A model generated the notes under the pieces. The model was not told where the DNA came from. It saw nothing but the letters and a program-made list of their open reading frames with translations, and searched no databases. The translations under genes and the position numbers were made by a program. From positions 1-54,665 of the forward strand of contig JAAFJH010000005.1 in assembly GCA_013298875.1 (NCBI GenBank): a DNA stretch of 54,665 nucleotides. Reading direction: 5' to 3'. Below are positions 1 to 54,665 of the stretch, in pieces (within the stretch, counting starts at the first letter, position 1; the number at the start of each line of letters is the position of its first letter). Source of the stretch: Synechococcales cyanobacterium bin2.concoct.b11b12b14.033 (GTDB lineage: Bacteria; Cyanobacteriota; Vampirovibrionia; Caenarcaniphilales; Caenarcanaceae).

Positions 1-82
1 TAACGTTAATTTGTTATATTGTTAATAAGACTTTAATAAAACTTTTTAATATAAAACCTACTTAATTTATTTTCATATAAAA

Positions 83-1621
83 ATGAACCTTACTATAAAA
101 AATCCACGGACTATATCCGTAGCTTCTAATCCTACTCAACAAAATTTAGCTGCTCAACAAGCTGTTATTACTCCAGCTCAGTTTTTAGCAAATGTCGGAC
201 AACTAAACAAAAATCAGAAAACTAATTTACCGCCTGCTGCAAAGAAAGATCAGGATAAAGGAAAGAAAACCGCAAAAGAAGAACCAATTAAGTTTGATGA
301 TATTAAAAACTTGCCAAGCTTGCTAAGAATGATTAAAAATCAACAATCGCCTGAGTATAATGGTGTAAAAATAGATAAAGTTTCTATCCGGAATACTAAT
401 CAGCTTTCACAAAATCTTCATTCAGCCTCTCGTATTGTTGAGTTTACTACTACTGAGGCTGGATTATTTCCTGGAAGCCATAAATCATATAAATTCGACG
501 CTGGCGATATGTCTCCAGACAGAGCTGATGACTATGTTAAAGAAATAGCTCAAGCTGGTATTACAGCTGAATCACAAAATGAAGGTAGTCAATTTCTTCA
601 ATCAGCCGCTGGACAGATTGCATTAGCCACACTTCCTTTTATTATTCCCACTATAATGTTTCCTATTCTTAAACATAATAATAAAGTAAAGTTTGAGAAG
701 AATATAAGAAAAAGTTTTATCAGTAGTGCAGAAAAACTTCCAACCATAGAAGATAAGTTAAAAGATTTAGATCCAAGAAACTTAAGAACTAGCTTATCAA
801 ATAAATTCCCTGGTGTTCATACTGAGCTTTTAGATTTAGCGGACAGAATTCAGGGCGTTTTAAGTGGGATTAATGGAAAAGAGGACTTGAAACCAGAAAG
901 ATTAGCTAAACTTTTAGGCTATGTGAATGGAGCAACAGGCACTGGGAAAAGCTCAGTAATGATGGCTATTACCCAAACAGTTATGAAAGATTTAGAGAAT
1001 AAAGGAATAAAGGTCGGTGCTTTGATAGTTGATGGACAAATACACAAGATTGATCAAGCTGACGAATCAGGGGGAATGACTTTAGATCTAAACTCTTTAA
1101 ATCCCTTTTATACTTCGACCATTGAAAAGGTAAAAACTATTCTTAAAGTGGGAGATGCAGAAAAATTTGATGTTCTTTTTCTTTTAGCAGACGATCAAGA
1201 TCAAGCTAAAGGTGGTCATAGAGCTGTTCTAAAGCTTTCTAAATTAGTATATGATTCTTGTAAAATGGGTCTTAAACAGAGACAAGAGGAAGGAAGTGCT
1301 TGGTCCAAGTTTATTAAATTATTTGGAGTGAAGCCTCCAGAACCAACTATCAGAGGAGTTTCTTTAGTTGCAACAGATAATCAATATTTTAAAGTAGAAG
1401 ACCGACCAGAAAGTGAAAAAGCTTTATATAACAGATTCGGAGACCCAGTTACCTTATTTGGCATTCAAACCTGGCAAGTACAAGCAAATTTGAATGCCCA
1501 CAGTCCAGCATTAACAGAACAACAAAAAGATTATGTACTTAATAAATACGATTCTCGTGATTCTGTTAGCTGGAGAGATATCGGCTCTTTAATAGAGGAA
1601 GCAAAAAGAAAGCATCCATAA
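83..1621 (+). CDS. FtsH-like AAA+ ATPase without protease domain
   Basis: This 512-residue protein is an apparent AAA+ ATPase. Walker A is GATGTGKS (residues 283-290). A Walker B-like strand, VLFLLADD, lies at 364-371. A sensor-1-like VATDN follows near 429-433 and an arginine-finger-like YNRFGD near 449-454. Upstream, residues 70-170 form a small domain, and a hydrophobic segment at about 177-197 resembles the periplasmic domain and second membrane helix of FtsH. The first 65 residues are Gln/Lys-rich and probably disordered. No HExxH zinc motif follows, so it cannot be a working M41 protease. The FtsH relation is inferred from the order of elements. The AAA+ call is firm; substrate and role are unknown. 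The gene stands alone, with repeats downstream. Confidence 0.6.
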   Translation: MNLTIKNPRTISVASNPTQQNLAAQQAVITPAQFLANVGQLNKNQKTNLPPAAKKDQDKGKKTAKEEPIKFDDIKNLPSLLRMIKNQQSPEYNGVKIDKVSIRNTNQLSQNLHSASRIVEFTTTEAGLFPGSHKSYKFDAGDMSPDRADDYVKEIAQAGITAESQNEGSQFLQSAAGQIALATLPFIIPTIMFPILKHNNKVKFEKNIRKSFISSAEKLPTIEDKLKDLDPRNLRTSLSNKFPGVHTELLDLADRIQGVLSGINGKEDLKPERLAKLLGYVNGATGTGKSSVMMAITQTVMKDLENKGIKVGALIVDGQIHKIDQADESGGMTLDLNSLNPFYTSTIEKVKTILKVGDAEKFDVLFLLADDQDQAKGGHRAVLKLSKLVYDSCKMGLKQRQEEGSAWSKFIKLFGVKPPEPTIRGVSLVATDNQYFKVEDRPESEKALYNRFGDPVTLFGIQTWQVQANLNAHSPALTEQQKDYVLNKYDSRDSVSWRDIGSLIEEAKRKHP

Positions 1622-1661
1622 ACAGTCTGAATGAGGATACCCAAGATTTTAGGGTTTGTCT

Positions 1662-1802
1662 TGTCTGAATGACAGATAACGCAGATTGTCTTGAACTGGG
1701 ATTACGCTGATTAAATGATGAACTATGATTTTTATTTTATGGTTTTACTCTAAAGTACATAATCATGGTAATTCATAAATCATTTAATCCTGATTCAAGA
1801 CG
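1662..1802. repeat. Dispersed repeat, MITE-like copy 1
   Basis: This block begins with a half-repeat (TCTGAATGACAGATAACGCAG), continues with GTCTTGAACTGGGATTACGC and TGATTAAATGATGAAC, and ends with a degenerate inverted copy of its start (ATTCAAGAC). It matches 26781-26924 over almost its whole length, including the central ATGATTTTTATTTT and GGTTTTACTCTAAAGT. A truncated inverted copy lies at 45691-45763. No reading frame is evident. It is probably a non-autonomous mobile repeat. Confidence 0.75.
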
Positions 1803-1805
1803 AGA

Positions 1806-1875
1806 GAGCTTTAATTTAGGTCAGAAAAATTGTGCATAAAAATCCATGTTATCTGTGCTAGTCTGCGATTCAGAC
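1806..1875. repeat. Dispersed repeat R1, copy downstream of rpn
   Basis: The block runs from GAGAGAGCTTTAATTTA to GTGCTAGTCTGCGATTCAG. The same beginning and end recur in the same orientation at 2741-2798, and the end recurs at 3311-3357. This copy and the one at 2741 bracket the rpn gene as direct repeats. Function is unknown; it may be a recombination site or the footprint of a mobile cassette. Confidence 0.7.
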
Positions 1876-1877
1876 AA

Positions 1878-2691
1878 TTACAATCCTTCAATTTCTTCTT
1901 GCGTTAAGCCAGTTAATTTAATAATACTATTCAAATCCAAGCCTATTTCTTTAGCATTTTTTGCTATTTCCAATTCCCTTTTCAAAAGAAGTATCTAAGC
2001 TATTTTTCCAATCTCTTTTTGCTTTTAAACTATCTTCATAAATTTGTTTGTTTGGTCTGTCATACCTTGCTATTTCCCCTATTTCAAATACTTCTTTAAA
2101 TATTTTTTCTTGTAATTCTGGTGGTATATTTTCTAGCTTTGGTAAGTTTTTTATTATATAAATCCATTTCTCAAAATGACTCTCTAATTCAGCTTGTTGT
2201 TTATTAAACTTTGGTATTTCTAAATATATAAAATTTAATTTATTACTAAAAATCTTGTTAGTTTCTGTATTCATAAGTTTTACCCGATGAATATAATTGC
2301 TACTCTCTTTTTCCATCACAAAGTCCATAATTGCAATAGTATAAACTGCATTAAACTTAAAGTCCCAATCGCCTTTTAGAGCTTGTTCTTGAATTGGAAA
2401 AGTTGCATAATAAATACTTTTCTGTTTAAAAAATGCTTGCTCTGCCTTCTGAAGCTCGACTATAAATTTTTCACCGGTATTACTTTCACAATAAATATCA
2501 TAAATGGCTTTTCTGTCCAGCTGAGACATTCCGAGCTTTTCCGTTTTCAAATAAGTTAAATTGATTATTTTGCCTTTTTCTTCTTCCAATAAACTATTCA
2601 AAAAGTCGATTAAAAGCTCTTTGTTGGCTTCTTCCCCAAATATTTTTTTAAAACCAAAATCAGTCAGTAAATCAATGTATTTGTCGGGCAT
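1878..2691 (-). pseudogene. rpn: Rpn family recombination-promoting nuclease, frameshifted
   Basis: The product belongs to the Rpn/PD-(D/E)XK putative transposase family (nucleases that raise RecA-independent recombination). The N-terminus DLLTDFGFKKIFGEE is the family hallmark. The nuclease core is visible as AIYDIYC followed by FIVELQKAEQ (catalytic Asp and ExQ). The open frame stops at 1951 after 246 residues, but a one-base shift near 1975-1985 restores a typical C-terminal tail (ELEIAKNAKEIGLDLNSI, ending TQEEIEGL) that stops at 1878-1880. The last 30 or so residues are therefore out of frame. This is a real frameshift or a sequencing error; the catalytic part is intact. R1 repeats lie on both sides. 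Confidence 0.85.
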
Positions 2692-2740
2692 TGCAAAATT
2701 TTATTTAAGTATTTTTTATTTTAGCACTAGTTTCAGGCTT

Positions 2741-2798
2741 TGAGAGAGCTTTATTTTAGTCGGAGATTTCTATATCTATGCTAATCTGCGATTCAGAG
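2741..2798. repeat. Dispersed repeat R1, copy between rpn and hicBA
   Basis: The sequence runs from GAGAGAGCTTTATTTTAGTC to CTATGCTAATCTGCGATTCAG and matches the copy at 1806-1875 in the same orientation, with a shorter middle. It covers the region upstream of rpn and ends just beyond the hicA stop codon, so it forms the boundary between the two modules. Confidence 0.65.
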
Positions 2799-2804
2799 TA
2801 CTTA

Positions 2805-3028
2805 TCAAATTATATTTATAATATCTTCTTTTGACAATTCGCAATCTCTAAGTATTTTGAAAAATAAACCAATTCCTATATTCTCTCCCGCATGGACTGG
2901 AACCACTGTAACTCTTCCATCTGCATGAGCCAAATGGTGATGGAAGAGTTAACTCTATTTACTATAAATCCAAGTTTGGTTAAAGCTCTGATTAATTCTT
3001 TTCCAGTAATTCTAGGTAGCTTTGACAT
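2805..3028 (-). pseudogene. hicA: HicA family mRNA interferase toxin, frameshifted
   Basis: Translation from ATG at 3026-3028 gives MSKLPRITGKELIRALTKLG, a typical HicA N-terminus. After VNRVNSS the frame is lost. In another frame the sequence continues HHHLAHADGR, then TVVPVHAGENIG and a C-terminus ending at TGA 2805-2807. HicA toxins are small double-stranded-RNA-binding RNases whose catalytic His lies in the SHHH segment, exactly where the shift occurs, so the toxin should be inactive. The joined length of about 74 residues is normal. It lies 8 bases downstream of hicB in the order antitoxin then toxin. The break coincides with a 13-bp inverted repeat. Confidence 0.85.
2909..2951. repeat. 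13-bp inverted repeat at the hicA frameshift
   Basis: TAACTCTTCCATC at 2909-2921 and its exact reverse complement GATGGAAGAGTTA at 2939-2951 are separated by 17 bases. In hicA one arm encodes the conserved DGRV segment. The other arm occupies the place where the conserved Gly-Ser-His codons should be. Confidence 0.85.
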
Positions 3029-3036
3029 AAATCTAG

Positions 3037-3252
3037 TTAAATCGCAATTCTTTGTACTCCCACAAACTCATTGTGTTCATAATCAAAATTTTCAGATTGT
3101 ACTTCAAGGCAAAGTTCAATTGCTTCTTTTATACGAATTATTAGTTGATCCAAAGACTTTGCTTGGGTATGACAGCCGCTTAATTCAGGGACAGAAGCGA
3201 TAAAAAAACCATCCGAGTCTTTTTCTATAATTATATTAAAATACTTACTCAT
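3037..3252 (-). CDS. hicB: HicB family antitoxin
   Basis: This 71-residue protein has the short HicB fold: FNIIIEKDSDGFFIASVPEL is followed by SGCHTQAKSLDQLIIRIKEAI. HicB antitoxins bind HicA through this partial RNase H-like domain and often repress their own operon. Here no separate DNA-binding domain follows; the protein ends after the HicB domain, which is normal for the shortest members. The toxin gene follows 8 bases downstream but is frameshifted, so hicB may now be an orphan. R1 repeats flank the pair. Confidence 0.85.
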   Translation of the reverse strand: MSKYFNIIIEKDSDGFFIASVPELSGCHTQAKSLDQLIIRIKEAIELCLEVQSENFDYEHNEFVGVQRIAI

Positions 3253-3310
3253 AATAAAATTATGCCCAAAACTCTTAAAATGGAATTATATTATGTTTAA
3301 TGAATAAATA

Positions 3311-3357
3311 GCTGTGAAATCCGTGTTGTCTGTGCTAGCTAGTCTGCGATTCAGGCT
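3311..3357. repeat. Dispersed repeat R1, copy upstream of hicBA
   Basis: The segment contains AATCCGTGTTGTCTGTGC and ends TAGTCTGCGATTCAGG, in the same orientation as the copies at 1806-1875 and 2741-2798. It lies between hicB and the mscL 3' end. GCTAGCTAGT shows a small internal 4-bp duplication relative to the other copies. Confidence 0.65.
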
Positions 3358-3368
3358 AAAAGTATTTT

Positions 3369-3833
3369 TTATATTGTATTTATTTTATCTGTCGATTGCC
3401 CGGTCATAGATTGTTTTTCTTTCAGTAAATCCCGGATTTCCGCTAAAAGAATTTCTTGGCGATTTATTTCTTTAGCTACTTTTACTTCTTCTTTTTTCTT
3501 GAGGTGATTTATTAGTTTTATAATTGCAAAAATAGCCCATGCAGTAATCAAAAAGTCAAAGCTGGCTTGCAAAAAATTTCCGATATTTAAAGTTATGGCA
3601 TTGGAAACAATTTTATTATTTGGGTCTAAAACAGCTGCTTTCAAAGGTATTTTCAAGTCTTTAAAATTCACTCCACTCAATAAAAGCCCAATGGGCGGCA
3701 TAATTATATCATTGACAAAAGATGAAACTATTCTTCCAAACGAGCTGCCAATAATAACTCCTACTGCCAAATCTAAAACATTTCCTTTAATGGCAAATTC
3801 TTTAAATTCTTTAAAAATACTATTATTAGTCAT
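3369..3833 (-). CDS. mscL: Large-conductance mechanosensitive channel MscL
   Basis: MscL is a homopentameric inner-membrane channel that opens under membrane tension and releases solutes during hypo-osmotic shock. The N-terminus FKEFAIKGNVLDLAVGVIIG is the family signature, containing the amphipathic helix and the start of TM1 (about residues 18-45). TM2 lies around 88-110 (FLITAWAIFAIIKLI). The C-terminal helix is charged (KKKEEV, then RDLLKEKQ). At 154 residues it is a normal length. It is transcribed alone, convergent with nothing nearby and divergent from the gene at 3934. Confidence 0.95.
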   Translation of the reverse strand: MTNNSIFKEFKEFAIKGNVLDLAVGVIIGSSFGRIVSSFVNDIIMPPIGLLLSGVNFKDLKIPLKAAVLDPNNKIVSNAITLNIGNFLQASFDFLITAWAIFAIIKLINHLKKKEEVKVAKEINRQEILLAEIRDLLKEKQSMTGQSTDKINTI

Positions 3834-3933
3834 ACAAATAAAATTATTTAAGCCCTACAAATTTTGTAAAATTTATTAATTAGTCGGTTATTTTAGCTTA
3901 TGATAAAATCTAAGTAAAGTGGATTAAAAAATT

Positions 3934-4383
3934 ATGCACTCATCATCTAATGAATTTAATTTACCTCCTTGTATCGTTGATAGAGGAGTAATTTTCAATA
4001 AAAGAGATATATTTCGCATTTTACAAGCCTTAGATTATGTTGAATATTCTGAATTCATCGAAGGAAAACAAACTTTTTCACGCGAAGGCTTTATCGTGGA
4101 GATTTTTGAGGATGAGACCGAAGCTTCATTATTCTTTAATCGTCGCATTCATATTAATATCAATTCATTGGAATATTTAAAAATCAACTATAATTTTGAA
4201 ACTTTAGAAGAAAAAAAATCATATCAAATAGAACTTTGTATGGGGACTCAAAAGAATATAATTTTAAAACCATTAAATGAGCCTTTAGATAATAAGGAAG
4301 AATTAATGCAAGAGGCTGTAGAGCGTCGTAAGGCTTTGAATTCTTGGGAAGATTTTGTGATGGTTGATACGGAAGAAGATTAA
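3934..4383 (+). CDS. Conserved-looking protein of unknown function before mlaD
   Basis: This 149-residue soluble protein has no signal peptide, membrane segment or motif I recognise. It is acidic, with alternating hydrophobic stretches (GFIVEIFEDE, RRIHININSLEYLKINYNF) suggesting beta strands, and a charged helical C-terminus (EELMQEAVERRKAL). It ends two bases before the mlaD start, so the two are almost certainly one operon. That makes a role beside the lipid-transport protein possible but unproven. The codon usage looks like that of its neighbours. Confidence 0.7.
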   Translation: MHSSSNEFNLPPCIVDRGVIFNKRDIFRILQALDYVEYSEFIEGKQTFSREGFIVEIFEDETEASLFFNRRIHININSLEYLKINYNFETLEEKKSYQIELCMGTQKNIILKPLNEPLDNKEELMQEAVERRKALNSWEDFVMVDTEED

Positions 4384-4385
4384 TT

Positions 4386-5468
4386 ATGAGTAAAGAAGCA
4401 AAGGTTGGAGCCCTAGTTCTATTCTTTTTTATAGTGGCTCTTTCTTTCATCGTGTGGATAAAAGGTAATCCATTCAGAAAAGATCGCTCTTTTAAAGTTT
4501 TATTTCCTAATGTACACGGTTTGTCCGTTGGCTCGCCTGTTGAATATGCTGGTTATGATAGCGGAAAAGTTAAATCTTTTTCAGTTACTTCCAGTGGAAT
4601 TTTAACCGAAATTTTAATTAATAAACCAGAAGTAAAAATCCATGAAGGGGACAAATTTTTAATTGTGCCTAGTTCTACCATTGCTTCCGAGTATCAAATT
4701 TTTATTGTGCCAAATATTGGGCCTTCTAATGAAATTATGGCCGGAGAAACAACAATTATTGGGCAGACAGCTCCTGGTATGCAAGACTTTTTATTTCAGG
4801 CTGAAGATGCTTTGACTAATTTAAGTTCTATTATGAGAAAAATGGAAAGTATTTTAGGCAGCTTAGAATTATCGGTTAATGAAATCAACCCTTTGTTTAA
4901 AGAAATCGGAAAAGTTGCCAGAGACGGAACTATTAAAGGAATTGCGTCTGATTTAAAAAGTTCAGCTCGTTCAATAGAAGAAGCTTCGAGACAAACTCAA
5001 CAAATAGTTAAAGTAAATGGTCCGCAAGTTCAAAAAATTATTAGACAAATGGATAATTTAAGCTCCAGCCTCAAGCTAAGAACCGATGCGATAAACCCGC
5101 AAGATTTACGTGAAATTTCTCGCTCTTTAAAGAAAACCTCATCTAACTTGGAAGCTATTAGTTCAAGTGTTAGCCCCGCAGAGGTCAAAGCCGATTTGAA
5201 AGTGTTTTCTGATACAGCCAAAGAAGCTAAAGTTATCATGTCCAAATTGCAAAGCCCTGACCCTAACGAAGATGTTCCTACTTTAGCCAGAAGAACTTTG
5301 CAAAGAGCAGATCGAATATCAGCTGGGCTGGAATCTTCTTTAAAGAACAAAAGCTTATTAAGAACTTTATTTACCAAAGTCCCCATTAAAAAAGAAAAGG
5401 TAATCATTCCAGCACCAGCAGCAGAACAATCACCGCAACCGCCCAGCGATCCAGCTGCCCAGCCGTAA
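4386..5468 (+). CDS. mlaD: MlaD/MCE family lipid-transport protein
   Basis: MCE proteins of the MlaD type are anchored in the inner membrane and form hexameric rings that pass phospholipids across the envelope, usually with an MlaE permease and MlaF ATPase. Residues 8-25 form the membrane anchor (VGALVLFFFIVALSFIVW). The MCE domain follows at about 36-115, with the diagnostic GLSVGSPVEYAGYDSGKV. Residues 130-290 are a long predicted helical region, and the C-terminus is Pro/Ala/Gln-rich. At 360 residues it is longer than E. coli MlaD and resembles cyanobacterial members. No permease or ATPase gene is adjacent. Confidence 0.85.
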   Translation: MSKEAKVGALVLFFFIVALSFIVWIKGNPFRKDRSFKVLFPNVHGLSVGSPVEYAGYDSGKVKSFSVTSSGILTEILINKPEVKIHEGDKFLIVPSSTIASEYQIFIVPNIGPSNEIMAGETTIIGQTAPGMQDFLFQAEDALTNLSSIMRKMESILGSLELSVNEINPLFKEIGKVARDGTIKGIASDLKSSARSIEEASRQTQQIVKVNGPQVQKIIRQMDNLSSSLKLRTDAINPQDLREISRSLKKTSSNLEAISSSVSPAEVKADLKVFSDTAKEAKVIMSKLQSPDPNEDVPTLARRTLQRADRISAGLESSLKNKSLLRTLFTKVPIKKEKVIIPAPAAEQSPQPPSDPAAQP

Positions 5469-6395
5469 TTAAGAATGAATGAAAGAAGTTTGTCCTAGAA
5501 TTCTTAATAGTAAAGATTTTTGAATTTGCATGAAATCTTCCTCTTCTCTTAAGCCACTAAAATCTATACCTAGTAATTTTCCGGAGCGTCTAAGTTTTAA
5601 ATCGAGCCAATTGGCAATTTGAAAAGCCTCCCGGATATTTAGTCCTAAAGAATTAATAATACACATATCCCAAAAAACATAAATTCTTTCAATATTTTCA
5701 GTTTCAATAATCTGTTCAATCTCTTGCAAAGCAATATTCAAGCCAAATTCCTCAATTAAATCAACTGAATAATATCTAAAATTGGGCTTAACCGATGAAA
5801 CCTGATTTAAACCTAAATTAATAATTTCTGATTCGGCTAAAATATTTCGGCCGACGGGGAAATCTAAAGCTTTTAAAAGAGTTTGATAATTTAAGTTTTG
5901 TAATTCTTTTTGTAAAAGCGTCGTTAAAAATATTTCTTCGGCAAAACAAGGTATTTTGCTTTTTAAAGACAATTTACAATCAATATGTAATAAAGCAAAT
6001 TTATTATCGGGTAAAACTTTTTGAACGGCCTGCAAAGCTCCATTAATTGAACCAATTGAAATAGTAGGATCTAAAGCCAAGTTAATTGGTAAAACATTAT
6101 TATTAATGGCTTGTTCAGTCCTAAATTTGGCGGAACGACAGTCAAAAATAATTTGTTCAATATTTTTAATGCCTGATGACATATTGCTGCGGGGATATTT
6201 GCTCAAATCCGCTAGAGAAGCATCTACATTATGGCCTAATTCCAGGCAGTTTTCGGCAATTAAATTAAATAATTTTTGAGGAGTTTGTGTATTGAATTTT
6301 TCAGGCTGGGCTAAGCCACTTTTATTCAAACTCAAAATAAATTCAATGGCATTAACAACATTATTTGAATTGTCTCTGTCTAAGCTTAAACTCAT
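5469..6395 (-). CDS. Uncharacterised protein upstream-linked to lepB
   Basis: This 308-residue protein is soluble-looking and has no signal peptide. I do not recognise the family. Visible features are repeated mixed alpha/beta segments such as RIYVFWDMCIINSLGLNIRE and GKLLGIDFSGLREEEDF near the C-terminus, and NKFALLHIDCKL in the middle, suggestive of a Rossmann-like or P-loop-derived fold without a Walker A. It begins 7 bases after the lepB stop, so it is probably the second gene of a lepB operon. It ends against the mlaD stop (convergent, no gap). Function unknown. Confidence 0.65.
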   Translation of the reverse strand: MSLSLDRDNSNNVVNAIEFILSLNKSGLAQPEKFNTQTPQKLFNLIAENCLELGHNVDASLADLSKYPRSNMSSGIKNIEQIIFDCRSAKFRTEQAINNNVLPINLALDPTISIGSINGALQAVQKVLPDNKFALLHIDCKLSLKSKIPCFAEEIFLTTLLQKELQNLNYQTLLKALDFPVGRNILAESEIINLGLNQVSSVKPNFRYYSVDLIEEFGLNIALQEIEQIIETENIERIYVFWDMCIINSLGLNIREAFQIANWLDLKLRRSGKLLGIDFSGLREEEDFMQIQKSLLLRILGQTSFIHS

Positions 6396-6402
6396 AAGTG
6401 TT

Positions 6403-7320
6403 TTAAAATAATTCCGAATAAGGTGAACGTAAATCTGGTTTTAAACCTAAATCCCGCCAAATAACGGAATGGGCTTTCCCTATTATACGATCTCTTTTGA
6501 CAAATCCCCAACAATGACCATCTTTACTATTATTTCGATTATCGCCCAAGCACAAATAATGGTCTGGCGGAATGATAATTGGATTAGTATTATTCTCAAA
6601 CTTACTGTCTAAAGTTGTTCCGCAAGCTACCGATGAAGCATATAAATCTTTTAAATTATTAATTGAATCGTAAAAAGGCTTTTCAAAGACATAAGTTTCA
6701 GTTAATTTTTGTCCATTAATATAAACTCCATCTTTAGATTTAATTTCTAGCTTATCGCCCGGCAAGCCAACTATTCGTTTAATATAAGCATCCTCAGCCT
6801 TTGGTAAAAAAGGAAATAAAGTAATTGCCCCAACCTGAATATCAGAAGATAAACCGGTTAATCGCACAAAACCGTTTGGAAAATCTTGTTTTAAATCTTG
6901 GCCATTATTAGCTTCTTTTGGTGGATAAAAAACAATAATATCCCCACGTTTATAAGCTTTTGAACCAAATAAATTTTTACTAACTTTTTCAATGATTAGC
7001 TGATCACCAATTTGCAAGTTCGGTAGCATTGACTCACTAGGTATATAGCGTCTTTCAAAAATGCCTTGCCTAATAATAATTAAAAGTAATAATAAAGTTA
7101 AAATAAATTCAGTTGCCTCAACAAATCCTTTTTGTGTATCTCCTAATGAAGCTTTCCAATTATTCCATTTACCAAAAACTTTATCTTCAAAGGTATTTTT
7201 AGCATTAATTTCCGTTGAATTACTTGATTGAATTGTCTCTTTTTTTTTATTTTTTTCCAAAGCCGCTAATAAATGTTTCCTTAATCTTATGAATTTGCTT
7301 TTTAAATTGCTATTTATCAT
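6403..7320 (-). CDS. lepB: Signal peptidase I
   Basis: LepB cleaves signal peptides from exported proteins at the outer face of the inner membrane. The single N-terminal anchor is at about residues 68-85 (ATEFILTLLLLLIIIRQG). The catalytic Ser is S97 in PSESM and the general-base Lys is K181 in YIKRIVGLPGD. The conserved GDNRNNSKDGHCWG block lies near residue 265. At 305 residues it is typical, but about 65 charged, probably cytoplasmic residues precede the anchor. It shares an operon with the downstream unknown gene at 5469. Confidence 0.95.
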   Translation of the reverse strand: MINSNLKSKFIRLRKHLLAALEKNKKKETIQSSNSTEINAKNTFEDKVFGKWNNWKASLGDTQKGFVEATEFILTLLLLLIIIRQGIFERRYIPSESMLPNLQIGDQLIIEKVSKNLFGSKAYKRGDIIVFYPPKEANNGQDLKQDFPNGFVRLTGLSSDIQVGAITLFPFLPKAEDAYIKRIVGLPGDKLEIKSKDGVYINGQKLTETYVFEKPFYDSINNLKDLYASSVACGTTLDSKFENNTNPIIIPPDHYLCLGDNRNNSKDGHCWGFVKRDRIIGKAHSVIWRDLGLKPDLRSPYSELF

Positions 7321-7368
7321 CTATCACCCAAATTTGCTTTGCAAACAATTAATCTTTTATATTATATC

Positions 7369-7836
7369 TTATGTCCAGTTAGTTATTAAAAATTGAATTT
7401 GTTTACTAGGCCAGCCCGCTTCATAGTTAGATAAAATTTCTTTTTTTATGTCTGGATAAATCGTTAATTCATCTAAATTTTTTAAAGCCTGATACTTAAC
7501 TTCCATAATAATATCTTCATCCGAGGCAATCGCTATTTTTTGGTCTTCGGTGACTTTTACTAAAGCAAAAATATTAATTATATGCCTTGAATTATTTGGT
7601 GCAATCGATTCAGACAAAAAAACAATTTTTTCAAATGTCCCTACCAGAGAGGTTTCTTCTTTTAATTCACGTAAAGTGCCTTCTTCTATTGTTTCCCCAA
7701 ATTCAAGGTGTCCACCCGGCAAAACCCAATATTCACGGTCTTTTTTGCGATGTTTAATTAATAAAATTTCTTCTTTTTGATTTATGATAATGGCTGAAAC
7801 TCTTATGGTAGGGCTTCCAATAGCGTCGATTGTCAT
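7369..7836 (-). CDS. NUDIX hydrolase
   Basis: NUDIX enzymes hydrolyse nucleoside diphosphates linked to another moiety and need divalent metal. The Nudix box spans residues 42-64: G42, E48, then REL and EE at 56-61 are in place. The usual Gly near the end of the box is Ser (S63), a tolerated variation. Substrate cannot be told from sequence; the GGHLEFGE entry is common in MutT-like and ADP-sugar members. The length of 155 residues is normal. It lies 48 bases upstream of lepB on the same strand and may be co-transcribed. Confidence 0.85.
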   Translation of the reverse strand: MTIDAIGSPTIRVSAIIINQKEEILLIKHRKKDREYWVLPGGHLEFGETIEEGTLRELKEETSLVGTFEKIVFLSESIAPNNSRHIINIFALVKVTEDQKIAIASDEDIIMEVKYQALKNLDELTIYPDIKKEILSNYEAGWPSKQIQFLITNWT

Positions 7837-7912
7837 GATAATTTTAGTTTTAAAAAATTAAGTTGTTAATTTGTGATTTTTAATTATTTTAAGGCATTTC
7901 AAAATTTTTAAT

Positions 7913-7993
7913 ATGATTAAGCTGACTACGATACAAAAAAATCCAACTAATATTCAGGATAAAAGTTTAAATTTATCAATAAAACTATGCTAA
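7913..7993 (+). CDS. Possible 26-codon leader ORF overlapping nadC start
   Basis: ATG at 7913 opens a 26-residue frame, MIKLTTIQKNPTNIQDKSLN and six more residues, that ends at TAA 7991-7993, overlapping the nadC ATG at 7987 in another frame. It may be translated and coupled to nadC, or may be the leftover start of a lost gene. Its first residues resemble the starts of the proteins at 83, 33097 and 53974. The evidence is weak. Confidence 0.25.
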   Translation: MIKLTTIQKNPTNIQDKSLNLSIKLC

Positions 7994-8859
7994 ACAATAT
8001 TCAATCAGAAATTTTTAAGGAAAGTATAAAATTAGCTCTCAGAGAAGATTTAGAGCCATATGGAGATATAACAAGCTTAGCTTTTAAAGATCATTGGACT
8101 AGTGAAAATTTAAAATTAAAAGTCACAGCTCGTCAATCGGCTGGAATAATGAGCGGTTTACAGTTTGCAAGCTGGGTTTATAGTTATTTATGTCCCGAAA
8201 TTAAAATTACTGCCAAAAAACAAAATAGTGAAAGTTTTAAGCCTTGGGATGAGTTAATTGAAATTGAAGGCTCAATTGATTGTATTTTGAAAGGAGAAAG
8301 AATTTTTTTGAACCTCTTACAAAGGGCAATTTCAATTGCAACTTATACTAATCAATTTGTAAAAATCATTGAGCCAAGCTCTAGCAAAATTCTTGATACT
8401 CGTAAAACTACTCCTTGCTGGCGAGAACTGGAAAAAGCAGCTATCCGAGATGGGGGAGGATTTAATCATCGTTATAATTTAGCAACTGGAATTTTAATTA
8501 AAGACAATCATATTGCCGCTTTAGGTGGAGATATTGAATTAGCTTTAAAGTTAGCCATCCAAAAAGCTCCTTATTTAACTAAAATCGAAATTGAAATTGA
8601 TTCTTTAGAGCAATTAGAGAAAATTTTAAATCTGCCGGTTAAATTGAGGCCAGATATTGTCTTATTGGATAATTTTGCGCTGGAAAATCTAGAAAAAGCC
8701 CTAAAATTAATTGATTCAAGCTTATTAACCGAAGTGAGTGGTGGCGTAAGCTTAAATAATATAAAGCAAATTGCTAGTCTAAAACCTGATTTCATTTCAA
8801 TTGGCTCTCTGACACAAAATGCCCCAGCTATTGATATTGGTTTGGATTTTTTGCTTTAA
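7987..8859 (+). CDS. nadC: Nicotinate-nucleotide pyrophosphorylase (carboxylating)
   Basis: NadC converts quinolinate and PRPP to nicotinate mononucleotide, CO2 and pyrophosphate in de novo NAD synthesis. The active-site block ILDTRKTTPCWRELEK is followed by AIRDGGGFNHRYNL and IKDNHI, all diagnostic. The C-terminal barrel shows EIEIDSLEQL, then DIVLLDNF and EVSGGVSL, which bind the phosphate. At 290 residues it is complete. No nadA or nadB is adjacent. The HD hydrolase gene follows after 56 bases on the same strand. Confidence 0.95.
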   Translation: MLNNIQSEIFKESIKLALREDLEPYGDITSLAFKDHWTSENLKLKVTARQSAGIMSGLQFASWVYSYLCPEIKITAKKQNSESFKPWDELIEIEGSIDCILKGERIFLNLLQRAISIATYTNQFVKIIEPSSSKILDTRKTTPCWRELEKAAIRDGGGFNHRYNLATGILIKDNHIAALGGDIELALKLAIQKAPYLTKIEIEIDSLEQLEKILNLPVKLRPDIVLLDNFALENLEKALKLIDSSLLTEVSGGVSLNNIKQIASLKPDFISIGSLTQNAPAIDIGLDFLL

Positions 8860-8915
8860 CTTTTCAAAAAGTGATGAATTGAAGGTAAACTTACAGGTGC
8901 TATTAAATAAATTTT

Positions 8916-9518
8916 ATGTGGGATTCCAGAATTGATGAAGCGATAAAGTTGTCTTCAATTGCACATGATGGCCAATTTAGAAAGGGAAGTAAAATACCCT
9001 ATATTAGTCATCCGGTGGCGGTTGGGCTTTTATTGCAAAAAGTAGGAGCTACTAATGAACAAATTGTGGCTGGCATTTTGCACGATACAATTGAAGATAC
9101 ATATTTACGGCATGAAGATATTGAAGAAAAGTTTGGAACGAAAATTGCTTTTTTAGTGTCAGCTTGCTCTGAAGAAAACCCAAAAGCAGCTTGGCAAGAA
9201 CGTAAAGAAAAAACTTTGATTAGTTTAAAAAACAGTTCCGAAGAAGTTAAATTAATTGTTTGTGCTGATAAATTTCATAATTTGATGTGCATAAAAAAAG
9301 ACTTGCCTGAGGCTGGAGAAGAAAAATTCTGGCAAATCTTTGGTAAAGGACGTGAGCATCAGGCTTGGTATTACCAGGAATTAGCCAAAATTTTTTTAAA
9401 AGATTCAAACCCTGTAGCTATTAATCCGCTTTTTATTAAATTTGCAGAAGAAGTAAAAGACTTTTTTGGGGAAAATAATTTACTTGAAAATAAAAAAAAT
9501 ATTGATAATATAAAATAA
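8916..9518 (+). CDS. HD-domain hydrolase, RSH/MESH1-like
   Basis: This 200-residue protein is an HD-family metal phosphohydrolase close to the ppGpp-hydrolase half of RelA/SpoT and to stand-alone MESH1-type enzymes. The metal ligands are H32 (PYISHP), H56-D57 (ILHDTIEDT) and D118 (VCADKFHNL). The GQFRKGSKIPYISHP entry is typical of the group. There is no synthetase, TGS or ACT domain. It may remove (p)ppGpp or another nucleotide; this is inferred from the family. Its stop codon overlaps the gshB start by one base (TAATG), so the two genes are translationally coupled. Confidence 0.8.
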   Translation: MWDSRIDEAIKLSSIAHDGQFRKGSKIPYISHPVAVGLLLQKVGATNEQIVAGILHDTIEDTYLRHEDIEEKFGTKIAFLVSACSEENPKAAWQERKEKTLISLKNSSEEVKLIVCADKFHNLMCIKKDLPEAGEEKFWQIFGKGREHQAWYYQELAKIFLKDSNPVAINPLFIKFAEEVKDFFGENNLLENKKNIDNIK

Positions 9519-10459
9519 TGCAACATATATTTATTATTGACCCCTTTGAAGGTCTGAAGCCAAATCATGATTCGAGTTTAGCTTTAATGAAAGCTGCCTT
9601 ATTAAAAAAACATTCGGTTTGGCAAGCTGAATTACAAGATATTAACTGGTCTGAAAACTCTTTAATTATTTCTACCAAACTGGTTTTACTGGAAAATAAT
9701 AAATTAGTAGTTTCTGATGAAAGCAAAAAATTCAATTTAAGCCGTAAGTCTGAATTTCCTTGGCTTTTAGTTTGGATGAGGAAAGACCCGCCCATCGATG
9801 AAAAATATATTAGAGTTTGTCAATTATTAAGGCTATCGGTTTTTCCAGTTATTAATAATCCAAATTCATTATTAAATTGCGACGAGAAATTATTTGCCCT
9901 CGAATTCCCGGATTTAATACCCAAAACCCATATCAGCCAAGATATAAATGAAATTAAAAACTTAGTTTTAGAAAAAGAAATTTTAATTGCTAAACCAATT
10001 GGCGGAAAAGCTGGCGAGGGCATTTTAGCTTTGAAGGCGGAAGATAAAAACTTAAGCTCTTTAATCGAATTGATGACTGAACGAGGAAACAAAAGTATTA
10101 TTGTCCAGGAATATTTAGCTAAAGCTACCGAAGGAGATAAAAGAATATTTTTATTAGCCGGAGAACCGATTGGAGCTTTGCTTCGTATACCACGTGCGGA
10201 TGATTATAGGGCGAATATGGCAGCTGGTGGTTCGGTTGCTAAAACAAGCCTAAGTGCTAAAGATTTAGAAATTTGCCAAAAGCTAAAACCGCGCTTACTT
10301 GAATTGAAGCTTAATTTGGTTGGTTTAGATATTATTGATGAAAAGCTGACAGAAATTAATATTACTAGTCCAACTTGTTTGGAAGAAATTTCGGAGTTAA
10401 ATAATTCTGATTTGGCTAAGCAAATAATTAATTGGAGCGAAAATTTAGCGACTTCGTAA
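9518..10459 (+). CDS. gshB: Glutathione synthase
   Basis: GshB joins gamma-glutamylcysteine and glycine using ATP. The N-terminus IIDPFEGLKPNHDSS is the classic start (the family has D-P-x-x-x-x-x-x-x-D-S). The ATP-grasp part shows LIAKPIGGKAGEGIL, then IVQEYLAKATEGDKRIFLL and the glycine-rich loop MAAGGSVAKTSL. The C-terminus INITSPTCLEEI provides the metal site. At 313 residues it is full length. Glutathione synthesis fits a cyanobacterium-related, oxygen-exposed lineage. gshA is not in the window. Confidence 0.93.
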   Translation: MQHIFIIDPFEGLKPNHDSSLALMKAALLKKHSVWQAELQDINWSENSLIISTKLVLLENNKLVVSDESKKFNLSRKSEFPWLLVWMRKDPPIDEKYIRVCQLLRLSVFPVINNPNSLLNCDEKLFALEFPDLIPKTHISQDINEIKNLVLEKEILIAKPIGGKAGEGILALKAEDKNLSSLIELMTERGNKSIIVQEYLAKATEGDKRIFLLAGEPIGALLRIPRADDYRANMAAGGSVAKTSLSAKDLEICQKLKPRLLELKLNLVGLDIIDEKLTEINITSPTCLEEISELNNSDLAKQIINWSENLATS

Positions 10460-10484
10460 AATAATATAAACTTGTAAAAAATAT

Positions 10485-11249
10485 TTAATTTAGTAATATT
10501 TGTGCATAAAAATAGGCTCCCCACAAGGCTAAATTTGGCTCAATTTGTTTTTTTTCTGGCAGGTTAAAATAATTATTATCCGCGAATAACTTCGACCAGC
10601 CGCCAGTAATAATTAATTGGCCAGGTACATATTTATTTAAAGCCAGCTGAAATGAATTAATCAAAGACTTTAATAAATAAACCTGTCCTTCACAGATGGC
10701 TCCTTTCATGCTTTTTGGCGGTGATAATGCAAAACAATATTCAATAAACTCTAATTCAGTAATTAAACCTAAACTAGTTGTAAACTGCTTCATAGCTTTA
10801 AAAGAGGTGGTTATACCAGGCATAATTAAGCTCTCTTTCAATTTATAATTTTGCTTTTTCGTCTCATATTCAAGCAAAGACCAAGTATTACAAGTTCCCA
10901 AATCAAAAACCCCAACTGATTGGGCGGGATAAGTTTTAATTGCTCCAATCAAATTACAAATCCGGTCAGCTCCCATTTCGGGGTACAAATCAAATAGTCC
11001 AAACTTTTCAGTGGCCAAGTTTTTATCAAAGAAGTAAAAGTTTGTTTCATTCTCAAATAAAAAATTTAAATCTGGTCTTACGCTAATAATCAGGCAATTC
11101 ACATTCAGTAAATTCAATTTTAACTTTTCAAGGCTTTCTTGATTAGATCTAACTTTTTTTACTTTTAATAATTTATTATTTTCAAAAACTGCTAAGCAAG
11201 CATTACTACTCCCTAATAAAAGTATTTGGTGGTTTATTTCATCATTCAT
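10485..11249 (-). CDS. coaX: Type III pantothenate kinase
   Basis: CoaX phosphorylates pantothenate, the first step of coenzyme A synthesis. Family motifs are MGADRICNLIGA (about residues 92-103), GVFDLGTCNTWSL (phosphate-binding DxGT type) and PGITTSFKAM. LIITGGWSKLF completes the ASKHA fold. The first strand is degenerate (LLGSSNACLAVF instead of a D-x-G-N-T motif), which is unusual and may weaken ATP binding. At 254 residues the length is normal. It follows hisA with an 11-base gap in the rpmG-regulator-hisA-coaX run. panD elsewhere in the window serves the same pathway. Confidence 0.8.
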   Translation of the reverse strand: MNDEINHQILLLGSSNACLAVFENNKLLKVKKVRSNQESLEKLKLNLLNVNCLIISVRPDLNFLFENETNFYFFDKNLATEKFGLFDLYPEMGADRICNLIGAIKTYPAQSVGVFDLGTCNTWSLLEYETKKQNYKLKESLIMPGITTSFKAMKQFTTSLGLITELEFIEYCFALSPPKSMKGAICEGQVYLLKSLINSFQLALNKYVPGQLIITGGWSKLFADNNYFNLPEKKQIEPNLALWGAYFYAQILLN

Positions 11250-11260
11250 AAACTTTAGGG

Positions 11261-11992
11261 TTAAAAGCTTAAAATAGATTGAGCTTCTCCAAATGAAAAA
11301 ATCTTTTCGTAAAGAGCCTTCCCGGAAATTATTCCCTCTAAATTAGGTGTTTCAGCAATTTGGCTTTTAACTGATCTCAGGTCATTTAAGCAAGAAACGC
11401 CACCCGACAAAATACATTTCATTTGCGGAAAAGCCTTGCAAAGCTCAATTGCACCTGTTAAGTCGGGTCCTTGTAATAAGCCATCTTTGGTTATATCAGT
11501 ATAAATAAAACGTGCTAAACCAAATTTGCTTAATCTATTTAATAATTCTTCCGTGGTCAATTCACTTTCTTCAAGCCAACCTTCAACTGATACCTTTCCA
11601 TCTCGGGCATCTAGTGCCAAAATAATCCGATTTGTATAAGTATTTAAAGCTCTAATCATCAAATCTGGCTCTTTAACTGCGGCAGTTCCTAAAATTGCTA
11701 ATCTGACGCCAAGCTCAAATAATTGTTCTAAGCTTTCCCAAGACCTAATTCCTCCCCCAAATTGAACCTGCAAGCCGCTCGCTAAAATTTCATCTAAAGC
11801 TTTTAAATTAACTAATTTGCCTTCTTTCGCTCCATCCAAATCAACGACATGAATTCGGGAAACACCTTCGTTAACCCAATATTTTGACCATTCAAGCGGT
11901 GAACCATAATCAGTTACTTTCTGATAATCGCCTTTAGACAAGCGAACGACTCTTCCATCTAAAATATCAATTGAAGGAATAAGATCAATCAT
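11261..11992 (-). CDS. hisA: ProFAR isomerase (HisA)
   Basis: HisA opens the ribose ring of ProFAR in the fourth step of histidine synthesis. It is a (beta/alpha)8 barrel with catalytic aspartates in the strand 1 motif IPSIDILDGRVVRL (D9) and in TDITKDGL (about residue 170). Phosphate-binding loops show QFGGGIRS and CILSGGVSC. At 243 residues it is complete. It overlaps the end of the response-regulator gene by 8 bases. hisI and hisH are nearby but not adjacent, so the histidine pathway is scattered. Confidence 0.95.
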   Translation of the reverse strand: MIDLIPSIDILDGRVVRLSKGDYQKVTDYGSPLEWSKYWVNEGVSRIHVVDLDGAKEGKLVNLKALDEILASGLQVQFGGGIRSWESLEQLFELGVRLAILGTAAVKEPDLMIRALNTYTNRIILALDARDGKVSVEGWLEESELTTEELLNRLSKFGLARFIYTDITKDGLLQGPDLTGAIELCKAFPQMKCILSGGVSCLNDLRSVKSQIAETPNLEGIISGKALYEKIFSFGEAQSILSF

Positions 11993-12737
11993 CTGAAAAT
12001 CCTTCAGGCACTAATTGATAACCTTTTCCGTATATAGTACGAATATATTTTTTTGCTTTGCCATTTTCAGCTTCTGCAATAGCTTCATCGCTTTCAATTC
12101 TTTGTCTTAAGTGGCGAATATGTACCCGAATAGTTTCAATATCATCATCAGGCGAATAACCCCAAATATCATGTAAAAGCTGATTGGGCGAGACTGTTTT
12201 ACCCAAATTTTGCATTAAGCAGTATAAAATTTCAAATTCAATCGGGGTAAACCTTAATACTTTATTGCCTAATTTAGCTTCTCGACTTTCAGGTATTAAA
12301 GTTATATCGCCAGAATGTAATATTTCATTTGGTAAATTAAAATTATTTTCTTCTTTTTTATCTCTTGGTATTCGCCTGAGAAGAGCTTTGACCCTAGCTA
12401 ATAATTCGCCAACCTCAAAAGGTTTGGTTAAATAATCGTCAGTTCCTGCATCAAAACCAGTAATTTTGTCATCAACGCGCGACATGGCAGTTAGCATTAA
12501 AATTGGTAAATTTTTATTACGCTTATCGGCTCTAAGCTGCTGGCAAGCGGTAAAACCATCCAGCTTCGGAAGCATAATATCTAATATAATTAAATCTGGG
12601 CTTTCCTGATTACTTAAAGCAATACCTTTAATAGCGTCTTCGGCCACAATTACTTTATAGCCTTGAATTTCCAGATTAACTCTAATTAGCTCAACTATAG
12701 ATGGATCATCATCTACAACTAATATTTTTTCGCTCAT
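11985..12737 (-). CDS. OmpR/RpaB-family response regulator
   Basis: The receiver domain (residues 1-120) has the acidic pocket D9-D10-D11, the phospho-acceptor D53 (LIILDIMLP) and K105 (DDYLTKPF). The C-terminal winged helix (about 140-240) ends with IRTIYGKGYQLVPEG. The combination GFTACQQLRADKR, GTDDYLTKPFEVGELLARV and ETIRVHIRHLRQRIE resembles the cyanobacterial RpaB/Ycf27 group. No sensor kinase gene is adjacent, again as in RpaB. It is translationally coupled to hisA by overlap and lies 14 bases after rpmG. Target genes are unknown. Confidence 0.88.
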   Translation of the reverse strand: MSEKILVVDDDPSIVELIRVNLEIQGYKVIVAEDAIKGIALSNQESPDLIILDIMLPKLDGFTACQQLRADKRNKNLPILMLTAMSRVDDKITGFDAGTDDYLTKPFEVGELLARVKALLRRIPRDKKEENNFNLPNEILHSGDITLIPESREAKLGNKVLRFTPIEFEILYCLMQNLGKTVSPNQLLHDIWGYSPDDDIETIRVHIRHLRQRIESDEAIAEAENGKAKKYIRTIYGKGYQLVPEGFSDD

Positions 12738-12751
12738 TGTATAAAAAGTAA

Positions 12752-12940
12752 TTACTTAGTTTCAGTATGCTCGGTATAAGCTTTTTTATATCGATTATAC
12801 TTTTTAAGTTTTAATTTAGCAGTAGTGTTTTTTTTATTTTTTTCTGTCCAATAGATTGAAGGTGGATAAGAATTACCATCGGTTCCAGCTTCTTTGTCTA
12901 TTAATTTGATGACTATACGATCAGTTTTTTTCTTAGCCAT
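12752..12940 (-). CDS. rpmG: 50S ribosomal protein L33
   Basis: This 62-residue basic protein matches L33: MAKKKTDRIVIKL at the start, YWTEKNKKNTTAKLKLKKYN in the middle and a C-terminal ETK. L33 sits at the E site of the large subunit. It has none of the four zinc-binding cysteines of the C+ type, so it is a zinc-independent (C-) form. An insertion of about 8 residues (DKEAGTDGNSYPPS) precedes the conserved core. It is the first gene of a four-gene minus-strand run leading into the response regulator. Confidence 0.88.
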   Translation of the reverse strand: MAKKKTDRIVIKLIDKEAGTDGNSYPPSIYWTEKNKKNTTAKLKLKKYNRYKKAYTEHTETK

Positions 12941-13064
12941 AATACTATTTTTAGTGAGCTTAATAAATTTATCAAAGATAATAAAAATAACATAAAAATC
13001 AGTATATTAGCAAAATTAAAAACTTTCAAATATACAAGCTATATTAAAAAACCCAGTTTATTTA

Positions 13065-13421
13065 CTAATATTTATCCGTAAAGTCAACTTGCTGAAAAAA
13101 ACAATTTGTTTGTCCAGTATGGCAAGCTGGCCCAATTTGATTAATTAATAGTAATAAAGTATCTCCGTCGCAATCTAAATACATTTGTTGTAAAAACTGA
13201 AAATGCCCTGAAGTTTCTCCTTTAAGCCAAATTTTTCGCCGAGAACGAGACCAATAATGCACTTTGCCAGTTTCTAAAGTTCTATTTAAAGATTCTTGAT
13301 TCATATAAGCTAACATCAAAATTTCTTTCGTTTCAATTGATTGAGCGATAGCAGGAATTAAACCATTTTCACCGAATTTAATTTGCTCACCTAAACTTTG
13401 AATAGAAATAATTTGATTCAT
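13065..13421 (-). CDS. hisI: Phosphoribosyl-AMP cyclohydrolase
   Basis: HisI hydrolyses the purine ring of phosphoribosyl-AMP in the third step of histidine synthesis. Hallmarks are LMLAYMNQESL, then HYWSRSRRKIWLKGETSGH and the metal-binding LDCDGDTLL with the later GPACHTGQTNCFF (zinc cysteines). At 118 residues it is the monofunctional cyclohydrolase; no HisE domain is attached. It is transcribed alone. Confidence 0.95.
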   Translation of the reverse strand: MNQIISIQSLGEQIKFGENGLIPAIAQSIETKEILMLAYMNQESLNRTLETGKVHYWSRSRRKIWLKGETSGHFQFLQQMYLDCDGDTLLLLINQIGPACHTGQTNCFFQQVDFTDKY

Positions 13422-13467
13422 AATTTATCAGAAAGAAAGTTTTAGCAGTTTATAATAAGGCTTATTA

Positions 13468-14058
13468 GTGCCAGATCACAAGTTTATGAGTTTAAAACAA
13501 GAAATTGAAGTTATTTTATTTTGGAAAAGCCAAGCCCTTTCAATCAATCAGATGTCCAATCTTTTAAATTCAAATCCGAAAGAAATCAAAAGTACCTTAA
13601 TGGATTTAGTACGTGAATATGAGCTGAGAGACAGTGGTTTACAAATAAATTTTAAAGATAATGGTTATATTTTAGAACCCAGAGACCAGTTTAATTATTT
13701 AGCCGAAAATCTTTTGCCAGTCAATTTGAAATTAAGTATTTTGCGTACTTTAGCTTTAATTGCCCTTAAAGAACCAGTCAAACAAAATTTAATTATTCAA
13801 GTTCGTGGCTCAGCTGCTTATGAGCATATTAAAGAGTTAATGGATAAAGGTTGGTTAACCAAAGAACCAGTTGGAGCAACTTTTATTTTAAAAACAACTA
13901 ATGACTTTAGAAAATACTTTAAATTATCTGAAAGTGGCGATGAATTAAAAGCGAAACTGCAAAAAATTATTGAAGAAGCGGAAAAAGCTCAAACACAAGA
14001 AGCAGATGAATTAATTGATAATTTGAATATATTTGAATGTACAGAATTAAGTGTTTAA
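13468..14058 (+). CDS. scpB: Segregation and condensation protein B
   Basis: ScpB dimers bind the kleisin ScpA of the SMC complex for chromosome segregation. The protein has tandem winged-helix domains: SLKQEIEVILFWKSQALSIN opens the first, and LSILRTLALIALKEPVKQNL opens the second, followed by RGSAAYEHIKELMDKGWL, which is the ScpB signature. At 196 residues it is normal. Translation may begin at GTG 13468 or at ATG 13486 (MSLKQ); the latter matches the usual start better. The C-terminus is charged. scpA is not in the window. Confidence 0.85.
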   Translation: MPDHKFMSLKQEIEVILFWKSQALSINQMSNLLNSNPKEIKSTLMDLVREYELRDSGLQINFKDNGYILEPRDQFNYLAENLLPVNLKLSILRTLALIALKEPVKQNLIIQVRGSAAYEHIKELMDKGWLTKEPVGATFILKTTNDFRKYFKLSESGDELKAKLQKIIEEAEKAQTQEADELIDNLNIFECTELSV

Positions 14059-14073
14059 TAAAAAGTCACGACT

Positions 14074-14144
14074 AATTACTAGAATTTTCATAAATGTCTG
14101 TCATTGGCTTGTCTCATTGAGTTGGCAGATAAATTAATTATTTC
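14074..14144. repeat. Relic copy of the purL 3' end
   Basis: These 71 bases match 14737-14807 at 65 positions without gaps. On the minus strand this copy reads IINLSANSMRQANDRHL and stop, the end of PurL, followed by the start MKILVI of the next gene. It is therefore a fossil purL end lying about 660 bases beyond the true one. The two copies bracket the small genes at 14189 and 14434. Confidence 0.9.
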
Positions 14145-14188
14145 AGGGTATAATCTAATTAGTAAATTTATGCTTTAAAGATTTTATT

Positions 14189-14458
14189 ATGCAAGCAGAT
14201 TATCAATTTTGGGTATTAGTAGGAAGCCAAATTTTATCAGCTGGAGCTTTATTCCTACAGTTAAATAATAAAATTGATTCTAAATTTGATTCTCTTGCCA
14301 AAGAAGTAACCGAAATAAAAATTGAACAAGCAAAACAAAGTGGAGAAATTCACAGACTTGGCGATAAAGTTGATCATTTAAACCAGAGAATTGATTTTGT
14401 TTATAATCTTCTTCCAATGCCAAAACTAGCTATTCAAGTCCCCGTGCAAGATAGTTGA
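14189..14458 (+). CDS. Small membrane-anchored coiled-coil protein
   Basis: This 89-residue protein has one N-terminal membrane helix (FWVLVGSQILSAGALFLQL, residues 7-25) followed by a heptad-rich helix (residues 28-72: KIDSKFDSLAKEVTEIKIEQ, then LGDKVDHLNQRIDFVYNLL). Its build matches the tandem proteins at 22264 and 22590. A TATAAT at about 14150 could be its -10 box. Its 3' end overlaps the convergent gene at 14434 by 25 bases. It lies inside the segment bordered by the purL-end duplication. Function unknown. Confidence 0.6.
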   Translation: MQADYQFWVLVGSQILSAGALFLQLNNKIDSKFDSLAKEVTEIKIEQAKQSGEIHRLGDKVDHLNQRIDFVYNLLPMPKLAIQVPVQDS

Positions 14459-14754
14459 AAATACTTTTTTAAAAAAATTATTATTTCGCCAATAAGTACC
14501 CATAAACTCATCAATCCAGCGGAAATAATAAAATTAGAAATAAATGGAAATTTTTCTTCTTCAATCTTTGATTTTAAGTATTCTCTAAAAGGTTGTACTG
14601 ACAAAAACAAAATGCAAATAACCATAGGAAAATTTAATACTAAATATCTAATATTCTCGCAACCCACGTTTCCACAAAGCAAAAAATAAAATGACCCAAC
14701 GATAGGCCACAAAAAACCGGCAATCAAACCAGCAACAATTACTAGAATCTTCAT
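14434..14754 (-). CDS. Small three-helix membrane protein
   Basis: This 106-residue hydrophobic protein has about three membrane helices: residues 2-22 (ILVIVAGLIAGFLWPIVGSF), about 37-56 (LVLNFPMVICILFLSV) and about 75-95 (FIISAGLMSLWVLIGEIIIF). I do not recognise the family. Its ATG overlaps the purL stop (ATGA), so it would be translated after purL, yet its first codons are part of the duplicated purL-end block. It was therefore probably joined to purL by the duplication or insertion. It overlaps the convergent gene at 14189 at the 3' ends. Confidence 0.55.
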   Translation of the reverse strand: MKILVIVAGLIAGFLWPIVGSFYFLLCGNVGCENIRYLVLNFPMVICILFLSVQPFREYLKSKIEEEKFPFISNFIISAGLMSLWVLIGEIIIFLKKYFQLSCTGT

Positions 14755-14807
14755 AAATGTCTATCATTGGCTTGCTTCATTGAGTCAGCAGATAAATTAA
14801 TTATTTC
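14737..14807. repeat. Functional purL 3' end, second copy of the 71-bp repeat
   Basis: This block covers the last purL codons (NLSADSMKQANDRHL) and the first codons of the gene at 14434. It is the intact partner of the relic at 14074-14144, with six mismatches and no gaps. Confidence 0.9.
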
Positions 14808-16967
14808 CTCTGAATTTTCAGAATTATTATTTAGTTTGACGATTAATTGCGAATTACTTATTACTTTGCCAATTTTCTCAATTTTGAGCTTTTCTGATGA
14901 TTCAAACTCCATGAATTCGGCGGCTGTAATTAAAGCTCTACTTTGGGATTCCCCAATTAAACAAGAATCTAATCTTAAACTAATATCTTTATTAAGGTTA
15001 ATTTCTGCTCCCAAAGACTTATTTGCGGAATTCATGACCGACTCCATTAAAGTTAATAAAAGTCCATTTTCGCTTAAATCATGGGCGGAGTGAATATAAC
15101 CTTTATTGATTTGCTCAATTAGAAATTCATATAAAGCTTTTTCTTTATTCCAGTCTAGCTTTGGACAGTCAATTTCATTAAAAGTTTCTCCAACTAGCCA
15201 AATATTATCGCCCGCATTTTTAAAACTAATACTAGGCGACTTTTGATAATCCTCAACCACTCCGACTATTCCAATAACTGGTGTTGGTAAAATCTGCTGG
15301 CCATCAGCAAACTCATTATACAAGCTAACGTTTCCACCGGTTACCGCAATTTCTAATTCCCTACAAGCACTAGCAATGCCTTTAACACTTTCTTGCAAAA
15401 ACCAAAACGATTCTGGCTTTTCAGGATTGCCAAAGTTTAAATTATTGGTAATTGCCAAAGCTGTTCCACCAATACAAGCTATATTCCGGGCGGCTTCCGC
15501 TACCGCAATTTGTGAACCCAAAAATGGATTTGATTTAACATAATGAGGGTTTCCATCTACGCTAACTGCCAAACCACGTTTTGAATACTTACCGTCTGGC
15601 TTTTTTAAACGTAAAAGGGCAGCACTGGCCATACCCGGTTTTAAAATAGTATTTAATTGTACTTCTTGGTCAAATTGCTTATATATCCAAGCTCTCGAAC
15701 AACCATTGTCTGAACTTAATATACTTAAAGCTAGTTTTTCGATAATTTCTTTTTTAGGCTCTAAATCTGGTTTTCCGAGTATATTAACCGTATTTTTAGG
15801 AGCCATTGCTTCCCGCATATAAATTGGTGCTTGGTCCGTTAAAGCTTTAGGCGGCACTTCCACTACTTTCTGTCCGTGATGATAAATACTAACTAGTTTA
15901 GTGTCGGTAACTTTCCCAATCACCACAGCAGGCAGATTATGCTTTTCAAAAATTTTAATTAATTCGTCTTGTGTGCCTTGCTTAGCAACTAAAAGCATTC
16001 TTTCCTGCGATTCTGAAAGTAAATATTCATGAGTTTCTAATTTACCTCTGGTTGGCACTAAATCCAAATTAACTTCAAAACCAACCTCCCCTTTGGCACT
16101 CATTTCCGTAAAGGCACAAGTTAAACCAGCCGCTCCCATATCTTGTGATGCCACAACAAAACCAGTTTTAAAAGCCTCTAAACACCCTTCAATTAATAAT
16201 TTACCCAAAAAAGGATCACCAATTTGCACAGCTGGTCTGTTTTTATTGCTCTTTTCAGTTAGTCCGCTACTAGCAAAAGCTGCACCACCCAGCCCATCTT
16301 TCCCTGTTTCAGAGCCGACATAAATGATTGGATTTCCTATACCCATTGCCCCAGACGGAATTGGATTTTCTGTTTCTAATAAACCAATACACATAGCATT
16401 GACGAGCGGATTTTCTTTATAACTATCATCAAAATATAATTGCCCACCAATTGTAGGTATGCCAGTACAGTTGCCATAATGGCCAATCCCAGCAATTGCA
16501 TTTGTGAGTAAATAATAAGACTTTTCGTCCGTTGGAGAACCAAAAGACAAACTATTTAAAAAAGCAATTGGCCTGGCACCGAGGGTTAAAATATCTCGCA
16601 AAATTCCGCCTGCCCCAGTAGCTGCACCTTGAAAAGGCTCAATCGCAGTTGGTCTATTATGCGATTCAATTTTAAACGCAATTTTAATTCCTTCTTCAAC
16701 ATCAATAATACCGGCATTCTCACCAGGCCCCGCCAAGATTTTAACTTTTGGGCTAGTGGTCGGAAAAAGTTTTAGAAGGGGTTTTGAATTTTTATAAGCA
16801 CAATGTTCTGACCACATAGCACCAAACATATAAATTTCATTTTCATTCGGTTCACGCTCTAAAAGCTTGACAATCAATTCATATTCATAAGTTGATAGTT
16901 TAGCCTTACTTAATATATTTCTAAGTTTTAGCTTTTCAGATTTGTCGAGCGTAAAGCTTCTATCCAT
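14751..16967 (-). CDS. purL: Phosphoribosylformylglycinamidine synthase subunit PurL
   Basis: PurL converts FGAR to FGAM with ATP and ammonia in de novo purine synthesis, working with PurQ and PurS in lineages that have the small form. At 738 residues this is the small PurL. Motifs include MWSEHCAYKNSKP, then GPGENAGIID, ESHNRPTAIEPFQGAATGAG and GLTCAFTEMSAKG. The second half repeats the AIRS-like fold (NNLNFGNPEKPESFW, AVTGGNVSLYNE). Its start overlaps the SprT-like gene by 8 bases and its stop overlaps the small membrane gene. The 3' end is duplicated at 14074-14144. Confidence 0.95.
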   Translation of the reverse strand: MDRSFTLDKSEKLKLRNILSKAKLSTYEYELIVKLLEREPNENEIYMFGAMWSEHCAYKNSKPLLKLFPTTSPKVKILAGPGENAGIIDVEEGIKIAFKIESHNRPTAIEPFQGAATGAGGILRDILTLGARPIAFLNSLSFGSPTDEKSYYLLTNAIAGIGHYGNCTGIPTIGGQLYFDDSYKENPLVNAMCIGLLETENPIPSGAMGIGNPIIYVGSETGKDGLGGAAFASSGLTEKSNKNRPAVQIGDPFLGKLLIEGCLEAFKTGFVVASQDMGAAGLTCAFTEMSAKGEVGFEVNLDLVPTRGKLETHEYLLSESQERMLLVAKQGTQDELIKIFEKHNLPAVVIGKVTDTKLVSIYHHGQKVVEVPPKALTDQAPIYMREAMAPKNTVNILGKPDLEPKKEIIEKLALSILSSDNGCSRAWIYKQFDQEVQLNTILKPGMASAALLRLKKPDGKYSKRGLAVSVDGNPHYVKSNPFLGSQIAVAEAARNIACIGGTALAITNNLNFGNPEKPESFWFLQESVKGIASACRELEIAVTGGNVSLYNEFADGQQILPTPVIGIVGVVEDYQKSPSISFKNAGDNIWLVGETFNEIDCPKLDWNKEKALYEFLIEQINKGYIHSAHDLSENGLLLTLMESVMNSANKSLGAEINLNKDISLRLDSCLIGESQSRALITAAEFMEFESSEKLKIEKIGKVISNSQLIVKLNNNSENSEEIINLSADSMKQANDRHL

Positions 16968-17340
16968 TGTTTAGTTCAAGTAAATCAACATTAAAAGTTT
17001 TAATTTTCTCGTAAAATTCGGGTGTATGACCCCAAGGTTTTTTAGTATTCCAAAGCCAAATATGTGTCATTTCATGGAAAATAACTTCACTAACTTTTTG
17101 AATATTTTCCTTGGCCAATAAATGCTTAGAAAGCCTAATGACTGGTTGAAATTGTTTATCCTGAAAAACGGTAAAATCGGCGAAACGATGATAATTTTTA
17201 CCGGTTCCAATCCGATCAGACCATTTGACACGGCTAAGAGGTACTTCATTATTAAAATGAGTAGAATTTACACGGTCAAAAATATTATATAAAACTGATT
17301 CAGCTAAAAGATTTTGTTCAGCATTTGTTATGGCAGACAC
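16960..17340 (-). CDS. SprT-like zinc metalloprotease-fold protein
   Basis: This 126-residue protein contains the zinc motif HEMTHIW (H89, E90, H93) preceded by RLSKHLLAKENIQKVSEVIF and followed by KKPWGHTPEFYEKI, which provides the third ligand (H about 104). This is the SprT/SprT-like arrangement (a short catalytic domain, as in Spartan). RVKWSDRIGT near residue 37-46 is also family-typical. No zinc-ribbon is attached. In bacteria the role is poorly known. It overlaps purL by 8 bases and is probably co-transcribed with it. Confidence 0.8.
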   Translation of the reverse strand: MSAITNAEQNLLAESVLYNIFDRVNSTHFNNEVPLSRVKWSDRIGTGKNYHRFADFTVFQDKQFQPVIRLSKHLLAKENIQKVSEVIFHEMTHIWLWNTKKPWGHTPEFYEKIKTFNVDLLELNNG

Positions 17341-17368
17341 TTAATATTTGCTCCTAAAACTTAATTGT

Positions 17369-17548
17369 TTATTCAGGTAATTGAGAATCATTATTGTTAT
17401 TATTATTTGTTTTTTGAAAAGCCTTTTTAAAATTAACTAGAGCTTCTCCAACTGACTTGCCAAGTTCTGGCAATTTTTTTGGGCCAAAAACGACTAATCC
17501 AATAACGAATAATATAGCTAATTCTGGGATTCCGAGATTAGGAAACAT
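17369..17548 (-). CDS. tatA: Twin-arginine translocase subunit TatA/E
   Basis: This 59-residue protein starts MFPNLGIPELAILFVIGLVV and continues FGPKKLPELGKSVGEAL, the exact TatA/E pattern: a short N-terminal membrane helix, the FGPKKLPELG hinge, then an amphipathic helix. The tail is Asn-rich (NNNNNND) and ends QLPE. TatA oligomers form the protein-conducting part of the Tat pathway for folded proteins. It is transcribed alone toward the sprT-like gene, 28 bases away; tatC is not in the window. Confidence 0.9.
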   Translation of the reverse strand: MFPNLGIPELAILFVIGLVVFGPKKLPELGKSVGEALVNFKKAFQKTNNNNNNDSQLPE

Positions 17549-17725
17549 GAATTTGAATAATTTTGGAATTATTGAATTAAAATAAAAACGTTTTTAAAGG
17601 CAATTAAACTAATTCAATACAAATATTAGCAGTTAATTAGTTTAGGTTTTCTTAAATTTTTTATATTTTCCCCTAATCTAAAACGTATACCTTAATAATT
17701 CCATTAAATCATCTTGTAAATCATC

Positions 17726-17763
17726 TTGAAAAAAGGAAGAGTAACACTTATACTAAGTTATAC
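17726..17763 (+). promoter_or_regulatory. Promoter and likely operator of the relBE-like operon
   Basis: TTGAAA (17726-17731) and TATACT (17749-17754) are separated by 17 bases, a good sigma-70-type promoter. The -10 box lies inside the palindrome ACTTA-TAC-TAAGT (17746-17758), which extends imperfectly to 17741-17763. Ribbon-helix-helix antitoxins repress their operons at such sites, so autoregulation is likely. The first codon is at 17781. Confidence 0.6.
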
Positions 17764-17780
17764 ACAAATATAAATTAAAA

Positions 17781-17996
17781 ATGTTAGCTTTAAGATTAGA
17801 ACCTGAACTAGAAAGAGAATTAGAGAAATTAGCTAAAGAAACTAAGCGTTCTAAAAGTTATCATGCCAAAGAAGCTTTAAAAAAATATATTGAAGATCGC
17901 TCAGATTATTTAAAAGCTTTAGCTGTTTTAGAAAAAAATAATTCGTGTATATCTTTAGAAGAGATGAAGGCTCACATTGTAAAATTGGACGATTAA
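17781..17996 (+). CDS. RelB-like ribbon-helix-helix antitoxin
   Basis: This 71-residue protein begins MLALRLEPELERELEKLAKE and continues TKRSKSYHAKEALKKYIED, the ribbon-helix-helix DNA-binding pattern of antitoxins paired with RelE/ParE toxins. The C-terminal half (residues 40-71) should wrap the toxin. It is preceded by a palindromic operator over the -10 box. The toxin reading frame follows immediately, overlapping the end of this gene. Confidence 0.85.
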   Translation: MLALRLEPELERELEKLAKETKRSKSYHAKEALKKYIEDRSDYLKALAVLEKNNSCISLEEMKAHIVKLDD

Positions 17997-18255
17997 ATTT
18001 GATGAAGATTTAAAGAAAATAGCCAAAAAATTAGGAAAGCAAGCTTTTAATCGAATAATAGACTTTTTAGAAGAGAGAATTTTAATTGAAAGAAGACATC
18101 CTAAAACCTTTGGAGAACCTTTAGTCGGTAATTTAATTGGGTTATGGAGATATAGAGTTGGCGATTATAGAATAGTTTGCAAAATTGAAGACGATATTTT
18201 AACAGTTTTGGTATTAGAAATAAACCATCGGAAACAAGTTTATAAAAGAAAATAA
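17983..18255 (+). CDS. RelE/ParE-family toxin lacking a canonical start codon
   Basis: The frame reads WTIKFDEDLKKIAKKLGKQA near its start, then LIERRHPKTFGEPL, LWRYRVGDYRIVCKIED and NHRKQVYKRK at the end. This is a complete RelE/ParE fold with the usual W-x-I-x-F-D start and R-Y-R-V-G-D-Y-R-I motif, about 90 codons. TAA at 17980-17982 closes the frame upstream, and between it and the Trp codon there is only AAT. The nearest possible starts are ACG at 17989 and ATT at 17992, the latter overlapping the relB stop. RelE toxins cleave ribosome-bound mRNA and ParE toxins block gyrase; this could be either. Possibly inactivated by loss of the start codon. Confidence 0.75.
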   Translation, partial: NWTIKFDEDLKKIAKKLGKQAFNRIIDFLEERILIERRHPKTFGEPLVGNLIGLWRYRVGDYRIVCKIEDDILTVLVLEINHRKQVYKRK

Positions 18256-18347
18256 TTCACCCAAGAAAAATAATTCATTGACTGTAAAATCAGATAAAAT
18301 ACTTTATTATTTGATTTTCTCAGATTAAGTACTTTTTAATTGAATTT

Positions 18348-19865
18348 ATGATAATTTCCCAAAAGTCTTTCAGCTCAGCTCGTAAAACTAAAATAATTTG
18401 CACAATTGGCCCGGCTTGTAATACGCCAGAAATGCTTAGAAGTTTAATTTTGGCCGGCATGGACGTTGCTCGCTTAAACTTTTCGCACGGCTTTTATGAA
18501 GATCACGCCAAGGTTGTAAAAATAATAAGGGAAATATCGACTGAAATCGGAAAGCCTATTGCGATATTACAAGATTTACAAGGCCCAAAAATCCGCACCA
18601 GTAAATTAAAAAATGGTTCCTTAACTCTTGCACCTAAGCAAATATTTACAATTACCACCGAGCAAATTGAAAATACAGAGTCAATGGTCTCAACCACTTA
18701 TTTAGATTTGGCGAAAGACTTACAGCCAGGAAATACAATTTTGATTGATGATGGCTTGCTTCAACTCAAAGTTTTAGAAACAGATGGTATTAAATTAACT
18801 TGCGAAGTCATTCACGGCGGGATTTTAAAAGACAATAAAGGTATTAATATACCTGACGTTAAACTGACGACTCCTGCTTTAACTGAAAAAGACATTAAAG
18901 ATTTACAGTTCGGTTTAGAATTGGATGTTGATTATATTGCTTTGTCCTTTGTACGTGAAGCTAAAGATGTGCTTGAATTGAAAGCCTTAATTCACAAAGC
19001 AAATAAAGATATACCTATTATTGCCAAAATTGAAAAACCGCAAGCTTTAGTTAATATCAATTCAATTTTAGATGTTTGCGAAGGTATAATGGTAGCTCGT
19101 GGTGATTTGGGAGTTGAATTAAGCCCCGAAAAAGTACCGGTTGAGCAAAAACGCTTAATTAAAAAAGCCAATGAAAAAGGTATTTTAGTTATTACAGCTA
19201 CTCAAATGCTTGAATCGATGATTAAAAACCCTTGTCCAACCAGAGCGGAAGCTTCAGACGTTGCAAATGCTATTTTTGACAATACAGACGCAGTTATGTT
19301 GTCGGGTGAAACAGCTAGTGGAAGCTTTCCAATTGAAGTTGTTAAATTAATGTCTCGTATTATTGAAGAAACCGAAAAGGCCATTTCTTATCCACGCGAT
19401 GCTCGGAGTGATTTAGAAGACCTTGATCCACCAATGCACCGTGATCCAATTGGCTATTTTCCACAAACTATTAGTCGCTTGGCTTGTGACGCAGCCGCAG
19501 AAATTTCCGCCAAAGCAGTTATTGTTTTTACTTCTTCCGGTAATACAGCCTTGCGGATTTCAAAATGCCGTTCAGATAGCAAAATATTAGCTTTATCTCC
19601 TTATCCGTCTGTTCAAAGAAAAATGGCACTTTTTTGGGGAGTTCAATCAGCCATAATCCATGAAGAATTAAATGAAGTTCAAACTACTGAAGATGTTTTG
19701 CATAAAGTAGATGAAATTTTATTGAATTCAGGCTTATTCTCTAAAGGTGAGCAAATTGTTATCACAACTGGTTCACCTAGACCAGTAAGCGGAACAACTA
19801 ATATCATGAAATTGCATGTAATTGGCTCTGGAGCAGGTGAGTATATTCCTGGCGAAATCAGTTAA
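18348..19865 (+). CDS. pyk: Pyruvate kinase
   Basis: Pyruvate kinase makes pyruvate and ATP from phosphoenolpyruvate and ADP. Visible motifs are KIICTIGPA at the start, ARLNFSHG, LQDLQGPKIRTSKL, the catalytic IIAKIEKPQALVN and GIMVARGDLGVEL, then ITATQMLESMI. The C-terminal regulatory domain is complete (AVIVFTSSGNTAL; ITTGSPRPVSGTTN). At 505 residues it is slightly longer than average, with a short extra segment before the C-terminal domain (DPPMHRDPIGYFPQ). Probably a single-gene transcript; the SDR gene follows after 57 bases. Confidence 0.96.
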   Translation: MIISQKSFSSARKTKIICTIGPACNTPEMLRSLILAGMDVARLNFSHGFYEDHAKVVKIIREISTEIGKPIAILQDLQGPKIRTSKLKNGSLTLAPKQIFTITTEQIENTESMVSTTYLDLAKDLQPGNTILIDDGLLQLKVLETDGIKLTCEVIHGGILKDNKGINIPDVKLTTPALTEKDIKDLQFGLELDVDYIALSFVREAKDVLELKALIHKANKDIPIIAKIEKPQALVNINSILDVCEGIMVARGDLGVELSPEKVPVEQKRLIKKANEKGILVITATQMLESMIKNPCPTRAEASDVANAIFDNTDAVMLSGETASGSFPIEVVKLMSRIIEETEKAISYPRDARSDLEDLDPPMHRDPIGYFPQTISRLACDAAAEISAKAVIVFTSSGNTALRISKCRSDSKILALSPYPSVQRKMALFWGVQSAIIHEELNEVQTTEDVLHKVDEILLNSGLFSKGEQIVITTGSPRPVSGTTNIMKLHVIGSGAGEYIPGEIS

Positions 19866-19922
19866 AGCTAAAAAAGTTCTTTCTGACAAAATAGAAATTC
19901 AGCCGTTAAAGTTCCTTAACAA

Positions 19923-20786
19923 ATGCCAAAAGATTTTTATACAAATAATAATTTACCCGAAGCCATTTACCCATCTTGTCCAATCAATAGGGTTTTAGAA
20001 GGTCAGACAGCAATTGTAACGGGTAGCAGTTCAGGTATTGGCAAAGCGGTAGCCATTGAATTAGGCAAAGCCGGAGCAGATGTTTTAATTAATTATTCTT
20101 CTAATAAGCAAAGTGCTGAAGAAGTGGCAAAAGAAATACAAGAATATGGAGGCAAAGCTTTTGCTTTTAAAGCCGATGTAAGCTCCGAAGTAGAAGTGCA
20201 GGCTATGTTTAGCGAAGCTCTCAACCAATTTGGTAGCTTAGACATTTTAGTTAATAATTCTGGTATTCAACAAGATGCACCTATTGATGAAATGACTCTT
20301 GAGCAGTGGGATAAAGTAATTGGCGTTAATTTAAGAGGACAGTTTTTATGTGCCAGAGAAGCAATAAAGATTTTTAAAAAGCAAGGTGTAAAACCCGAAA
20401 TATCTTGTGCGGCCGGAAAAATTATTTGTATGAGTTCAGTACACGATATAATTCCCTGGGCAGGGCATGTTAATTATGCGGCTTCGAAAGGCGGAGTTTT
20501 AATGTTTATGAAAAGCGTTGCTCAGGAAGTTGCTCCTCATCGTATTCGAGTAAATGGAATTTCGCCTGGAGCAATTAGAACCCCTATTAATCATGAAGCT
20601 TGGAGTACACCCGAAGCTTATGCTGACTTAATGAGATTGATTCCTTATAAAAGAATTGGTGAACCAGCGGAAATAGGTAGGGTGGCGGTTTGGTTAGCTT
20701 CTGATAATTCAGATTATATTAATGGTACAACTATGTACGTTGATGGAGGAATGACTCTTTATCCTGGTTTTGAAAGTGGAGGCTAA
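19923..20786 (+). CDS. SDR oxidoreductase, glucose 1-dehydrogenase-like
   Basis: This is a classical short-chain dehydrogenase of 287 residues. The cofactor motif is TGSSSGIGKA (about 37-46), followed by LVNNSGIQQD and the catalytic set Ser (CMSSVHD), Tyr and Lys (NYAASKGG). SPGAIRTPIN and YVDGGMTLYPGF follow. The overall pattern, with its Tyr-Pro-Gly-Phe end, resembles NAD(P)-dependent glucose 1-dehydrogenases of Bacillus type. An N-terminal extension of about 28 residues precedes the fold. The natural substrate cannot be fixed from sequence. Confidence 0.85.
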   Translation: MPKDFYTNNNLPEAIYPSCPINRVLEGQTAIVTGSSSGIGKAVAIELGKAGADVLINYSSNKQSAEEVAKEIQEYGGKAFAFKADVSSEVEVQAMFSEALNQFGSLDILVNNSGIQQDAPIDEMTLEQWDKVIGVNLRGQFLCAREAIKIFKKQGVKPEISCAAGKIICMSSVHDIIPWAGHVNYAASKGGVLMFMKSVAQEVAPHRIRVNGISPGAIRTPINHEAWSTPEAYADLMRLIPYKRIGEPAEIGRVAVWLASDNSDYINGTTMYVDGGMTLYPGFESGG

Positions 20787-20902
20787 GAATAATCTTGAGT
20801 TTTATAAATAAGCTAAATAAATAAGAAAGAAAAATATTTCTATTGGCAAAACAAATTTAATTTGACAAAATATTTCAATCTATTCTAAAAATCAGTAATT
20901 AA

Positions 20903-22189
20903 ATGAGCGTTGCACCTGGAATTTTCCAAAAAAATCTCGACGAAACTAGTTTATCGTCTGAAACTACCGCCAATTTCATGGATGCTGTTGCCAAGAAAAT
21001 CCCTGGGTTTGATGATTCTATGCTCAATATAATTACTCATTCTAAGCGAGAAATTATTGTTGAAATCCCCATTAGACTTGATAATGGAAAGGTTTCTGTT
21101 TTTCGTGGTTACCGTGTTCAGCATAATAATTCACGTGGTGGTCCTTTCAAAGGTGGTATTCGTTATCATCATGAAGTTAATTTGGCCGAAGTAAGAGGCC
21201 TGGCCATTTTGATGACTTGGAAAGCTGCTTTGGTGAGAATCCCATTTGGTGGAGCTAAAGGCGGAATTGCTTGTGAGCCTAAAAAGTTGTCTTTAACCGA
21301 GCTGGAACGCTTAACTCGAGCTTATACTGAACACTTAGGAGATAATATTGGACCTTATTATGATGTGCCTGCTCCGGACGTAAATACTAATTCGCAGGTA
21401 ATGGCTTGGATGTTTGATGAATACGCCAAAAGTCATAATAATTGCTCTTTGGCGGTGGTAACAGGTAAGCCGATTGAAATTGGTGGATCTCAAGGTCGTG
21501 AAGAAGCGACTGGTCGTGGAGTTGTAATTGTAACGCGTGAATTATTAAAAGAACTTGGTTTAAATCCAGCTGAGCAAAGAATAATTATTCAGGGCTTTGG
21601 TAATGTTGGTTCTTATGTAGCTCGCATTATGCATTATGAAGTTGGAGCAAAAATTATTGGTATTTCGACCGTAGAAGGAGCTATTTATAATGAAAATGGC
21701 CTTAATATCCCCGAGCTTTTAAGTTATCAGGCTAAACATGGAACTATTAAAGATTTTCCTAATTGTGATTGGATGAGCAATGAAGAAATGCTTTTACAAG
21801 ATTGTGATGTTTTAATTCCAGCTGCTTTAGCTGGTTCGGTGGATGCTGAGGTTGCCCAGAAAACTAATGCTAAAGTTATAGTTGAGGCAGCTAATGCACC
21901 AGTTACTATCGAAGCAGATGCTATTTTAAATGAAAGAAAAATTTATGTTGTACCGGGTATTTTGGCTAATCCGGGTGGAGTAATTGTCTCTTATTTTGAA
22001 TGGGTACAGAATTTACAACAGCTGTACTGGACTTATGAAGATGTGGTTGGACGCTTGGAAAAATTAATTGTAGATGCTTATAAACGCACTTATACAGCTT
22101 CAATTGAACATAATTGTTCTTTAAGAGAAGCGGCTTTGCGGGTAGCTTTAATTGATGTTATTAAATCAATCAAGTTAAGGGGTTTTTAA
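20903..22189 (+). CDS. gdhA: Glutamate dehydrogenase (Glu/Leu/Phe/Val family)
   Basis: The enzyme interconverts glutamate and 2-oxoglutarate plus ammonia with NAD(P). Motifs include RGPFKGGIRYH, the catalytic-lysine region IPFGGAKGGIACEPK, PAPDVNTNSQVMAWMFDEY and the Rossmann motif IIQGFGNVGSYVA. NPGGVIVSYFEWVQN near the C-terminus is typical of the 420-residue class. At 428 residues it is complete. It links nitrogen assimilation to central metabolism and lies downstream of pyk and the SDR on the same strand, 116 bases away. Confidence 0.94.
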   Translation: MSVAPGIFQKNLDETSLSSETTANFMDAVAKKIPGFDDSMLNIITHSKREIIVEIPIRLDNGKVSVFRGYRVQHNNSRGGPFKGGIRYHHEVNLAEVRGLAILMTWKAALVRIPFGGAKGGIACEPKKLSLTELERLTRAYTEHLGDNIGPYYDVPAPDVNTNSQVMAWMFDEYAKSHNNCSLAVVTGKPIEIGGSQGREEATGRGVVIVTRELLKELGLNPAEQRIIIQGFGNVGSYVARIMHYEVGAKIIGISTVEGAIYNENGLNIPELLSYQAKHGTIKDFPNCDWMSNEEMLLQDCDVLIPAALAGSVDAEVAQKTNAKVIVEAANAPVTIEADAILNERKIYVVPGILANPGGVIVSYFEWVQNLQQLYWTYEDVVGRLEKLIVDAYKRTYTASIEHNCSLREAALRVALIDVIKSIKLRGF

Positions 22190-22208
22190 CTAAAAATATT
22201 AATATGCA

Positions 22209-22236
22209 TTGAATACCTTAAGTATGACGGTATAAT
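22209..22236 (+). promoter_or_regulatory. Putative sigma-70 promoter of the tandem small genes
   Basis: TTGAAT (22209-22214) and a perfect TATAAT (22231-22236) are 16 bases apart, 28 bases ahead of the ATG at 22264. Confidence 0.55.
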
Positions 22237-22263
22237 TTTAATAATTGAAGAAAAAGCTACCAA

Positions 22264-22587
22264 ATGAATAATATACAAATAGTTATACAAGCTTGGCAGT
22301 TAGCAATCGCAGTCTTGGCCATTGGTTTAACTTTTGTAGCTATTTTGGTAAGTTCTTTTTGGGCTTTCTGGAATATTATCGATAAGCGGTTTGATAGGTT
22401 TGAATCCGAAATGAGATCAGAATTAAAAGAAATAAAGGAAGCTGTTTCGGGGCTGAAAACGGAGCAGGCCGTTCAAAAGAGAGAAATTGAACATCTATCC
22501 CGTGAGCAAGAACAACAAAGAAATAGGCTTGAACAAATGGTTGACTTATTTAAACAACGTATGACAAATCCCGACGCAGGAGTATAA
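22264..22587 (+). CDS. Small membrane coiled-coil protein, tandem copy 1
   Basis: This 107-residue protein has one N-terminal membrane helix (residues 10-38, QAWQLAIAVLAIGLTFVAIL then SSFWAFW) and a long heptad-rich helix from about residue 40 to 103 (ELKEIKEAVSGLKTEQAVQK, REIEHLSREQEQQRNRLEQM). It is nearly identical to the next gene, from which it is separated by two bases. The architecture recalls small phage or holin-associated membrane coils and also the protein at 14189, but no family can be named. Function unknown. Confidence 0.7.
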   Translation: MNNIQIVIQAWQLAIAVLAIGLTFVAILVSSFWAFWNIIDKRFDRFESEMRSELKEIKEAVSGLKTEQAVQKREIEHLSREQEQQRNRLEQMVDLFKQRMTNPDAGV

Positions 22588-22589
22588 AA

Positions 22590-22916
22590 ATGAATAATAT
22601 ACAAATAGTTATACAAGCTTGGCAATTAGCAATCGCAGTAGTGGCCATTGGTTTAACTTTTGTCGCTATTTTGGTAAGTTCCTTTTGGGCTTTCTGGAAT
22701 ATTATTGATAAGAGGTTTGATAAGATCGATAAACAATTTGATAAAGTAGAAGTTGATCTCAAAGAAATAAAAGAAGCTGTTTCGGGACTAAAGACAGAAC
22801 AGGCTGTTCAGAAAAGAGAAATTGAGCATTTATCCCGTGAGCAAGAACAACAAAGAAATAGACTGGAGCAAATGGTTGACTTATTTAAACAACGCATGAC
22901 AAATCCCGAAATTTAA
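22590..22916 (+). CDS. Small membrane coiled-coil protein, tandem copy 2
   Basis: This 108-residue protein is a tandem duplicate of the preceding one, offset by 326 bases. The membrane helix and the C-terminal coil are almost unchanged; the difference lies in the middle, where copy 2 has KIDKQFDKVEVDL in place of RFESEMRSEL. Two copies in one transcript could form homo- or hetero-oligomers through their coils. Its stop overlaps the convergent gene at 22913 by four bases. Function unknown. Confidence 0.7.
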   Translation: MNNIQIVIQAWQLAIAVVAIGLTFVAILVSSFWAFWNIIDKRFDKIDKQFDKVEVDLKEIKEAVSGLKTEQAVQKREIEHLSREQEQQRNRLEQMVDLFKQRMTNPEI

Positions 22917-24472
22917 TAATAAATCCCAGAAGCATTGTATTGAGCTGGCATTGGCATGGGTGGAGCATAATAATTATTATAATTACTTGCATTTACCTGT
23001 ATAGGGGAAGCTTGTTGCATTTGTGGCATTGGTTGTTGGGCGGGCAAATAATTTTGTACTAATTGCTGTGGAGACAAAGAGCCATTCTGCAAAGCCATAT
23101 AATCATTTTGTGAAATTGGAATAGTTTGTACCTCCTCATTATTTAAAGGCATTGACTGAACTGGAGCCTGGTACATTGGCTGCTGAGTATTAAAATTTGC
23201 TGATGGTTGCATTTGTGGCATTGGTTGTTGAGCGGGCAAATAATTTTGTACTAATTGCTGTGGAGACAAAGAGCCATTTTGCAAAGCCATATAATCATTT
23301 TGTGAAATTGGAATAGTTTGTACTTCTTCGGTATTTAAAGGCAGTGGCTGTTGGGCTGTAGCATAATTTGGCTGAACTGAAATGGCTTGAGGTTGTAGTT
23401 GTTGAATATTGAAATTTCCGCTTGGCTGAATTTGTTGAATTGGCTGGGCTTGAGTTTGAATTTGGGGTGCAACTTCTTGTTGCTGAATTTGACGCTGAAT
23501 GGGGGGCAAAACTTGTACTTTTACTGGTGTTGAATCGGTTAAAATATTATAATTAGACTCTGACTCCGCCTCTGCATTTGTATTTTGCGAGTAAGAATTG
23601 TTAGCATAAGAGTTATTTTCTTCCTCTTCGGGTAATAAAATATTTCGGATTTGTCTTTTGCTGGTTCTTTGCATTTTTTGAACTGGTCTATTAGTCACTT
23701 CATAATCATTTTGAGCAATTTCATTTTCATTAGCCACATTCACATTAGTCAAATCCACATTTTCTCTTTCTGAAAGTAGGTCTTCAAGTTTTATTTCACC
23801 CGTTTTCAAAGCCTCTAATTCTTCCTGGGTAATTTTAATAGCCTTTTTGGTAATTAAAGAATTTAAGCTTGGGCTTTGTGAATTATTGTTGATTGATGCG
23901 GAATTTGGGGACGACCGGGCGTTTCGATGAGAAACTAAATTACGACCTCTTTGATGACTAGACGCCATGTCTTGAATATCCTGACTAATGTCTTCACCAT
24001 CTTCTAGACGGGTTAATAAGTCTTGGGATTTTTCCTGACTCTCCGCGGAACACCAATTGGTAGAGTTTAAATATCCTTTGCATAAATAATAATTACGTCC
24101 ATTAATTTCGGCTTTATAAGCTAAGTATTTAATTTTGGTTTCATCATAATTACTGGACAAATCAATAATTGGTAATTTGGCATATGCCTCTAATCTTTTG
24201 CCAGTAGTGCATTTAGCTAAATAACGGTCTACAATTTTCTTTTCATTGGCTATTAAAGGGCTGCCCAAATAACCTCCATTACAAACAACATAGCCAAATC
24301 TTTCGTCTGGAGAGTCATCCCGAATTTCAATTTTCCACTTGCTTTTAGTGTCCATTACAAAAACACCCGGGTAAATTTCTGCTGACTGAGCCGGAGATGA
24401 ATTTAAGCCACAATAAGAAATATAACCGAAAAATAAAAGACTGAAATTAACTAATTTTTTATTGATAAACAT
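22913..24472 (-). CDS. Secreted Gln/Pro-rich repeat protein
   Basis: This 519-residue protein starts with a signal peptide (KKLVNFSLLFFGYISYCG, with a probable cut after AQSAE about residue 31). Residues 32-150 form a small cysteine-containing domain (CNGGYLG, KCTTGKRLEAY, YLCKGYLNSTNWC) that may be disulfide-linked. Beyond residue 170 the chain is low-complexity, rich in Asn, Ser, Gln and Pro. Near the C-terminus a 64-residue unit containing EVQTIPISQNDYMALQNGSL and SPQQLVQNYLPAQQP occurs twice. LTRLEDGEDIS and ITQEELEALKTGEIKLEDLL look like related single motifs. Probably periplasmic or surface-exposed; function unknown. Confidence 0.7.
   Translation of the reverse strand: MFINKKLVNFSLLFFGYISYCGLNSSPAQSAEIYPGVFVMDTKSKWKIEIRDDSPDERFGYVVCNGGYLGSPLIANEKKIVDRYLAKCTTGKRLEAYAKLPIIDLSSNYDETKIKYLAYKAEINGRNYYLCKGYLNSTNWCSAESQEKSQDLLTRLEDGEDISQDIQDMASSHQRGRNLVSHRNARSSPNSASINNNSQSPSLNSLITKKAIKITQEELEALKTGEIKLEDLLSERENVDLTNVNVANENEIAQNDYEVTNRPVQKMQRTSKRQIRNILLPEEEENNSYANNSYSQNTNAEAESESNYNILTDSTPVKVQVLPPIQRQIQQQEVAPQIQTQAQPIQQIQPSGNFNIQQLQPQAISVQPNYATAQQPLPLNTEEVQTIPISQNDYMALQNGSLSPQQLVQNYLPAQQPMPQMQPSANFNTQQPMYQAPVQSMPLNNEEVQTIPISQNDYMALQNGSLSPQQLVQNYLPAQQPMPQMQQASPIQVNASNYNNYYAPPMPMPAQYNASGIYY
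23015..23343. repeat. Two 137-bp direct repeats within the Gln-rich gene
   Basis: Bases 23015-23151 and 23207-23343 are nearly identical, offset by 192 bases (64 codons). They encode the duplicated unit SQNDYMALQNGSLSPQQLVQ. The low divergence suggests recent duplication or gene conversion; copy number could vary between strains. Confidence 0.85.
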
Positions 24473-24642
24473 ACAAAAAGTCTCTAATATAATGAATCTG
24501 TAATTTTTATGCCTTGCTATCCCTAATCCCTGAATTCATCAACTATTTGTTGTATTATCGAAGTACTAATTAAAAAGCCCACTCAAACAGCTTTATACAT
24601 TAAAAAGTTTAAATAATTTTACATTTAATGATTTACTTATTC

Positions 24643-25311
24643 TCAACTTAAAAATATAGCCTTGCCTAGTCTTAACATGGTAGAACCAGCCTTAATCGCT
24701 TCAGGGTAATCCCCGGACATGCCCATTGAAAGCTCAGTTAAATTTAAATTAGATAATTTTTCGGCATTTATTTTTTCTTTTAAAGTTTTTAATTCAACAA
24801 ATAGTTCATAGTTAGACGCTGGGCTTAAACCAAAAGGCAAAATAGTCATTAGGCCAATAATATTTAAATTATTTAATTCGCTAATTGAAACTAATGAATT
24901 GAGCAAATCTGTCGGCAGAAAACCACTTTTATTATCATCGGGAGCCAATTTGACTTGTAATAGAATTTTATTTTTATTTTGTAAATTCAGATCTCCGGCC
25001 AATTGATTTAATTTAATTAAAATATCCAAACTATCGGCTGAATGAATATAAGTAAAGTTCAAAAGTATTTGTTTAGCTTTATTAGTTTGCAATTTGCCAA
25101 TAAAATGCCAAGTTAAATTTAAGCTGTTTAACTCCTGTTGTTTAATTAAAGCTTCTTGCAGGCGGCTCTCGGCAAAATGTTGAAAACCCATTTCATATGC
25201 AATTTTAATACTTTCGATCGATTCACGTTTACTAACTGCAATTAAAAGAATTTGCTTTGATAATCCTTCAATTTGATTTTTGAGAATTTTAACTTTATCG
25301 GCAAACATCAA
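24643..25311 (-). CDS. yggS: YggS/PLPBP-family pyridoxal phosphate homeostasis protein
   Basis: This family binds pyridoxal 5'-phosphate without a known catalytic reaction and helps maintain free PLP. The PLP-binding lysine is K28 in LLIAVSKRES. Other family motifs are HFAESRLQEALIKQ, TWHFIGKLQTNKAK and the C-terminal ELSMGMSGDYPEAIKAGSTM (phosphate-binding). At 222 residues it is normal. Its 5' end overlaps the lipoprotein gene at 25295 by 17 bases, so the two are one operon. Confidence 0.9.
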   Translation of the reverse strand: MMFADKVKILKNQIEGLSKQILLIAVSKRESIESIKIAYEMGFQHFAESRLQEALIKQQELNSLNLTWHFIGKLQTNKAKQILLNFTYIHSADSLDILIKLNQLAGDLNLQNKNKILLQVKLAPDDNKSGFLPTDLLNSLVSISELNNLNIIGLMTILPFGLSPASNYELFVELKTLKEKINAEKLSNLNLTELSMGMSGDYPEAIKAGSTMLRLGKAIFLS

Positions 25312-26023
25312 TTAATACTTGATTGGATGAGTAAGTTACTGGTAAACCTTCCGGATAATTATAATTCATCAATAAATACCAATTTGTTTCATGACAATAA
25401 TCTTTTAGACGGTCTTTAAGCAAAGCTTTTTTATTTTGCATTTTTACCATTAAGTCCGCAAAGCCATTCGTTTGAGTAAAATCAAATTTATTGACATTTA
25501 TTTTCTTTAAACCTTTAAAAGGCGATTTTTCTTCTAGATAAGTTAACAATTGTATATTGGCTCCTTCAGAGCGAGAAAAGGGCGGTTTATCCCAAGTGAA
25601 GAAAATTTTATCCGCTTCAGAAGTATCTCTAAAAGCTCTCAAATCCCAATCAAAAGTTAAAATAGCTGGCAAATACAAATCCATATTAAAATCACTGGAC
25701 AAATTAGCTTTTATGAAAGGGGGTTTTTGCTTCAGTTCAGGTCTTTCGCCGTAAGCATAAATAATCACAAAAGGACCATCTTTAACTTCGCTCTTTTTAA
25801 TTTTAAATTCATAATCAGTATATTCATTCAGCTGAGTGCGATATTGAATTGAGCCGTCAGCATTACTTAATAAAAGTTCTTGTCCTTTTTCTGCTCCAAA
25901 AAATGCGCCCTGAATGGTATAAACTGTCTCAGATTTAGGTTTTATTTTTTGATTACAACCATTCAAAAATCCTAAAATTAAAAATAATGAGAATGCAGAA
26001 AATAAAGATAAATATTTTTTCAC
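25295..26023 (-). CDS. Predicted lipoprotein of unknown function
   Basis: This 242-residue protein begins at GTG (26021-26023) with KKYLSLFSAFSLFLILGF and a lipobox LNGC (Cys about 23), so it should be lipid-anchored. The mature part has TVYTIQGAFFGAEKGQELLL and many beta-strand-like segments; it ends with DVCR. I do not recognise the family. The -10 box TATAAT at 26061-26066 and the start codon lie inside a block that is duplicated at 26656-26755. It overlaps yggS downstream. Confidence 0.65.
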   Translation of the reverse strand: MKKYLSLFSAFSLFLILGFLNGCNQKIKPKSETVYTIQGAFFGAEKGQELLLSNADGSIQYRTQLNEYTDYEFKIKKSEVKDGPFVIIYAYGERPELKQKPPFIKANLSSDFNMDLYLPAILTFDWDLRAFRDTSEADKIFFTWDKPPFSRSEGANIQLLTYLEEKSPFKGLKKINVNKFDFTQTNGFADLMVKMQNKKALLKDRLKDYCHETNWYLLMNYNYPEGLPVTYSSNQVLIDVCR

Positions 26024-26114
26024 GGTCTAAAAGGCAAAGTCAGAAAGTTTTATGAAACCAATTATAAATACTTTACACTAAAAACGAAAACCTATTTTCG
26101 GAGAAGTTTTGTCT
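26015..26114. repeat. Direct repeat, left copy: lipoprotein promoter and start
   Basis: The block matches 26656-26755 at 91 of 94 gap-free positions (offset 641). It contains the lipoprotein GTG start, the -10 box TATAAT (minus strand, 26061-26066) and a perfect hairpin CGAAAA-CCTA-TTTTCG at 26085-26100. The two copies bracket the toxin-antitoxin module. Confidence 0.92.
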
Positions 26115-26173
26115 TCAGTATTTGTTTTTATGCCTGATGAGGTATTTTGAATAAAACCAATTCACCAATAATT

Positions 26174-26443
26174 TTAAGGAAATAATCGGTAAAAACCTTC
26201 CCTGCTAGAAATTCTCAATAATTCTAAAATCTCTGAGTCTGCTTTTATACCAATACGATAATTATAATCAAACTTAATTCTATAATAATCATTTGTACCG
26301 GATATTTTCTCTAGATTATTGATTTGAAGCAAAGAGCCAGCTTAAGCAATGTTTTCGATAACTTTTTGAATTTTCTCCCTAATTCGATTATCTTTAATCC
26401 TTTGAAAATCCTTCAGAAAAGACCTTTCAACTTTGAATTTCAT
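26174..26443 (-). pseudogene. RelE-family toxin with premature stop
   Basis: From ATG at 26441-26443 the frame reads MKFKVERSFLKDFQRIKDNR and, after a TAA at 26342-26344 (codon 34), continues in frame with LLQINNLEKI, then DYYRIKFDYNYRIGIKAD and FYRLFP to a second stop at 26174. The whole is a normal 89-codon RelE/mRNA-interferase fold; the single nonsense codon, probably from GAA or CAA, should inactivate it. It overlaps the antitoxin stop (ATGA). Confidence 0.85.
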
Positions 26444-26664
26444 ACTCTTTCATTTAAAGTTTTTGATAATTCTTCTTCTGTTACCCAATCACCTTTTTCA
26501 TGAGCTTGCTTACAGGCCAAATAAAAAGTTAATTCTTCTAATTCTTTTTGATTTTTAAGAGCAAATTCCTCGAAAAAAATTAACTTAGCTTCACTAGAAC
26601 TAACTTCAAAAAGGGAAAATAAACTTTTACCGATATTTAAGTCTTGTTCAGTCATATTTTTCAC
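26440..26664 (-). CDS. Antitoxin-like partner of the broken RelE toxin
   Basis: This protein is 74 residues from GTG 26664, or 71 from the internal ATG at 26653-26655 (MTEQDLNIGK). It is acidic with helical segments (EAKLIFFEEFALKNQKELEE) and ends EELSKTLNERV. The family is not clear to me; its overlap by four bases with a RelE-type frame and its size support an antitoxin role. Its first codons (GTG AAA AA) and promoter come from the duplicated lipoprotein-start block, so it is now expressed from a borrowed promoter. Confidence 0.65.
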   Translation of the reverse strand: MKNMTEQDLNIGKSLFSLFEVSSSEAKLIFFEEFALKNQKELEELTFYLACKQAHEKGDWVTEEELSKTLNERV

Positions 26665-26755
26665 AGTCTAAAAGACAAAGTCAGAAAGTTTCATGAAACC
26701 AATTATAAATACTTTACACTAAAAACGAAAACCTATTTTCGGAGAAGTTTTGTCT
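26656..26755. repeat. Direct repeat, right copy: antitoxin promoter and start
   Basis: This is the second copy of the block at 26015-26114, with three mismatches. It carries the same -10 box TATAAT (minus strand, 26702-26707) and the same hairpin, 38 bases upstream of the GTG at 26664. Confidence 0.92.
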
Positions 26756-26780
26756 CAAAAAAATAATTTGCCTTTTTCTG

Positions 26781-26924
26781 TCTGAATCACAGATGGACGC
26801 AGGTTGTCTTGAACTTGGATTACGCTGATTAAATGATGAACTATGATTTTTATTTTTACGGTTTTACTCTAAAGTGCTTAATCATGGTAATCCCTAAATC
26901 ATTTTAATCAGAGTTCAAGACAAC
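26781..26924. repeat. MITE-like element with 13-bp terminal inverted repeats, copy 2
   Basis: GTTGTCTTGAACT at 26803-26815 is repeated perfectly and inverted at 26912-26924, giving a 122-bp element without a reading frame. Inside, GATTAAATGAT and ATCATTTTAATC form a further near-inverted pair. A half-repeat, TCTGAATCACAGATGGACGC, precedes it, as in copy 1 at 1662-1802. This is the least decayed copy in the window. Confidence 0.82.
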
Positions 26925-27116
26925 AAAACTGTAAATCAAATATCAGAGTGCTCCCAAAGAAGGGGAACATAGTAACGCAAAACTACCCTCGCTTTTGAAT
27001 TGAAAATAAAGACTATCATGACTTTTAAAGTTCTTTCCTGAAGCACTTTCTCTATTTTTTCTCCGTCGAACTCACGTTAAATAAGATAAAAAAAGAAGAA
27101 TTTCGTCCAACTTACC
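26925..27116. other. Gap with a solitary IS982-type end
   Basis: No gene is visible. CGTCGAACTCACGTT at about 27064-27078 is the reverse complement of the end of the IS982 copy at 45764 (AACGTGAGTTCGACG). The sequence to its left is AT-rich and does not clearly match transposase, so this is at most an isolated IS end or a badly decayed copy. Confidence 0.5.
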
Positions 27117-28238
27117 TTAACTAATTAAACTTTCACAAATATAATTAATTTCTTCATCTCTCATATAAGGGAATAAAGGCAAATTGATAACCCGCTTGCA
27201 AACTTCGTAAGTAATTCTGTCTTTAGTAATTAATTCATTTAGCTGGCCAGCTCCTTTTTGTGCAGACATGGGGCTTGGATATACATTTCCACAACCAATA
27301 CCTTTCAATCTTAAAGTTTCAGCTAACTCTTTATATGAGGTTTTAGCTAAACTTACTTGCAAATAGCCATTACTTTCAATTCCTGGCGGAGTAGCTTTCA
27401 TTTCGAGTGGTAAATTAATTTTAGTATTTTGGCTAATTTCTGCTTGAAATTTTAAATATTTTTTTTCACTGCTTCGACGAGAATCAATTCGTTTAGTTAA
27501 ATAATCTAAAGCTACCACTAAATAATGAGCTTGCACTTCATCCAAACGAGAATTCCACCCGACATATTCATGTCCATAATGTGAGCTTCGGCCATGATTA
27601 GCTAATTGAGTACAAATTTGAGCAATTTCAGGATTATTGGTAAAAATGCCGCCTGCGTCTCCAGCCGCTCCTAAAACTTTAGCTGGGTAAAAAGAAGTAG
27701 TGGCGATAAAAGCATTTTCAAAAATCGGTTTGCCTTGGTAAAAAGACCCAATTACTTGAGCACCATCTTCAATCAAATAAATGTTTTTGGCTTTACAAAA
27801 TTCTCTAAATTCGGCTAGACGAAGGGAACACCAGCCATATAAATGCACTAAAATAATAGCTTTCGGAGAATATTTAGCCACTGCCATCAAAAATAAATCA
27901 AAATCCATTTGAAAATCTTGCGGGCAAATATCTACCATAATTGGCTTTGCACCGACATTAATAATGGCTTCATAAGTCGCCCAAAAAGTAAAATCTGGCA
28001 ATAAAACATAATCACCTTGCCCAATACCGACCGCTCTTAAAGCAATTTGAATAGCATCCGTCCCATTGGCACACGGAATGAAGTTTTTGGCTTTTGTAAA
28101 GTCTAAGATTTTGTGATTTAATTCAGTTAAAGCTTTGCCAGCAATAAATTGGCTTTTTTCTAAGGATTCTTCCCAGCGACTTTTGATTTTTTGATTGAAG
28201 TCTGGTTCTACTCTTAAATTTATAAAAGGAATTTGCAT
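27117..28238 (-). CDS. DegT/DnrJ/EryC1/StrS-family aminotransferase
   Basis: These PLP enzymes transfer amino groups to nucleotide-linked keto-sugars for surface polysaccharides. Motifs are QIPFINLR at the start, CANGTDAIQIALRA, DFTFWATYEAI, LIEDGAQVIGS and the PLP lysine in SFYPAKVLGAAGDAG, then ANHGRSSHYGHEYVGWNSRL. I place the start at ATG 28236-28238 (MQIPF), giving 373 residues; a longer reading frame would run into the tRNA gene. The glycosyltransferases at 46.5-48.5 kb could use related sugars, but the loci are far apart. Confidence 0.9.
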   Translation of the reverse strand: MQIPFINLRVEPDFNQKIKSRWEESLEKSQFIAGKALTELNHKILDFTKAKNFIPCANGTDAIQIALRAVGIGQGDYVLLPDFTFWATYEAIINVGAKPIMVDICPQDFQMDFDLFLMAVAKYSPKAIILVHLYGWCSLRLAEFREFCKAKNIYLIEDGAQVIGSFYQGKPIFENAFIATTSFYPAKVLGAAGDAGGIFTNNPEIAQICTQLANHGRSSHYGHEYVGWNSRLDEVQAHYLVVALDYLTKRIDSRRSSEKKYLKFQAEISQNTKINLPLEMKATPPGIESNGYLQVSLAKTSYKELAETLRLKGIGCGNVYPSPMSAQKGAGQLNELITKDRITYEVCKRVINLPLFPYMRDEEINYICESLIS

Positions 28239-28252
28239 TAAAAATCTTGATC

Positions 28253-28327
28253 TGGAGCGGACGATGGGACTCGAACCCACGACGTTCAGCTTGGAAGGCT
28301 GACATTCTACCACTGAATTACATCCGC
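28253..28327 (-). tRNA. tRNA-Gly (anticodon TCC)
   Basis: The minus strand folds as a complete tRNA: acceptor GCGGATG pairs with CGTCCGC, the D arm is ATTC-AGTGGTA-GAAT, the anticodon arm is TCAGC-CTTCCAA-GCTGA with anticodon TCC, and the T arm has GTTCGAGTC. Discriminator T and an encoded CCA follow (28253-28255). It lies 14 bases upstream of the aminotransferase start. Confidence 0.95.
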
Positions 28328-28383
28328 ATTCATGACAGAAAGTAATTTTAACTTAAAGCTGAATTAAAAAAAAGCTTTTATTA

Positions 28384-30090
28384 TTATTTTACTTCTTTTT
28401 CGAGCATTACTTCTTTCAAACCATTGGCAGCACTAGATAATAAAGCAATTGCAGACTCACGAGAAACCGTTTGTAACCAAAATTGGAAATTAAAAGTAAA
28501 ACTCAAACTTAAAATTAAAAGTGAAATCATTGTTCCATTCAGCATTAAGCGTGATAAATCAAATCTTAAAGCAGGCTTTGTCGCATTAAACAACTTATTT
28601 TCGGCTTCTGGCAAATTATCTGAAAAAATATTTTTGATTAAGCCAAAATAATAAAAAGCTCCAATAATACTTGTAATTAAAATTATAATTGTCATAATAA
28701 AACTTAAAAAGCTTAAAACAGGCAATTGGATTTGGCTTTCAGTGAGGGTTAAACTTGGTATTAAATATTTTAGACCAACTGATAAAGACGACTGTAATAA
28801 TATAATTTTGGCAATTAATAAGCTGGGTAAAATAGCTGCCAAATTAGCTAAGCAAAAAGTCATTAATAAACCTAATTTTGGATTTAACTTAAATAAACCT
28901 TTTAAAGCCTCAAAAGAGTCTGGATTAATTCCCAAATTATTTTCTTTATGCCAATGCTCAAGTTTAATTAAAGCTACAAAAAAGGCTAAATTAACCACAA
29001 TATAAGCACTCAAATAAAATAAAGCCCTTTCTAAATGTATATCTGAGACCAAACAAATGGCCGTCATAATATACCCCATTTGTGCCATCGAAGAATAAGC
29101 CATTAATCTTTTCAAAGACCTTTTAGCTGGTGAAAGTGAAAATTGCCTCAAGCCAATTAAATTACCGTATAACATAGACAAAATGGCCATTAAAGCTAAT
29201 AAACAAGCAAAAATACCGGTAAAAACAATATGAAAAGAAAAAATTGTAAAAAATATTCGGCACATAATTCCAAAAACCGCAATTTTAGAAATAGTAGCCA
29301 TTAAAGTAGTTGTGGGCAAAGGAGCACCTTCATAAACGTCTGGAGTCCACAACTGGAAAGGAGCTAAGCTTAATTTGAAGCCAAAAGCGGCCGTTAATAA
29401 AAATAAAGCTAAAGCAAATAAAGTAAAAGGAAAAGTCTTTAAAAGCTCAATATTATTAAAATTCTTAATAATATCCGGATAAGTAGAAAATAAAGTATTT
29501 CCCTGAGCTAATCCAAAAATGATGGAAAAGCCAAATAATAAAATCGCTGACGCAAAAGCTCCATTTAATAAGTATTTAATTCCGGCCTCTGAACTAAGTG
29601 AATTCTTTTTGGCAATTGAAATTAAGGCAATAGCAGACAAACTAATTAATTCCAGAGAGACAAAAGTTAAAATCAAATCATTAGCACTAACTAAAAAAGC
29701 CGCTCCTAAAGACATTGTTAAAGCTAAAAATTGAAATTCACCTTTCGCTATAATTTCTCGGTTTTTAAGGGAAATCCCGGCACTCAAATTAAAACTTAAA
29801 ATTGTCAGTAAAATTAAACCTTTTAATAAAACTGAAAATGAATCGAGAACAAAAGTTCCTTTAAAAAGATAAACCTGTTCATTAGATGAAAGAACTGAAT
29901 AAACTAAAATATTATAAACAAAAGCCAAAATCAAAACTGGAGTATTGTAAATCCAGGCTCTCAGGGCGTGTTTGGGAGAAATACTACATAAAAGAGCAAT
30001 TAAAGCTCCCAAAAGTAAGAATAGTTCGGGAATTAAAGGGGCAATTACACTTTTATTTAAAAATAACTCAAAGGATTTCAAGACTATCAT
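28384..30090 (-). CDS. nuoN: NADH-quinone oxidoreductase subunit N
   Basis: NuoN is one of the three antiporter-like membrane subunits of complex I. About 14 helices are visible across 568 residues. Diagnostic motifs are LELISLSAIALISIAKK, SEAGIKYLLNGAFASAILLF, FKLSLAPFQLWTPDVYEGAP (with the key Lys/Pro-helix) and KRLMAYSSMAQMGYIM. It is longer than typical NuoN (about 480 residues); the extra length is in a loop near residues 410-440 and at the C-terminus. It stands alone, away from nuoJ at 43.5 kb, so complex I genes are dispersed. Confidence 0.93.
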   Translation of the reverse strand: MIVLKSFELFLNKSVIAPLIPELFLLLGALIALLCSISPKHALRAWIYNTPVLILAFVYNILVYSVLSSNEQVYLFKGTFVLDSFSVLLKGLILLTILSFNLSAGISLKNREIIAKGEFQFLALTMSLGAAFLVSANDLILTFVSLELISLSAIALISIAKKNSLSSEAGIKYLLNGAFASAILLFGFSIIFGLAQGNTLFSTYPDIIKNFNNIELLKTFPFTLFALALFLLTAAFGFKLSLAPFQLWTPDVYEGAPLPTTTLMATISKIAVFGIMCRIFFTIFSFHIVFTGIFACLLALMAILSMLYGNLIGLRQFSLSPAKRSLKRLMAYSSMAQMGYIMTAICLVSDIHLERALFYLSAYIVVNLAFFVALIKLEHWHKENNLGINPDSFEALKGLFKLNPKLGLLMTFCLANLAAILPSLLIAKIILLQSSLSVGLKYLIPSLTLTESQIQLPVLSFLSFIMTIIILITSIIGAFYYFGLIKNIFSDNLPEAENKLFNATKPALRFDLSRLMLNGTMISLLILSLSFTFNFQFWLQTVSRESAIALLSSAANGLKEVMLEKEVK

Positions 30091-30150
30091 TTTATTTTTT
30101 TAACTATGCTGATAGGATTTTAAGCTCTCTGGCTTAATTTTGCCAATAAA

Positions 30151-30798
30151 ATGATTTTAAAAAAAACTAATTCTCAAATCTGTATCCTTAAATCTAATTT
30201 TGCTAATTTATACAGTGTTTACAATGCTTGTTTGTCATTGGGTTTTCAGCCCATTATCAGCGATAATTTTACGGATATTCAAAATAGTGATATTTTAATT
30301 TTTCCAGGAGTTGGTTCCTTTGCACCGGTCAAAAAAGAACTTGATGAAAAAGGACTTAGCTCATTAATTCAGGCGGAGGTAAAAAAAGGCAAATTATTTT
30401 TAGGTATTTGTTTGGGTATGCAAATTTTATTTGAAAAAAGTTCGGAAGGCTTAAATATTGAAGGTTTAGGTATTTTTAAAGGGGAAGTTTTGCCCTTAAA
30501 CCCCCAAATAGTTTCTCGTATTCCTCATATTGGCTGGAATGAATTACATATTCAAAATAATTTTAAGTCTCATACAATATTTAATTCAGTTGGAAGTCAA
30601 GCCCAGGTTTATTTTGTGCATTCTTATTTTTGTTCTCCCCTTGACCCAAAGCAAATTGTAGCCACAACAGAAGCTGGTACCAATTATCAAATACCAGTCA
30701 TGGTAAATCAAGATAATGCTTATGGAATGCAATTTCATCCAGAAAGAAGCGGCAAGACAGGGTTATTAATGCTGAAAAACTTTTTGAATTTAGCCTAA
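30151..30798 (+). CDS. hisH: Imidazole glycerol phosphate synthase subunit HisH
   Basis: HisH is the glutaminase that feeds ammonia to HisF in histidine synthesis. The triad is C87 in FLGICLGMQIL, H196 and E198 in MQFHPERSG. The oxyanion segment is PGVGSF (52-57), followed by PHIGWNEL. At 215 residues it is complete. It is divergent from nuoN and convergent with the pentapeptide gene; hisF is not in the window. Confidence 0.94.
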   Translation: MILKKTNSQICILKSNFANLYSVYNACLSLGFQPIISDNFTDIQNSDILIFPGVGSFAPVKKELDEKGLSSLIQAEVKKGKLFLGICLGMQILFEKSSEGLNIEGLGIFKGEVLPLNPQIVSRIPHIGWNELHIQNNFKSHTIFNSVGSQAQVYFVHSYFCSPLDPKQIVATTEAGTNYQIPVMVNQDNAYGMQFHPERSGKTGLLMLKNFLNLA

Positions 30799-30808
30799 AA
30801 CTTATTAA

Positions 30809-30922
30809 TTAAGCCGCTTGTAAAAAGCCACATTCATAAACTTTAAGCTGGATTTTTTGAGCTAATATTTTTAAGTTTTCCCGCATATTACCGATTAATT
30901 CAGTGTATTGAATGTCTTGACT
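30809..30922 (-). pseudogene. In-frame tail after the pentapeptide-protein stop
   Basis: Directly after the TAA at 30923-30925 the same frame stays open for 37 more codons (SQDIQYTELIGNMRENLKIL, then AQKIQLKVYECGFLQAA) to TAA 30809-30811. It looks like the coding end of another gene or the lost tail of this one. I cannot name it. Confidence 0.35.
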
Positions 30923-32887
30923 TTATACTCCCGTCGAAGAAGCAGAAACTGTTTGCTTTTCATTCGACTTTATTAATGATTGTGCGGTTGTTGTCTCTGG
31001 TTGATGACACTCTTCTTCAATATCAAAAGGAGTTGTTGTAACAACGGTTGGTTCTCCCGCAAAAGAAACCCTTGAGTCCATTCTATTAACTGATGGTTTT
31101 CCTGTTTCGATTAAAACTCCGATTGGTCCAGCTCCAGTTCCTGATATTAGTCTTGAATTGCTATTTTCTTTTAAATCTCCCCAATCTACTGTTCCAGTCT
31201 CGTCACTATCAGTAACTGGATCACTTCTGTTTTCCGTAGCTTCACCGACAGATACAGAGGGTCGTTGAGACGATTCAGTTGATTGCGGCGATTCTTCTAC
31301 TGATGCTCCACCACCATCATTGCCTTGAGGATTAGGTCTAACTGGGGCAGATAATCCTTGATCGCCTTCTTTATTATCTCGTTGGTCTTCTTCAGTTTTC
31401 ACGACAGCACCATTAATAATTTCCCAACCATTGGGCAGAATGGTTTCACCTGTAAAAATAACATCATTGAATTTTGCTCCTCCTGGCAAACTACTTCCCA
31501 TATTAGTACCTGATAAGTTCGCACCGGATAAATCAGTTTGAACCAGGGTACTTGCTCCTAAATTAGCATTTGTCAAATTAACATTTAATAAGTTAGCTCC
31601 TGACAATTTGGCATCTTTTAAACTTGCACTCTCCAAATTTGCACCAGATAAATTTGCCTTTCTTAAAGAACTGCCACTTAAATTAGCTTCTGCCAAATTA
31701 GCACCTGATAAGTTCGCCCCAGTTAAATCAGTTCTCTGAAGCCCGCCTCTTCTCAAATTAAGACCTGATAAGTTGGCACCCGCTAAATCACATTCTGGGA
31801 AGTTATAAGGTGCAGAAGTACAATTTCTAAAATTGACTCCTCGTAACTGACTCCTATAAAATTCAGTATTTTGAAAATCAGCTCCTGTAAGTTCAGACCC
31901 CGTTAAAATAGCATTTTCAATTCTACCTATTAATGGCCAAAGTGTATTGCTCAAGTTCGCATCTGTGAAGTCAATAGGATTAGTATAAAAGCTCCAATAC
32001 GACGTGTCCTGAAAATTGGCTCCTTTGAAATCGACGCCTGTGCAATCTTGATCTTCAATCAGGGTTAAATTAGATCCTGATAAATTAGCATTTGTAAAAA
32101 CTGTCGCCCTATCTGATTGAGCTGTACTTGGTTTACTTAAACTAGCATTGGTAAAATTAGCACCCACTAAATTTGCTGAGTGGAAATTACCTCCATTCAA
32201 TTGAGCATCTGTTAAATCAGCTCCTTGCAAATTAGCACCATGAAAAATGCCCAATCTTAAATTAGCTCCCCTTAAATTAGAATTTGACAAATTGGTTTCT
32301 CTTAAAATGGAATTTTGTAAGTTAGCACCTGTCAAATTAGCACCTGTCAATTTAGCTTTTTCCAAAGAAGCCTCAGAAAGCACAACACCAGCCAGATTAG
32401 CTCCTTTAAAATCTGTTCCAAACAAATGGGCTTTGGCAAAATTTAATCCCCTTAAATCAGCTCCACTAAAATCTGCCCGTGCTAAATTTATTCCTCTCAA
32501 GCTTTCAGTAAATTCAGCACCTGCGAACTTTGTTTGGTCGACACCATGACCAGCTGTGGCACGTAAAAACGACGTAGGAATCTTAGCTCCTCTCATATCC
32601 GCTCCCTTTATAATGACCAACTTGGCTTTATCGCCCGTTGGCAAAGTAGATCCTCTTAAGTCAGCATTTTTTAAATTTGTTTCGGTTAAATTCAACCTAG
32701 ATAAATCTGATTTACCAAAGTTTGTCTCAGAAAGATCAGCCCCTCTTAAATTGGCACGCGTTAAATCAGCTCTTCCAAAATCTCTTCCCCTCAAATTCAT
32801 TCCACTCAAATTCATTCCGCTTAAGTTTAGATCTTTTACTTTTGCAGGAACCCTTCTGTCTTCAGGATCAGAGCCAAGACTCATCAC
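30923..32887 (-). CDS. Large pentapeptide-repeat protein
   Basis: The 654-residue frame has A(D/N)LxG-type pentapeptide repeats from about residue 18 to 470 (e.g. LTRANLRGADLSETNFGKSD, LSGANLAEANLSGSSLRKAN), which fold as a right-handed beta helix. A short globular break lies near 290-350 (YWSFYTNPIDFTD). Residues 485-654 are Ser/Thr/Glu-rich, non-repetitive and probably disordered. There is no signal peptide in this frame. The frame is open upstream for 19 codons to an in-frame TGA at 32945, beyond which a further 50 codons begin at ATG 33097, so this start (GTG/ATG near 32885) may be a restart. Function unknown; such proteins act in protein-protein contacts or as DNA mimics. Confidence 0.8.
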   Translation of the reverse strand: MMSLGSDPEDRRVPAKVKDLNLSGMNLSGMNLRGRDFGRADLTRANLRGADLSETNFGKSDLSRLNLTETNLKNADLRGSTLPTGDKAKLVIIKGADMRGAKIPTSFLRATAGHGVDQTKFAGAEFTESLRGINLARADFSGADLRGLNFAKAHLFGTDFKGANLAGVVLSEASLEKAKLTGANLTGANLQNSILRETNLSNSNLRGANLRLGIFHGANLQGADLTDAQLNGGNFHSANLVGANFTNASLSKPSTAQSDRATVFTNANLSGSNLTLIEDQDCTGVDFKGANFQDTSYWSFYTNPIDFTDANLSNTLWPLIGRIENAILTGSELTGADFQNTEFYRSQLRGVNFRNCTSAPYNFPECDLAGANLSGLNLRRGGLQRTDLTGANLSGANLAEANLSGSSLRKANLSGANLESASLKDAKLSGANLLNVNLTNANLGASTLVQTDLSGANLSGTNMGSSLPGGAKFNDVIFTGETILPNGWEIINGAVVKTEEDQRDNKEGDQGLSAPVRPNPQGNDGGGASVEESPQSTESSQRPSVSVGEATENRSDPVTDSDETGTVDWGDLKENSNSRLISGTGAGPIGVLIETGKPSVNRMDSRVSFAGEPTVVTTTPFDIEEECHQPETTTAQSLIKSNEKQTVSASSTGV

Positions 32888-32944
32888 GGCATTTAAGGAA
32901 TAGTCGGGTTCTGCACCAATTCCTTTTCTTACTTGTTCTTCGAT

Positions 32945-33097
32945 TCACTCTCTTATTTTTTGGGCTTTCTGAAAGTACTGATTAAATGATGATTTTGCTG
33001 AGAATGTTATCGGTTGTAATGGCAAACTCTTAGATGATCTTGATATTCCTGGCTTAATATATTTAGGTAACTGGAATTGATTATTTTGAACACGCAT
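32945..33097 (-). pseudogene. N-terminal part of the pentapeptide gene, cut off by TGA
   Basis: ATG at 33095-33097 opens 50 codons (MRVQNNQFQLPKYIKPGISR, then SLPLQPITFSAKSSFNQYFQ) that end at TGA 32945-32947, in the same frame as the repeat protein. Without the TGA the protein would be about 723 residues. The short basic, Pro-containing start resembles those of the proteins at 83 and 53974. Confidence 0.6.
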
Positions 33098-33255
33098 TTA
33101 GCACTTTAAGATTGCAAACATTTATTAAGGCTAATTATTTTAAACGGCATTTAAGTTAATTGGCATCAACCTTAATATTGTTTGCAGGTTTCTGTCTTGC
33201 TATGCTTAAAATACTTTTCACGCTGGCTAAAGAAGGGCAAAGACAGGGTTTTAAA

Positions 33256-34029
33256 TTAAGCGGCTTTTTTAGAGAATTTGCTAACAATTACCGGAACGAT
33301 AAACACTGATAATGTAATGAGAGAAGTCGCTAAGTCTGCATTATGACTATTAATTAGCTTACAAGCGGCATTATCTTTGAAAAACATATCACAACTGCCA
33401 GACAATAATAACTTGATACCAAGCAGGCCAATTACTATAAAAGCACATTTTTCTAAAAACGGGAATTTTTCCATTAAGCCAACAAAAAATTGAGCGGCAA
33501 ACCGCATGGATAAGATGCCAATAAAAACTCCAATACAAATCAAGCCAATTTTATTCGTAAAAGCGACAGCGGCAAAAACATTGTCGATTGAAAAAGCTAA
33601 ATCCATAATTTCCACTAAAATAACAGTCGCCCAAAAAGGCCCAATTTTATTAATTATTTTTTGATAAATTGGATTATTAGCTTTATTCACGACCTGATCG
33701 TCATCAGTCTCGGGCGTCTTTTCAGCTTCCGCTTTATCCTTGAAATACTTTATAGCTAGCCAAATAAGGTATAAGCCTCCCAAAGCCTTTAACCAAACAA
33801 CCTTTACCAAAAGGCCAGCAAATATTAAGCAAATTCCTCGGAAAACATAAGCTCCTAAAATGCCGTATTTTAAAGCTTTTTCTCTTTGTGCTTCGGGCAA
33901 ATCCATAACCATAGTTGCCAGCACGGCTGCATTATCAAGTGAAAGTAAGCTCTCAATAACAATTAAATTTAAAATTATAAAAAGAGCAGACTTTAGATCT
34001 GAGCCAAAAAAAGATTGAAAAAATTCCAT
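33256..34029 (-). CDS. terC: TerC-family integral membrane protein
   Basis: TerC proteins are multi-helix membrane proteins linked to tellurite resistance and, in several bacteria, to manganese export. The family signature appears twice: LIVIESLLSLDNAAVLATMV near residue 22-41 and LVEIMDLAFSIDNVFAAVAF near 138-157, each with the acidic residue and the Ser/x-Asp-Asn. About seven helices span 257 residues. It starts 9 bases after terD, so terD-terC form an operon. Confidence 0.9.
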   Translation of the reverse strand: MEFFQSFFGSDLKSALFIILNLIVIESLLSLDNAAVLATMVMDLPEAQREKALKYGILGAYVFRGICLIFAGLLVKVVWLKALGGLYLIWLAIKYFKDKAEAEKTPETDDDQVVNKANNPIYQKIINKIGPFWATVILVEIMDLAFSIDNVFAAVAFTNKIGLICIGVFIGILSMRFAAQFFVGLMEKFPFLEKCAFIVIGLLGIKLLLSGSCDMFFKDNAACKLINSHNADLATSLITLSVFIVPVIVSKFSKKAA

Positions 34030-34038
34030 GGACTTTTC

Positions 34039-34629
34039 TTATTTTTTATACTTGTTTAAAACATCTTCTAAGCCATTAAGACCGCGGCCAATTACATCTC
34101 CTAAGGTGGTAAATCTCCACTCTCCGTCTTTTCTATAAAGCCTTGCAACTTCCATTGAGGTAGCAGTTGAAGCATCTTCGCTTAAGTCAAAAGTATATAA
34201 AACTTCATTAGTTTGTTCATTATATAATTTTACTTTGGCACTTTTTACTCGTCCAAAGGTCGCAATATCAGTAGCAGGAGTTTCAGGCTTATTATAAGAA
34301 GTAATGGCTGCTAATAATACATGAACTTCAGCGGGTAATTTGCTCAAATCAATTATAATAGTTTCATCATCTCCGTCTCCAGCACCAGTTTTATTATCAC
34401 CAGAATGCTTAATCGCCCCACCATAAGCTTCGGTTTTATTATAATAAACGAGGCTATCGTCTGCAAGCATTTTAGAGTTTTCATCGCCATTTAAAATAAT
34501 CAAAGAAGCGTCCAGATCAGCATTAACTCCTTCTTTAATGTCCCAGCTTAAGCCAAGTTTGATTTTTTGTAGGGTTGGGTTTTCTTTGCTTAAATTGACT
34601 CTTTCGCCTTTAGTAAGATTAATTGGCAT
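34039..34629 (-). CDS. terD: TerD-family stress protein
   Basis: TerD proteins are calcium-binding beta-sandwich proteins of the tellurite/chemical-stress cluster. The start INLTKGERVNLSKENPTLQK is typical. The metal sites are in NADLDASLIIL and HSGDNKTGAGDGDDETIIID. RLYRKDGEWRFTTLGDVIGR closes the domain. At 196 residues it is a single-domain member. It is the first gene of the terD-terC pair. No other ter genes are near, so this is a minimal set. Confidence 0.93.
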   Translation of the reverse strand: MPINLTKGERVNLSKENPTLQKIKLGLSWDIKEGVNADLDASLIILNGDENSKMLADDSLVYYNKTEAYGGAIKHSGDNKTGAGDGDDETIIIDLSKLPAEVHVLLAAITSYNKPETPATDIATFGRVKSAKVKLYNEQTNEVLYTFDLSEDASTATSMEVARLYRKDGEWRFTTLGDVIGRGLNGLEDVLNKYKK

Positions 34630-34900
34630 ATTATTTCTCTTTGATTTCCTTAAATTTTATGAAAGTTTAGTTTTTCTTTCCCTTTTATTTAGTTTAGATC
34701 AAATTTTCAGCTTTTTAAACCAGATTTACTTATAAAATATTTTTGCTTGGTTCAGTTTTTAAAATTGCTAACAAAGAATCTTTTAAATCAATTAAAGCTA
34801 ATTCAGCCGTCTGAATCATAATTAAACTTAATCGAATGCCCATCAAGTAATTCCCAATTCTGAAAGGACTCTTTTGACAGCTTTGACATTGACATAGTTT

Positions 34901-35917
34901 TTATAAAATATTTTTGAGTTTTTCAATATTAAAAATTCCTTTTTCGGTAATGAAAGCACTAATTAAATTGCCAGGCGTAATATCAAAAGCTGGGTTTAAA
35001 ACAGAAATATTAGGTGGAGCAATTTTTAAACCATTAAATTCAGTTAACTCAGATGAATGTCTTTGTTCAATCTCAATTTCGGCTCCGGAACTCAAACTTA
35101 AATCAATACTTGTGCTGGGTGCAACAACATAAAAAGGTATTTTAAATTCACGAGCCAGCAAAGCCAAAGTATAAGTTCCTATTTTATTAGCAGTGTCTCC
35201 ATTTGCGACAATTCGGTCTGCTCCGACAAAAACAGCATCAATATTTTCTTTGCTCATCAAATAAGCAACGGCTGAATCTGGCATTAAAGTTACTGGGATT
35301 TCGCATTTATTTAGTTCCCAAGCGGTTAAACGGCTACCTTGCAAATAAGGTCTGGTCTCAGTGGCAAATACTTTTACTTTTTTACGCTGCCCGGCCAAAA
35401 ACTTAATTAAACCTAATGCAGTTCCAATACCAGCCGTGGCTAAGGAGCCAGTATTACAATGAGTAATAAATTTATATTCACTTTTATTGGGCAAAAGAGT
35501 TAAGCCATAAACGGCCATCATTTGGCACATTGCTTCGTCTTCATTAAAAATAGCTAAAGCTTCTTCTTCTAGGCCACTAATACCTTTTTCTTGCAAGCTT
35601 ATTTTCATTCTCTCAATTGCTTTAGATAAATTAACTGCCGTGGGTCTAGCTTGTTTTATCTCTTCAAACTTTTCAATTAATTGGCTTTCATCATTTTTCA
35701 AATTATTGTCTTTAGCTGCCAAACAACAAGCCCAAGCACCCGCTAAACCAATTGCCGGAGCTCCTCTAATAACCATATCTTTAATGGCTTTAATTACTTC
35801 ATCAGCTTTCGTAAACTCTAAATACAGCTCTTGCCCAGGTAAAAGTCTTTGGTCTAATATTTTCAAACTATAACCAGTATATTCTAAAGGCCGAATGAGA
35901 TTATTTGGAATATTCAT
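34901..35917 (-). CDS. mtnA: S-methyl-5-thioribose-1-phosphate isomerase
   Basis: MtnA isomerises methylthioribose-1-phosphate to methylthioribulose-1-phosphate in methionine salvage. Motifs are IRGAPAIGLAGAWA, HCNTGSLATAGIGTALG (catalytic Cys) and FVGADRIVANGDTANKIGTY (catalytic Asp), with ETRPYLQGSRLTAWEL between. At 338 residues it is complete. It stands alone; no other salvage gene is in the window. A small open frame continues beyond its stop to 34730, but it is not convincing. Confidence 0.95.
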   Translation of the reverse strand: MNIPNNLIRPLEYTGYSLKILDQRLLPGQELYLEFTKADEVIKAIKDMVIRGAPAIGLAGAWACCLAAKDNNLKNDESQLIEKFEEIKQARPTAVNLSKAIERMKISLQEKGISGLEEEALAIFNEDEAMCQMMAVYGLTLLPNKSEYKFITHCNTGSLATAGIGTALGLIKFLAGQRKKVKVFATETRPYLQGSRLTAWELNKCEIPVTLMPDSAVAYLMSKENIDAVFVGADRIVANGDTANKIGTYTLALLAREFKIPFYVVAPSTSIDLSLSSGAEIEIEQRHSSELTEFNGLKIAPPNISVLNPAFDITPGNLISAFITEKGIFNIEKLKNIL

Positions 35918-35970
35918 ATTTTTACAATAGCCGCATTCAATCAGTAATTCAAATGATTAAAAAAGTATAA

Positions 35971-36020
35971 CATAAATTTAAAACCGAAGTCAGTATATGG
36001 ATTAACGTATTTTCCCGCAT
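35971..36020 (-). pseudogene. Fragment of an Rpn-family nuclease start
   Basis: The minus strand encodes GKYVNPYTDFGFKF, the conserved start of Rpn/PD-(D/E)XK putative transposases. ATGCGGGAAAATAC holds one extra base relative to an ATG-GGA-AAA start. Nothing of the rest remains; the frame ends within about 10 codons. Confidence 0.65.
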
Positions 36021-36042
36021 CAACGATTGTCCGTAATTTCAT

Positions 36043-36152
36043 CAGCGTAATCCTACTTCAAGCTCATTAAAAGTTTTACCTTGGCTAAATACTCCATCTA
36101 TTTCGTGCAATCTCCATACAAACCAATCACTAGCTGTCCAATATTCGTAATT
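36043..36152 (-). pseudogene. Fragment of a HicB-like antitoxin
   Basis: The frame YWTASDWFVWRLHEIDGVFS followed by QGKTFNELEVGLR and a stop resembles the short HicB fold (strand, strand, then Q-G-x-T-x-x-E-L helix). Its upstream end is cut exactly at the IS982 end at 36153. The call rests on a short match. Confidence 0.45.
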
Positions 36153-36279
36153 AACGTGAGTTCGATGAGTAGATAAAAAGAAAATATCTACTAAACTATG
36201 ATTTGAAGCCCCTAGTCAAGGAGATAGAACTAATGTTAGCAGATTTAGTTTCAATATTTGTTAGTTTTGATGATTTTTT
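36153..36279 (+). mobile_element. Left-end fragment of an IS982-family element
   Basis: AACGTGAGTTCGATGAGTAG begins the fragment; it matches the reverse complement of the right end of the copy at 45764-46411 for about 127 bases, with a few mismatches. It includes the transposase start at ATG 36233 (MLADLVSIFVSFDDF). Identity stops abruptly near 36279, so the rest is deleted. The remaining 75 bases to the flavin reductase stop hold nothing recognisable. Confidence 0.8.
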
Positions 36280-36354
36280 ATGTCCAGTTTTTTCCACAAC
36301 AAATTAAAATCTCTCCTAAAAAGCTAAAAGATAAAACTATAGAATAAAAAGTAA

Positions 36355-36846
36355 TTAATAATCAAAACCATTTTTTCGTAAATGCACGGATGATTCGTTT
36401 TGGTCTGAGTTTAAGAGTTTGCCGTGTAAAACTTCACCGAATATAATATTGTGATCACTCTCCAATTCAAGCGATTGGCTAACTTTACACTCCAAAAATG
36501 ACACGGCATCTTTTAAAATTAAAATATTAGAGTTTTCTGACTTCTGTGTCTCTAAGCCTTCAAACTTGGAAGCACCCGTTCCTTTGTAAAAAGAACCAAT
36601 TATTTTGGCATTTTGCTTGCCCATAATATTTACGACAAAATTATTGGCTTTTTTTATTAAATCAAAACTTTTACGCTCTTTTTTCATGGCGATACTAACC
36701 ATCGGTGGAGTAAATGCACATTGCTGAATCCACGACATGAGCATTCCATCTGGTTGATTTAATTCTTGATTATAAAAAGTTACAATGAATAAGCCGCTTG
36801 GAATACGTCCTAAAGCTAAACTAAGATTTTCTTTTTCGGATAACAT
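36355..36846 (-). CDS. Flavin reductase-like FMN-binding protein
   Basis: This 163-residue protein belongs to the flavin reductase-like split-barrel family, with LALGRIPSGLFIVTF at the start, LMSWIQQCAFTPPMVSIAMK (FMN site), FVVNIMGKQN and the C-terminal ECKVSQSLELESDHNIIFGEV. Members in cyanobacteria occur fused to diflavin oxygen-reducing proteins; this one is stand-alone. The partner or substrate is unknown. It lies 30 bases after hemH on the same strand, so it is probably in the uppS-hemH operon. Confidence 0.85.
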   Translation of the reverse strand: MLSEKENLSLALGRIPSGLFIVTFYNQELNQPDGMLMSWIQQCAFTPPMVSIAMKKERKSFDLIKKANNFVVNIMGKQNAKIIGSFYKGTGASKFEGLETQKSENSNILILKDAVSFLECKVSQSLELESDHNIIFGEVLHGKLLNSDQNESSVHLRKNGFDY

Positions 36847-36876
36847 TAATATTAAAAAGATAAAGAGAGTTTTTAT

Positions 36877-37833
36877 TTATTTTAATGCTTCAACAGCTAA
36901 ATCGGCTAAACATTCAATTAACAAATCTGAATTATTTAAACCCGGTACTCGGTAAAGCTCTATTCCTCGGCTATTAGCAATTTCTTTAAACTCAATACCA
37001 ATTTCTTGCAAAGTTTCTACGTGATCGCTAACAAAACTAATTGGTACCACTAAAACTTGCGTTCCAGGATTCAACTTCTCAATTACTTTGTCAGTCGCTG
37101 GTTCTAACCATTTGTTAGGGCCAAATTTGCTCTGAAAGCATAAAATATGCGTATTATTCGGAAAAAATTCCATGATTTTACTGACACTAAGCTTGATTTC
37201 GTCTAAATAAGTATCACCTTTTTTAATATAATCTACTGGTATGCCATGTGCCGAAAATAAAAGTTTTATTCCATGCTTTAAGCCATTTATTGAATTGAGA
37301 CGAGCTTTTATTCTTTCAACCCACGCAGAAATAAATTTAGAATGTATTGGATAACTTTTAATTTGGATGACAGGAATATTCGGATTATTCTGTTGGAAAA
37401 AAGTATTTAATTTTTCAAAGCTGGTTTTGGTGGTGGTAGTCGAATATTGTGGAAATAAAGGCAATATAATTATTTTCTCAAATTGTATATTTTGTAATTC
37501 TTGTTTAAGCTCATCAAGGCCAGGCTTTCCACAATTCATAAACATGCAAACCTTAAATGAATTACCCAGTTTTTTTTGTAAAGAATTAGCTTGAACTTGT
37601 GTAATAGCAACTAAAGGGGATTTGCCACCGATTTCAGCGTATAATTTTTGTGATTTTGGTAAACGCCTTTGAACAATAAATTCAGCTAAGTTCTTTTGGA
37701 AGGGCTTTAAGAAAAAAGGTAATTGTATAACATTGGGATCACCCAGTAAATCAAGTAAAAAACCTTTCACTTCATCGATTGAACGAGGTCCGCCCAAATT
37801 AGCTAGCACAATTAAATTCTGATATTTTTCCAT
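36877..37833 (-). CDS. hemH: Ferrochelatase
   Basis: HemH inserts ferrous iron into protoporphyrin IX to form heme. Motifs are NLIVLANLGGPRSIDEV, PLFPQYSTTTTKTSF and the catalytic LLFSAHGIPVDYIKKGDTY, followed by CFQSKFGPNKWLEPATD and VVPISFVSDHVETL with the conserved His/Glu. At 318 residues it is the short form without the C-terminal membrane extension of cyanobacteria. Heme synthesis agrees with the presence of complex I. It lies 12 bases after uppS. Confidence 0.95.
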   Translation of the reverse strand: MEKYQNLIVLANLGGPRSIDEVKGFLLDLLGDPNVIQLPFFLKPFQKNLAEFIVQRRLPKSQKLYAEIGGKSPLVAITQVQANSLQKKLGNSFKVCMFMNCGKPGLDELKQELQNIQFEKIIILPLFPQYSTTTTKTSFEKLNTFFQQNNPNIPVIQIKSYPIHSKFISAWVERIKARLNSINGLKHGIKLLFSAHGIPVDYIKKGDTYLDEIKLSVSKIMEFFPNNTHILCFQSKFGPNKWLEPATDKVIEKLNPGTQVLVVPISFVSDHVETLQEIGIEFKEIANSRGIELYRVPGLNNSDLLIECLADLAVEALK

Positions 37834-37845
37834 TATTTTAATTTT

Positions 37846-38556
37846 TTATTTCCCAAAGCGTCTAATACGGCTTTCAAATTCATTAAGGCAATTTGCCAAA
37901 CAGTTTTCATTAAAGTCTGGCCATAAAGTATCATCAAATATTAACTCCGAATAAGCACATTGCCATAGTAAATAATTACTAATTCTTTTGTCGCCACCAG
38001 TTCTGATTAATAAATCTAATTCGGGCAAATTTGGTTCATAAAGGTATTTTTCAAAAAGTGCTTCATCAATCTCTTCAATTTTAATTTTATTTTCGGCTAA
38101 ATCTGAAGCTAATTTTCGGCTGGCTTGGGTAATTTCACGTCGTCCGCCATAGTTTAAAGCTACTTGTAAATTCAAATTTGTTTCCTGAAGGTCAGTTTCG
38201 GCTTCCGCTTTTTTTAATTGAAATTGCAGATCCGCCTCTAATCCGCTTAAATCTCCTAAAAATTTTAATTTAACCTTTTTGGCTTTCAGTTCAGCTAATT
38301 CATTAATTAAGGCCTTACTCAATAAATCAAATAAAAAATTAACTTCTTGTTTTTGTCTTGTCCAATTTTCAGTCGAGAATGCATAAACTGTTAAATAATT
38401 AATATTCAAAGCTGGGCAGGCAGTGACAATTTTTTTTAAAGAATCAATTCCGGCTCGGTGGCCCGCAAAACTTGGCATTTTTCTCTGGTCAGCCCAACGC
38501 CTGTTTCCATCCATAATAATTGCAATATGTTTTTTACCGGCAATCTTTGTATTCAT
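37846..38556 (-). CDS. uppS: Isoprenyl (undecaprenyl) diphosphate synthase
   Basis: UppS is the cis-prenyltransferase that makes the C55 carrier lipid for peptidoglycan and glycans. The catalytic Asp is D16 in IAIIMDGNRRWA. Other motifs are GHRAGIDSLKKIV, YAFSTENWTRQKQEV, LNYGGRREI and DLLIRTGGDKRISNYLLWQ. At 236 residues it is complete. First gene of the uppS-hemH-flavin reductase run and divergent from mreB. Confidence 0.96.
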   Translation of the reverse strand: MNTKIAGKKHIAIIMDGNRRWADQRKMPSFAGHRAGIDSLKKIVTACPALNINYLTVYAFSTENWTRQKQEVNFLFDLLSKALINELAELKAKKVKLKFLGDLSGLEADLQFQLKKAEAETDLQETNLNLQVALNYGGRREITQASRKLASDLAENKIKIEEIDEALFEKYLYEPNLPELDLLIRTGGDKRISNYLLWQCAYSELIFDDTLWPDFNENCLANCLNEFESRIRRFGK

Positions 38557-38670
38557 AAGTTAAAAAAATAAATCGAAAAATCTACTTTCAAGACTATCTA
38601 AAAACCTTAAAAAATAGTAATGTATATTTAATTTAGATAAATTGCAAACTTACATTAGGATAATCAAAGC

Positions 38671-39762
38671 ATGAGTTGGTTCAACCAGCTGTTTAAAGGA
38701 AATATGTCTATGAATGCATCCATAGGTATAGACTTGGGAACAGCAAATACTTTAGTCTGTGTCTGTGAGCCATCCAGCCGAAATAATGAATATAAAGTAA
38801 ATATTATTCTGAATGAACCTTCGGTGGTAGCAGTAGATGATCGGGAAGTTCTAGCTGTTGGAACAGAAGCACAGAAAATGATTGGCCGAACCCCGGGAGG
38901 CATAAGAGCAATTAGACCTTTAAGAGATGGCGTAATTGCTGATTTTGATTATGCATCTCAAATGATCAAAGAATTCATTAGGCGGGCAACCAAAAATAAT
39001 TTATTATCTCCTTTAAGAAAGCCTAAAATTGCAATTGGTGTACCTTCAGGTATTACTTCAGTCGAAAGAAGAGCCGTTAGAGATGCAGCGGAAGATGAAG
39101 GACAAGTTTTTTTAATTGATGAACCGATGGCTGCAGCGATTGGAGCTGGTTTGCCAGTAGCTGATCCAGTTGGTAGTATGATTGTAGATATTGGTGGTGG
39201 CACTACTGAAATTGCTGTGATAAGTTTGTCGGGTATTGTGGTTAGTGAATCCATTAGAGTGGCTGGGGATGAACTTAATGAAGCCATAATTCAATATTTA
39301 AAAAAAGTATATAATTTGGCCATCGGAGAGAGAACAGCCGAAGAAGTTAAATTTTCTTTGGGACCTAATTTTGGCAATAATGGCGATGATAAATTTGAAG
39401 TTAGAGGTTTGAACTTGATTAATGGTTTACCTCGCACTGTTTCAATTAGTCAAATGGAAGTCCGGGAAGCTATGGTTGAGCCATTAACTTCAATTATAGA
39501 TGCAGTTAAACGCACTCTAGAAAGAACTCCCCCTGAGCTAGCAGCTGATATATTTGAACGTGGAATTACTTTGGCCGGTGGTGGTGCCTTACTTGATGGT
39601 TTAAATGTAGCTATTCAAAATGAAGTAGAAGTTCCAGTTTCTGTGTCGGAGACGGATCCGTTAAAATGTGTGGTAAATGGAGCTGGTAGAGCTTTAGTTG
39701 ATAAAACTTTAAAACGCATTTTAGAGAATCAATCGGATGGTGGAAATAATAATGAACGTTAA
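38671..39762 (+). CDS. mreB: Rod shape-determining protein MreB
   Basis: MreB is the bacterial actin that guides lateral wall synthesis in rod-shaped cells. The actin-fold motifs are GIDLGTANTLVCV (phosphate 1), SMIVDIGGGTTEIAVISL (phosphate 2) and GITLAGGGALLDGLN (adenosine). VPSGITSVERRAVRDAAEDE is the classic MreB block. At 363 residues it is normal. The first 12 residues (SWFNQLFKGNMS) may form the membrane-binding helix. mreC and mreD do not follow; an unknown membrane gene lies 18 bases downstream. Confidence 0.96.
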   Translation: MSWFNQLFKGNMSMNASIGIDLGTANTLVCVCEPSSRNNEYKVNIILNEPSVVAVDDREVLAVGTEAQKMIGRTPGGIRAIRPLRDGVIADFDYASQMIKEFIRRATKNNLLSPLRKPKIAIGVPSGITSVERRAVRDAAEDEGQVFLIDEPMAAAIGAGLPVADPVGSMIVDIGGGTTEIAVISLSGIVVSESIRVAGDELNEAIIQYLKKVYNLAIGERTAEEVKFSLGPNFGNNGDDKFEVRGLNLINGLPRTVSISQMEVREAMVEPLTSIIDAVKRTLERTPPELAADIFERGITLAGGGALLDGLNVAIQNEVEVPVSVSETDPLKCVVNGAGRALVDKTLKRILENQSDGGNNNER

Positions 39763-39780
39763 TCAGTCGTCGTAAGAGCT

Positions 39781-40578
39781 ATGAATTCAGAGTTGGAAAT
39801 TGACAGTAAACCTAAAAGCCAAAGACCTCTTAATTTGAGTAAAAAACAAGTTATTAAAGATCTTTGGCAAGTTATCGGTAATAAATCTTCTTCTTATCAA
39901 TTGAAAGCGGAGGAAATGGCTAAATGTGGAATTTCACCTGATAAACACGATAAAGTCAGAGAAGCCATCAGCAAAGCAAATTCATCGGGGCAAGGTTTTG
40001 TCTTTTCGGCTTTGGGTTGGTTTTTTGGGCAAATTGGTAATTTTATAGACAGTATTTTTAAAATTATATTAATAATGTTTATTTTTTTATTAAGCTTGCA
40101 ATTACCTTATTTAAACGAGCATGCTAATCAAAAACTAAAAGAAATTGTCCAAAAAGCGGAATTAGACTTACAAAAATACGAAGAAACCTTAACCCAATTT
40201 AAAGAGGTTTTGGCTAAGTATAAAATAAAAGAGCAAAATGCTGAAAAAGAAATACCAGCCCGGGTGAAAGAAGATAAAGAAGCAGCTCAACGTTGGTTAA
40301 AATACAAAGATAAAACAGTTGAATCAATTTGGAAAGCGGTTGGCGAAAAGCCTTTTGGTTCAGGAGATAAAATTCAGGATTTAAGTTTTATTTATCGAGA
40401 ATCACTCAAAACGTATTCGGTTGGGTTGCCGCATACCAAAAATGCTTATATTAATTCCGGAATTTTAGGCTTATTAGCTTTAGTTATTTATTTAGTTTTA
40501 CAAAGCTTAAGCACTTCGCTAACAAAAAAGAGAATGAGATATTTAGCTTTCAAGCATGAGGTTCAAAAAGTAATTTAA
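39781..40578 (+). CDS. Two-helix membrane protein with periplasmic coil
   Basis: This 265-residue protein has a charged N-terminus (1-70), a first membrane helix at about 92-112 (IFKIILIMFIFLLSLQLPYL), a coiled-coil segment at about 115-165 (LKEIVQKAELDLQKYEETLT) and a second membrane helix at about 228-246 (GILGLLALVIYLVLQSL). The middle part vaguely resembles DUF2937-type proteins, but I cannot confirm that. It lies 18 bases after mreB and overlaps the next gene by one base (TAATG), so it is co-transcribed with mreB. A role in the cell envelope is plausible only. Confidence 0.6.
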   Translation: MNSELEIDSKPKSQRPLNLSKKQVIKDLWQVIGNKSSSYQLKAEEMAKCGISPDKHDKVREAISKANSSGQGFVFSALGWFFGQIGNFIDSIFKIILIMFIFLLSLQLPYLNEHANQKLKEIVQKAELDLQKYEETLTQFKEVLAKYKIKEQNAEKEIPARVKEDKEAAQRWLKYKDKTVESIWKAVGEKPFGSGDKIQDLSFIYRESLKTYSVGLPHTKNAYINSGILGLLALVIYLVLQSLSTSLTKKRMRYLAFKHEVQKVI

Positions 40579-41093
40579 TGACCGCTAAACCTTGGCTAGC
40601 AAATATTATACGTTTTTTACTTGGAACTTCTTTTGCAGTGGCTGGCTTTAGTAAATTATTTCCTCTTAAAAGTTTTATTAATCAAATATTAGCTTATCAA
40701 TTGCCAATAGCACCTTCCTTGTTAACTTATTTAGCTTGCTTGTTAATTGGTTTTGAAATTTGGGTTGGATTGTCAATACTTTTAAATTCCAACTTAGTTA
40801 TTAGTTTAATTGGTTCTCAAATTTTACTAATCAGCATGATACCAATTACCATTTGGGGTAGCTTTCACAAGGCACCTAGTTGTGGTTGCTATGGTAATTT
40901 GGTGCAGCGGGAGCCGATTTATGCCACTATTGAAGATGCTTTGCTCTTAGCGATTACTACTTTGCTAAATCCGGTTATCCGTAGTAAAGACAAAACTGAT
41001 AAAACCATTAATAAAAGACAAATTCTTATTTTTCTGATAGCGATTTCGGCTTCTATTTATGGTTTTCTGCAAATTAAAACTTGCCCTATTTAA
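40578..41093 (+). CDS. MauE/DoxX-family membrane protein
   Basis: This 171-residue protein has four to five helices beginning IIRFLLGTSFAVAGFSKLFP, the DoxX/MauE entry pattern. After the third helix comes the cysteine motif APSCGCYGN, typical of the MauE-type branch linked to thiol/disulfide chemistry or methylamine dehydrogenase maturation. A last helix (LIFLIAISASIYGFLQI) is followed by a terminal Cys (KTCPI). Its start overlaps the preceding gene by one base. No methylamine dehydrogenase gene is near, so a general redox role is more likely. Confidence 0.75.
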   Translation: MTAKPWLANIIRFLLGTSFAVAGFSKLFPLKSFINQILAYQLPIAPSLLTYLACLLIGFEIWVGLSILLNSNLVISLIGSQILLISMIPITIWGSFHKAPSCGCYGNLVQREPIYATIEDALLLAITTLLNPVIRSKDKTDKTINKRQILIFLIAISASIYGFLQIKTCPI

Positions 41094-41104
41094 TCAATTT
41101 GTAA

Positions 41105-42046
41105 TTAAAAGGTTTTTTCTCGCATTTCATAATCAGCTTTTTCGAGGATTTTGACAACTTGATAACCACCAATTCCATCACTTAAAGGCTTCTCTTCTTT
41201 TTGTATGCAATCTAAAAAATGCTGACATTCTAGTCTTAGTGGTTCTTCAGGCGAATAAATTGGATGCTCAATAAAAACTTGCCCGTCCGGCAAAACGGTA
41301 TAAATTTCTAATTTTCTTTCTGGGCGGGTATCATTGAGCACGGCCGTCTTTTTGCTCCCATTAACCGTCAGCAAACACTGTTTTTGCGGGTCAATCCAGC
41401 TATTATGAATATGGGCATAAACTTCATTACCAAATTTCAAATCCAAATGAGCGACATCAATAGTATTATCTTTAGAAGTTGAAAACCCACGAGCTTCGAT
41501 CAGTTCTGCTTTCTCAGCCCCTAATAAATAGCCAATCATGGAAATATCATGCGGAGCTAAATCCCAAACCACATTAGAATCGAGGCGAGAAAGTCCAAAA
41601 TTCCGACGGTCACTATTTAAAAAGCGAATTTGGCCTAATTCTCCGATAGCAATTAATTCTTTTAACTTATTTACAGCGGGATGATAAAGCAATAAATGTC
41701 CGACCATTAAAGTTAAATTCAATTCATCGGCTAATTTAATTAATTCAATTGCTTCATCTTCGGTGCGGGCTAATGGTTTTTCAATATAAACATGTTTATT
41801 GGCTAATAGTGCTTTTTTAGCTAATTCATGATGAGTAATGCTGGGGGTTGAAATAACAATTGCTTTAATGTTTTTATCTTCTAAAATCTCATCAAATGAG
41901 GAAGTCCTTTTTATTTTAGGAAATTTACAGGCAGATTTTTTTAATGCTTCCGGGTTTATATCACAAATAGCTGACAAAGCTCCCAATTGCAAAAAGTTTC
42001 TGATTAAATTTTCGCCCCAACGGCCAGCCCCAATTAAACCGATCAA
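41105..42046 (-). CDS. Gfo/Idh/MocA-family oxidoreductase
   Basis: The Rossmann motif GLIGAGRWGENLIRNF opens the NAD(P)-binding domain; the signature EKPLART follows near residue 95, with HELAKKALLANKHVYIEKPL before it. The C-terminal domain shows DLAPHDISMIGYLLG, with the conserved His. Members act on sugars or sugar nucleotides, e.g. oxidising UDP-N-acetylhexosaminuronate derivatives. At 313 residues it is normal. It is a single gene, convergent with the MauE-like gene. The substrate is unknown; an envelope-glycan role would fit the DegT-type aminotransferase. Confidence 0.88.
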   Translation of the reverse strand: MIGLIGAGRWGENLIRNFLQLGALSAICDINPEALKKSACKFPKIKRTSSFDEILEDKNIKAIVISTPSITHHELAKKALLANKHVYIEKPLARTEDEAIELIKLADELNLTLMVGHLLLYHPAVNKLKELIAIGELGQIRFLNSDRRNFGLSRLDSNVVWDLAPHDISMIGYLLGAEKAELIEARGFSTSKDNTIDVAHLDLKFGNEVYAHIHNSWIDPQKQCLLTVNGSKKTAVLNDTRPERKLEIYTVLPDGQVFIEHPIYSPEEPLRLECQHFLDCIQKEEKPLSDGIGGYQVVKILEKADYEMREKTF

Positions 42047-42137
42047 GTTATTATAAATTTAAATAAGATTTTACGAACTTAAATCATAAGCCAATAAAAC
42101 TAAGTTTGCCAAAAAGAATTTGTTATAAGTTTTAGGA

Positions 42138-43505
42138 TTAATTAGTTCGTGGGTCAATTTTCTTTAATAAATAATCTGACAAAAAGCTACCAAACATTAA
42201 CATGACCGTCCCCAAAAGCAAATTGAACATAATTAAATTAATATCTAATTTTCGGGCGGCCTCCAAAGTTAAAGCCCCAATTCCTGGATAAGCTAATATC
42301 ATTTCGGTTAAGGCTGCCCCGGATACCAAGCTAGCAAATTCAAAACCCAGCAAACTAATTAGTGGATTAATTGAATTTTGAAGAGCATGATTCCAAAAAA
42401 TACTATGCTCAGAAATGCCTCTCGCTCTGGCCGATTTAATATAATCTTCATTTAAAGTGTCTAAAAAATTAGCTCTCATTTGCCTAATTAAGCCACCAAC
42501 ACTGACAAAAGTTAAAATAATTACTGGCAAAATCAAATGTAAAATTATATCGAAAAACTTTTGCAAAATATTTAATTCCGTAAAATTAGCACTGGTTAAG
42601 CCTCCAATCTTGCCAAAGCCTATTTTTAAAGCAAAAGCCAAAATAAAAATTGTCAGTAAAAAAGCCGGCGTCATTAAACTAATTGACGAAAAATTCAGAA
42701 TTGACAAATCTGGCCATTTATTTTTGTGAATTGCCGCCAGCACACCTAATGGAATGCTAATTAACCAAGTGAAAAATAAAACTAAAATATTTAAAATCAA
42801 AGTATTTTTTAAAGGTTGAGCAATAGCTTTTAAAACTGATTCACCTTGCTGAGTAAGGCCAAAGTCAAACTTGACAAAAATACCATCTAGCCAAAGCAAA
42901 AACTGTTTAAATAAAGGTTCTTTGAGGCCTAATCTTTTTTCTTCACGCTGTAAAGCCTCCGGATGAATAGACGGATTTAAACGCAAATCAGCTAATGGAT
43001 CACCAGTTTTAAGAATAATTGGCTTATCAAGTTTGATTTCGGCTTGATTAATAAATTTGATTTTTTCGCTTATTTGCCACGAAAAACTAATTAGCACTAA
43101 AAACCCCAAAAAGCTCAGTAAAAGCTTGTCCTTGCTCAAATAAGACTTAAGTGTGTATAAAATTATTAAAACTGGCCAAATTATAAAACTTAGTAAAATT
43201 TTCCAAGCTAAGAAAAAAAAGTTTGAATTCTGCTCAAGCAAAGAAGGAAACCAATGCGAGAGTGGCATAAAAAGTAAAAATAAAGCAAAACCTAAACCTA
43301 AATAAAAAAGTTTATTTCTGGCTTGGGGAAAGAGTAAAACACCAAAAGTAATTAAAATTAAAAAAACCAAATTACCAATTTCTACCACTTTCAAATTCAA
43401 ATCCAGCCGAATAATTAAAAATGTTAAAAGTGAAACAGCCAATAAAATTAAACAACTATCTAAAAAACGGCTAATTTTATGGATAAATTCAGTTAAGTTG
43501 GTCAT
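42138..43505 (-). CDS. DppB-type ABC permease with extended N-terminus
   Basis: The C-terminal 240 residues are a peptide/nickel-type ABC permease: LKNTLILNILVLFFTWLISI, LSSISLMTPAFLL-like segments, and the EAA loop YIKSARARGISEHSIFWNHA followed by NPLISLLGFEFASLVSGAAL. The short motif GDPLADLRLNPS (about 170) is the usual start of the periplasmic loop. Unusually, about five helices (residues 18-150) precede it where DppB has only one. Cognate ATPase, second permease and binding protein are absent here. It overlaps nuoJ by 17 bases and follows it in one transcript. Confidence 0.8.
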   Translation of the reverse strand: MTNLTEFIHKISRFLDSCLILLAVSLLTFLIIRLDLNLKVVEIGNLVFLILITFGVLLFPQARNKLFYLGLGFALFLLFMPLSHWFPSLLEQNSNFFFLAWKILLSFIIWPVLIILYTLKSYLSKDKLLLSFLGFLVLISFSWQISEKIKFINQAEIKLDKPIILKTGDPLADLRLNPSIHPEALQREEKRLGLKEPLFKQFLLWLDGIFVKFDFGLTQQGESVLKAIAQPLKNTLILNILVLFFTWLISIPLGVLAAIHKNKWPDLSILNFSSISLMTPAFLLTIFILAFALKIGFGKIGGLTSANFTELNILQKFFDIILHLILPVIILTFVSVGGLIRQMRANFLDTLNEDYIKSARARGISEHSIFWNHALQNSINPLISLLGFEFASLVSGAALTEMILAYPGIGALTLEAARKLDINLIMFNLLLGTVMLMFGSFLSDYLLKKIDPRTN

Positions 43506-44097
43506 TTAAATGAGTTTTACGAGAAATTATAATGGCCGCAATAAAAGCCACTAAAAGCAAAACCGAAATTAATTCGAAAGCTAAAATTTGGTCGGAAAGT
43601 AAAAACTTAATTAAATTATCGGTCGAAGAAACCATCATAGCTTTTTCTCGGGAAAGCTCAACTTGATTAATAAGTTTTTGAATGCGAGGTTCAGCTGCCG
43701 GCTGGCTTGGAAAGAGATTTAAACCTAAAAAAGAAATGCTCATTAAAATAAAAAGCAAATTACAACCGATAAAAGCCCAAATATTTTTCCAATTTATTTT
43801 TTGTAATTTATTTTTTGGCTCATCAGAACTATGGTTCAAAAGCATAATTGAGAAAATAATTAATAAGCCAATTCCGACGGCATAAATTAAAATTTGAGAA
43901 AGTGCGACAAATTGTGCTCCAATCGAAAAATAAAATAAAGCTAAGCTGGCAAAACACAGCATTAAAGCGATACCAGCTCTTACTAGTTTTTGTTCATAAA
44001 TAACGGCTAAAGCACTAATAAAAATAAAAGTGGCTAAAACCAAAAAAATTGGGTCTGTTTGAAATGACTTATTTAATAAATCTAAAATTTGGCTCAT
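43489..44097 (-). CDS. nuoJ: NADH-quinone oxidoreductase subunit J
   Basis: NuoJ is a membrane subunit of complex I next to the quinone-coupling helices. The pattern is FLVLATFIFISALAVIYEQK, ALMLCFASLALFYFSIGAQF and SQILIYAVGIGLLIIFSIML (the Y-A-V-G-I motif corresponds to the conserved Y-x-G-A region). Five helices are visible. At 202 residues the length fits. Its end overlaps the ABC permease start, while other nuo genes are absent; nuoN is 14 kb away. Confidence 0.85.
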   Translation of the reverse strand: MSQILDLLNKSFQTDPIFLVLATFIFISALAVIYEQKLVRAGIALMLCFASLALFYFSIGAQFVALSQILIYAVGIGLLIIFSIMLLNHSSDEPKNKLQKINWKNIWAFIGCNLLFILMSISFLGLNLFPSQPAAEPRIQKLINQVELSREKAMMVSSTDNLIKFLLSDQILAFELISVLLLVAFIAAIIISRKTHLNDQLN

Positions 44098-44173
44098 CTT
44101 GGCTTAATATAAAAGCAAAAAGTTTAAAAGTTCATTTGATCTTAGCTTTTCTAATTTCTCTGATCAAGCTTAA

Positions 44174-45115
44174 TTAATCATTTTCTTGATCTTCTCCAAT
44201 TAAAGTTACTTTTTGGCGATTTATATTCTTTTTGTTTGAACTGCTCAAATTATTATTAATATTTAAATCATCAATTGAGTCAATATATTTTAGTAAAATA
44301 GCTCTGCGACTGATTAAATTGGCTTCTTCTAATTGCAATAATACTTTCATAAACGAATATAAAGCTAAATCTGCGGCACAAATTTTGTCTCCAAATAAAA
44401 AGGCTTGACCTTTTTTATAATTATCTTCAATGCGGTCGGCAACAATTGGCAATAAATCATCATCAAAGCGTTTGTAAGCAGCGGTTAAACTTTTTTGCCG
44501 TGAAGAAAAACCAAATGAAATTTCAGACCTTTTTTTAATTTTTAGTAATTCCAATCTGGCTTTAATAATTATACTTTTTTCATCTTTTAGCCATTTAGAA
44601 GTAGCTTTGGTTAAATTATTTTTATTTAAAAACAAAAGAGTTAAAAAAGGTTGCTTAAAAGCTTCATCAATCCAATCTTCCATCACTATAATGTCTCGGT
44701 GGAAATTATTATCTGGATTTTCTTCTTCCCAAAACAAAGAATTAAGCGGATAAATGCCATCCAAAAACTTAAGAATATTAGTGGAATCAGCAATCCAAGT
44801 TTCTTCAATGCCTTGTTTATATTGTATTGTTAGCTGAGGCAATGAAACTGAGCCAGTTTTCCGCTCTAATTTTTGAAGGAATTCTTCATTGCAAGGTATT
44901 ATCCAATTAGTAGAAAATTCCATATCTTTATAGTACAAATTCTTATAGGCCAGAGCTAATTGGGCTTTAAGCGAGTAAGGACATAATTCAGTAATTTGTA
45001 AACTAAAATAATTACTTGGATATTTCAAATTCAATTTAATAGTCGTTAAATCAATATCTTCACCATCAATATCTTTGGTTTTTCTTTGTGAAATGTTTAA
45101 GTCTATTTTATTCAT
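44174..45115 (-). CDS. Glutathione S-transferase-like protein
   Basis: This 313-residue protein has a thioredoxin-fold N-terminal domain (about residues 36-110: LQITELCPYSLKAQLALAYK, then SVSLPQLTIQ and ADSTNILKFLDGIYP, the cis-Pro and Ser of the glutathione site) and an all-helical C-terminal domain with GDKICAADLALYSFMKV. This is the GST arrangement. The C-P-Y-S motif is glutaredoxin/omega-like. A 35-residue N-terminal and a 40-residue basic C-terminal extension are unusual. The reaction is unknown. It lies 5 bases after panD. gshB shows that glutathione is made. Confidence 0.78.
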   Translation of the reverse strand: MNKIDLNISQRKTKDIDGEDIDLTTIKLNLKYPSNYFSLQITELCPYSLKAQLALAYKNLYYKDMEFSTNWIIPCNEEFLQKLERKTGSVSLPQLTIQYKQGIEETWIADSTNILKFLDGIYPLNSLFWEEENPDNNFHRDIIVMEDWIDEAFKQPFLTLLFLNKNNLTKATSKWLKDEKSIIIKARLELLKIKKRSEISFGFSSRQKSLTAAYKRFDDDLLPIVADRIEDNYKKGQAFLFGDKICAADLALYSFMKVLLQLEEANLISRRAILLKYIDSIDDLNINNNLSSSNKKNINRQKVTLIGEDQEND

Positions 45116-45120
45116 TTGGT

Positions 45121-45492
45121 TTAAGCTTCCTCGGATTTAACGATTTTATTATTCTGATCAACTAATACAACTTTTGGTTTAAGGGGCTGATCTGGATTTA
45201 TCTCAGAAATATTAATTTGGCAATAACTAATAATTATTATTAAATCATCGGCTTTACAAAGGTGTGCGGCCGCTCCATTAACTTGTATAATGCCACTATT
45301 TGGCTCAGCAGGTATAGTATACGTTATAAACCGATTGCCATTATTTATGTTCAGAATATGCACTTGTTCATAAGGTTGAATATCTGCCTTCTTGAGCAAT
45401 TCTTGGTCAATGGTAATACTGCCTTCATAATTTAAATCAACCGACTTAATTGTGGCTCTATGAATTTTTGAATAGCAGAAAGTTTTGAGCAT
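45121..45492 (-). CDS. panD: Aspartate 1-decarboxylase
   Basis: PanD makes beta-alanine for pantothenate and coenzyme A. The self-cleavage site is G24-S25 (NYEGSITID), where Ser25 becomes the pyruvoyl group. Other motifs are KIHRATIKSVDL, FITYTIPAEPNSGIIQVNGA and AAHLCKADDLIIIISY. At 123 residues it is complete. It precedes the GST-like gene by 5 bases and likely forms an operon with it; coaX at 10.5 kb acts in the same pathway. Confidence 0.95.
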   Translation of the reverse strand: MLKTFCYSKIHRATIKSVDLNYEGSITIDQELLKKADIQPYEQVHILNINNGNRFITYTIPAEPNSGIIQVNGAAAHLCKADDLIIIISYCQINISEINPDQPLKPKVVLVDQNNKIVKSEEA

Positions 45493-45690
45493 ACTTTGAA
45501 AATTGAAGCTTAAATTTTATTCTATCTTAACTTAATTAATAATCATAATCAAATCTAACTTTTAAATAAGAAGTACCCGGAATGTTTATAGACATTTAAA
45601 AACCAATTTAAATATTTTTATGAAAAGTTGAAAACCTAAGATCTAACTTCCCTCCAAACCAAAAGCGAAGGAGATTAAATCATTTATTTT

Positions 45691-45763
45691 TGTCTGAATT
45701 GTAGATTAGCACAGATAATACGGATTACCATGACTAAGCACTTTAGAGTAAAACCGTAAAAAT
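45691..45763. repeat. Dispersed repeat, inverted truncated copy 3
   Basis: TGTCTGAATTGTAGATTAGC and ACAGATAATACGGATTACC match R1 in the opposite orientation. CATGACTAAGCACTTTAGAG followed by TAAAACCGTAAAAAT is the reverse complement of the centre of the MITE-like copy at 26781-26924. The match ends exactly at the IS982 end at 45764, so the IS inserted into this copy. The 200 bases between here and panD hold nothing else recognisable. Confidence 0.75.
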
Positions 45764-46411
45764 AACGTGAGTTCGACGGATAAAAAGGTTAAAAAGAAGC
45801 AATAGAAGGGAAATTTGAAAGATTCAGAGAGGGCTTTTTAGGTAAAAAAGAACAAGCAATTAATGCAGAAACCATATTTTCAAAAGCATTTACTGGTGAA
45901 CGATGCCTTGAATGCTCGATTTGACAAACATTTTTCAAAAAATCATTAACAGATTCTATAATTGCTCTCTTCCGGAGCATATCTTTCTCAATCACCGGAA
46001 CTAAAGAGTTCTTCATGTTTTTCTTTATTCAAGGTCAAAGCTTTAGAGCCTTGTTCCCTTACTTTTGTAACTAATGCATGTTCTCTAAACCCTGGTAAAG
46101 TAAGAGCGGATAGATAGATTTGCTCATTTAACTCACTTTATTTAAATATACATAATTTATTCAGTGTAACATTTTTCGAGCTTTGCAATACATAATTTTC
46201 CTTGCAAAACTGTCCTTCCTTATTCACTGCTAGCCCACAATTATACAAACACCCTTTCACTAATTTCTTCTTCAAACTGTTTACAAAAATCATCAAAACT
46301 AACAAATATTGAAACTAAATCTGCTAACATTATTTCTGTCTCCTTGCCTATGGGCTTCAAATCATAGTTTAGGAGATATTTTCTTTTTTATCGACTCGTT
46401 GAACTCACGTT
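45764..46411 (-). mobile_element. Internally deleted IS982-family insertion sequence
   Basis: The 648-bp element begins AACGTGAGTTCGACGGATAA and ends with the inverted form GAACTCACGTT. On the minus strand the right end encodes a transposase start (MLADLVSIFVSFDDFCKQFE) that soon stops, and the left part encodes the C-terminal end (MKNSLVPVIEKDMLRKRAII, ESVNDFLKNVCQIEHSRHRS, FLPKKPSL). IS982 transposases carry this R-K-R-x-x-I-E-x-V-N-D and I-E-H-S-R-H-R-S signature. A full element is about 1 kb, so roughly a third, including most of the catalytic domain, is lost. Not autonomous. Confidence 0.88.
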
Positions 46412-46497
46412 AAATATAGATTTCTGGACAAAATTAGTTTCGCTCTCCCAGAAGATTTGATTGAATATTTGGAAAATTAATTCTATTCTTTTGCGTT
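46412..46497 (+). other. Short coding-like relic beside the IS982 copy
   Basis: The plus frame reads FLDKISFALPEDLIEYLEN and stop. It looks like the end of a gene cut by the IS, but it is too short to identify. No other signal is seen before the glycosyltransferase stop. Confidence 0.3.
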
Positions 46498-47589
46498 TTA
46501 CTTAAGTTTTCGTTTATATAATTCAAGCCATTTTTTTGCAATTATTTCCAATGAAAAATTTTCGATAATTCTTTGGCGTGCTTCACTAGTTTGCTTATTT
46601 TTAAGTTCGGCTGGCTCATTTAAAGCTTTATTAATTCCTGCAGCCAAATCATCATCTAAACGTGGCTTAACCAAAAATCCATATTCTCCAACAATTTCAC
46701 GCACGCCACCGCAGTCAGTAGCCACCACAACTCTCTCACAAGACATGGCCTCCGCTACTACCAAACCAAAACCTTCTTCTGACGAAGATAAAACAAAAAG
46801 ATCCGCTGCACTCATTAAAGCGGGAATATCTTCTCTTAAGCCCAAAAATAAAATATCCTGGCTTAAACCTAAGCTTAGAGCTAAATCTTTAATTTTTTTT
46901 TCCAGCTCGCCAGTACCAACGATAGCTAATTTGATATTCGGTTGATTTAATTTTGCAAAAGCTCTTAACAAATTCGGATAATCTTTTTGTTCATTAAAAC
47001 GTCCTACGGACAATAATAAAGTCGTACTTGTATTTATATTTAGCTCTCCACGAATTAAATCACGCTTGGCTGGGCTAAAACTAAAATAATTTGTGTTAAT
47101 ACCGTTATATTGCACTAACATTTCCCCCTTAGGTGCGGCTCCTTGTTTTTCAAAGGCTTCCACGGCTTTAGAGCTTACATTTGTAAAAAGATCGCCTAGA
47201 CTATGTGTTAATCGATAAGCTAATATTCTTCCAAATCCCCCTTCATTCGTGCTATGTGCTGTACAAATAAGTAATGGTATTTTGCAAGTTAAACGAATTA
47301 AGCGGGCAAATAAATTAGCATGTACCATATGACTATGAATTAAATCTGGTTGAAAATCACGGATTAATTCTCTGGTTTTGGCATAAGCTTTGATAAATCT
47401 AAATATATTTTTTTGCATATTTAAACTAATAATTTTCACTTCCGGGCTAATTGGCCGTTTAATAATGGAGCCAGTTAAACTAATTATTAATATTTGATGT
47501 CCTAACCGACTAAATTCATCCGCTAAATTACAAACCTGCGTTTCCGCTCCGCCCATACCCAGACCAGTAATAATAAATATAATTTTCAT
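46498..47589 (-). CDS. GT4-family glycosyltransferase
   Basis: This 363-residue protein has the GT-B fold of family 4. The N-terminal motif is IITGLGMGGAETQVCNLADE and the C-terminal nucleotide-sugar site is SSSEEGFGLVVAEAMSCERVV (E-x7-E). SVGRFNEQKDYPNLLRAFAK opens the second domain. It probably adds a hexose to a lipid-linked or surface glycan. Its start overlaps the end of the GT2 gene by four bases (ATGA), so the two act in one pathway. Confidence 0.9.
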   Translation of the reverse strand: MKIIFIITGLGMGGAETQVCNLADEFSRLGHQILIISLTGSIIKRPISPEVKIISLNMQKNIFRFIKAYAKTRELIRDFQPDLIHSHMVHANLFARLIRLTCKIPLLICTAHSTNEGGFGRILAYRLTHSLGDLFTNVSSKAVEAFEKQGAAPKGEMLVQYNGINTNYFSFSPAKRDLIRGELNINTSTTLLLSVGRFNEQKDYPNLLRAFAKLNQPNIKLAIVGTGELEKKIKDLALSLGLSQDILFLGLREDIPALMSAADLFVLSSSEEGFGLVVAEAMSCERVVVATDCGGVREIVGEYGFLVKPRLDDDLAAGINKALNEPAELKNKQTSEARQRIIENFSLEIIAKKWLELYKRKLK

Positions 47590-48527
47590 ACTTTTTTTGA
47601 AAGGCTGATTTTTTTATAAAGTATAGTTTTAATAATTAAAGCCAAAATATTACCTCGTAGCGAAAATTTATTTTTTAAAATTAACCAGACAGATTGGCTT
47701 AAATTGGCATTTATATATTGAAAAAAACCCTTGAATAAATCTTTTTCTTTTTGCGTCAATTGATCATAAAAATGAGTTTGAAAATCTTTGATAAAACTTA
47801 CTGAACGCTCATCTAAAATATAATTAATATAATGTTTATTTTTTGTTTTAAAAACTATTTCTGCAAAAGATTTACCTGAATAACCCAAAACATTATTTGC
47901 ATGTTGTCGATACAATAATAATTTTTCAGGAATATAAATGATTTCGCCAAAACAAGATGCTATGAAAGAAACAACTTGATCATGCATAAACCAATAGCCA
48001 TTATAGGCCAAAGCCATTTCTTTTAAGCGACGATTAATAAGCATTGAACATCCTTGTAAGCCACCATTAAAAAACAATAATGCCGACAGAGAAGTGTTAT
48101 TGCCATTATTTGAATAAGTGGATTTATTTTGACTGGCAAGCTGTGAATCAACAACTAGGGCATTTGTATAAACTAAACCTGGACGCTCTGAATTCAATGA
48201 TTTTTCTGCCGCTAAAACTGTTTTGGATATTTTGTCTGGCAGCCATATATCGTCTTGATCACTAAAAAAAATATAATCCGCTTGAGAATATTTCATTAAT
48301 TCTTTAAAATTAAGAGCTGCTCCTAAAGCTTTTCGGTCATCTTTTATAATTCTTATTCGAGGGTCTTTGAGGGTATTTAAAATAGTGAAAGTATTATCGT
48401 TTGAGCCATCATTCCGGATTATTAAATTAATTTTGCCACTATAATTTTGTTTTAAAATCGAATCAATTTGTTCAGCAAGATATTTTTCGCCATTATAGGT
48501 TGCTAATAAAACATCAATTTCTTTCAT
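47586..48527 (-). CDS. GT2-family glycosyltransferase
   Basis: This 313-residue protein has the GT-A fold of family 2, with VLLATYNGEKYLAEQIDSIL at the start and the metal-binding FFSDQDDIWLPDKI. GGLQGCSMLINRRL and HDQVVSFIAS follow in the acceptor part. It resembles rhamnosyl- and galactosyl-transferases of O-antigen clusters. Membrane helices are absent. It overlaps the GT4 gene and forms a two-gene operon, with no other polysaccharide genes nearby. Confidence 0.9.
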   Translation of the reverse strand: MKEIDVLLATYNGEKYLAEQIDSILKQNYSGKINLIIRNDGSNDNTFTILNTLKDPRIRIIKDDRKALGAALNFKELMKYSQADYIFFSDQDDIWLPDKISKTVLAAEKSLNSERPGLVYTNALVVDSQLASQNKSTYSNNGNNTSLSALLFFNGGLQGCSMLINRRLKEMALAYNGYWFMHDQVVSFIASCFGEIIYIPEKLLLYRQHANNVLGYSGKSFAEIVFKTKNKHYINYILDERSVSFIKDFQTHFYDQLTQKEKDLFKGFFQYINANLSQSVWLILKNKFSLRGNILALIIKTILYKKISLSKKV

Positions 48528-48632
48528 TTATTCAAATTATTATTAAGTCTAAAATTTTAAAAGAAATGCCTTAAAAATACCGTTGTGAAAATTATGAAAA
48601 AAATTGTAATAAAATTGTAATATTAATCGACT

Positions 48633-49820
48633 ATGGTAAAAATTCAATCTTTGTCAAAAATAAAGCCTTCTGAGCGTTTAGCCCAATTACCAATTTATAT
48701 ATTTGCCGAATTAGCAATTTTAAAAGCTGACCTAGATCCAGCTTGGTTAATTGACTTGTCTTTAGGCAGTCCAGATTCGCCAACGCCCGACCCAATTTTA
48801 CAAACTTTAAACCAGGCTACTGCTAATCATAAAAACCATGGTTATCCGCCTTTTGATGGCAAATTGCCTTTGAGAAAAGCCATTATTGAATGGACAAAAA
48901 AAAGATTTGAATTCAACTTAAATGATAATCAGGTTTTACCACTAATTGGTTCCAAAGAAGGTTTAGCTCATTTGCCTTTAGCCTATATAAACCCAGGTGA
49001 CATTTCTTTAATTCCTAACCCGCATTATCCAGTTCATGAGCGAGGAACTTTAATTGCGGGAGGACAAGTTTATGATTTACCGCTAAAATCAGAAAATAAC
49101 TTTTTATTTGATTTAGACGCAATTCCACCGGCAATAGCTGAAAAAGCCAAATTGCTAATTATGAGCTATCCAAATAACCCGACCGGAGCAATTGCAAATA
49201 CGGATTTTATAAAGAAGGTAATTGATTTTTGCCGTAAATATAATATTTTGTTGTGTAATGATTTGGCTTACTCAGAGCTAGGCTTTAATGGACATAAACC
49301 AAATAGTATTTTTGAATTTATGTCTTTGGATGAACCTGCCATTGAATTTTTCACTTTTTCAAAAACTTATCATATGGCTGGCTGGCGTATTGGTTTTTGT
49401 ATTGGTAATCAAGAAATTGTACAAACTCTTTATTCCCTTAAAAGTAATATGGATTATGGCGTTTGTGCGGCTGTGCAGGATGCGGCTATTAAAGCTTTAA
49501 GTTTGCCAGCCGAATATTATATAAGTTTGCAAAAGCTTTATCAAGACAGAGCAGAGCTTTTATATAACTCTCTAACTAAAAATTTGGGCTGGGCAATATT
49601 TAGGCCTGGTGGTGCCATGTATATGTGGGTAGCAGCTCCTGAAAAATATAATGGCAATGGAACTGCTTTTTCGCATGATTTATTAAAAAAAGCCGGCATT
49701 GTTACAACTCCTGGTATGGCATTCGGCTCAGAAGGAAGTAATTTTGTACGTTTTGCTTTGGTACAATCAGCGGATAAACTGGAAGAGGCTTGCCAGAGAA
49801 TAATTAAGCTTTATAAATAG
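48633..49820 (+). CDS. Class I/II aminotransferase, LL-DAP-aminotransferase-like
   Basis: The PLP lysine is in FFTFSKTYHMAGWRIGF. Other motifs are DLSLGSPDSPTPDPI, PLIGSKEGLAHLPLAYINPG, SYPNNPTGAIA and NDLAYSELGF. The SPDxPTP and IGSKEG blocks place it in the group that includes LL-diaminopimelate aminotransferases and related alanine/aspartate aminotransferases. At 395 residues it is complete. If it is DapL-like it would supply diaminopimelate for peptidoglycan and lysine, but substrate specificity in this group is not readable from sequence. Single gene, divergent from the glycosyltransferases. Confidence 0.85.
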   Translation: MVKIQSLSKIKPSERLAQLPIYIFAELAILKADLDPAWLIDLSLGSPDSPTPDPILQTLNQATANHKNHGYPPFDGKLPLRKAIIEWTKKRFEFNLNDNQVLPLIGSKEGLAHLPLAYINPGDISLIPNPHYPVHERGTLIAGGQVYDLPLKSENNFLFDLDAIPPAIAEKAKLLIMSYPNNPTGAIANTDFIKKVIDFCRKYNILLCNDLAYSELGFNGHKPNSIFEFMSLDEPAIEFFTFSKTYHMAGWRIGFCIGNQEIVQTLYSLKSNMDYGVCAAVQDAAIKALSLPAEYYISLQKLYQDRAELLYNSLTKNLGWAIFRPGGAMYMWVAAPEKYNGNGTAFSHDLLKKAGIVTTPGMAFGSEGSNFVRFALVQSADKLEEACQRIIKLYK

Positions 49821-49852
49821 TACATAATGTTTTCCCTGCATTAAATCTGGCT

Positions 49853-49858
49853 TATAAT
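49853..49858 (+). promoter_or_regulatory. Probable -10 box of the AAA/TOPRIM operon
   Basis: A perfect TATAAT lies 12 bases before the ATG at 49871, with no convincing -35 box and no Shine-Dalgarno sequence. If used, the mRNA leader would be only a few bases long. Confidence 0.4.
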
Positions 49859-49870
49859 TGTAAATAAAAA

Positions 49871-51085
49871 ATGTTTAAAAAAATTAGTATTCAAAATTTC
49901 CGCGGAATTAAAGATTTAACCATTGATGACTTTGGCAAAGTTAATTTATTAGTCGGTAAAAATAATAGTTGCAAAACCAGCGTGCTTGAAGCTTTGTATA
50001 TTTCATTAGGTCCAAACAATCCACTTTTATTTCATGTAGCAAATAGTTTAAGAGGATTAACATCAATAAAGGTAACAGGAGGGGCTAGTCCAAATAAACA
50101 GCTTTTGGATGGAATGGAAAATTCTTTGAAAGTTATTTTTTATAATCTAAATTTTGAAAACAATATTTCTATAGAAACTAATTTCAAGGATTCAAAAGAA
50201 AAAAGAGAAATTATCATTAAACCTATAATTTCGACAGATCCCAGAGCTGATTTTACTCAAACTTCTCTTTCTATCTCTACAGAAGTCAAAAAATATTGGA
50301 AAGGGTTAGATTTTATATTTTCTCGTAGCGGATTAGATAAAAAGAACAAAAATAAGAAAATTCAGTTTGAATCTCAAGCTCTTTTAGAAATAAATACTTC
50401 TCCCTCAAATAGTCAAGTAATAGATCAACAATTAGTACAATTAAGGGCTAAACTAAGCGATAAATATATAAAAATTTTAGAAGATAATAAATTAAAGGAA
50501 ATAAATGGTCGAATTATAAATCATAATTTCTCAAATGATTCTTTTAGCTCATCTGAATTGGAAGGAGCTTTTAATACTATTAAACAAAAAAAGAAAAAAA
50601 TAGAATTAATAAAGGTACTACAAAAAATAGAGCCAAAAATCCAAGATATTGATTTTACTGATTCATTTATTGTAGATATTGGACTAGATGAAATGATTAG
50701 ATTAGAAACTTTAGGGCAAGGTACTATCAAATTATTTTATTTAGCGTGTATTTTAATGGCTGATGAGCAAAATATTGTAAACGGAGTTTTATTTATCGAT
50801 GAAATAGAAAATGGATTACACTACACGGCTCAAAATATAGTATGGGAATTCTTATTTGATATTGCAAAAGAAAAAAACATACAAATATTTGCGACTACTC
50901 ATTCCGAAGATTGTGAGCTTGCTTTTATTGAAGAAGCAAAGAAAAGAGAAAATAAGGATGATGAAAAATTACGGGATATCAAATTATTTAGGCTTGAAAA
51001 AGAACAAAACGACAAGATAAAAATAAGAAATTATAACTTTAAATCTTTAAGTGCTTGGTCTGAAGAACCTTGGGAGATTAGGTAA
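49871..51085 (+). CDS. OLD/ABC-type AAA ATPase of a two-gene system
   Basis: This 404-residue protein starts ISIQNFRGIKDLTIDDFGKV, then the Walker A-like GKNNSCKT at residues 29-36, in which Cys34 replaces the usual Gly. The ABC-type signature is LETLGQGTIKLFYLACI (about 278-294), Walker B is VLFIDEIENGLH (about 311-322) and the switch His is in IFATTHSEDCE. This is the AAA_15/AAA_21 class that includes OLD, GajA and AriA-like ATPases. Its C-terminus carries no TOPRIM domain; instead the next gene provides one, overlapping by one base (TAATG). It sits between an aminotransferase gene and uvrC. A defence function is inferred. Confidence 0.85.
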   Translation: MFKKISIQNFRGIKDLTIDDFGKVNLLVGKNNSCKTSVLEALYISLGPNNPLLFHVANSLRGLTSIKVTGGASPNKQLLDGMENSLKVIFYNLNFENNISIETNFKDSKEKREIIIKPIISTDPRADFTQTSLSISTEVKKYWKGLDFIFSRSGLDKKNKNKKIQFESQALLEINTSPSNSQVIDQQLVQLRAKLSDKYIKILEDNKLKEINGRIINHNFSNDSFSSSELEGAFNTIKQKKKKIELIKVLQKIEPKIQDIDFTDSFIVDIGLDEMIRLETLGQGTIKLFYLACILMADEQNIVNGVLFIDEIENGLHYTAQNIVWEFLFDIAKEKNIQIFATTHSEDCELAFIEEAKKRENKDDEKLRDIKLFRLEKEQNDKIKIRNYNFKSLSAWSEEPWEIR

Positions 51086-51786
51086 TGGAAAATAAAAGAA
51101 AGGAAGATACAAAATGGCCTCAAACAAGGAAAATAATAGTTGTTGAAGGTGGAGATGATAAAACATTCATTCAGGAGTTAATTAAAGAAATATACAAAAT
51201 AAAAAAAGAACAAATTGAAACTGATCTTGGTATTAGCTTTCTGGTTGTTGGAACAAATAATACTTTCTTAAAGGATGAAAAATATAAAGACTGGCTCATC
51301 GATTTTCTGAGAAAGGACTTTTTAAAAATTGCATTTGTTTTTGATTTAGATGTAAACCCATTTGAGAAATCAATTCAGTTACTGGAGGAAGAAGTATTAA
51401 ATGATTCAAATCTTTTGGATAAAGTTATAGTTTTACCAATAAAGCCATATCAATTTTCTAGCTCTGGTATTGGAATTTGTCCAATCTATTACCAAGATAT
51501 TGCAAAAGGTTGCTTAGAAGAACTTTGTATTCACTTAATTCAAGAACAAAATACTGAATTGTATAATTTTGGTATTGATTTTATAAGCAAAGCAGAAAGC
51601 CTTTCAATAAATAATTCTAAAAATTGGAAAGATAGGTACAAAAAGCAACTTGCTTTAATGCTCATTACTAATAAAAATTTAAGATTCTGTTCAACACCTG
51701 GTATCGCTGTGGAAAAAGGATTAATAAAATTAAATAGTGAAATATTAAATACTTTAAAACTATTTTTACAGGAATTTACTAAATGA
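51085..51786 (+). CDS. TOPRIM-like (DUF3226/DUF4435-type) partner protein
   Basis: This 233-residue protein shows TOPRIM-type landmarks: KIIVVEGGDDKTFIQELI with the acidic E21 and D24/D25, and the metal-binding strand IAFVFDLDVNP with D87 and D89. The combination and its position after an ABC-type ATPase match DUF3226-like partners; AriB of PARIS (DUF4435) has a similar layout. TOPRIM domains cut or nick nucleic acid using divalent metal, so this is the probable effector. It is translationally coupled to the ATPase gene and ends 3 bases before uvrC. Confidence 0.78.
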   Translation: MENKRKEDTKWPQTRKIIVVEGGDDKTFIQELIKEIYKIKKEQIETDLGISFLVVGTNNTFLKDEKYKDWLIDFLRKDFLKIAFVFDLDVNPFEKSIQLLEEEVLNDSNLLDKVIVLPIKPYQFSSSGIGICPIYYQDIAKGCLEELCIHLIQEQNTELYNFGIDFISKAESLSINNSKNWKDRYKKQLALMLITNKNLRFCSTPGIAVEKGLIKLNSEILNTLKLFLQEFTK

Positions 51787-51789
51787 AAA

Positions 51790-53640
51790 GTGAAACCAAT
51801 GAAAGACTTTAGCCATATACCAAATAATGCTGGTATTTATATTTTTAAAGGTTTGGATCATACTCCAATTTATATTGGTAAAGCTATTAATTTACGCAAT
51901 CGGGTGCGTTCTTACTGGAATGAAACGTCGTGGAGGGACAGGCCAAAATTAGCCATTTTAGTACCGCAAATATCAGACATTGAAACAATTATTACCCAAA
52001 ATGAAAAAGAAGCTTTAATCCTGGAAGCTAGCTTAATTTACAAGCATCAACCGAAGTACAATGTTTTACTGAAAGATAATAAAAGTTTTCCGTGGATTGG
52101 TCTAACTTATGGTGAAGAATTTCCGCGAATTATTCCAGTGAGAGACTTAAAATGGGCTAAGCGTAAATATCCGAAAATTAAATTATTTGGTCCTTATACT
52201 GATTCCGGAAATATGTATAAAACTTTGCAAACGGCTAGGCAATTATTTCCGCTTCGTAAAAGACCAACTCCTCTTTTTAAAGACAGACCTTGTTTGAATT
52301 ATCATTTGGGACAATGTTTGGGGCCTTGCCAAGCCTTGGTTAGCTCTGAAGATTATAATTTACTACTCAAAGAAATTGAATTATTTTTAAATGGAAAACA
52401 TGATGATTTAATCGCTCGCTTAAAGGAAAAAATGTGGCTAGCTTCCGAGAATTTAAATTATGAACAAGCTGCTAAATGCCGAGACCAAATTAAAATTTTG
52501 GATAAAGCTTTGGAAAGTCAACGTATAATTATGGATAATCCAGACTGTGAGCGAGATATTATTGGTTTTGCAAATGATGAGAAGAATTTATGTTTGCAAA
52601 TTTTTAAAATGAGAGCTGGCAAATTAATTGGTAGGGAGGCTTTTAATGCTGAGTTAAATGAATTACAAACCTTAGCGGAAGCAATTTCATCGATTATCGA
52701 ACAAGCTTATTTAATCAGACAAATGGAAGATATTCCGAAAGAAATTATTATTCAAAATGAAATAGCAAATTTAATTACTGATTTAAGTCAGAGTATTGTT
52801 GAAGAGCAGACTTTTGAAAAGAAATTTAGTAGTTTATTGAGTAGTTTAGCCAAAAAAAATATACAAGTTAATTTCCCAAAACGTGGAGACAAAAAAGAAC
52901 AAATTGAATTAGCAACTTTCAATGCCAGTCAGCAATTGCAAGCCCAAAGTAAACAACAAACTAAAGCTTTAATTGTGCTAGAATCTTTGCAAGAAATTTT
53001 AGAAATTGAAAAACTTCCGGTAAATATTGATTGTTTTGATATTTCTCATTTACAAGGAACTGAGGTTGTCGCAAGCTGTGTGAGGCTCAAAAATGGTTTT
53101 CCAGATAAGTCTAAATATCGCAAAATAAAATTAACTGTTGATCAAAATAATGACTTTTTCTCGATAAAAGAAGCTGTTTTTAGGCGTTATCAAAAGCAAA
53201 AAGACTTACCAGATTTAATTTTAATTGATGGAGGAAAAGGCCAATTAAGCTCAGCTTTGGAAGCAATTAATGAATTAAACTTAACTGAAATTCCTTTATT
53301 TTCATTAGCTAAAAAAGAAGAAGAAATTTTTAATATTGAAAATGAAAAAATACTTTTACCTAAAAATTCACCGGCCTTACAGCTTTTACAAAGAGCCAGA
53401 GATGAGGCTCACCGTTTTGCTTTAACTTATAATCGACAAAGACGCAGTAAAGTACTTAAAGCTAGTTTTTTGGATGATATTGTCGGAGTGGGAGCGGTTT
53501 TAAAAGCTAATATTTTAAATAATTTTACGGTTAAAGAATTAAAAGCTGCCCCACCTCAAGAATTACAAAATAAACTTAAAATTAGTGCTAAGAGAGCCGA
53601 CAAATTATGGAAAAATATACATTTGAAAACTGAATACTAA
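51790..53640 (+). CDS. uvrC: Excinuclease ABC subunit C
   Basis: UvrC makes both incisions in nucleotide-excision repair. The N-terminal GIY-YIG nuclease is visible as NNAGIYIFKGLDHTPIYIGK. The UvrB-binding UVR motif is near residues 205-235 (ENLNYEQAAKCRDQIKIL). The RNase H-like half shows NIDCFDISHLQGTEVVASCV and LILIDGGKGQLSSAL; a helix-hairpin-helix end follows (DIVGVGAVLKANILNNF). At 616 residues it is complete. The start may be GTG 51790 or ATG 51799. It lies 3 bases after the TOPRIM gene. A decayed copy of its last 32 codons lies at 54406. Confidence 0.95.
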   Translation: MKPMKDFSHIPNNAGIYIFKGLDHTPIYIGKAINLRNRVRSYWNETSWRDRPKLAILVPQISDIETIITQNEKEALILEASLIYKHQPKYNVLLKDNKSFPWIGLTYGEEFPRIIPVRDLKWAKRKYPKIKLFGPYTDSGNMYKTLQTARQLFPLRKRPTPLFKDRPCLNYHLGQCLGPCQALVSSEDYNLLLKEIELFLNGKHDDLIARLKEKMWLASENLNYEQAAKCRDQIKILDKALESQRIIMDNPDCERDIIGFANDEKNLCLQIFKMRAGKLIGREAFNAELNELQTLAEAISSIIEQAYLIRQMEDIPKEIIIQNEIANLITDLSQSIVEEQTFEKKFSSLLSSLAKKNIQVNFPKRGDKKEQIELATFNASQQLQAQSKQQTKALIVLESLQEILEIEKLPVNIDCFDISHLQGTEVVASCVRLKNGFPDKSKYRKIKLTVDQNNDFFSIKEAVFRRYQKQKDLPDLILIDGGKGQLSSALEAINELNLTEIPLFSLAKKEEEIFNIENEKILLPKNSPALQLLQRARDEAHRFALTYNRQRRSKVLKASFLDDIVGVGAVLKANILNNFTVKELKAAPPQELQNKLKISAKRADKLWKNIHLKTEY

Positions 53641-53973
53641 TTACCGAAAGATAAATTTGGACAATCTTTAGTTATTTAAAATGAAAGAATTTCAAAAGCG
53701 GTTAACAGGCTAGTAGAAGTGATTTTTAAATTTAAACTGTTTTTCTTGCTGGTTTCCTTTAAACTTTAATTTAGTAATAAATTTTTTAATGAAGAAGCTT
53801 TTCTTCTATAGCTTGGAATTGATCAAAAAAACTCGATTATATTTTTTCTTAAAACTTTATTAATTTCTCAAGGTTTTATCAAGAAATTAAAGTACATTTT
53901 TAATCCCGTAAATAAACTTTAATATGAGCGTAGAAAAATATTTTCATATTATAGTTTGCAACTTAATTAATCA
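53641..53973. other. Non-coding gap between uvrC and the next gene
   Basis: No gene, tRNA or repeat is recognised in these 333 AT-rich bases. A small hairpin AGAAG-CTTTT-CTTCT lies near 53791-53806 and CATATTATAGT near 53946 could serve as a -10 region for the gene at 53974. Neither is strong. Confidence 0.4.
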
Positions 53974-54405
53974 ATGAAAATATCACAAACTATAATAAAA
54001 CCGTTACAGGTTAGGTCTCAAAGAAAAGCGACATTTAACCATAATCCTGATCATCCTGAAAGCTTTTCTCCTTCTAAACCACCAGAATTTGCTGTACATG
54101 CTGTAAGACCGACCGAAGAAATGACTTTACCTCAGCTCAATACACGTTTACTTGAAGCAAAAGAATTAAAAGCAAGAACTGAATCTAACTTAAAAGACTA
54201 TGATTCGATTGACAAAAAATTTGACGATTTTCTGACAGGAAAGCAAAACGTATTACCCCTAACTTATACGAGAACGCTCGATGAATTAGGATCTACGGCA
54301 ATTACGATGGATCTGGCTAAAAGGTCTTTCGAAAGAATCATAGAGAAATTGGATTTAGTAGTAGCTGAATTAAACCGAGAAATAAAGAAAAGAGAAAAAA
54401 GATAG
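53974..54405 (+). CDS. Helical protein of unknown function beyond uvrC
   Basis: This 143-residue protein has a disordered, Pro-rich N-terminus (MKISQTIIKPLQVRSQRK, then SFSPSKPPEFAV) and two charged helices (TLPQLNTRLLEAKELKARTE and RSFERIIEKLDLVVAELNRE) that should form a helical hairpin or coil. I do not recognise the family. Its stop (TAG) is followed in the same frame by a relic of the uvrC 3' end, so the gene lies between the functional uvrC end and its copy. Its start resembles the starts at 83 and 33097. Confidence 0.55.
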   Translation: MKISQTIIKPLQVRSQRKATFNHNPDHPESFSPSKPPEFAVHAVRPTEEMTLPQLNTRLLEAKELKARTESNLKDYDSIDKKFDDFLTGKQNVLPLTYTRTLDELGSTAITMDLAKRSFERIIEKLDLVVAELNREIKKREKR

Positions 54406-54498
54406 AAAGCTTCCCGACTCCAAGAACTGCAAAGCAAATTAAAAATCGGTGCAAAAAGAGCGAACCAGCTATGAAAGAACATGCAATTGAAAGCTAAA
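54406..54498 (+). pseudogene. Relic of the uvrC 3' end
   Basis: The frame reads KASRLQELQSKLKIGAKRAN, then QL, a TGA, and KNMQLKAK. It aligns without gaps to the last 32 residues of UvrC (KAAPPQELQNKLKISAKRAD, then KLWKNIHLKTEY), with 19 of 31 positions identical. The TGA replaces the Trp TGG. The relic is about 860 bases from the uvrC original and begins directly after the stop of the 143-residue protein. Confidence 0.85.
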
Positions 54499-54543
54499 AT
54501 TTACTCATTAAGTTCTTTTCATATTATCTAGGAACTTATTTGC

Positions 54544-54665
54544 TTAGGCAGCTTGATTATTATCTTTTATTTCTGAGCGAGGAAAACGTGGTACAAAAAA
54601 GTGACTTTTAATAATAGAAACTTCACTAGCTAAAAACTCATTTTGCTCTTGCATTCTTTCCATTT
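54544..54665 (-). CDS. Partial gene at the window edge
   Basis: The minus frame is open from the edge to TAA 54544-54546 and reads MERMQEQNEFLASEVSIIKS, then HFFVPRFPRSEIKDNNQAA. Met codons near the edge could be internal. The first part looks helical. Too little remains to identify it. Confidence 0.5.
   Translation of the reverse strand, partial: MERMQEQNEFLASEVSIIKSHFFVPRFPRSEIKDNNQAA

Follow-up and report, generated by a model that had tools for sequence, protein, structure and literature searches.

A copied lipoprotein leader at the start of a RelE-type toxin-antitoxin operon in a Candidatus Caenarcaniphilales genome

Promoter capture via short tandem duplications, with microhomology of ~9 bp, has been documented experimentally in bacteria (PMC11111574), in a work that also cites the spontaneous-tandem-duplication promoter captures of Li and Bock (2019) and Anderson and Roth (1978). 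In the captures as outlined there, a short-range duplication joined at microhomology places the promoter of a downstream gene before an upstream gene, and the locus analysed here resembles them in these respects. It differs from them, as far as that outline goes, in that 99 bp are left duplicated, the outer operon copy is gone and there is no known selection, and in that the block was gained by a toxin-antitoxin operon of a natural genome. The operon itself is best compared with RelBE-type (type II) systems, with which it shares a RelE-like toxin, whose nearest solved relative is RelE3 (PDB code 3bpq), and a small upstream antitoxin gene that overlaps the toxin gene.

At this locus, the promoter-like block of one gene is present in a second copy that is joined at the start of a neighbouring gene, and the event appears to be ordinary promoter capture by local duplication rather than the recent insertion of a gene cassette. 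It offers a clean, natural case of how a short local duplication can equip an operon with a new promoter, in which both the direction and the relative age of the duplication are readable from one relative. It also carries a caution: a gene pair flanked by direct repeats need not be an insertion. Provided that the captured promoter works, the locus would allow a test of whether toxin loss follows when a toxin-antitoxin operon is deprived of its own leader.

A 99-nt repeat at two gene starts

The window, 54,665 nt of contig C91, belongs to the 2.15-Mb, 145-contig metagenome assembly (G000) of a Candidatus Caenarcaniphilales bacterium (Cyanobacteriota), a non-photosynthetic relative of cyanobacteria. 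It contains a gapless direct repeat of 99 nt (26016-26114 and 26657-26755, 641-nt spacing) with 96 of 99 positions identical, which is real and slightly better than the 91 of 94 quoted in a first-pass annotation of this DNA; position 26015/26656, just outside the repeat, is already a mismatch. The similarity is non-random (E = 2e-42 in a whole-genome search). Copy 1 (26016..26114, minus strand) is the ancestral one and holds the promoter/leader region and first codons (GTG AAA AA) of a lipoprotein-like gene; it agrees at 89 of 99 positions with its orthologue in G001, our one genome of the same genus, where a single block precedes that gene. Copy 2 (26657..26755, minus strand) is derived and now forms the upstream region of the antitoxin gene, to which it contributes an in-frame GTG AAA AAT ahead of the antitoxin's own ATG (26655). 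That copy 2 precedes the antitoxin gene with a captured start, the lipoprotein gene having kept its own block, had been recognized at first pass and is borne out. We rejected the full block as a dispersed repeat present at many unrelated loci, the outcome named in that annotation as fatal to its reading: a whole-assembly search returned two full copies only, none was found in plasmids, and one exact 26-mer of the block had no match in viral contigs.

The lipoprotein-like gene (25295..26023, minus strand) is an ORF of 242 aa, and its GTG start is backed by G001. Its orthologues are 85% identical in G001 and 39% in G003, and the gene is present in 3 of 60 genomes: its own, the one of the same genus and one of another genus of the family. 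A scan of genome contigs with the protein found one relative (CANLFK010000009.1, from a Candidatus Caenarcaniphilales MAG), which fits contig C9 of G001. The protein matches no Pfam family. With this narrow distribution and no Pfam family, the earlier description of the promoter as a housekeeping one is unsupported.

On the minus strand, each copy has the hexamer TATAAT 37 nt before GTGAAAAA, giving candidate -10 boxes at 26061..26066 in copy 1, where the 37 nt run to the GTG start, and at 26702..26707 in copy 2. G001 retains both the hexamer and the 37-nt spacing, and about 0.09 occurrences of TATAAT are expected by chance per 94 nt of one strand. A consensus scan of the block found no good -35 box. 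Synonymous divergence between G000 and G001 is 0.4-0.9 and the gap between toxin and block is barely alignable; the retention of the block at 90% amid such divergence fits constraint on a real leader. The block is therefore treated here as a putative promoter only. It also holds a 6-bp inverted repeat, CGAAAA/TTTTCG, which is not kept in G001, and it folds no better than shuffled sequences (z of +1.5 and +1.65). On these grounds we rejected the hairpin as a functional feature, and it is probably meaningless: among the contents first ascribed to the block, TATAAT is present in both copies and the GTG start holds, while the hairpin drops out.

A RelE-like toxin with an early stop codon

The antitoxin gene (26440..26664, minus strand) encodes 71 aa if translated from its native ATG (26655) and 74 aa if translation starts at the captured GTG (26664). 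The protein is 96% identical to that of G001 (dN/dS 0.07), was detected in G000 and G001 only among 289 genomes of the class, and is similar over 54 residues (33%) to the small protein encoded ahead of the closest relative that the toxin has elsewhere in the phylum. The toxin gene (26174..26443, minus strand) overlaps the antitoxin stop codon (ATGA). We assign its product to the RelE fold by homology to RelE3 (phmmer E = 2.4e-9); its match to NCBIfam RelE_StbE (E = 0.0024) is below the family cut-off. Relatives of the toxin occur in 61 of 386 genomes of the phylum, and a small ORF lies just upstream of the toxin relative at 19 of the 19 loci examined. PADLOC returned nothing for the toxin and antitoxin proteins.

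Codon 34 of the toxin gene is an in-frame TAA (26342-26344) in the window and CAA in G001, where the gene is intact. The product of the interrupted gene, 33 residues long, would cover no more than the N-terminal third of the domain. The dN/dS of the gene is 0.17 after the stop and 0.14 before it, and the similarity of these values on either side indicates that the break is recent or unfixed. Unlike RelBE-type systems, the locus has an interrupted toxin, a replaced native leader and an antitoxin outside the Pfam and NCBIfam families, as searches of both gave no convincing match to it. Judged from its sequence, the toxin-antitoxin pair in G000 is a broken member of type II RelBE.

Age and direction of the duplication

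The history of the locus is read against the single outgroup G001, in which the gene order is ffh, a CcdA-like membrane protein gene, an rfaE-type nucleotidyltransferase gene, antitoxin, toxin, block, lipoprotein and yggS (apart from yggS and the toxin, genes were named by similarity, as read from translations). The window aligns with G001 from the antitoxin start onward at about 82-83%, and collinearity ends at 26658, precisely where copy 2 meets the antitoxin. G001 has one block, before the lipoprotein gene, and none before the antitoxin gene, whose leader there is a different, native one (TTGTGAGGAAAATTAAAATG) with a Shine-Dalgarno-like AGGA. Since the module already lies beside the lipoprotein gene in G001 with a single block, it is older than copy 2.

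The copies differ from each other at 3 of 99 positions. Relative to the G001 block, copy 1 has 10 differences and copy 2 has 12, each over 99 positions and with one gap in addition. Divergence of 3% between the copies, against ~10% between the blocks of the two species, places the copying after the species split, and copy 2 is, as first proposed, a young duplicate of the lipoprotein leader. Had the duplication predated the split, a 12% rate would give three or fewer differences with P of about 0.002. Two of the observed differences are derived in copy 2, with copy 1 in the G001 state, and none is assignable to copy 1; the copying therefore ran from lipoprotein to antitoxin. A history in which G001 formerly had copy 2 and then lost it is disfavoured by this comparison. 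The duplication could seem younger than it is if the copies had undergone gene conversion, but copy 2 would then still have to have disappeared from G001.

Upstream of the breakpoint, the surroundings of the operon are rearranged. The G000 orthologue of the rfaE-type gene is on another contig, C65, and the DegT-type aminotransferase gene that adjoins the module in the window is located on contig C3 in G001. Next to copy 2, on its upstream side, lies a dispersed, MITE-like repeat of ~170 bp (26776..26944), strongly palindromic (fold z about -6) and with many genome copies, of which good ones are at C91:1662-1814 and on C102, C80, C53 and C59. A second dispersed repeat family (26955..27093) is found between copy 2 and the DegT-type gene.

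Copying route and rival explanations

We consider it probable that a 99-bp lipoprotein promoter/start region was captured, by local copying, onto a resident toxin-antitoxin operon. The RelE-type operon was a long-standing neighbour on the upstream side of the lipoprotein gene. Once the lineage had separated from that of G001, the lipoprotein promoter and start region was copied 641 bp upstream, where it abuts the antitoxin's start codon in place of the native leader and all that lay further out. Illegitimate recombination, at microhomology near the A-rich starts of the two genes, would be the likely route. The join, GTGAAAAATATGACTG, is a mix of the lipoprotein start GTGAAAAAATAT and the A-rich native leader (GTGAGGAAAATTAAAATGACTG in G001), and this blended sequence fits a microhomology join; the certain microhomology amounts to a few bases only, the comparison leader being that of G001 and perhaps not the ancestral one of this lineage. 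The copy could have arisen by tandem duplication of the toxin-antitoxin pair together with the block, followed by loss of the outer module, or by a template switch during repair of the upstream rearrangement. A search of the genome for remains of a second toxin-antitoxin copy came up empty, so the tandem route lacks a direct trace and the data are compatible with either. The operon would now stand behind a second-hand promoter, presumably freed from its native autoregulation; its toxin carries an early stop codon. The 99-bp direct repeats would permit clean deletion of the module.

The exact placement of the module between the two copies would also be expected had it been inserted upstream of the lipoprotein gene, with the block duplicated along with the insertion, which is how the first-pass annotation had its cargo arrive. 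We regard this as highly improbable: in G001 the same pair sits at the same place behind its own leader without a second copy, and the divergence of the copies is far under that between species. A relative with an empty site carrying one repeat copy had been suggested as a check, and G001 shows the reverse, cargo together with one block. An artefact of the metagenome assembly is very unlikely too. The assembly is in 145 contigs and the breakpoint is beside dispersed repeats; against this, there are three differences between the copies, which run into two distinct flanks with no N, and the antitoxin frame is kept.

Copy 2 might instead reflect the movement of a small dispersed promoter-carrying element within the block (about 70-85 bp, with ends AGACAAA...TTTGTCT), which we hold to be unlikely. 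The suggested search for the same block elsewhere had a divided outcome: the full block is confined to its two copies, and a profile of its outer ~70 bp finds one further strong locus per genome, a diverged core at G000:C1:36054-36125 and at G001:C82:8762-8825. The outer edge of copy 2 coincides with that of the core. However, copy 2 adds the 28-bp lipoprotein leader and start codons, which are absent from the other loci, and these lipoprotein-specific bases indicate that it was copied from the lipoprotein locus; moreover, each genome yielded a single strong additional locus, with no mobile-element enzyme linked. Quite unlikely as well is the broader proposal that the block holds a low-copy mobile promoter element of the genus, which rewires neighbours and freed the toxin-antitoxin operon from its own control, toxin decay following. 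Local capture of the lipoprotein leader remains the reading that we prefer.

The G000 core (L015, about 6055-6126) lies ~110 bp upstream of a glutamate-tRNA-ligase-type gene, beside decayed ORF remnants. By eye, the cores in both genomes have AGAC...GTCT ends, and they may represent a miniature element of very low copy number. The weak matches to the core in G002-G004 were discarded as apparent chance hits; the best (E = 2e-4, G004:C2) is in an unrelated context.

Other repeats are present in the window. Another direct repeat, laid out much like that of the 99-nt block, is 71 nt long and 92% identical and occupies 14074-14144 and 14737-14807, 663 nt apart. One of its copies spans the 3′ end of purL and the start of a small membrane-protein gene, and the other lies past two small ORFs, adjoining an scpB-like gene; in G001, purL is followed by a diverged small membrane-protein ORF, as read from the sequence, and the repeat is there in a single copy. 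At 22262-22909, a gene for a small membrane/coiled-coil protein has recently been duplicated in tandem (107 and 108 aa; segments 90-93% identical). Finally, a gene for a Q/P-rich, exported-looking protein has an internal 145-nt repeat (23014-23350, 94%), and G001 has internal repeats of its own there.

Follow-up and report, generated by a model that had tools for sequence, protein, structure and literature searches.

A dispersed 122-bp palindrome as the apparent empty version of nuclease-carrying palindromes, a possible unrecognised kind of mobile DNA

What kind of repeat is the short palindrome found in this contig, and what might have spread it? In the window, that is the whole stretch of 54,665 nucleotides that was analysed, the 13-mer GTTGTCTTGAACT forms a perfect inverted pair (26803-26815 on the forward strand and 26912-26924 on the reverse strand). 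An earlier note, made from the letters alone, had described a 122-bp MITE-like element with perfect 13-bp inverted ends, and the exact pair was indeed found at 26803 and 26924. The start that it gave for the segment, 26781, was misplaced: the bases from there to 26802 are the outer arm TCTGAATCACAGATGGACGCAG of a larger repeat, and the unit itself starts at 26803. The segment is a near-palindrome (minimum free energy of -39.7 kcal/mol; z = -7.3), and none of 200 shuffles was equally stable. The 13-mer alone was found 20 times in the window when allowing up to three mismatches (18.8 expected), which is not above chance, and the case therefore rests on the inverted pair and on the dispersed copies.

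We searched the source genome (G000; 2.15 Mb in 145 contigs, 92.8% complete) by BLAST with window positions 26775-26930. This yielded 37 matches (E ≤ 0.001), of which 11 were long (at least 100 of 156 query bases). Two of the long matches (L006 and L011) share a flank, lie on opposite sides of a 10-N gap and could represent a single copy. Within the window, the second copy proposed at 1662-1802 was recovered at 1662-1801 with 89% identity but with imperfect ends, and the inverted part proposed at 45691-45763 was recovered at 45719-45765 (96% identity over 47 bases). The unit thus presents the features of a MITE that had been claimed for it: it is short and non-coding, has terminal inverted repeats and exists in several dispersed copies.

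Alignment of the copies places the 122-bp unit inside a longer repeat, in which it usually lies directly after TCTGAATCACAGATGGACGCAG. Complete copies (window positions 1664-1874, L004 and L005) continue after the unit with a 3' part ending in GATTCAGACA and are framed by ends of the type TCTGAAT... and ...GATTCAGA. The same ends frame a separate family of about 149 bp that does not contain the 122-bp unit, copies of which were found with the same borders in G001, a relative from the same genus. The outer 5' end TCTGAATCACAGATGGACGCAG was found at 24 places of the source genome with at most three mismatches, compared to none for a reversed control pattern, and only 3 of these 24 places overlap the 11 long matches. 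The modules are not always found together, since both outer arms are absent from one copy (L010) and another is a mosaic of the 5' end of one type and the 3' end of another (L003). The earlier note had held that copies present only as part of longer duplicated regions would speak against a separate element. Most copies do sit within a longer repeat; that repeat, however, is itself dispersed with repeated borders. The features of the window are given in Table 1; the end of the insertion sequence (IS) remnant at which copy C stops, and which we take to be IS982-like, recurs at 27056-27079 and 36149-36180.

Table 1. Repeat copies and associated features in the window
Feature	Position	Strand
Copy B: complete composite, ends TCTGAATGACAGA / TCTGCGATTCAGA, 122-bp-type unit inside	1664..1874	+
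Rpn-type gene (PF12784, TIGR01784), between copy B and another outer end	1951..2691	-
Outer end, upstream of the Rpn gene	2773..2797	-
Outer-end fragment adjoining the mscL gene	3318..3361	-
Outer 5' arm TCTGAATCACAGATGGACGCAG of the larger repeat, common to the 149-bp family	26781..26802	+
Copy A: 122-bp palindromic unit with perfect 13-bp terminal inverted repeats	26803..26924	+
Outer 3' part, start only, truncated (compare the 3' parts of L004 and L009); border by eye	26925..26946	+
Inner-unit fragment, 27 bases, 89%	36036..36062	-
Copy C: outer 3' end and part of the 122-bp-type right half, up to the IS remnant	45690..45762	-
IS remnant, about 650 bp, 16-nt inverted ends, starting where copy C stops	45763..46412	

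Repeats of this class were found associated with genes of the GxxExxY family (PF13366, TIGR04256; PDDEXK_3). Among 40 related genomes, the gene was found in three (G000, G001 and G002; E ≤ 1e-5) and the element was matched in the same three and weakly in a fourth (G003); this co-occurrence is not independent evidence because these genomes are close relatives. All six GxxExxY genes in five genomes of the family (G000 contigs C22, C75 and C124, G001 contigs C4 and C11, and G002 contig C1) lie between repeats with TCTGAA ends or in the loop of one such repeat. The bracketing repeats are of three sequence types: TCTGAATCAGGATT at C22, the 149-bp type at C75 and C11, and TCTGAACC or TCTAAACC at G001 C4 and in G002. 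At C11, three 149-bp elements precede the gene and one follows it, in a tandem array whose spacers are short; the gene ends with a TGA codon that falls within the element end TCTGAATC. At C124, the gene is located in the loop of a single palindrome between two genes, presumably hsdS and hsdR. The left arm of this palindrome aligns to the 122-bp unit with a score of 16.5 (maximum of 16.0 in 1000 dinucleotide shuffles), and 4 of 1000 such shuffles were as good as its right arm. The GxxExxY gene of C22 is open and those of C75 and C124 are each broken into two frames; palindromes without a gene outnumber GxxExxY genes in this genome.

We then scored inverted arms around these genes in a sample of 386 genomes of the phylum (called Cyanobacteriota), in which PF13366 was detected in 63 genomes and the Rpn family PF12784 in 38 (E ≤ 1e-10). 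We scored 30 GxxExxY loci, one per genome from the 63 genomes, and the 27 usable Rpn loci out of 29 (L155 and L171 were left out due to a short flank or a missing stop codon). Arms had to lie within 100 bp of the start and stop codons, and the threshold was a score of at least 15. This threshold was reached at 23 of the 30 GxxExxY loci, compared to none of 42 neighbour ORFs from the same loci, and in 10 of 600 mononucleotide shuffles of these loci. It was reached at none of the 27 Rpn loci, nor was a threshold of 13, and by none of 48 neighbour ORFs of the Rpn genes. When loci with common flanks were merged, the median score was at least 15 at 11 of 15 GxxExxY sites. Several of the GxxExxY arms are of low complexity, and the 99.9th percentile of the shuffles was 21.5. 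With flanks of 350 bp and cross-locus pairs as control, the GxxExxY loci presented a median score of 23.5 relative to 10.0; only 5/30 of them (and 2/27 Rpn loci) passed the 99th percentile of the control (32.7), which is high since the same repeats recur at different loci. These results show that GxxExxY is a consistently bracketed nuclease gene, unlike Rpn. The arms most similar to the outer arm of the window were of the type ACGCAGATGTACGCAGAT (L201, L202 and L206), with a median score of only 14; in two of these loci (L202 and L206), the GxxExxY stop codon is closely followed by TCTGAAT, which resembles the outer arm in the window. The start codon of the gene in L206 is located inside the repeat, so that its protein begins with translated repeat.

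The same units were observed with and without the gene at fixed sites. In one cyanobacterial family (f19), 60 genomes were searched with one GxxExxY locus and the best 30 loci were fetched, which favours gene-bearing loci because those fetched are the best matches. The gene was found beside the host gene in 8 of these 30 loci, in one of which (L242) most of it has been deleted between the arms, and no gene was found in the other 22. One gene-less locus (L246) presents a clear palindrome, TTTTAAACGCAGAGTAAC...GTTACTCTGCGTTTAAAA, with a score of 18; shorter palindromes were recognised by eye in L253 and L261, but their score of 7.5 is no higher than that of some unrelated loci. A single site was thus seen in three states: without a palindrome, with a gene-less palindrome and with the gene in a palindrome. 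The gene and its 5' arm (query positions 742/744 to 1167-1242) were also found away from this site in seven genomes (G052, G327, G332, G409, G416, G441 and G444). Some of these insertions may go back to one further ancestral site, since the upstream flanks are similar in two of the genomes, G052 (L193) and G332 (L189). Outside the phylum, arms scoring at least 15 were found in three of eight records of a plasmid collection (Gemmatirosa, Bernardetia and Bacteroides). In Sphingomonas parapaucimobilis, fabD and fabG are separated by a GxxExxY gene that has an arm on its 5' side only; the two fab genes are adjacent in Rhizobium indigoferae and, judging by sequence, in S. paeninsulae (fabG is unannotated in that stretch). 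Overall, GxxExxY genes were present in records of six phyla.

The GxxExxY protein is a predicted nuclease. Residues D73, E83, K85, Q97 and Y101 and the GxxExxY motif are invariant in all 22 aligned proteins, and Pfam names the family PD-(D/E)XK. A QxxxY motif is typical of RecB- and Cas4-like enzymes. PADLOC returned weak Cas4b matches for one of the two GxxExxY proteins that were scanned (E = 5.4e-5). A sequence search of solved structures returned no relevant relative, and a phage search with the protein of G001 returned no match. In the open-access literature, so far as its text was accessible, we found nothing tying GxxExxY genes to repeats, and neither PDDEXK_3 nor six repeat strings gave a match.

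We consider it somewhat probable that the 122-bp unit belongs, as a non-autonomous palindrome lacking a gene, to a modular class of repeats whose gene-bearing form carries GxxExxY. In the gene-bearing form, the gene would occupy the loop of a palindrome or the interval between two repeats with TCTGAA ends, and the repeat ends would lie at or near its start and stop codons. We infer that the predicted nuclease recognises and cuts the hairpin or the TCTGAA ends. Such cutting might move both the gene-less and the gene-bearing forms, as the RAYT protein is thought to do for REPINs. The mosaics (the 122-bp unit inside ends of the 149-bp type, and Rpn, DUF3782-like or toxin-antitoxin genes between repeats) are best explained by insertion into resident copies and by recombination between them.

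The earlier note had argued that another transposase or an Rpn-type nuclease must move the unit, if it still moves. We chose 36 element places and assigned the 62 nearest ORFs to 84 families; no classical transposase with these ends, either Y1 or DDE, was found among the 25 families listed. Six families were seen more than once, including PDDEXK_2 (three times) and PDDEXK_3 (twice). An ordinary MITE, derived from a DDE insertion sequence that is absent from or unassembled in this metagenome-assembled genome, is consistent with the size, the inverted ends and the absence of coding capacity, and the assembly is incomplete (as described above). We nevertheless judge this origin quite improbable: no such parental transposon appeared among the families listed, the ends are nested and modular, and some forms carry a gene in the loop. 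Moreover, the target-site duplications that the earlier note advised looking for do not appear to be a general property: direct repeats of at least 6 bases flank 3 of 14 complete elements of the 149-bp type, when about one is expected, and in one of these cases the repeat merely marks where a tandem array ends. Another (L211 2532, on G001 contig C5) presents a direct repeat of 12 bases lying a few bases out, as might be expected from a MITE. The note also advised a search for empty sites; in G001 to G004, none orthologous to a 122-bp copy was found. The flanks of copy A are on different contigs of G001 (C9 and C3) and have no contiguous match in G002-G004, and matches to contigs C75 and C60 stop near their elements. 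Alternatively, a Y1 (HUH) transposase located elsewhere in the genome could move the repeats, as in REPINs or TIRtrons, with GxxExxY being incidental. According to the accessible part of PMC3733652, RAYT-like genes can be flanked by long inverted repeats that are also dispersed. This explanation remains improbable given the families found near the elements, which included neither type of transposase among those listed.

Rpn has more in its favour locally than in the phylum. In the source genome, 3 of the 6 intact Rpn genes (one of them assigned partly by eye) are located between such repeats, the gene of the window included, and in G001 a 122-bp copy lies roughly twelve bases downstream of the stop codon of an Rpn gene. 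The Rpn family, PDDEXK_2, is named 'nuclease family transposase' in the family list. However, none of the phylum loci presented bracketing inverted arms within 100 bp, which does not support Rpn as a general mover, and G002 has the repeat elements and no match to PF12784; that Rpn moves these repeats thus appears very improbable. A further possibility is that the repeats are passive landing pads, which spread in the past or by unrelated means, with homologous recombination or template switching shuffling them today and the bracketed genes being passengers. Genes of unrelated types do occur between copies (GxxExxY, Rpn, DUF3782-like and toxin-antitoxin genes), different repeat types form mosaics, and the tandem array of C11 has short spacers. 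In addition, a ParE-like toxin-antitoxin pair splits an element of the 149-bp type in the source genome (C60; L054 800-1530), and the element is uninterrupted at the likely counterpart in G001 (C187; L145), matched by one flank. Against this, GxxExxY genes are bracketed at start and stop codons in a phylum sample in which neighbour ORFs and Rpn genes are not, and a gene within one palindrome (C124 and the f19 site) differs from two full repeats flanking a passenger. We therefore regard the landing-pad explanation as rather unlikely.

The reading of the 122-bp unit as the gene-less form of a GxxExxY-carrying repeat fits the general layout of REPIN/RAYT and TIRtron systems, namely gene-less palindromes and a dedicated gene with the same kind of repeat, the gene here being GxxExxY. 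REPINs are likewise short, palindromic, non-autonomous repeats that form clusters, and their dedicated gene adjoins repeats (PMC3116915, accessible text). In contrast, RAYT is a Y1 HUH transposase, while GxxExxY is predicted to be a PD-(D/E)XK protein; RAYTs are described in the same text as single-copy, whereas the source genome has three GxxExxY genes, and the repeat ends read here showed no sign of the GTAG tag known from REPs. TIRtrons have a single gene in long inverted repeats and also dispersed gene-less families (PMC3733652, in the part available). Their gene, TIRYT, again encodes a Y1 transposase, and their TIR motif GGGGWSAS is absent from the ends read here. The intervening sequences of 23S rRNA genes, which the accessible part of PMC4990558 calls selfish elements, also carry an ORF (S23p) in the loop of a long stem, but the units described here lie between ordinary genes rather than in rRNA and encode a predicted nuclease.

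A broader reading, to which we give less than even credence, is that GxxExxY proteins are the mobility enzymes of widespread palindromic elements, in which a Cas4/RecB-like nuclease, rather than a transposase or an integrase, inserts hairpin units, the 122-bp unit being one of the gene-less forms. Insertion of units with or without the gene would then take place next to stop codons and within operons, across cyanobacteria and related lineages, Bacteroidota, Gemmatimonadota and, perhaps, Pseudomonadota. If the gene and the repeats form one element, the GxxExxY family and several repeat families would receive a single explanation, and this would constitute a class of bacterial mobile elements built on a PD-(D/E)XK nuclease and not on a transposase. 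The existence of sites in empty, palindrome-only and gene-bearing states makes the idea directly testable in a cultured cyanobacterium.

Several additional observations were made. A conserved RNA was considered and rejected: of 42 consensus pairs in the alignment of 13 of 16 copies, one presented changes on both sides, and the covariation score was unfavourable (+1.1). An Rfam scan of the window returned only a tRNA, and two element patterns had no exact match in viral contigs. A sequence scan for the repeat also matched, in fourth place, a Thiotrichaceae metagenome-assembled genome, which contains a palindrome of about 107 bases (TGTCTGAACTGTGATTT...AAATCACAGTTCAGACA) that has a 26-base core in common with the unit. 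At one site, the Rpn gene is intact in G000 (L031), whereas in G001 (L111) about 590 bases are missing from its 5' part. In one genus (g86) of family f19, four to seven Rpn genes form tandem arrays with a spacing of about 1 kb (G096:C1 2596293-2602907, G133:C1 and G272:C1). On contig C102 of the source genome, a DUF3782-like gene, below the Pfam cut-off (E = 0.0042), lies between two 122-bp copies (L004 864-1493); it presents a D...ExK motif, and three tandem relatives are found in G001 (L082 839-2941). Of the 62 ORFs closest to elements of the source genome, two matched HicA toxin and two matched UPF0150. Finally, a reading frame that we assume to be hsdS-like (L225 1939-3258) contains an in-frame stretch, presumably DUF559-like, in which CLPPNPLIGGTE segments are repeated; this resembles a further small nuclease that has repeats of its own.

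Follow-up and report, generated by a model that had tools for sequence, protein, structure and literature searches.

Displaced 3' ends of uvrC and other genes beside inserted genes in an uncultured lineage

The window analysed here, 54,665 nucleotides that form one whole contig (C91) of the genome we call G000, from an uncultured bacterium related to the cyanobacteria, carries behind its intact uvrC gene a second, degraded copy of the gene's own 3' end, with a small orphan gene between the two. We examined 15 such relics of gene 3' ends in three genomes of the family, with inserts that hold the true end and the relic 0.4-4 kb apart. We describe these duplications, their recurrence and limits, the codon-position pattern of the differences between copies and the cargo that they enclose; more than a dozen such scars suggest recurrent acquisition of genes without an integrase. 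For uvrC we lean, with moderate confidence, towards homology-facilitated illegitimate recombination ('sequential displacement') as the process that would have brought together two uvrC ends from related lineages.

The uvrC locus and its displaced 3' end

In the translation of 53542-54663, the end of uvrC reads KAAPPQELQNKLKISAKRADKLWKNIHLKTEY* and the stretch 54406-54498 reads KASRLQELQSKLKIGAKRANQL*KNMQLKAKI (Table 1). As a preliminary description of this DNA had proposed, the second stretch is a decayed copy of the UvrC C-terminus, with 19 of 31 residues identical and one tryptophan codon now TGA, and it follows in the same frame directly after the TAG of the 143-codon reading frame. The alignment scores 85 with BLOSUM62, and the DNA matches at 67 of 93 positions without any indel. 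This is well beyond chance, because a tblastn search of the window with UvrC found the relic as the sole significant second place (E 1.4e-5, or 4.9e-8 with a C-terminal probe) and a UvrC search of the whole of G000 found just two places, uvrC itself and the relic.

Table 1. Features of the window, with position, strand and the evidence or description for each.
Feature	Position	Strand	Remarks
purL 3'-end relic, 71 nt	14074..14144	-	91.5% identical to 14737-14807
purL, second host gene in the window	14751..16967	-	NCBIfam PurL equivalog above cut-off
5' region of lipoprotein-like gene (25295-26023), gene-proximal copy	26016..26114	-	
Second copy of the lipoprotein-like gene 5' region	26657..26755	-	97% identical, 99 nt
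Toxin-antitoxin-like pair	26440-26664, 26174-26332	-	outer repeat copy joined at start codon
uvrC, intact, 616 aa	51790..53640	+	Pfam UvrC_RNaseH_dom 3e-49, UVR, GIY-YIG; 94% aa identity to G001
True uvrC 3' end, cargo-proximal repeat copy	53542..53640	+	translation, alignment
AT-rich spacer, 23% G+C, no recognisable gene	53641..53973	.	between uvrC and inserted gene
Inserted 143-codon orphan gene	53974..54405	+	predicted disordered N-terminus and two long helices
Displaced (relic) uvrC 3' end	54406..54498	+	72% DNA identity, TGG->TGA
3' part of small membrane/coiled-coil gene	54540..54665	-	exact 126-b overlap with contig C18 start; similar copy on C13

The inserted gene has no relative in the family, in viral contigs or in plasmids, and its product gave no Pfam (at the cut-off), NCBIfam or PADLOC match. 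Searching 194 genomes of the class returned three marginal matches (E 0.003-0.008), which lie within large open reading frames. An AlphaFold2 model of the protein (pLDDT 72) places the helices at residues 52-88 and 102-142, and a structure search with it gave no convincing match in the PDB; a family assignment was dropped, as sequence, profile and structure searches gave nothing convincing. Beyond the relic, the right side of the window is an assembly-graph repeat boundary and not a biological end, because of the exact overlap with C18; in the assembly graph, C91 and C18 are probably next to each other. A membrane and coiled-coil reading frame of ~107 aa is duplicated in tandem at 22264-22916 (+), and small reading frames like it occur at 14189-14458, at the contig end and on contigs C19 and C35 of G001, apparently as a dispersed gene family.

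The sister genome G001 (same genus, Ca. Caenarcaniphilales; 716 kb surveyed, against 587 kb of G000) carries behind its own uvrC a run of three more uvrC tails, none of which is a second uvrC. The first comes after 3.2 kb holding ORF6N, Bro-N and unknown genes, the second after a PIN-domain toxin-antitoxin pair and the third after a gene for a peptidase of family S51 (Pfam). Successive displacement events predict arrays of such ends, and these three extra tails, which are not independent of each other, form one. The preliminary description had suggested looking in relatives for the joint occurrence of the 143-residue gene and the relic; instead, the gene is an orphan of G000 while tails recur with other cargo, so the tail belongs to the site and not to the gene, and it is the cargo that changes. 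On the other side of uvrC, directly upstream, lie an AAA ATPase gene and a DUF3226/TOPRIM-like gene (49871-51085 and 51085-51786, both +); in PADLOC they match the candidates AbiLi/PDC-M38A and (weakly) PDC-M38B. G001 has a pair of this kind at the same place, but a divergent one, despite the 94% identity of UvrC.

The mismatches between the uvrC relic and the true end fall 9/3/14 on codon positions 1/2/3. In a comparison with G001 the relic is an outgroup to the true ends of both species (distances 0.30 and 0.34, against 0.16), so a copy that had decayed in place should predate their split; the sister has no counterpart of the G000 relic. Taken alone, the relic-specific changes (8/3/11) are compatible with in-place decay, and the true uvrC end shows no mosaic signal against that of G001, with identity at 0.86-0.92 all along. 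The tail here is either an arrival on foreign DNA or the resident end, the older of the two. A phage source for it was rejected, as the C-terminal region of uvrC has no match in viral contigs. Of the 'fossil' in the preliminary description, then, the duplication of the uvrC end stands, and the notion that the copy began as identical and decayed where it lies is not well supported.

Gene-end relics across genes and genomes

We surveyed the genomes for nearby copies of gene ends, counting the genes with a 3'-end relic outside open reading frames, downstream or upstream. Downstream and upstream counts were 5 and 1 among 491 genes of G000, 13 and 6 among 599 of G001, and 2 and 0 among 15 of G003, where the count covers 20 kb; many of these numbers are small, and the survey is strict enough to miss the old uvrC tail of this window. 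Four other genomes, together about 715 kb, gave none (0 of 132, 97, 309 and 17 genes in G004, G008, G006 and G002, respectively). The hosts of the relics are uvrC (two genomes), purL, apt (two genomes), murA, lptC, flhB, a gene for a flavin-dependent amine oxidase, one for a flavin reductase, cdaA and others, the names lptC and apt coming from a reading of the sequence, without a family match.

Among the inserts seen, genes for toxin-antitoxin, restriction and other defence systems are common, and single orphans and genes of metabolic type occur as well. At apt, the cargo in both species is a cytosine methylase with other defence-like genes; at murA it is a CobW-type gene, at flhB a YafQ-type toxin fragment, at purL a 106-aa membrane and an 89-aa coiled-coil reading frame, and at cdaA, in the third genome, a DUF433/DUF5615 pair. 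HicAB, ParE with a Phd-like partner and an ImmA-type peptidase also lie between long repeats, and a restriction-modification pair of Eco47II type lies between repeats of 93 nt. The direct repeats of target sequence that border the inserts are variable in length, as in insertion with long target duplication, where they measure tens to hundreds of bp. No site-specific recombinase was found among the cargo proteins scanned, and no common attachment sequence among the loci, whose host genes are unrelated and whose tails differ. A literature search on toxin-antitoxin cassettes behind housekeeping genes, or on duplication of 3' ends, found nothing relevant.

Repeats of other kinds are present as well. 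One dispersed repeat of ~47 nt (L085:16923-16969 and many contigs) has more than 25 copies in G001 and about a dozen in G000. GxxExxY-like, ParDE-like and other small genes (L082 9306-9863, L083 1836-2684, G000 C102 28001-29071) are bracketed by multi-copy intergenic repeats of 100-165 nt, which are not gene tails; these genes are possibly another kind of mobile cassette.

Across the 15 relics, the match between true end and relic runs from 48-126 nt before the stop codon to about the stop, a range of lengths apparently narrower than random junctions would give. Its left limit is abrupt and lies inside the gene, and its right limit fades at the stop: pooled identity falls from 0.87-0.92 ahead of the stop to 0.57 over the 15 nt that follow it and to at most 0.37 farther on. 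The right limit is not placed uniformly (KS p = 5e-7), which fits homology that stops where the conserved coding sequence does. Mismatches pooled over the 13 other relics fall 7/11/42 on the three codon positions; changes specific to the relics (6/6/18; p = 0.008 against an even distribution) cannot be told apart from the pattern of functional divergence between the two species (18/14/44; Fisher p = 1). A decaying copy of an identical target should lose homology without regard to the stop codon, with changes more evenly spread over codon positions. Because the right limit lies near the stop and the differences concentrate at third positions, these alignments suggest that the copies diverged as functional gene ends and were later joined by recombination between related lineages.

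Three loci are informative in G000 and G001 together. The toxin-antitoxin-like pair at 26.2-26.7 kb stands upstream of the lipoprotein-like gene, between the two 99-nt copies, and in G000 it is cut at its start codon, exactly where the outer copy begins, so that it lacks its own upstream region. In G001 the same pair (96 and 87% aa identity) lies adjacent to the same gene with its upstream region intact and no second copy, a contrast that fits an import with its anchor in the shared gene and its far end ragged. The toxin of this pair is weakly RelE-like (NCBIfam E 0.0024, below cut-off), and its frame at 26174-26332 (-), when compared with the G001 toxin of 89 aa, is broken by an in-frame TAA. 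Behind the amine-oxidase gene, the two species have the tail junction in common and differ in cargo, a TM2-like protein in one and a HicA-like reading frame in the other. At apt, the methylase and the right junction are common to both species, yet each tail resembles the gene of its own genome; the copies thus exchange sequence after insertion.

Possible origins of the duplications

In the displacement that we favour, a relative's DNA would bring its own version of the gene end together with a different downstream gene. Homology on one side would let the incoming DNA recombine with the resident gene, and the far side, which has none, would be joined illegitimately within the last ~130 nt of the resident copy. 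The incoming piece would supply a complete 3' end, so that the host gene would stay whole, and the spare end would be left as a tail behind the new cargo. Repeated events would then build arrays of the form uvrC-cargo-tail-cargo-tail-cargo-tail, as in G001, and defence and toxin-antitoxin cargo would be frequent presumably because it is hard to lose. The donor origin, the one-sided homology and the order of events are inferred, and at this uvrC site either of the two ends may be the newcomer.

The scrambled gene order between G000 and G001 (47 of 139 neighbours kept, at a median ortholog identity of ~86% aa) and the presence of ComEC speak for displacement, as does a search of the family for Ku-type end joining, which found none; that route was dropped. 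Against it, the scrambling leaves no empty site with contiguous flanks demonstrable; no clean empty site was found in the sister, where the hosts are often single-copy and their right flanks rearranged. A donor arrangement, that is, a gene end with the same cargo and no tail, is not known for uvrC itself. Since apt ends and relics are alike within each genome, displacement there needs later gene conversion. The narrow range of relic lengths also counts against displacement, as do the repeats at purL and cdaA, which extend a few codons into the first cargo gene. Missing mismatch repair was rejected as a cause, as MutS is present in G000, G001, G003 and G004, and for the same reason recombination of DNA that is 10-30% diverged is not explained by a loss of mismatch repair. 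None of the findings on MutS, Ku and ComEC decides the mechanism.

Among the alternatives, insertion with long target duplication is possible, if unlikely: cargo would enter a staggered or duplicated target of ~50-150 bp, the copies would be identical at first, the outer one would decay, and only insertions that leave the gene whole would survive. The overall anatomy is the one that PMC3031569 and PMC1643837 outline for restriction-modification systems in Helicobacter. Several loci point the same way, namely the Eco47II-type pair between its repeats, the long repeats that are 97-100% identical, the duplications that span gene 5' ends or sit between genes, and purL and cdaA, where the repeat enters the first cargo gene by a few codons. 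However, the right limit pinned near the stop codon argues against it, as do the third-position bias of the mismatches, with its small counts, and the 26-kb cargo, which stands beside the same gene in G001 without any duplication. If a plain target duplication were followed by exchange of the true end for a different allele, the third-position bias could likewise result. The arrays and the exchange of cargo would be explained best, among the readings weighed here, by putative cassettes addressed by homology. Recombination between copies would release a circle of cargo plus one ~70-nt gene tail, and in another cell this circle would re-enter at that gene's 3' end, the tail acting like a recombination site and the arrays growing without an integrase. 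Tails of this length are near the minimum for RecA-type recombination. The different cargos split by tails of the same gene in the G001 uvrC array fit such a cycle, as do the different cargos before one junction at the amine-oxidase gene and the exchange between copies implied by the apt tails; yet no circle, exact excision product or repeated re-insertion of the same cargo was seen, and tails at the same gene differ in their left boundary, so that we hold this cycle to be decidedly improbable.

It could also be proposed that mobile elements integrated site-specifically at gene 3' ends, with the tail as attachment site and the integrases since lost, for the 3'-end position and the regenerated gene end are typical of integrase-borne elements. 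Against this, the cargo proteins scanned include no recombinase, the host genes and repeats are mutually unrelated, boundaries vary from copy to copy, and the viral contigs searched lack the C-terminal region of uvrC. A mobile element with a site-specific integrase was rejected on the first of these points and on the lack of a common site, and we regard this origin as the least probable of all. Hardly more credible is a relic left by a tandem uvrC paralogue, or an artefact of assembling mixed strains. These genomes are draft metagenome assemblies, in which strain mixtures can mis-join, but the relic is always just the last 30-40 codons, the pattern is found in three genomes and absent from others, and mis-assembly is unlikely because the apt and amine-oxidase junctions recur in two genomes. 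A paralogous uvrC was rejected, as none was found among the relatives searched: a complete second uvrC-like gene stands beside uvrC in 0 of 60 relatives, 57 of which gave a uvrC match. The preliminary description had read the locus as a uvrC 3' end duplicated so that its copies border the inserted gene, and not as the remnant of a second complete uvrC, and this reading holds.

Significance and comparison with known systems

The addition of genes without damage to old ones and without an integrase has so far mostly been inferred from single loci. Here, in one uncultured lineage, housekeeping genes bear more than a dozen scars, whose cargo includes defence and toxin-antitoxin genes. A clear diagnostic, homology that stops at the stop codon together with divergence at third codon positions, allows one-sided homologous import to be tested in one genome after another, and any genome can be searched for the tail signature. 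Gene 3' ends might, further, be the landing sites of an integrase-free cassette economy, in which cargo would travel with a ~70-nt tail, move in and out by homology and form arrays at hot spots such as uvrC. We think this rather doubtful; if true, such an economy would be one of the means by which defence and toxin-antitoxin genes are carried and gene order is scrambled.

The closest parallels to the displacement that we favour come from the effector genes of the Vibrio cholerae type VI secretion system (T6SS), for which homology-facilitated illegitimate recombination, or sequential displacement, has been described (Kirchberger et al., 2017; PMC5361080), and from the C-terminal displacement of Rhs genes, as cited in that paper. 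There, as here, a module is added 3' of a conserved sequence by one-sided homology and without an integrase, and the older 3' ends with their partner genes are pushed downstream, so that arrays build up. What is displaced in Vibrio T6SS and Rhs genes, however, is the variable end of a polymorphic toxin gene, the part that encodes the toxin, whereas our loci are anchored in housekeeping genes, the products of which are unchanged, and many unrelated genes of one genome are involved. Restriction-modification systems inserted with long target duplication (Nobusato et al., 2000, as reported in PMC3031569 and PMC1643837) share with our loci selfish or defence genes between long, variable direct target repeats, and the Eco47II-type pair fits that description. 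Our repeats differ in that they end near the host stop codon and their copies differ as functional genes do, and the cargo also includes toxin-antitoxin modules, single orphans and genes of metabolic type. Finally, integrons and other site-specific cassette arrays resemble the arrays seen here in having unrelated gene cassettes separated by a repeated sequence, but here there is neither an integrase nor a conserved site, and what is repeated is the tail of the adjacent host gene, different at each locus.
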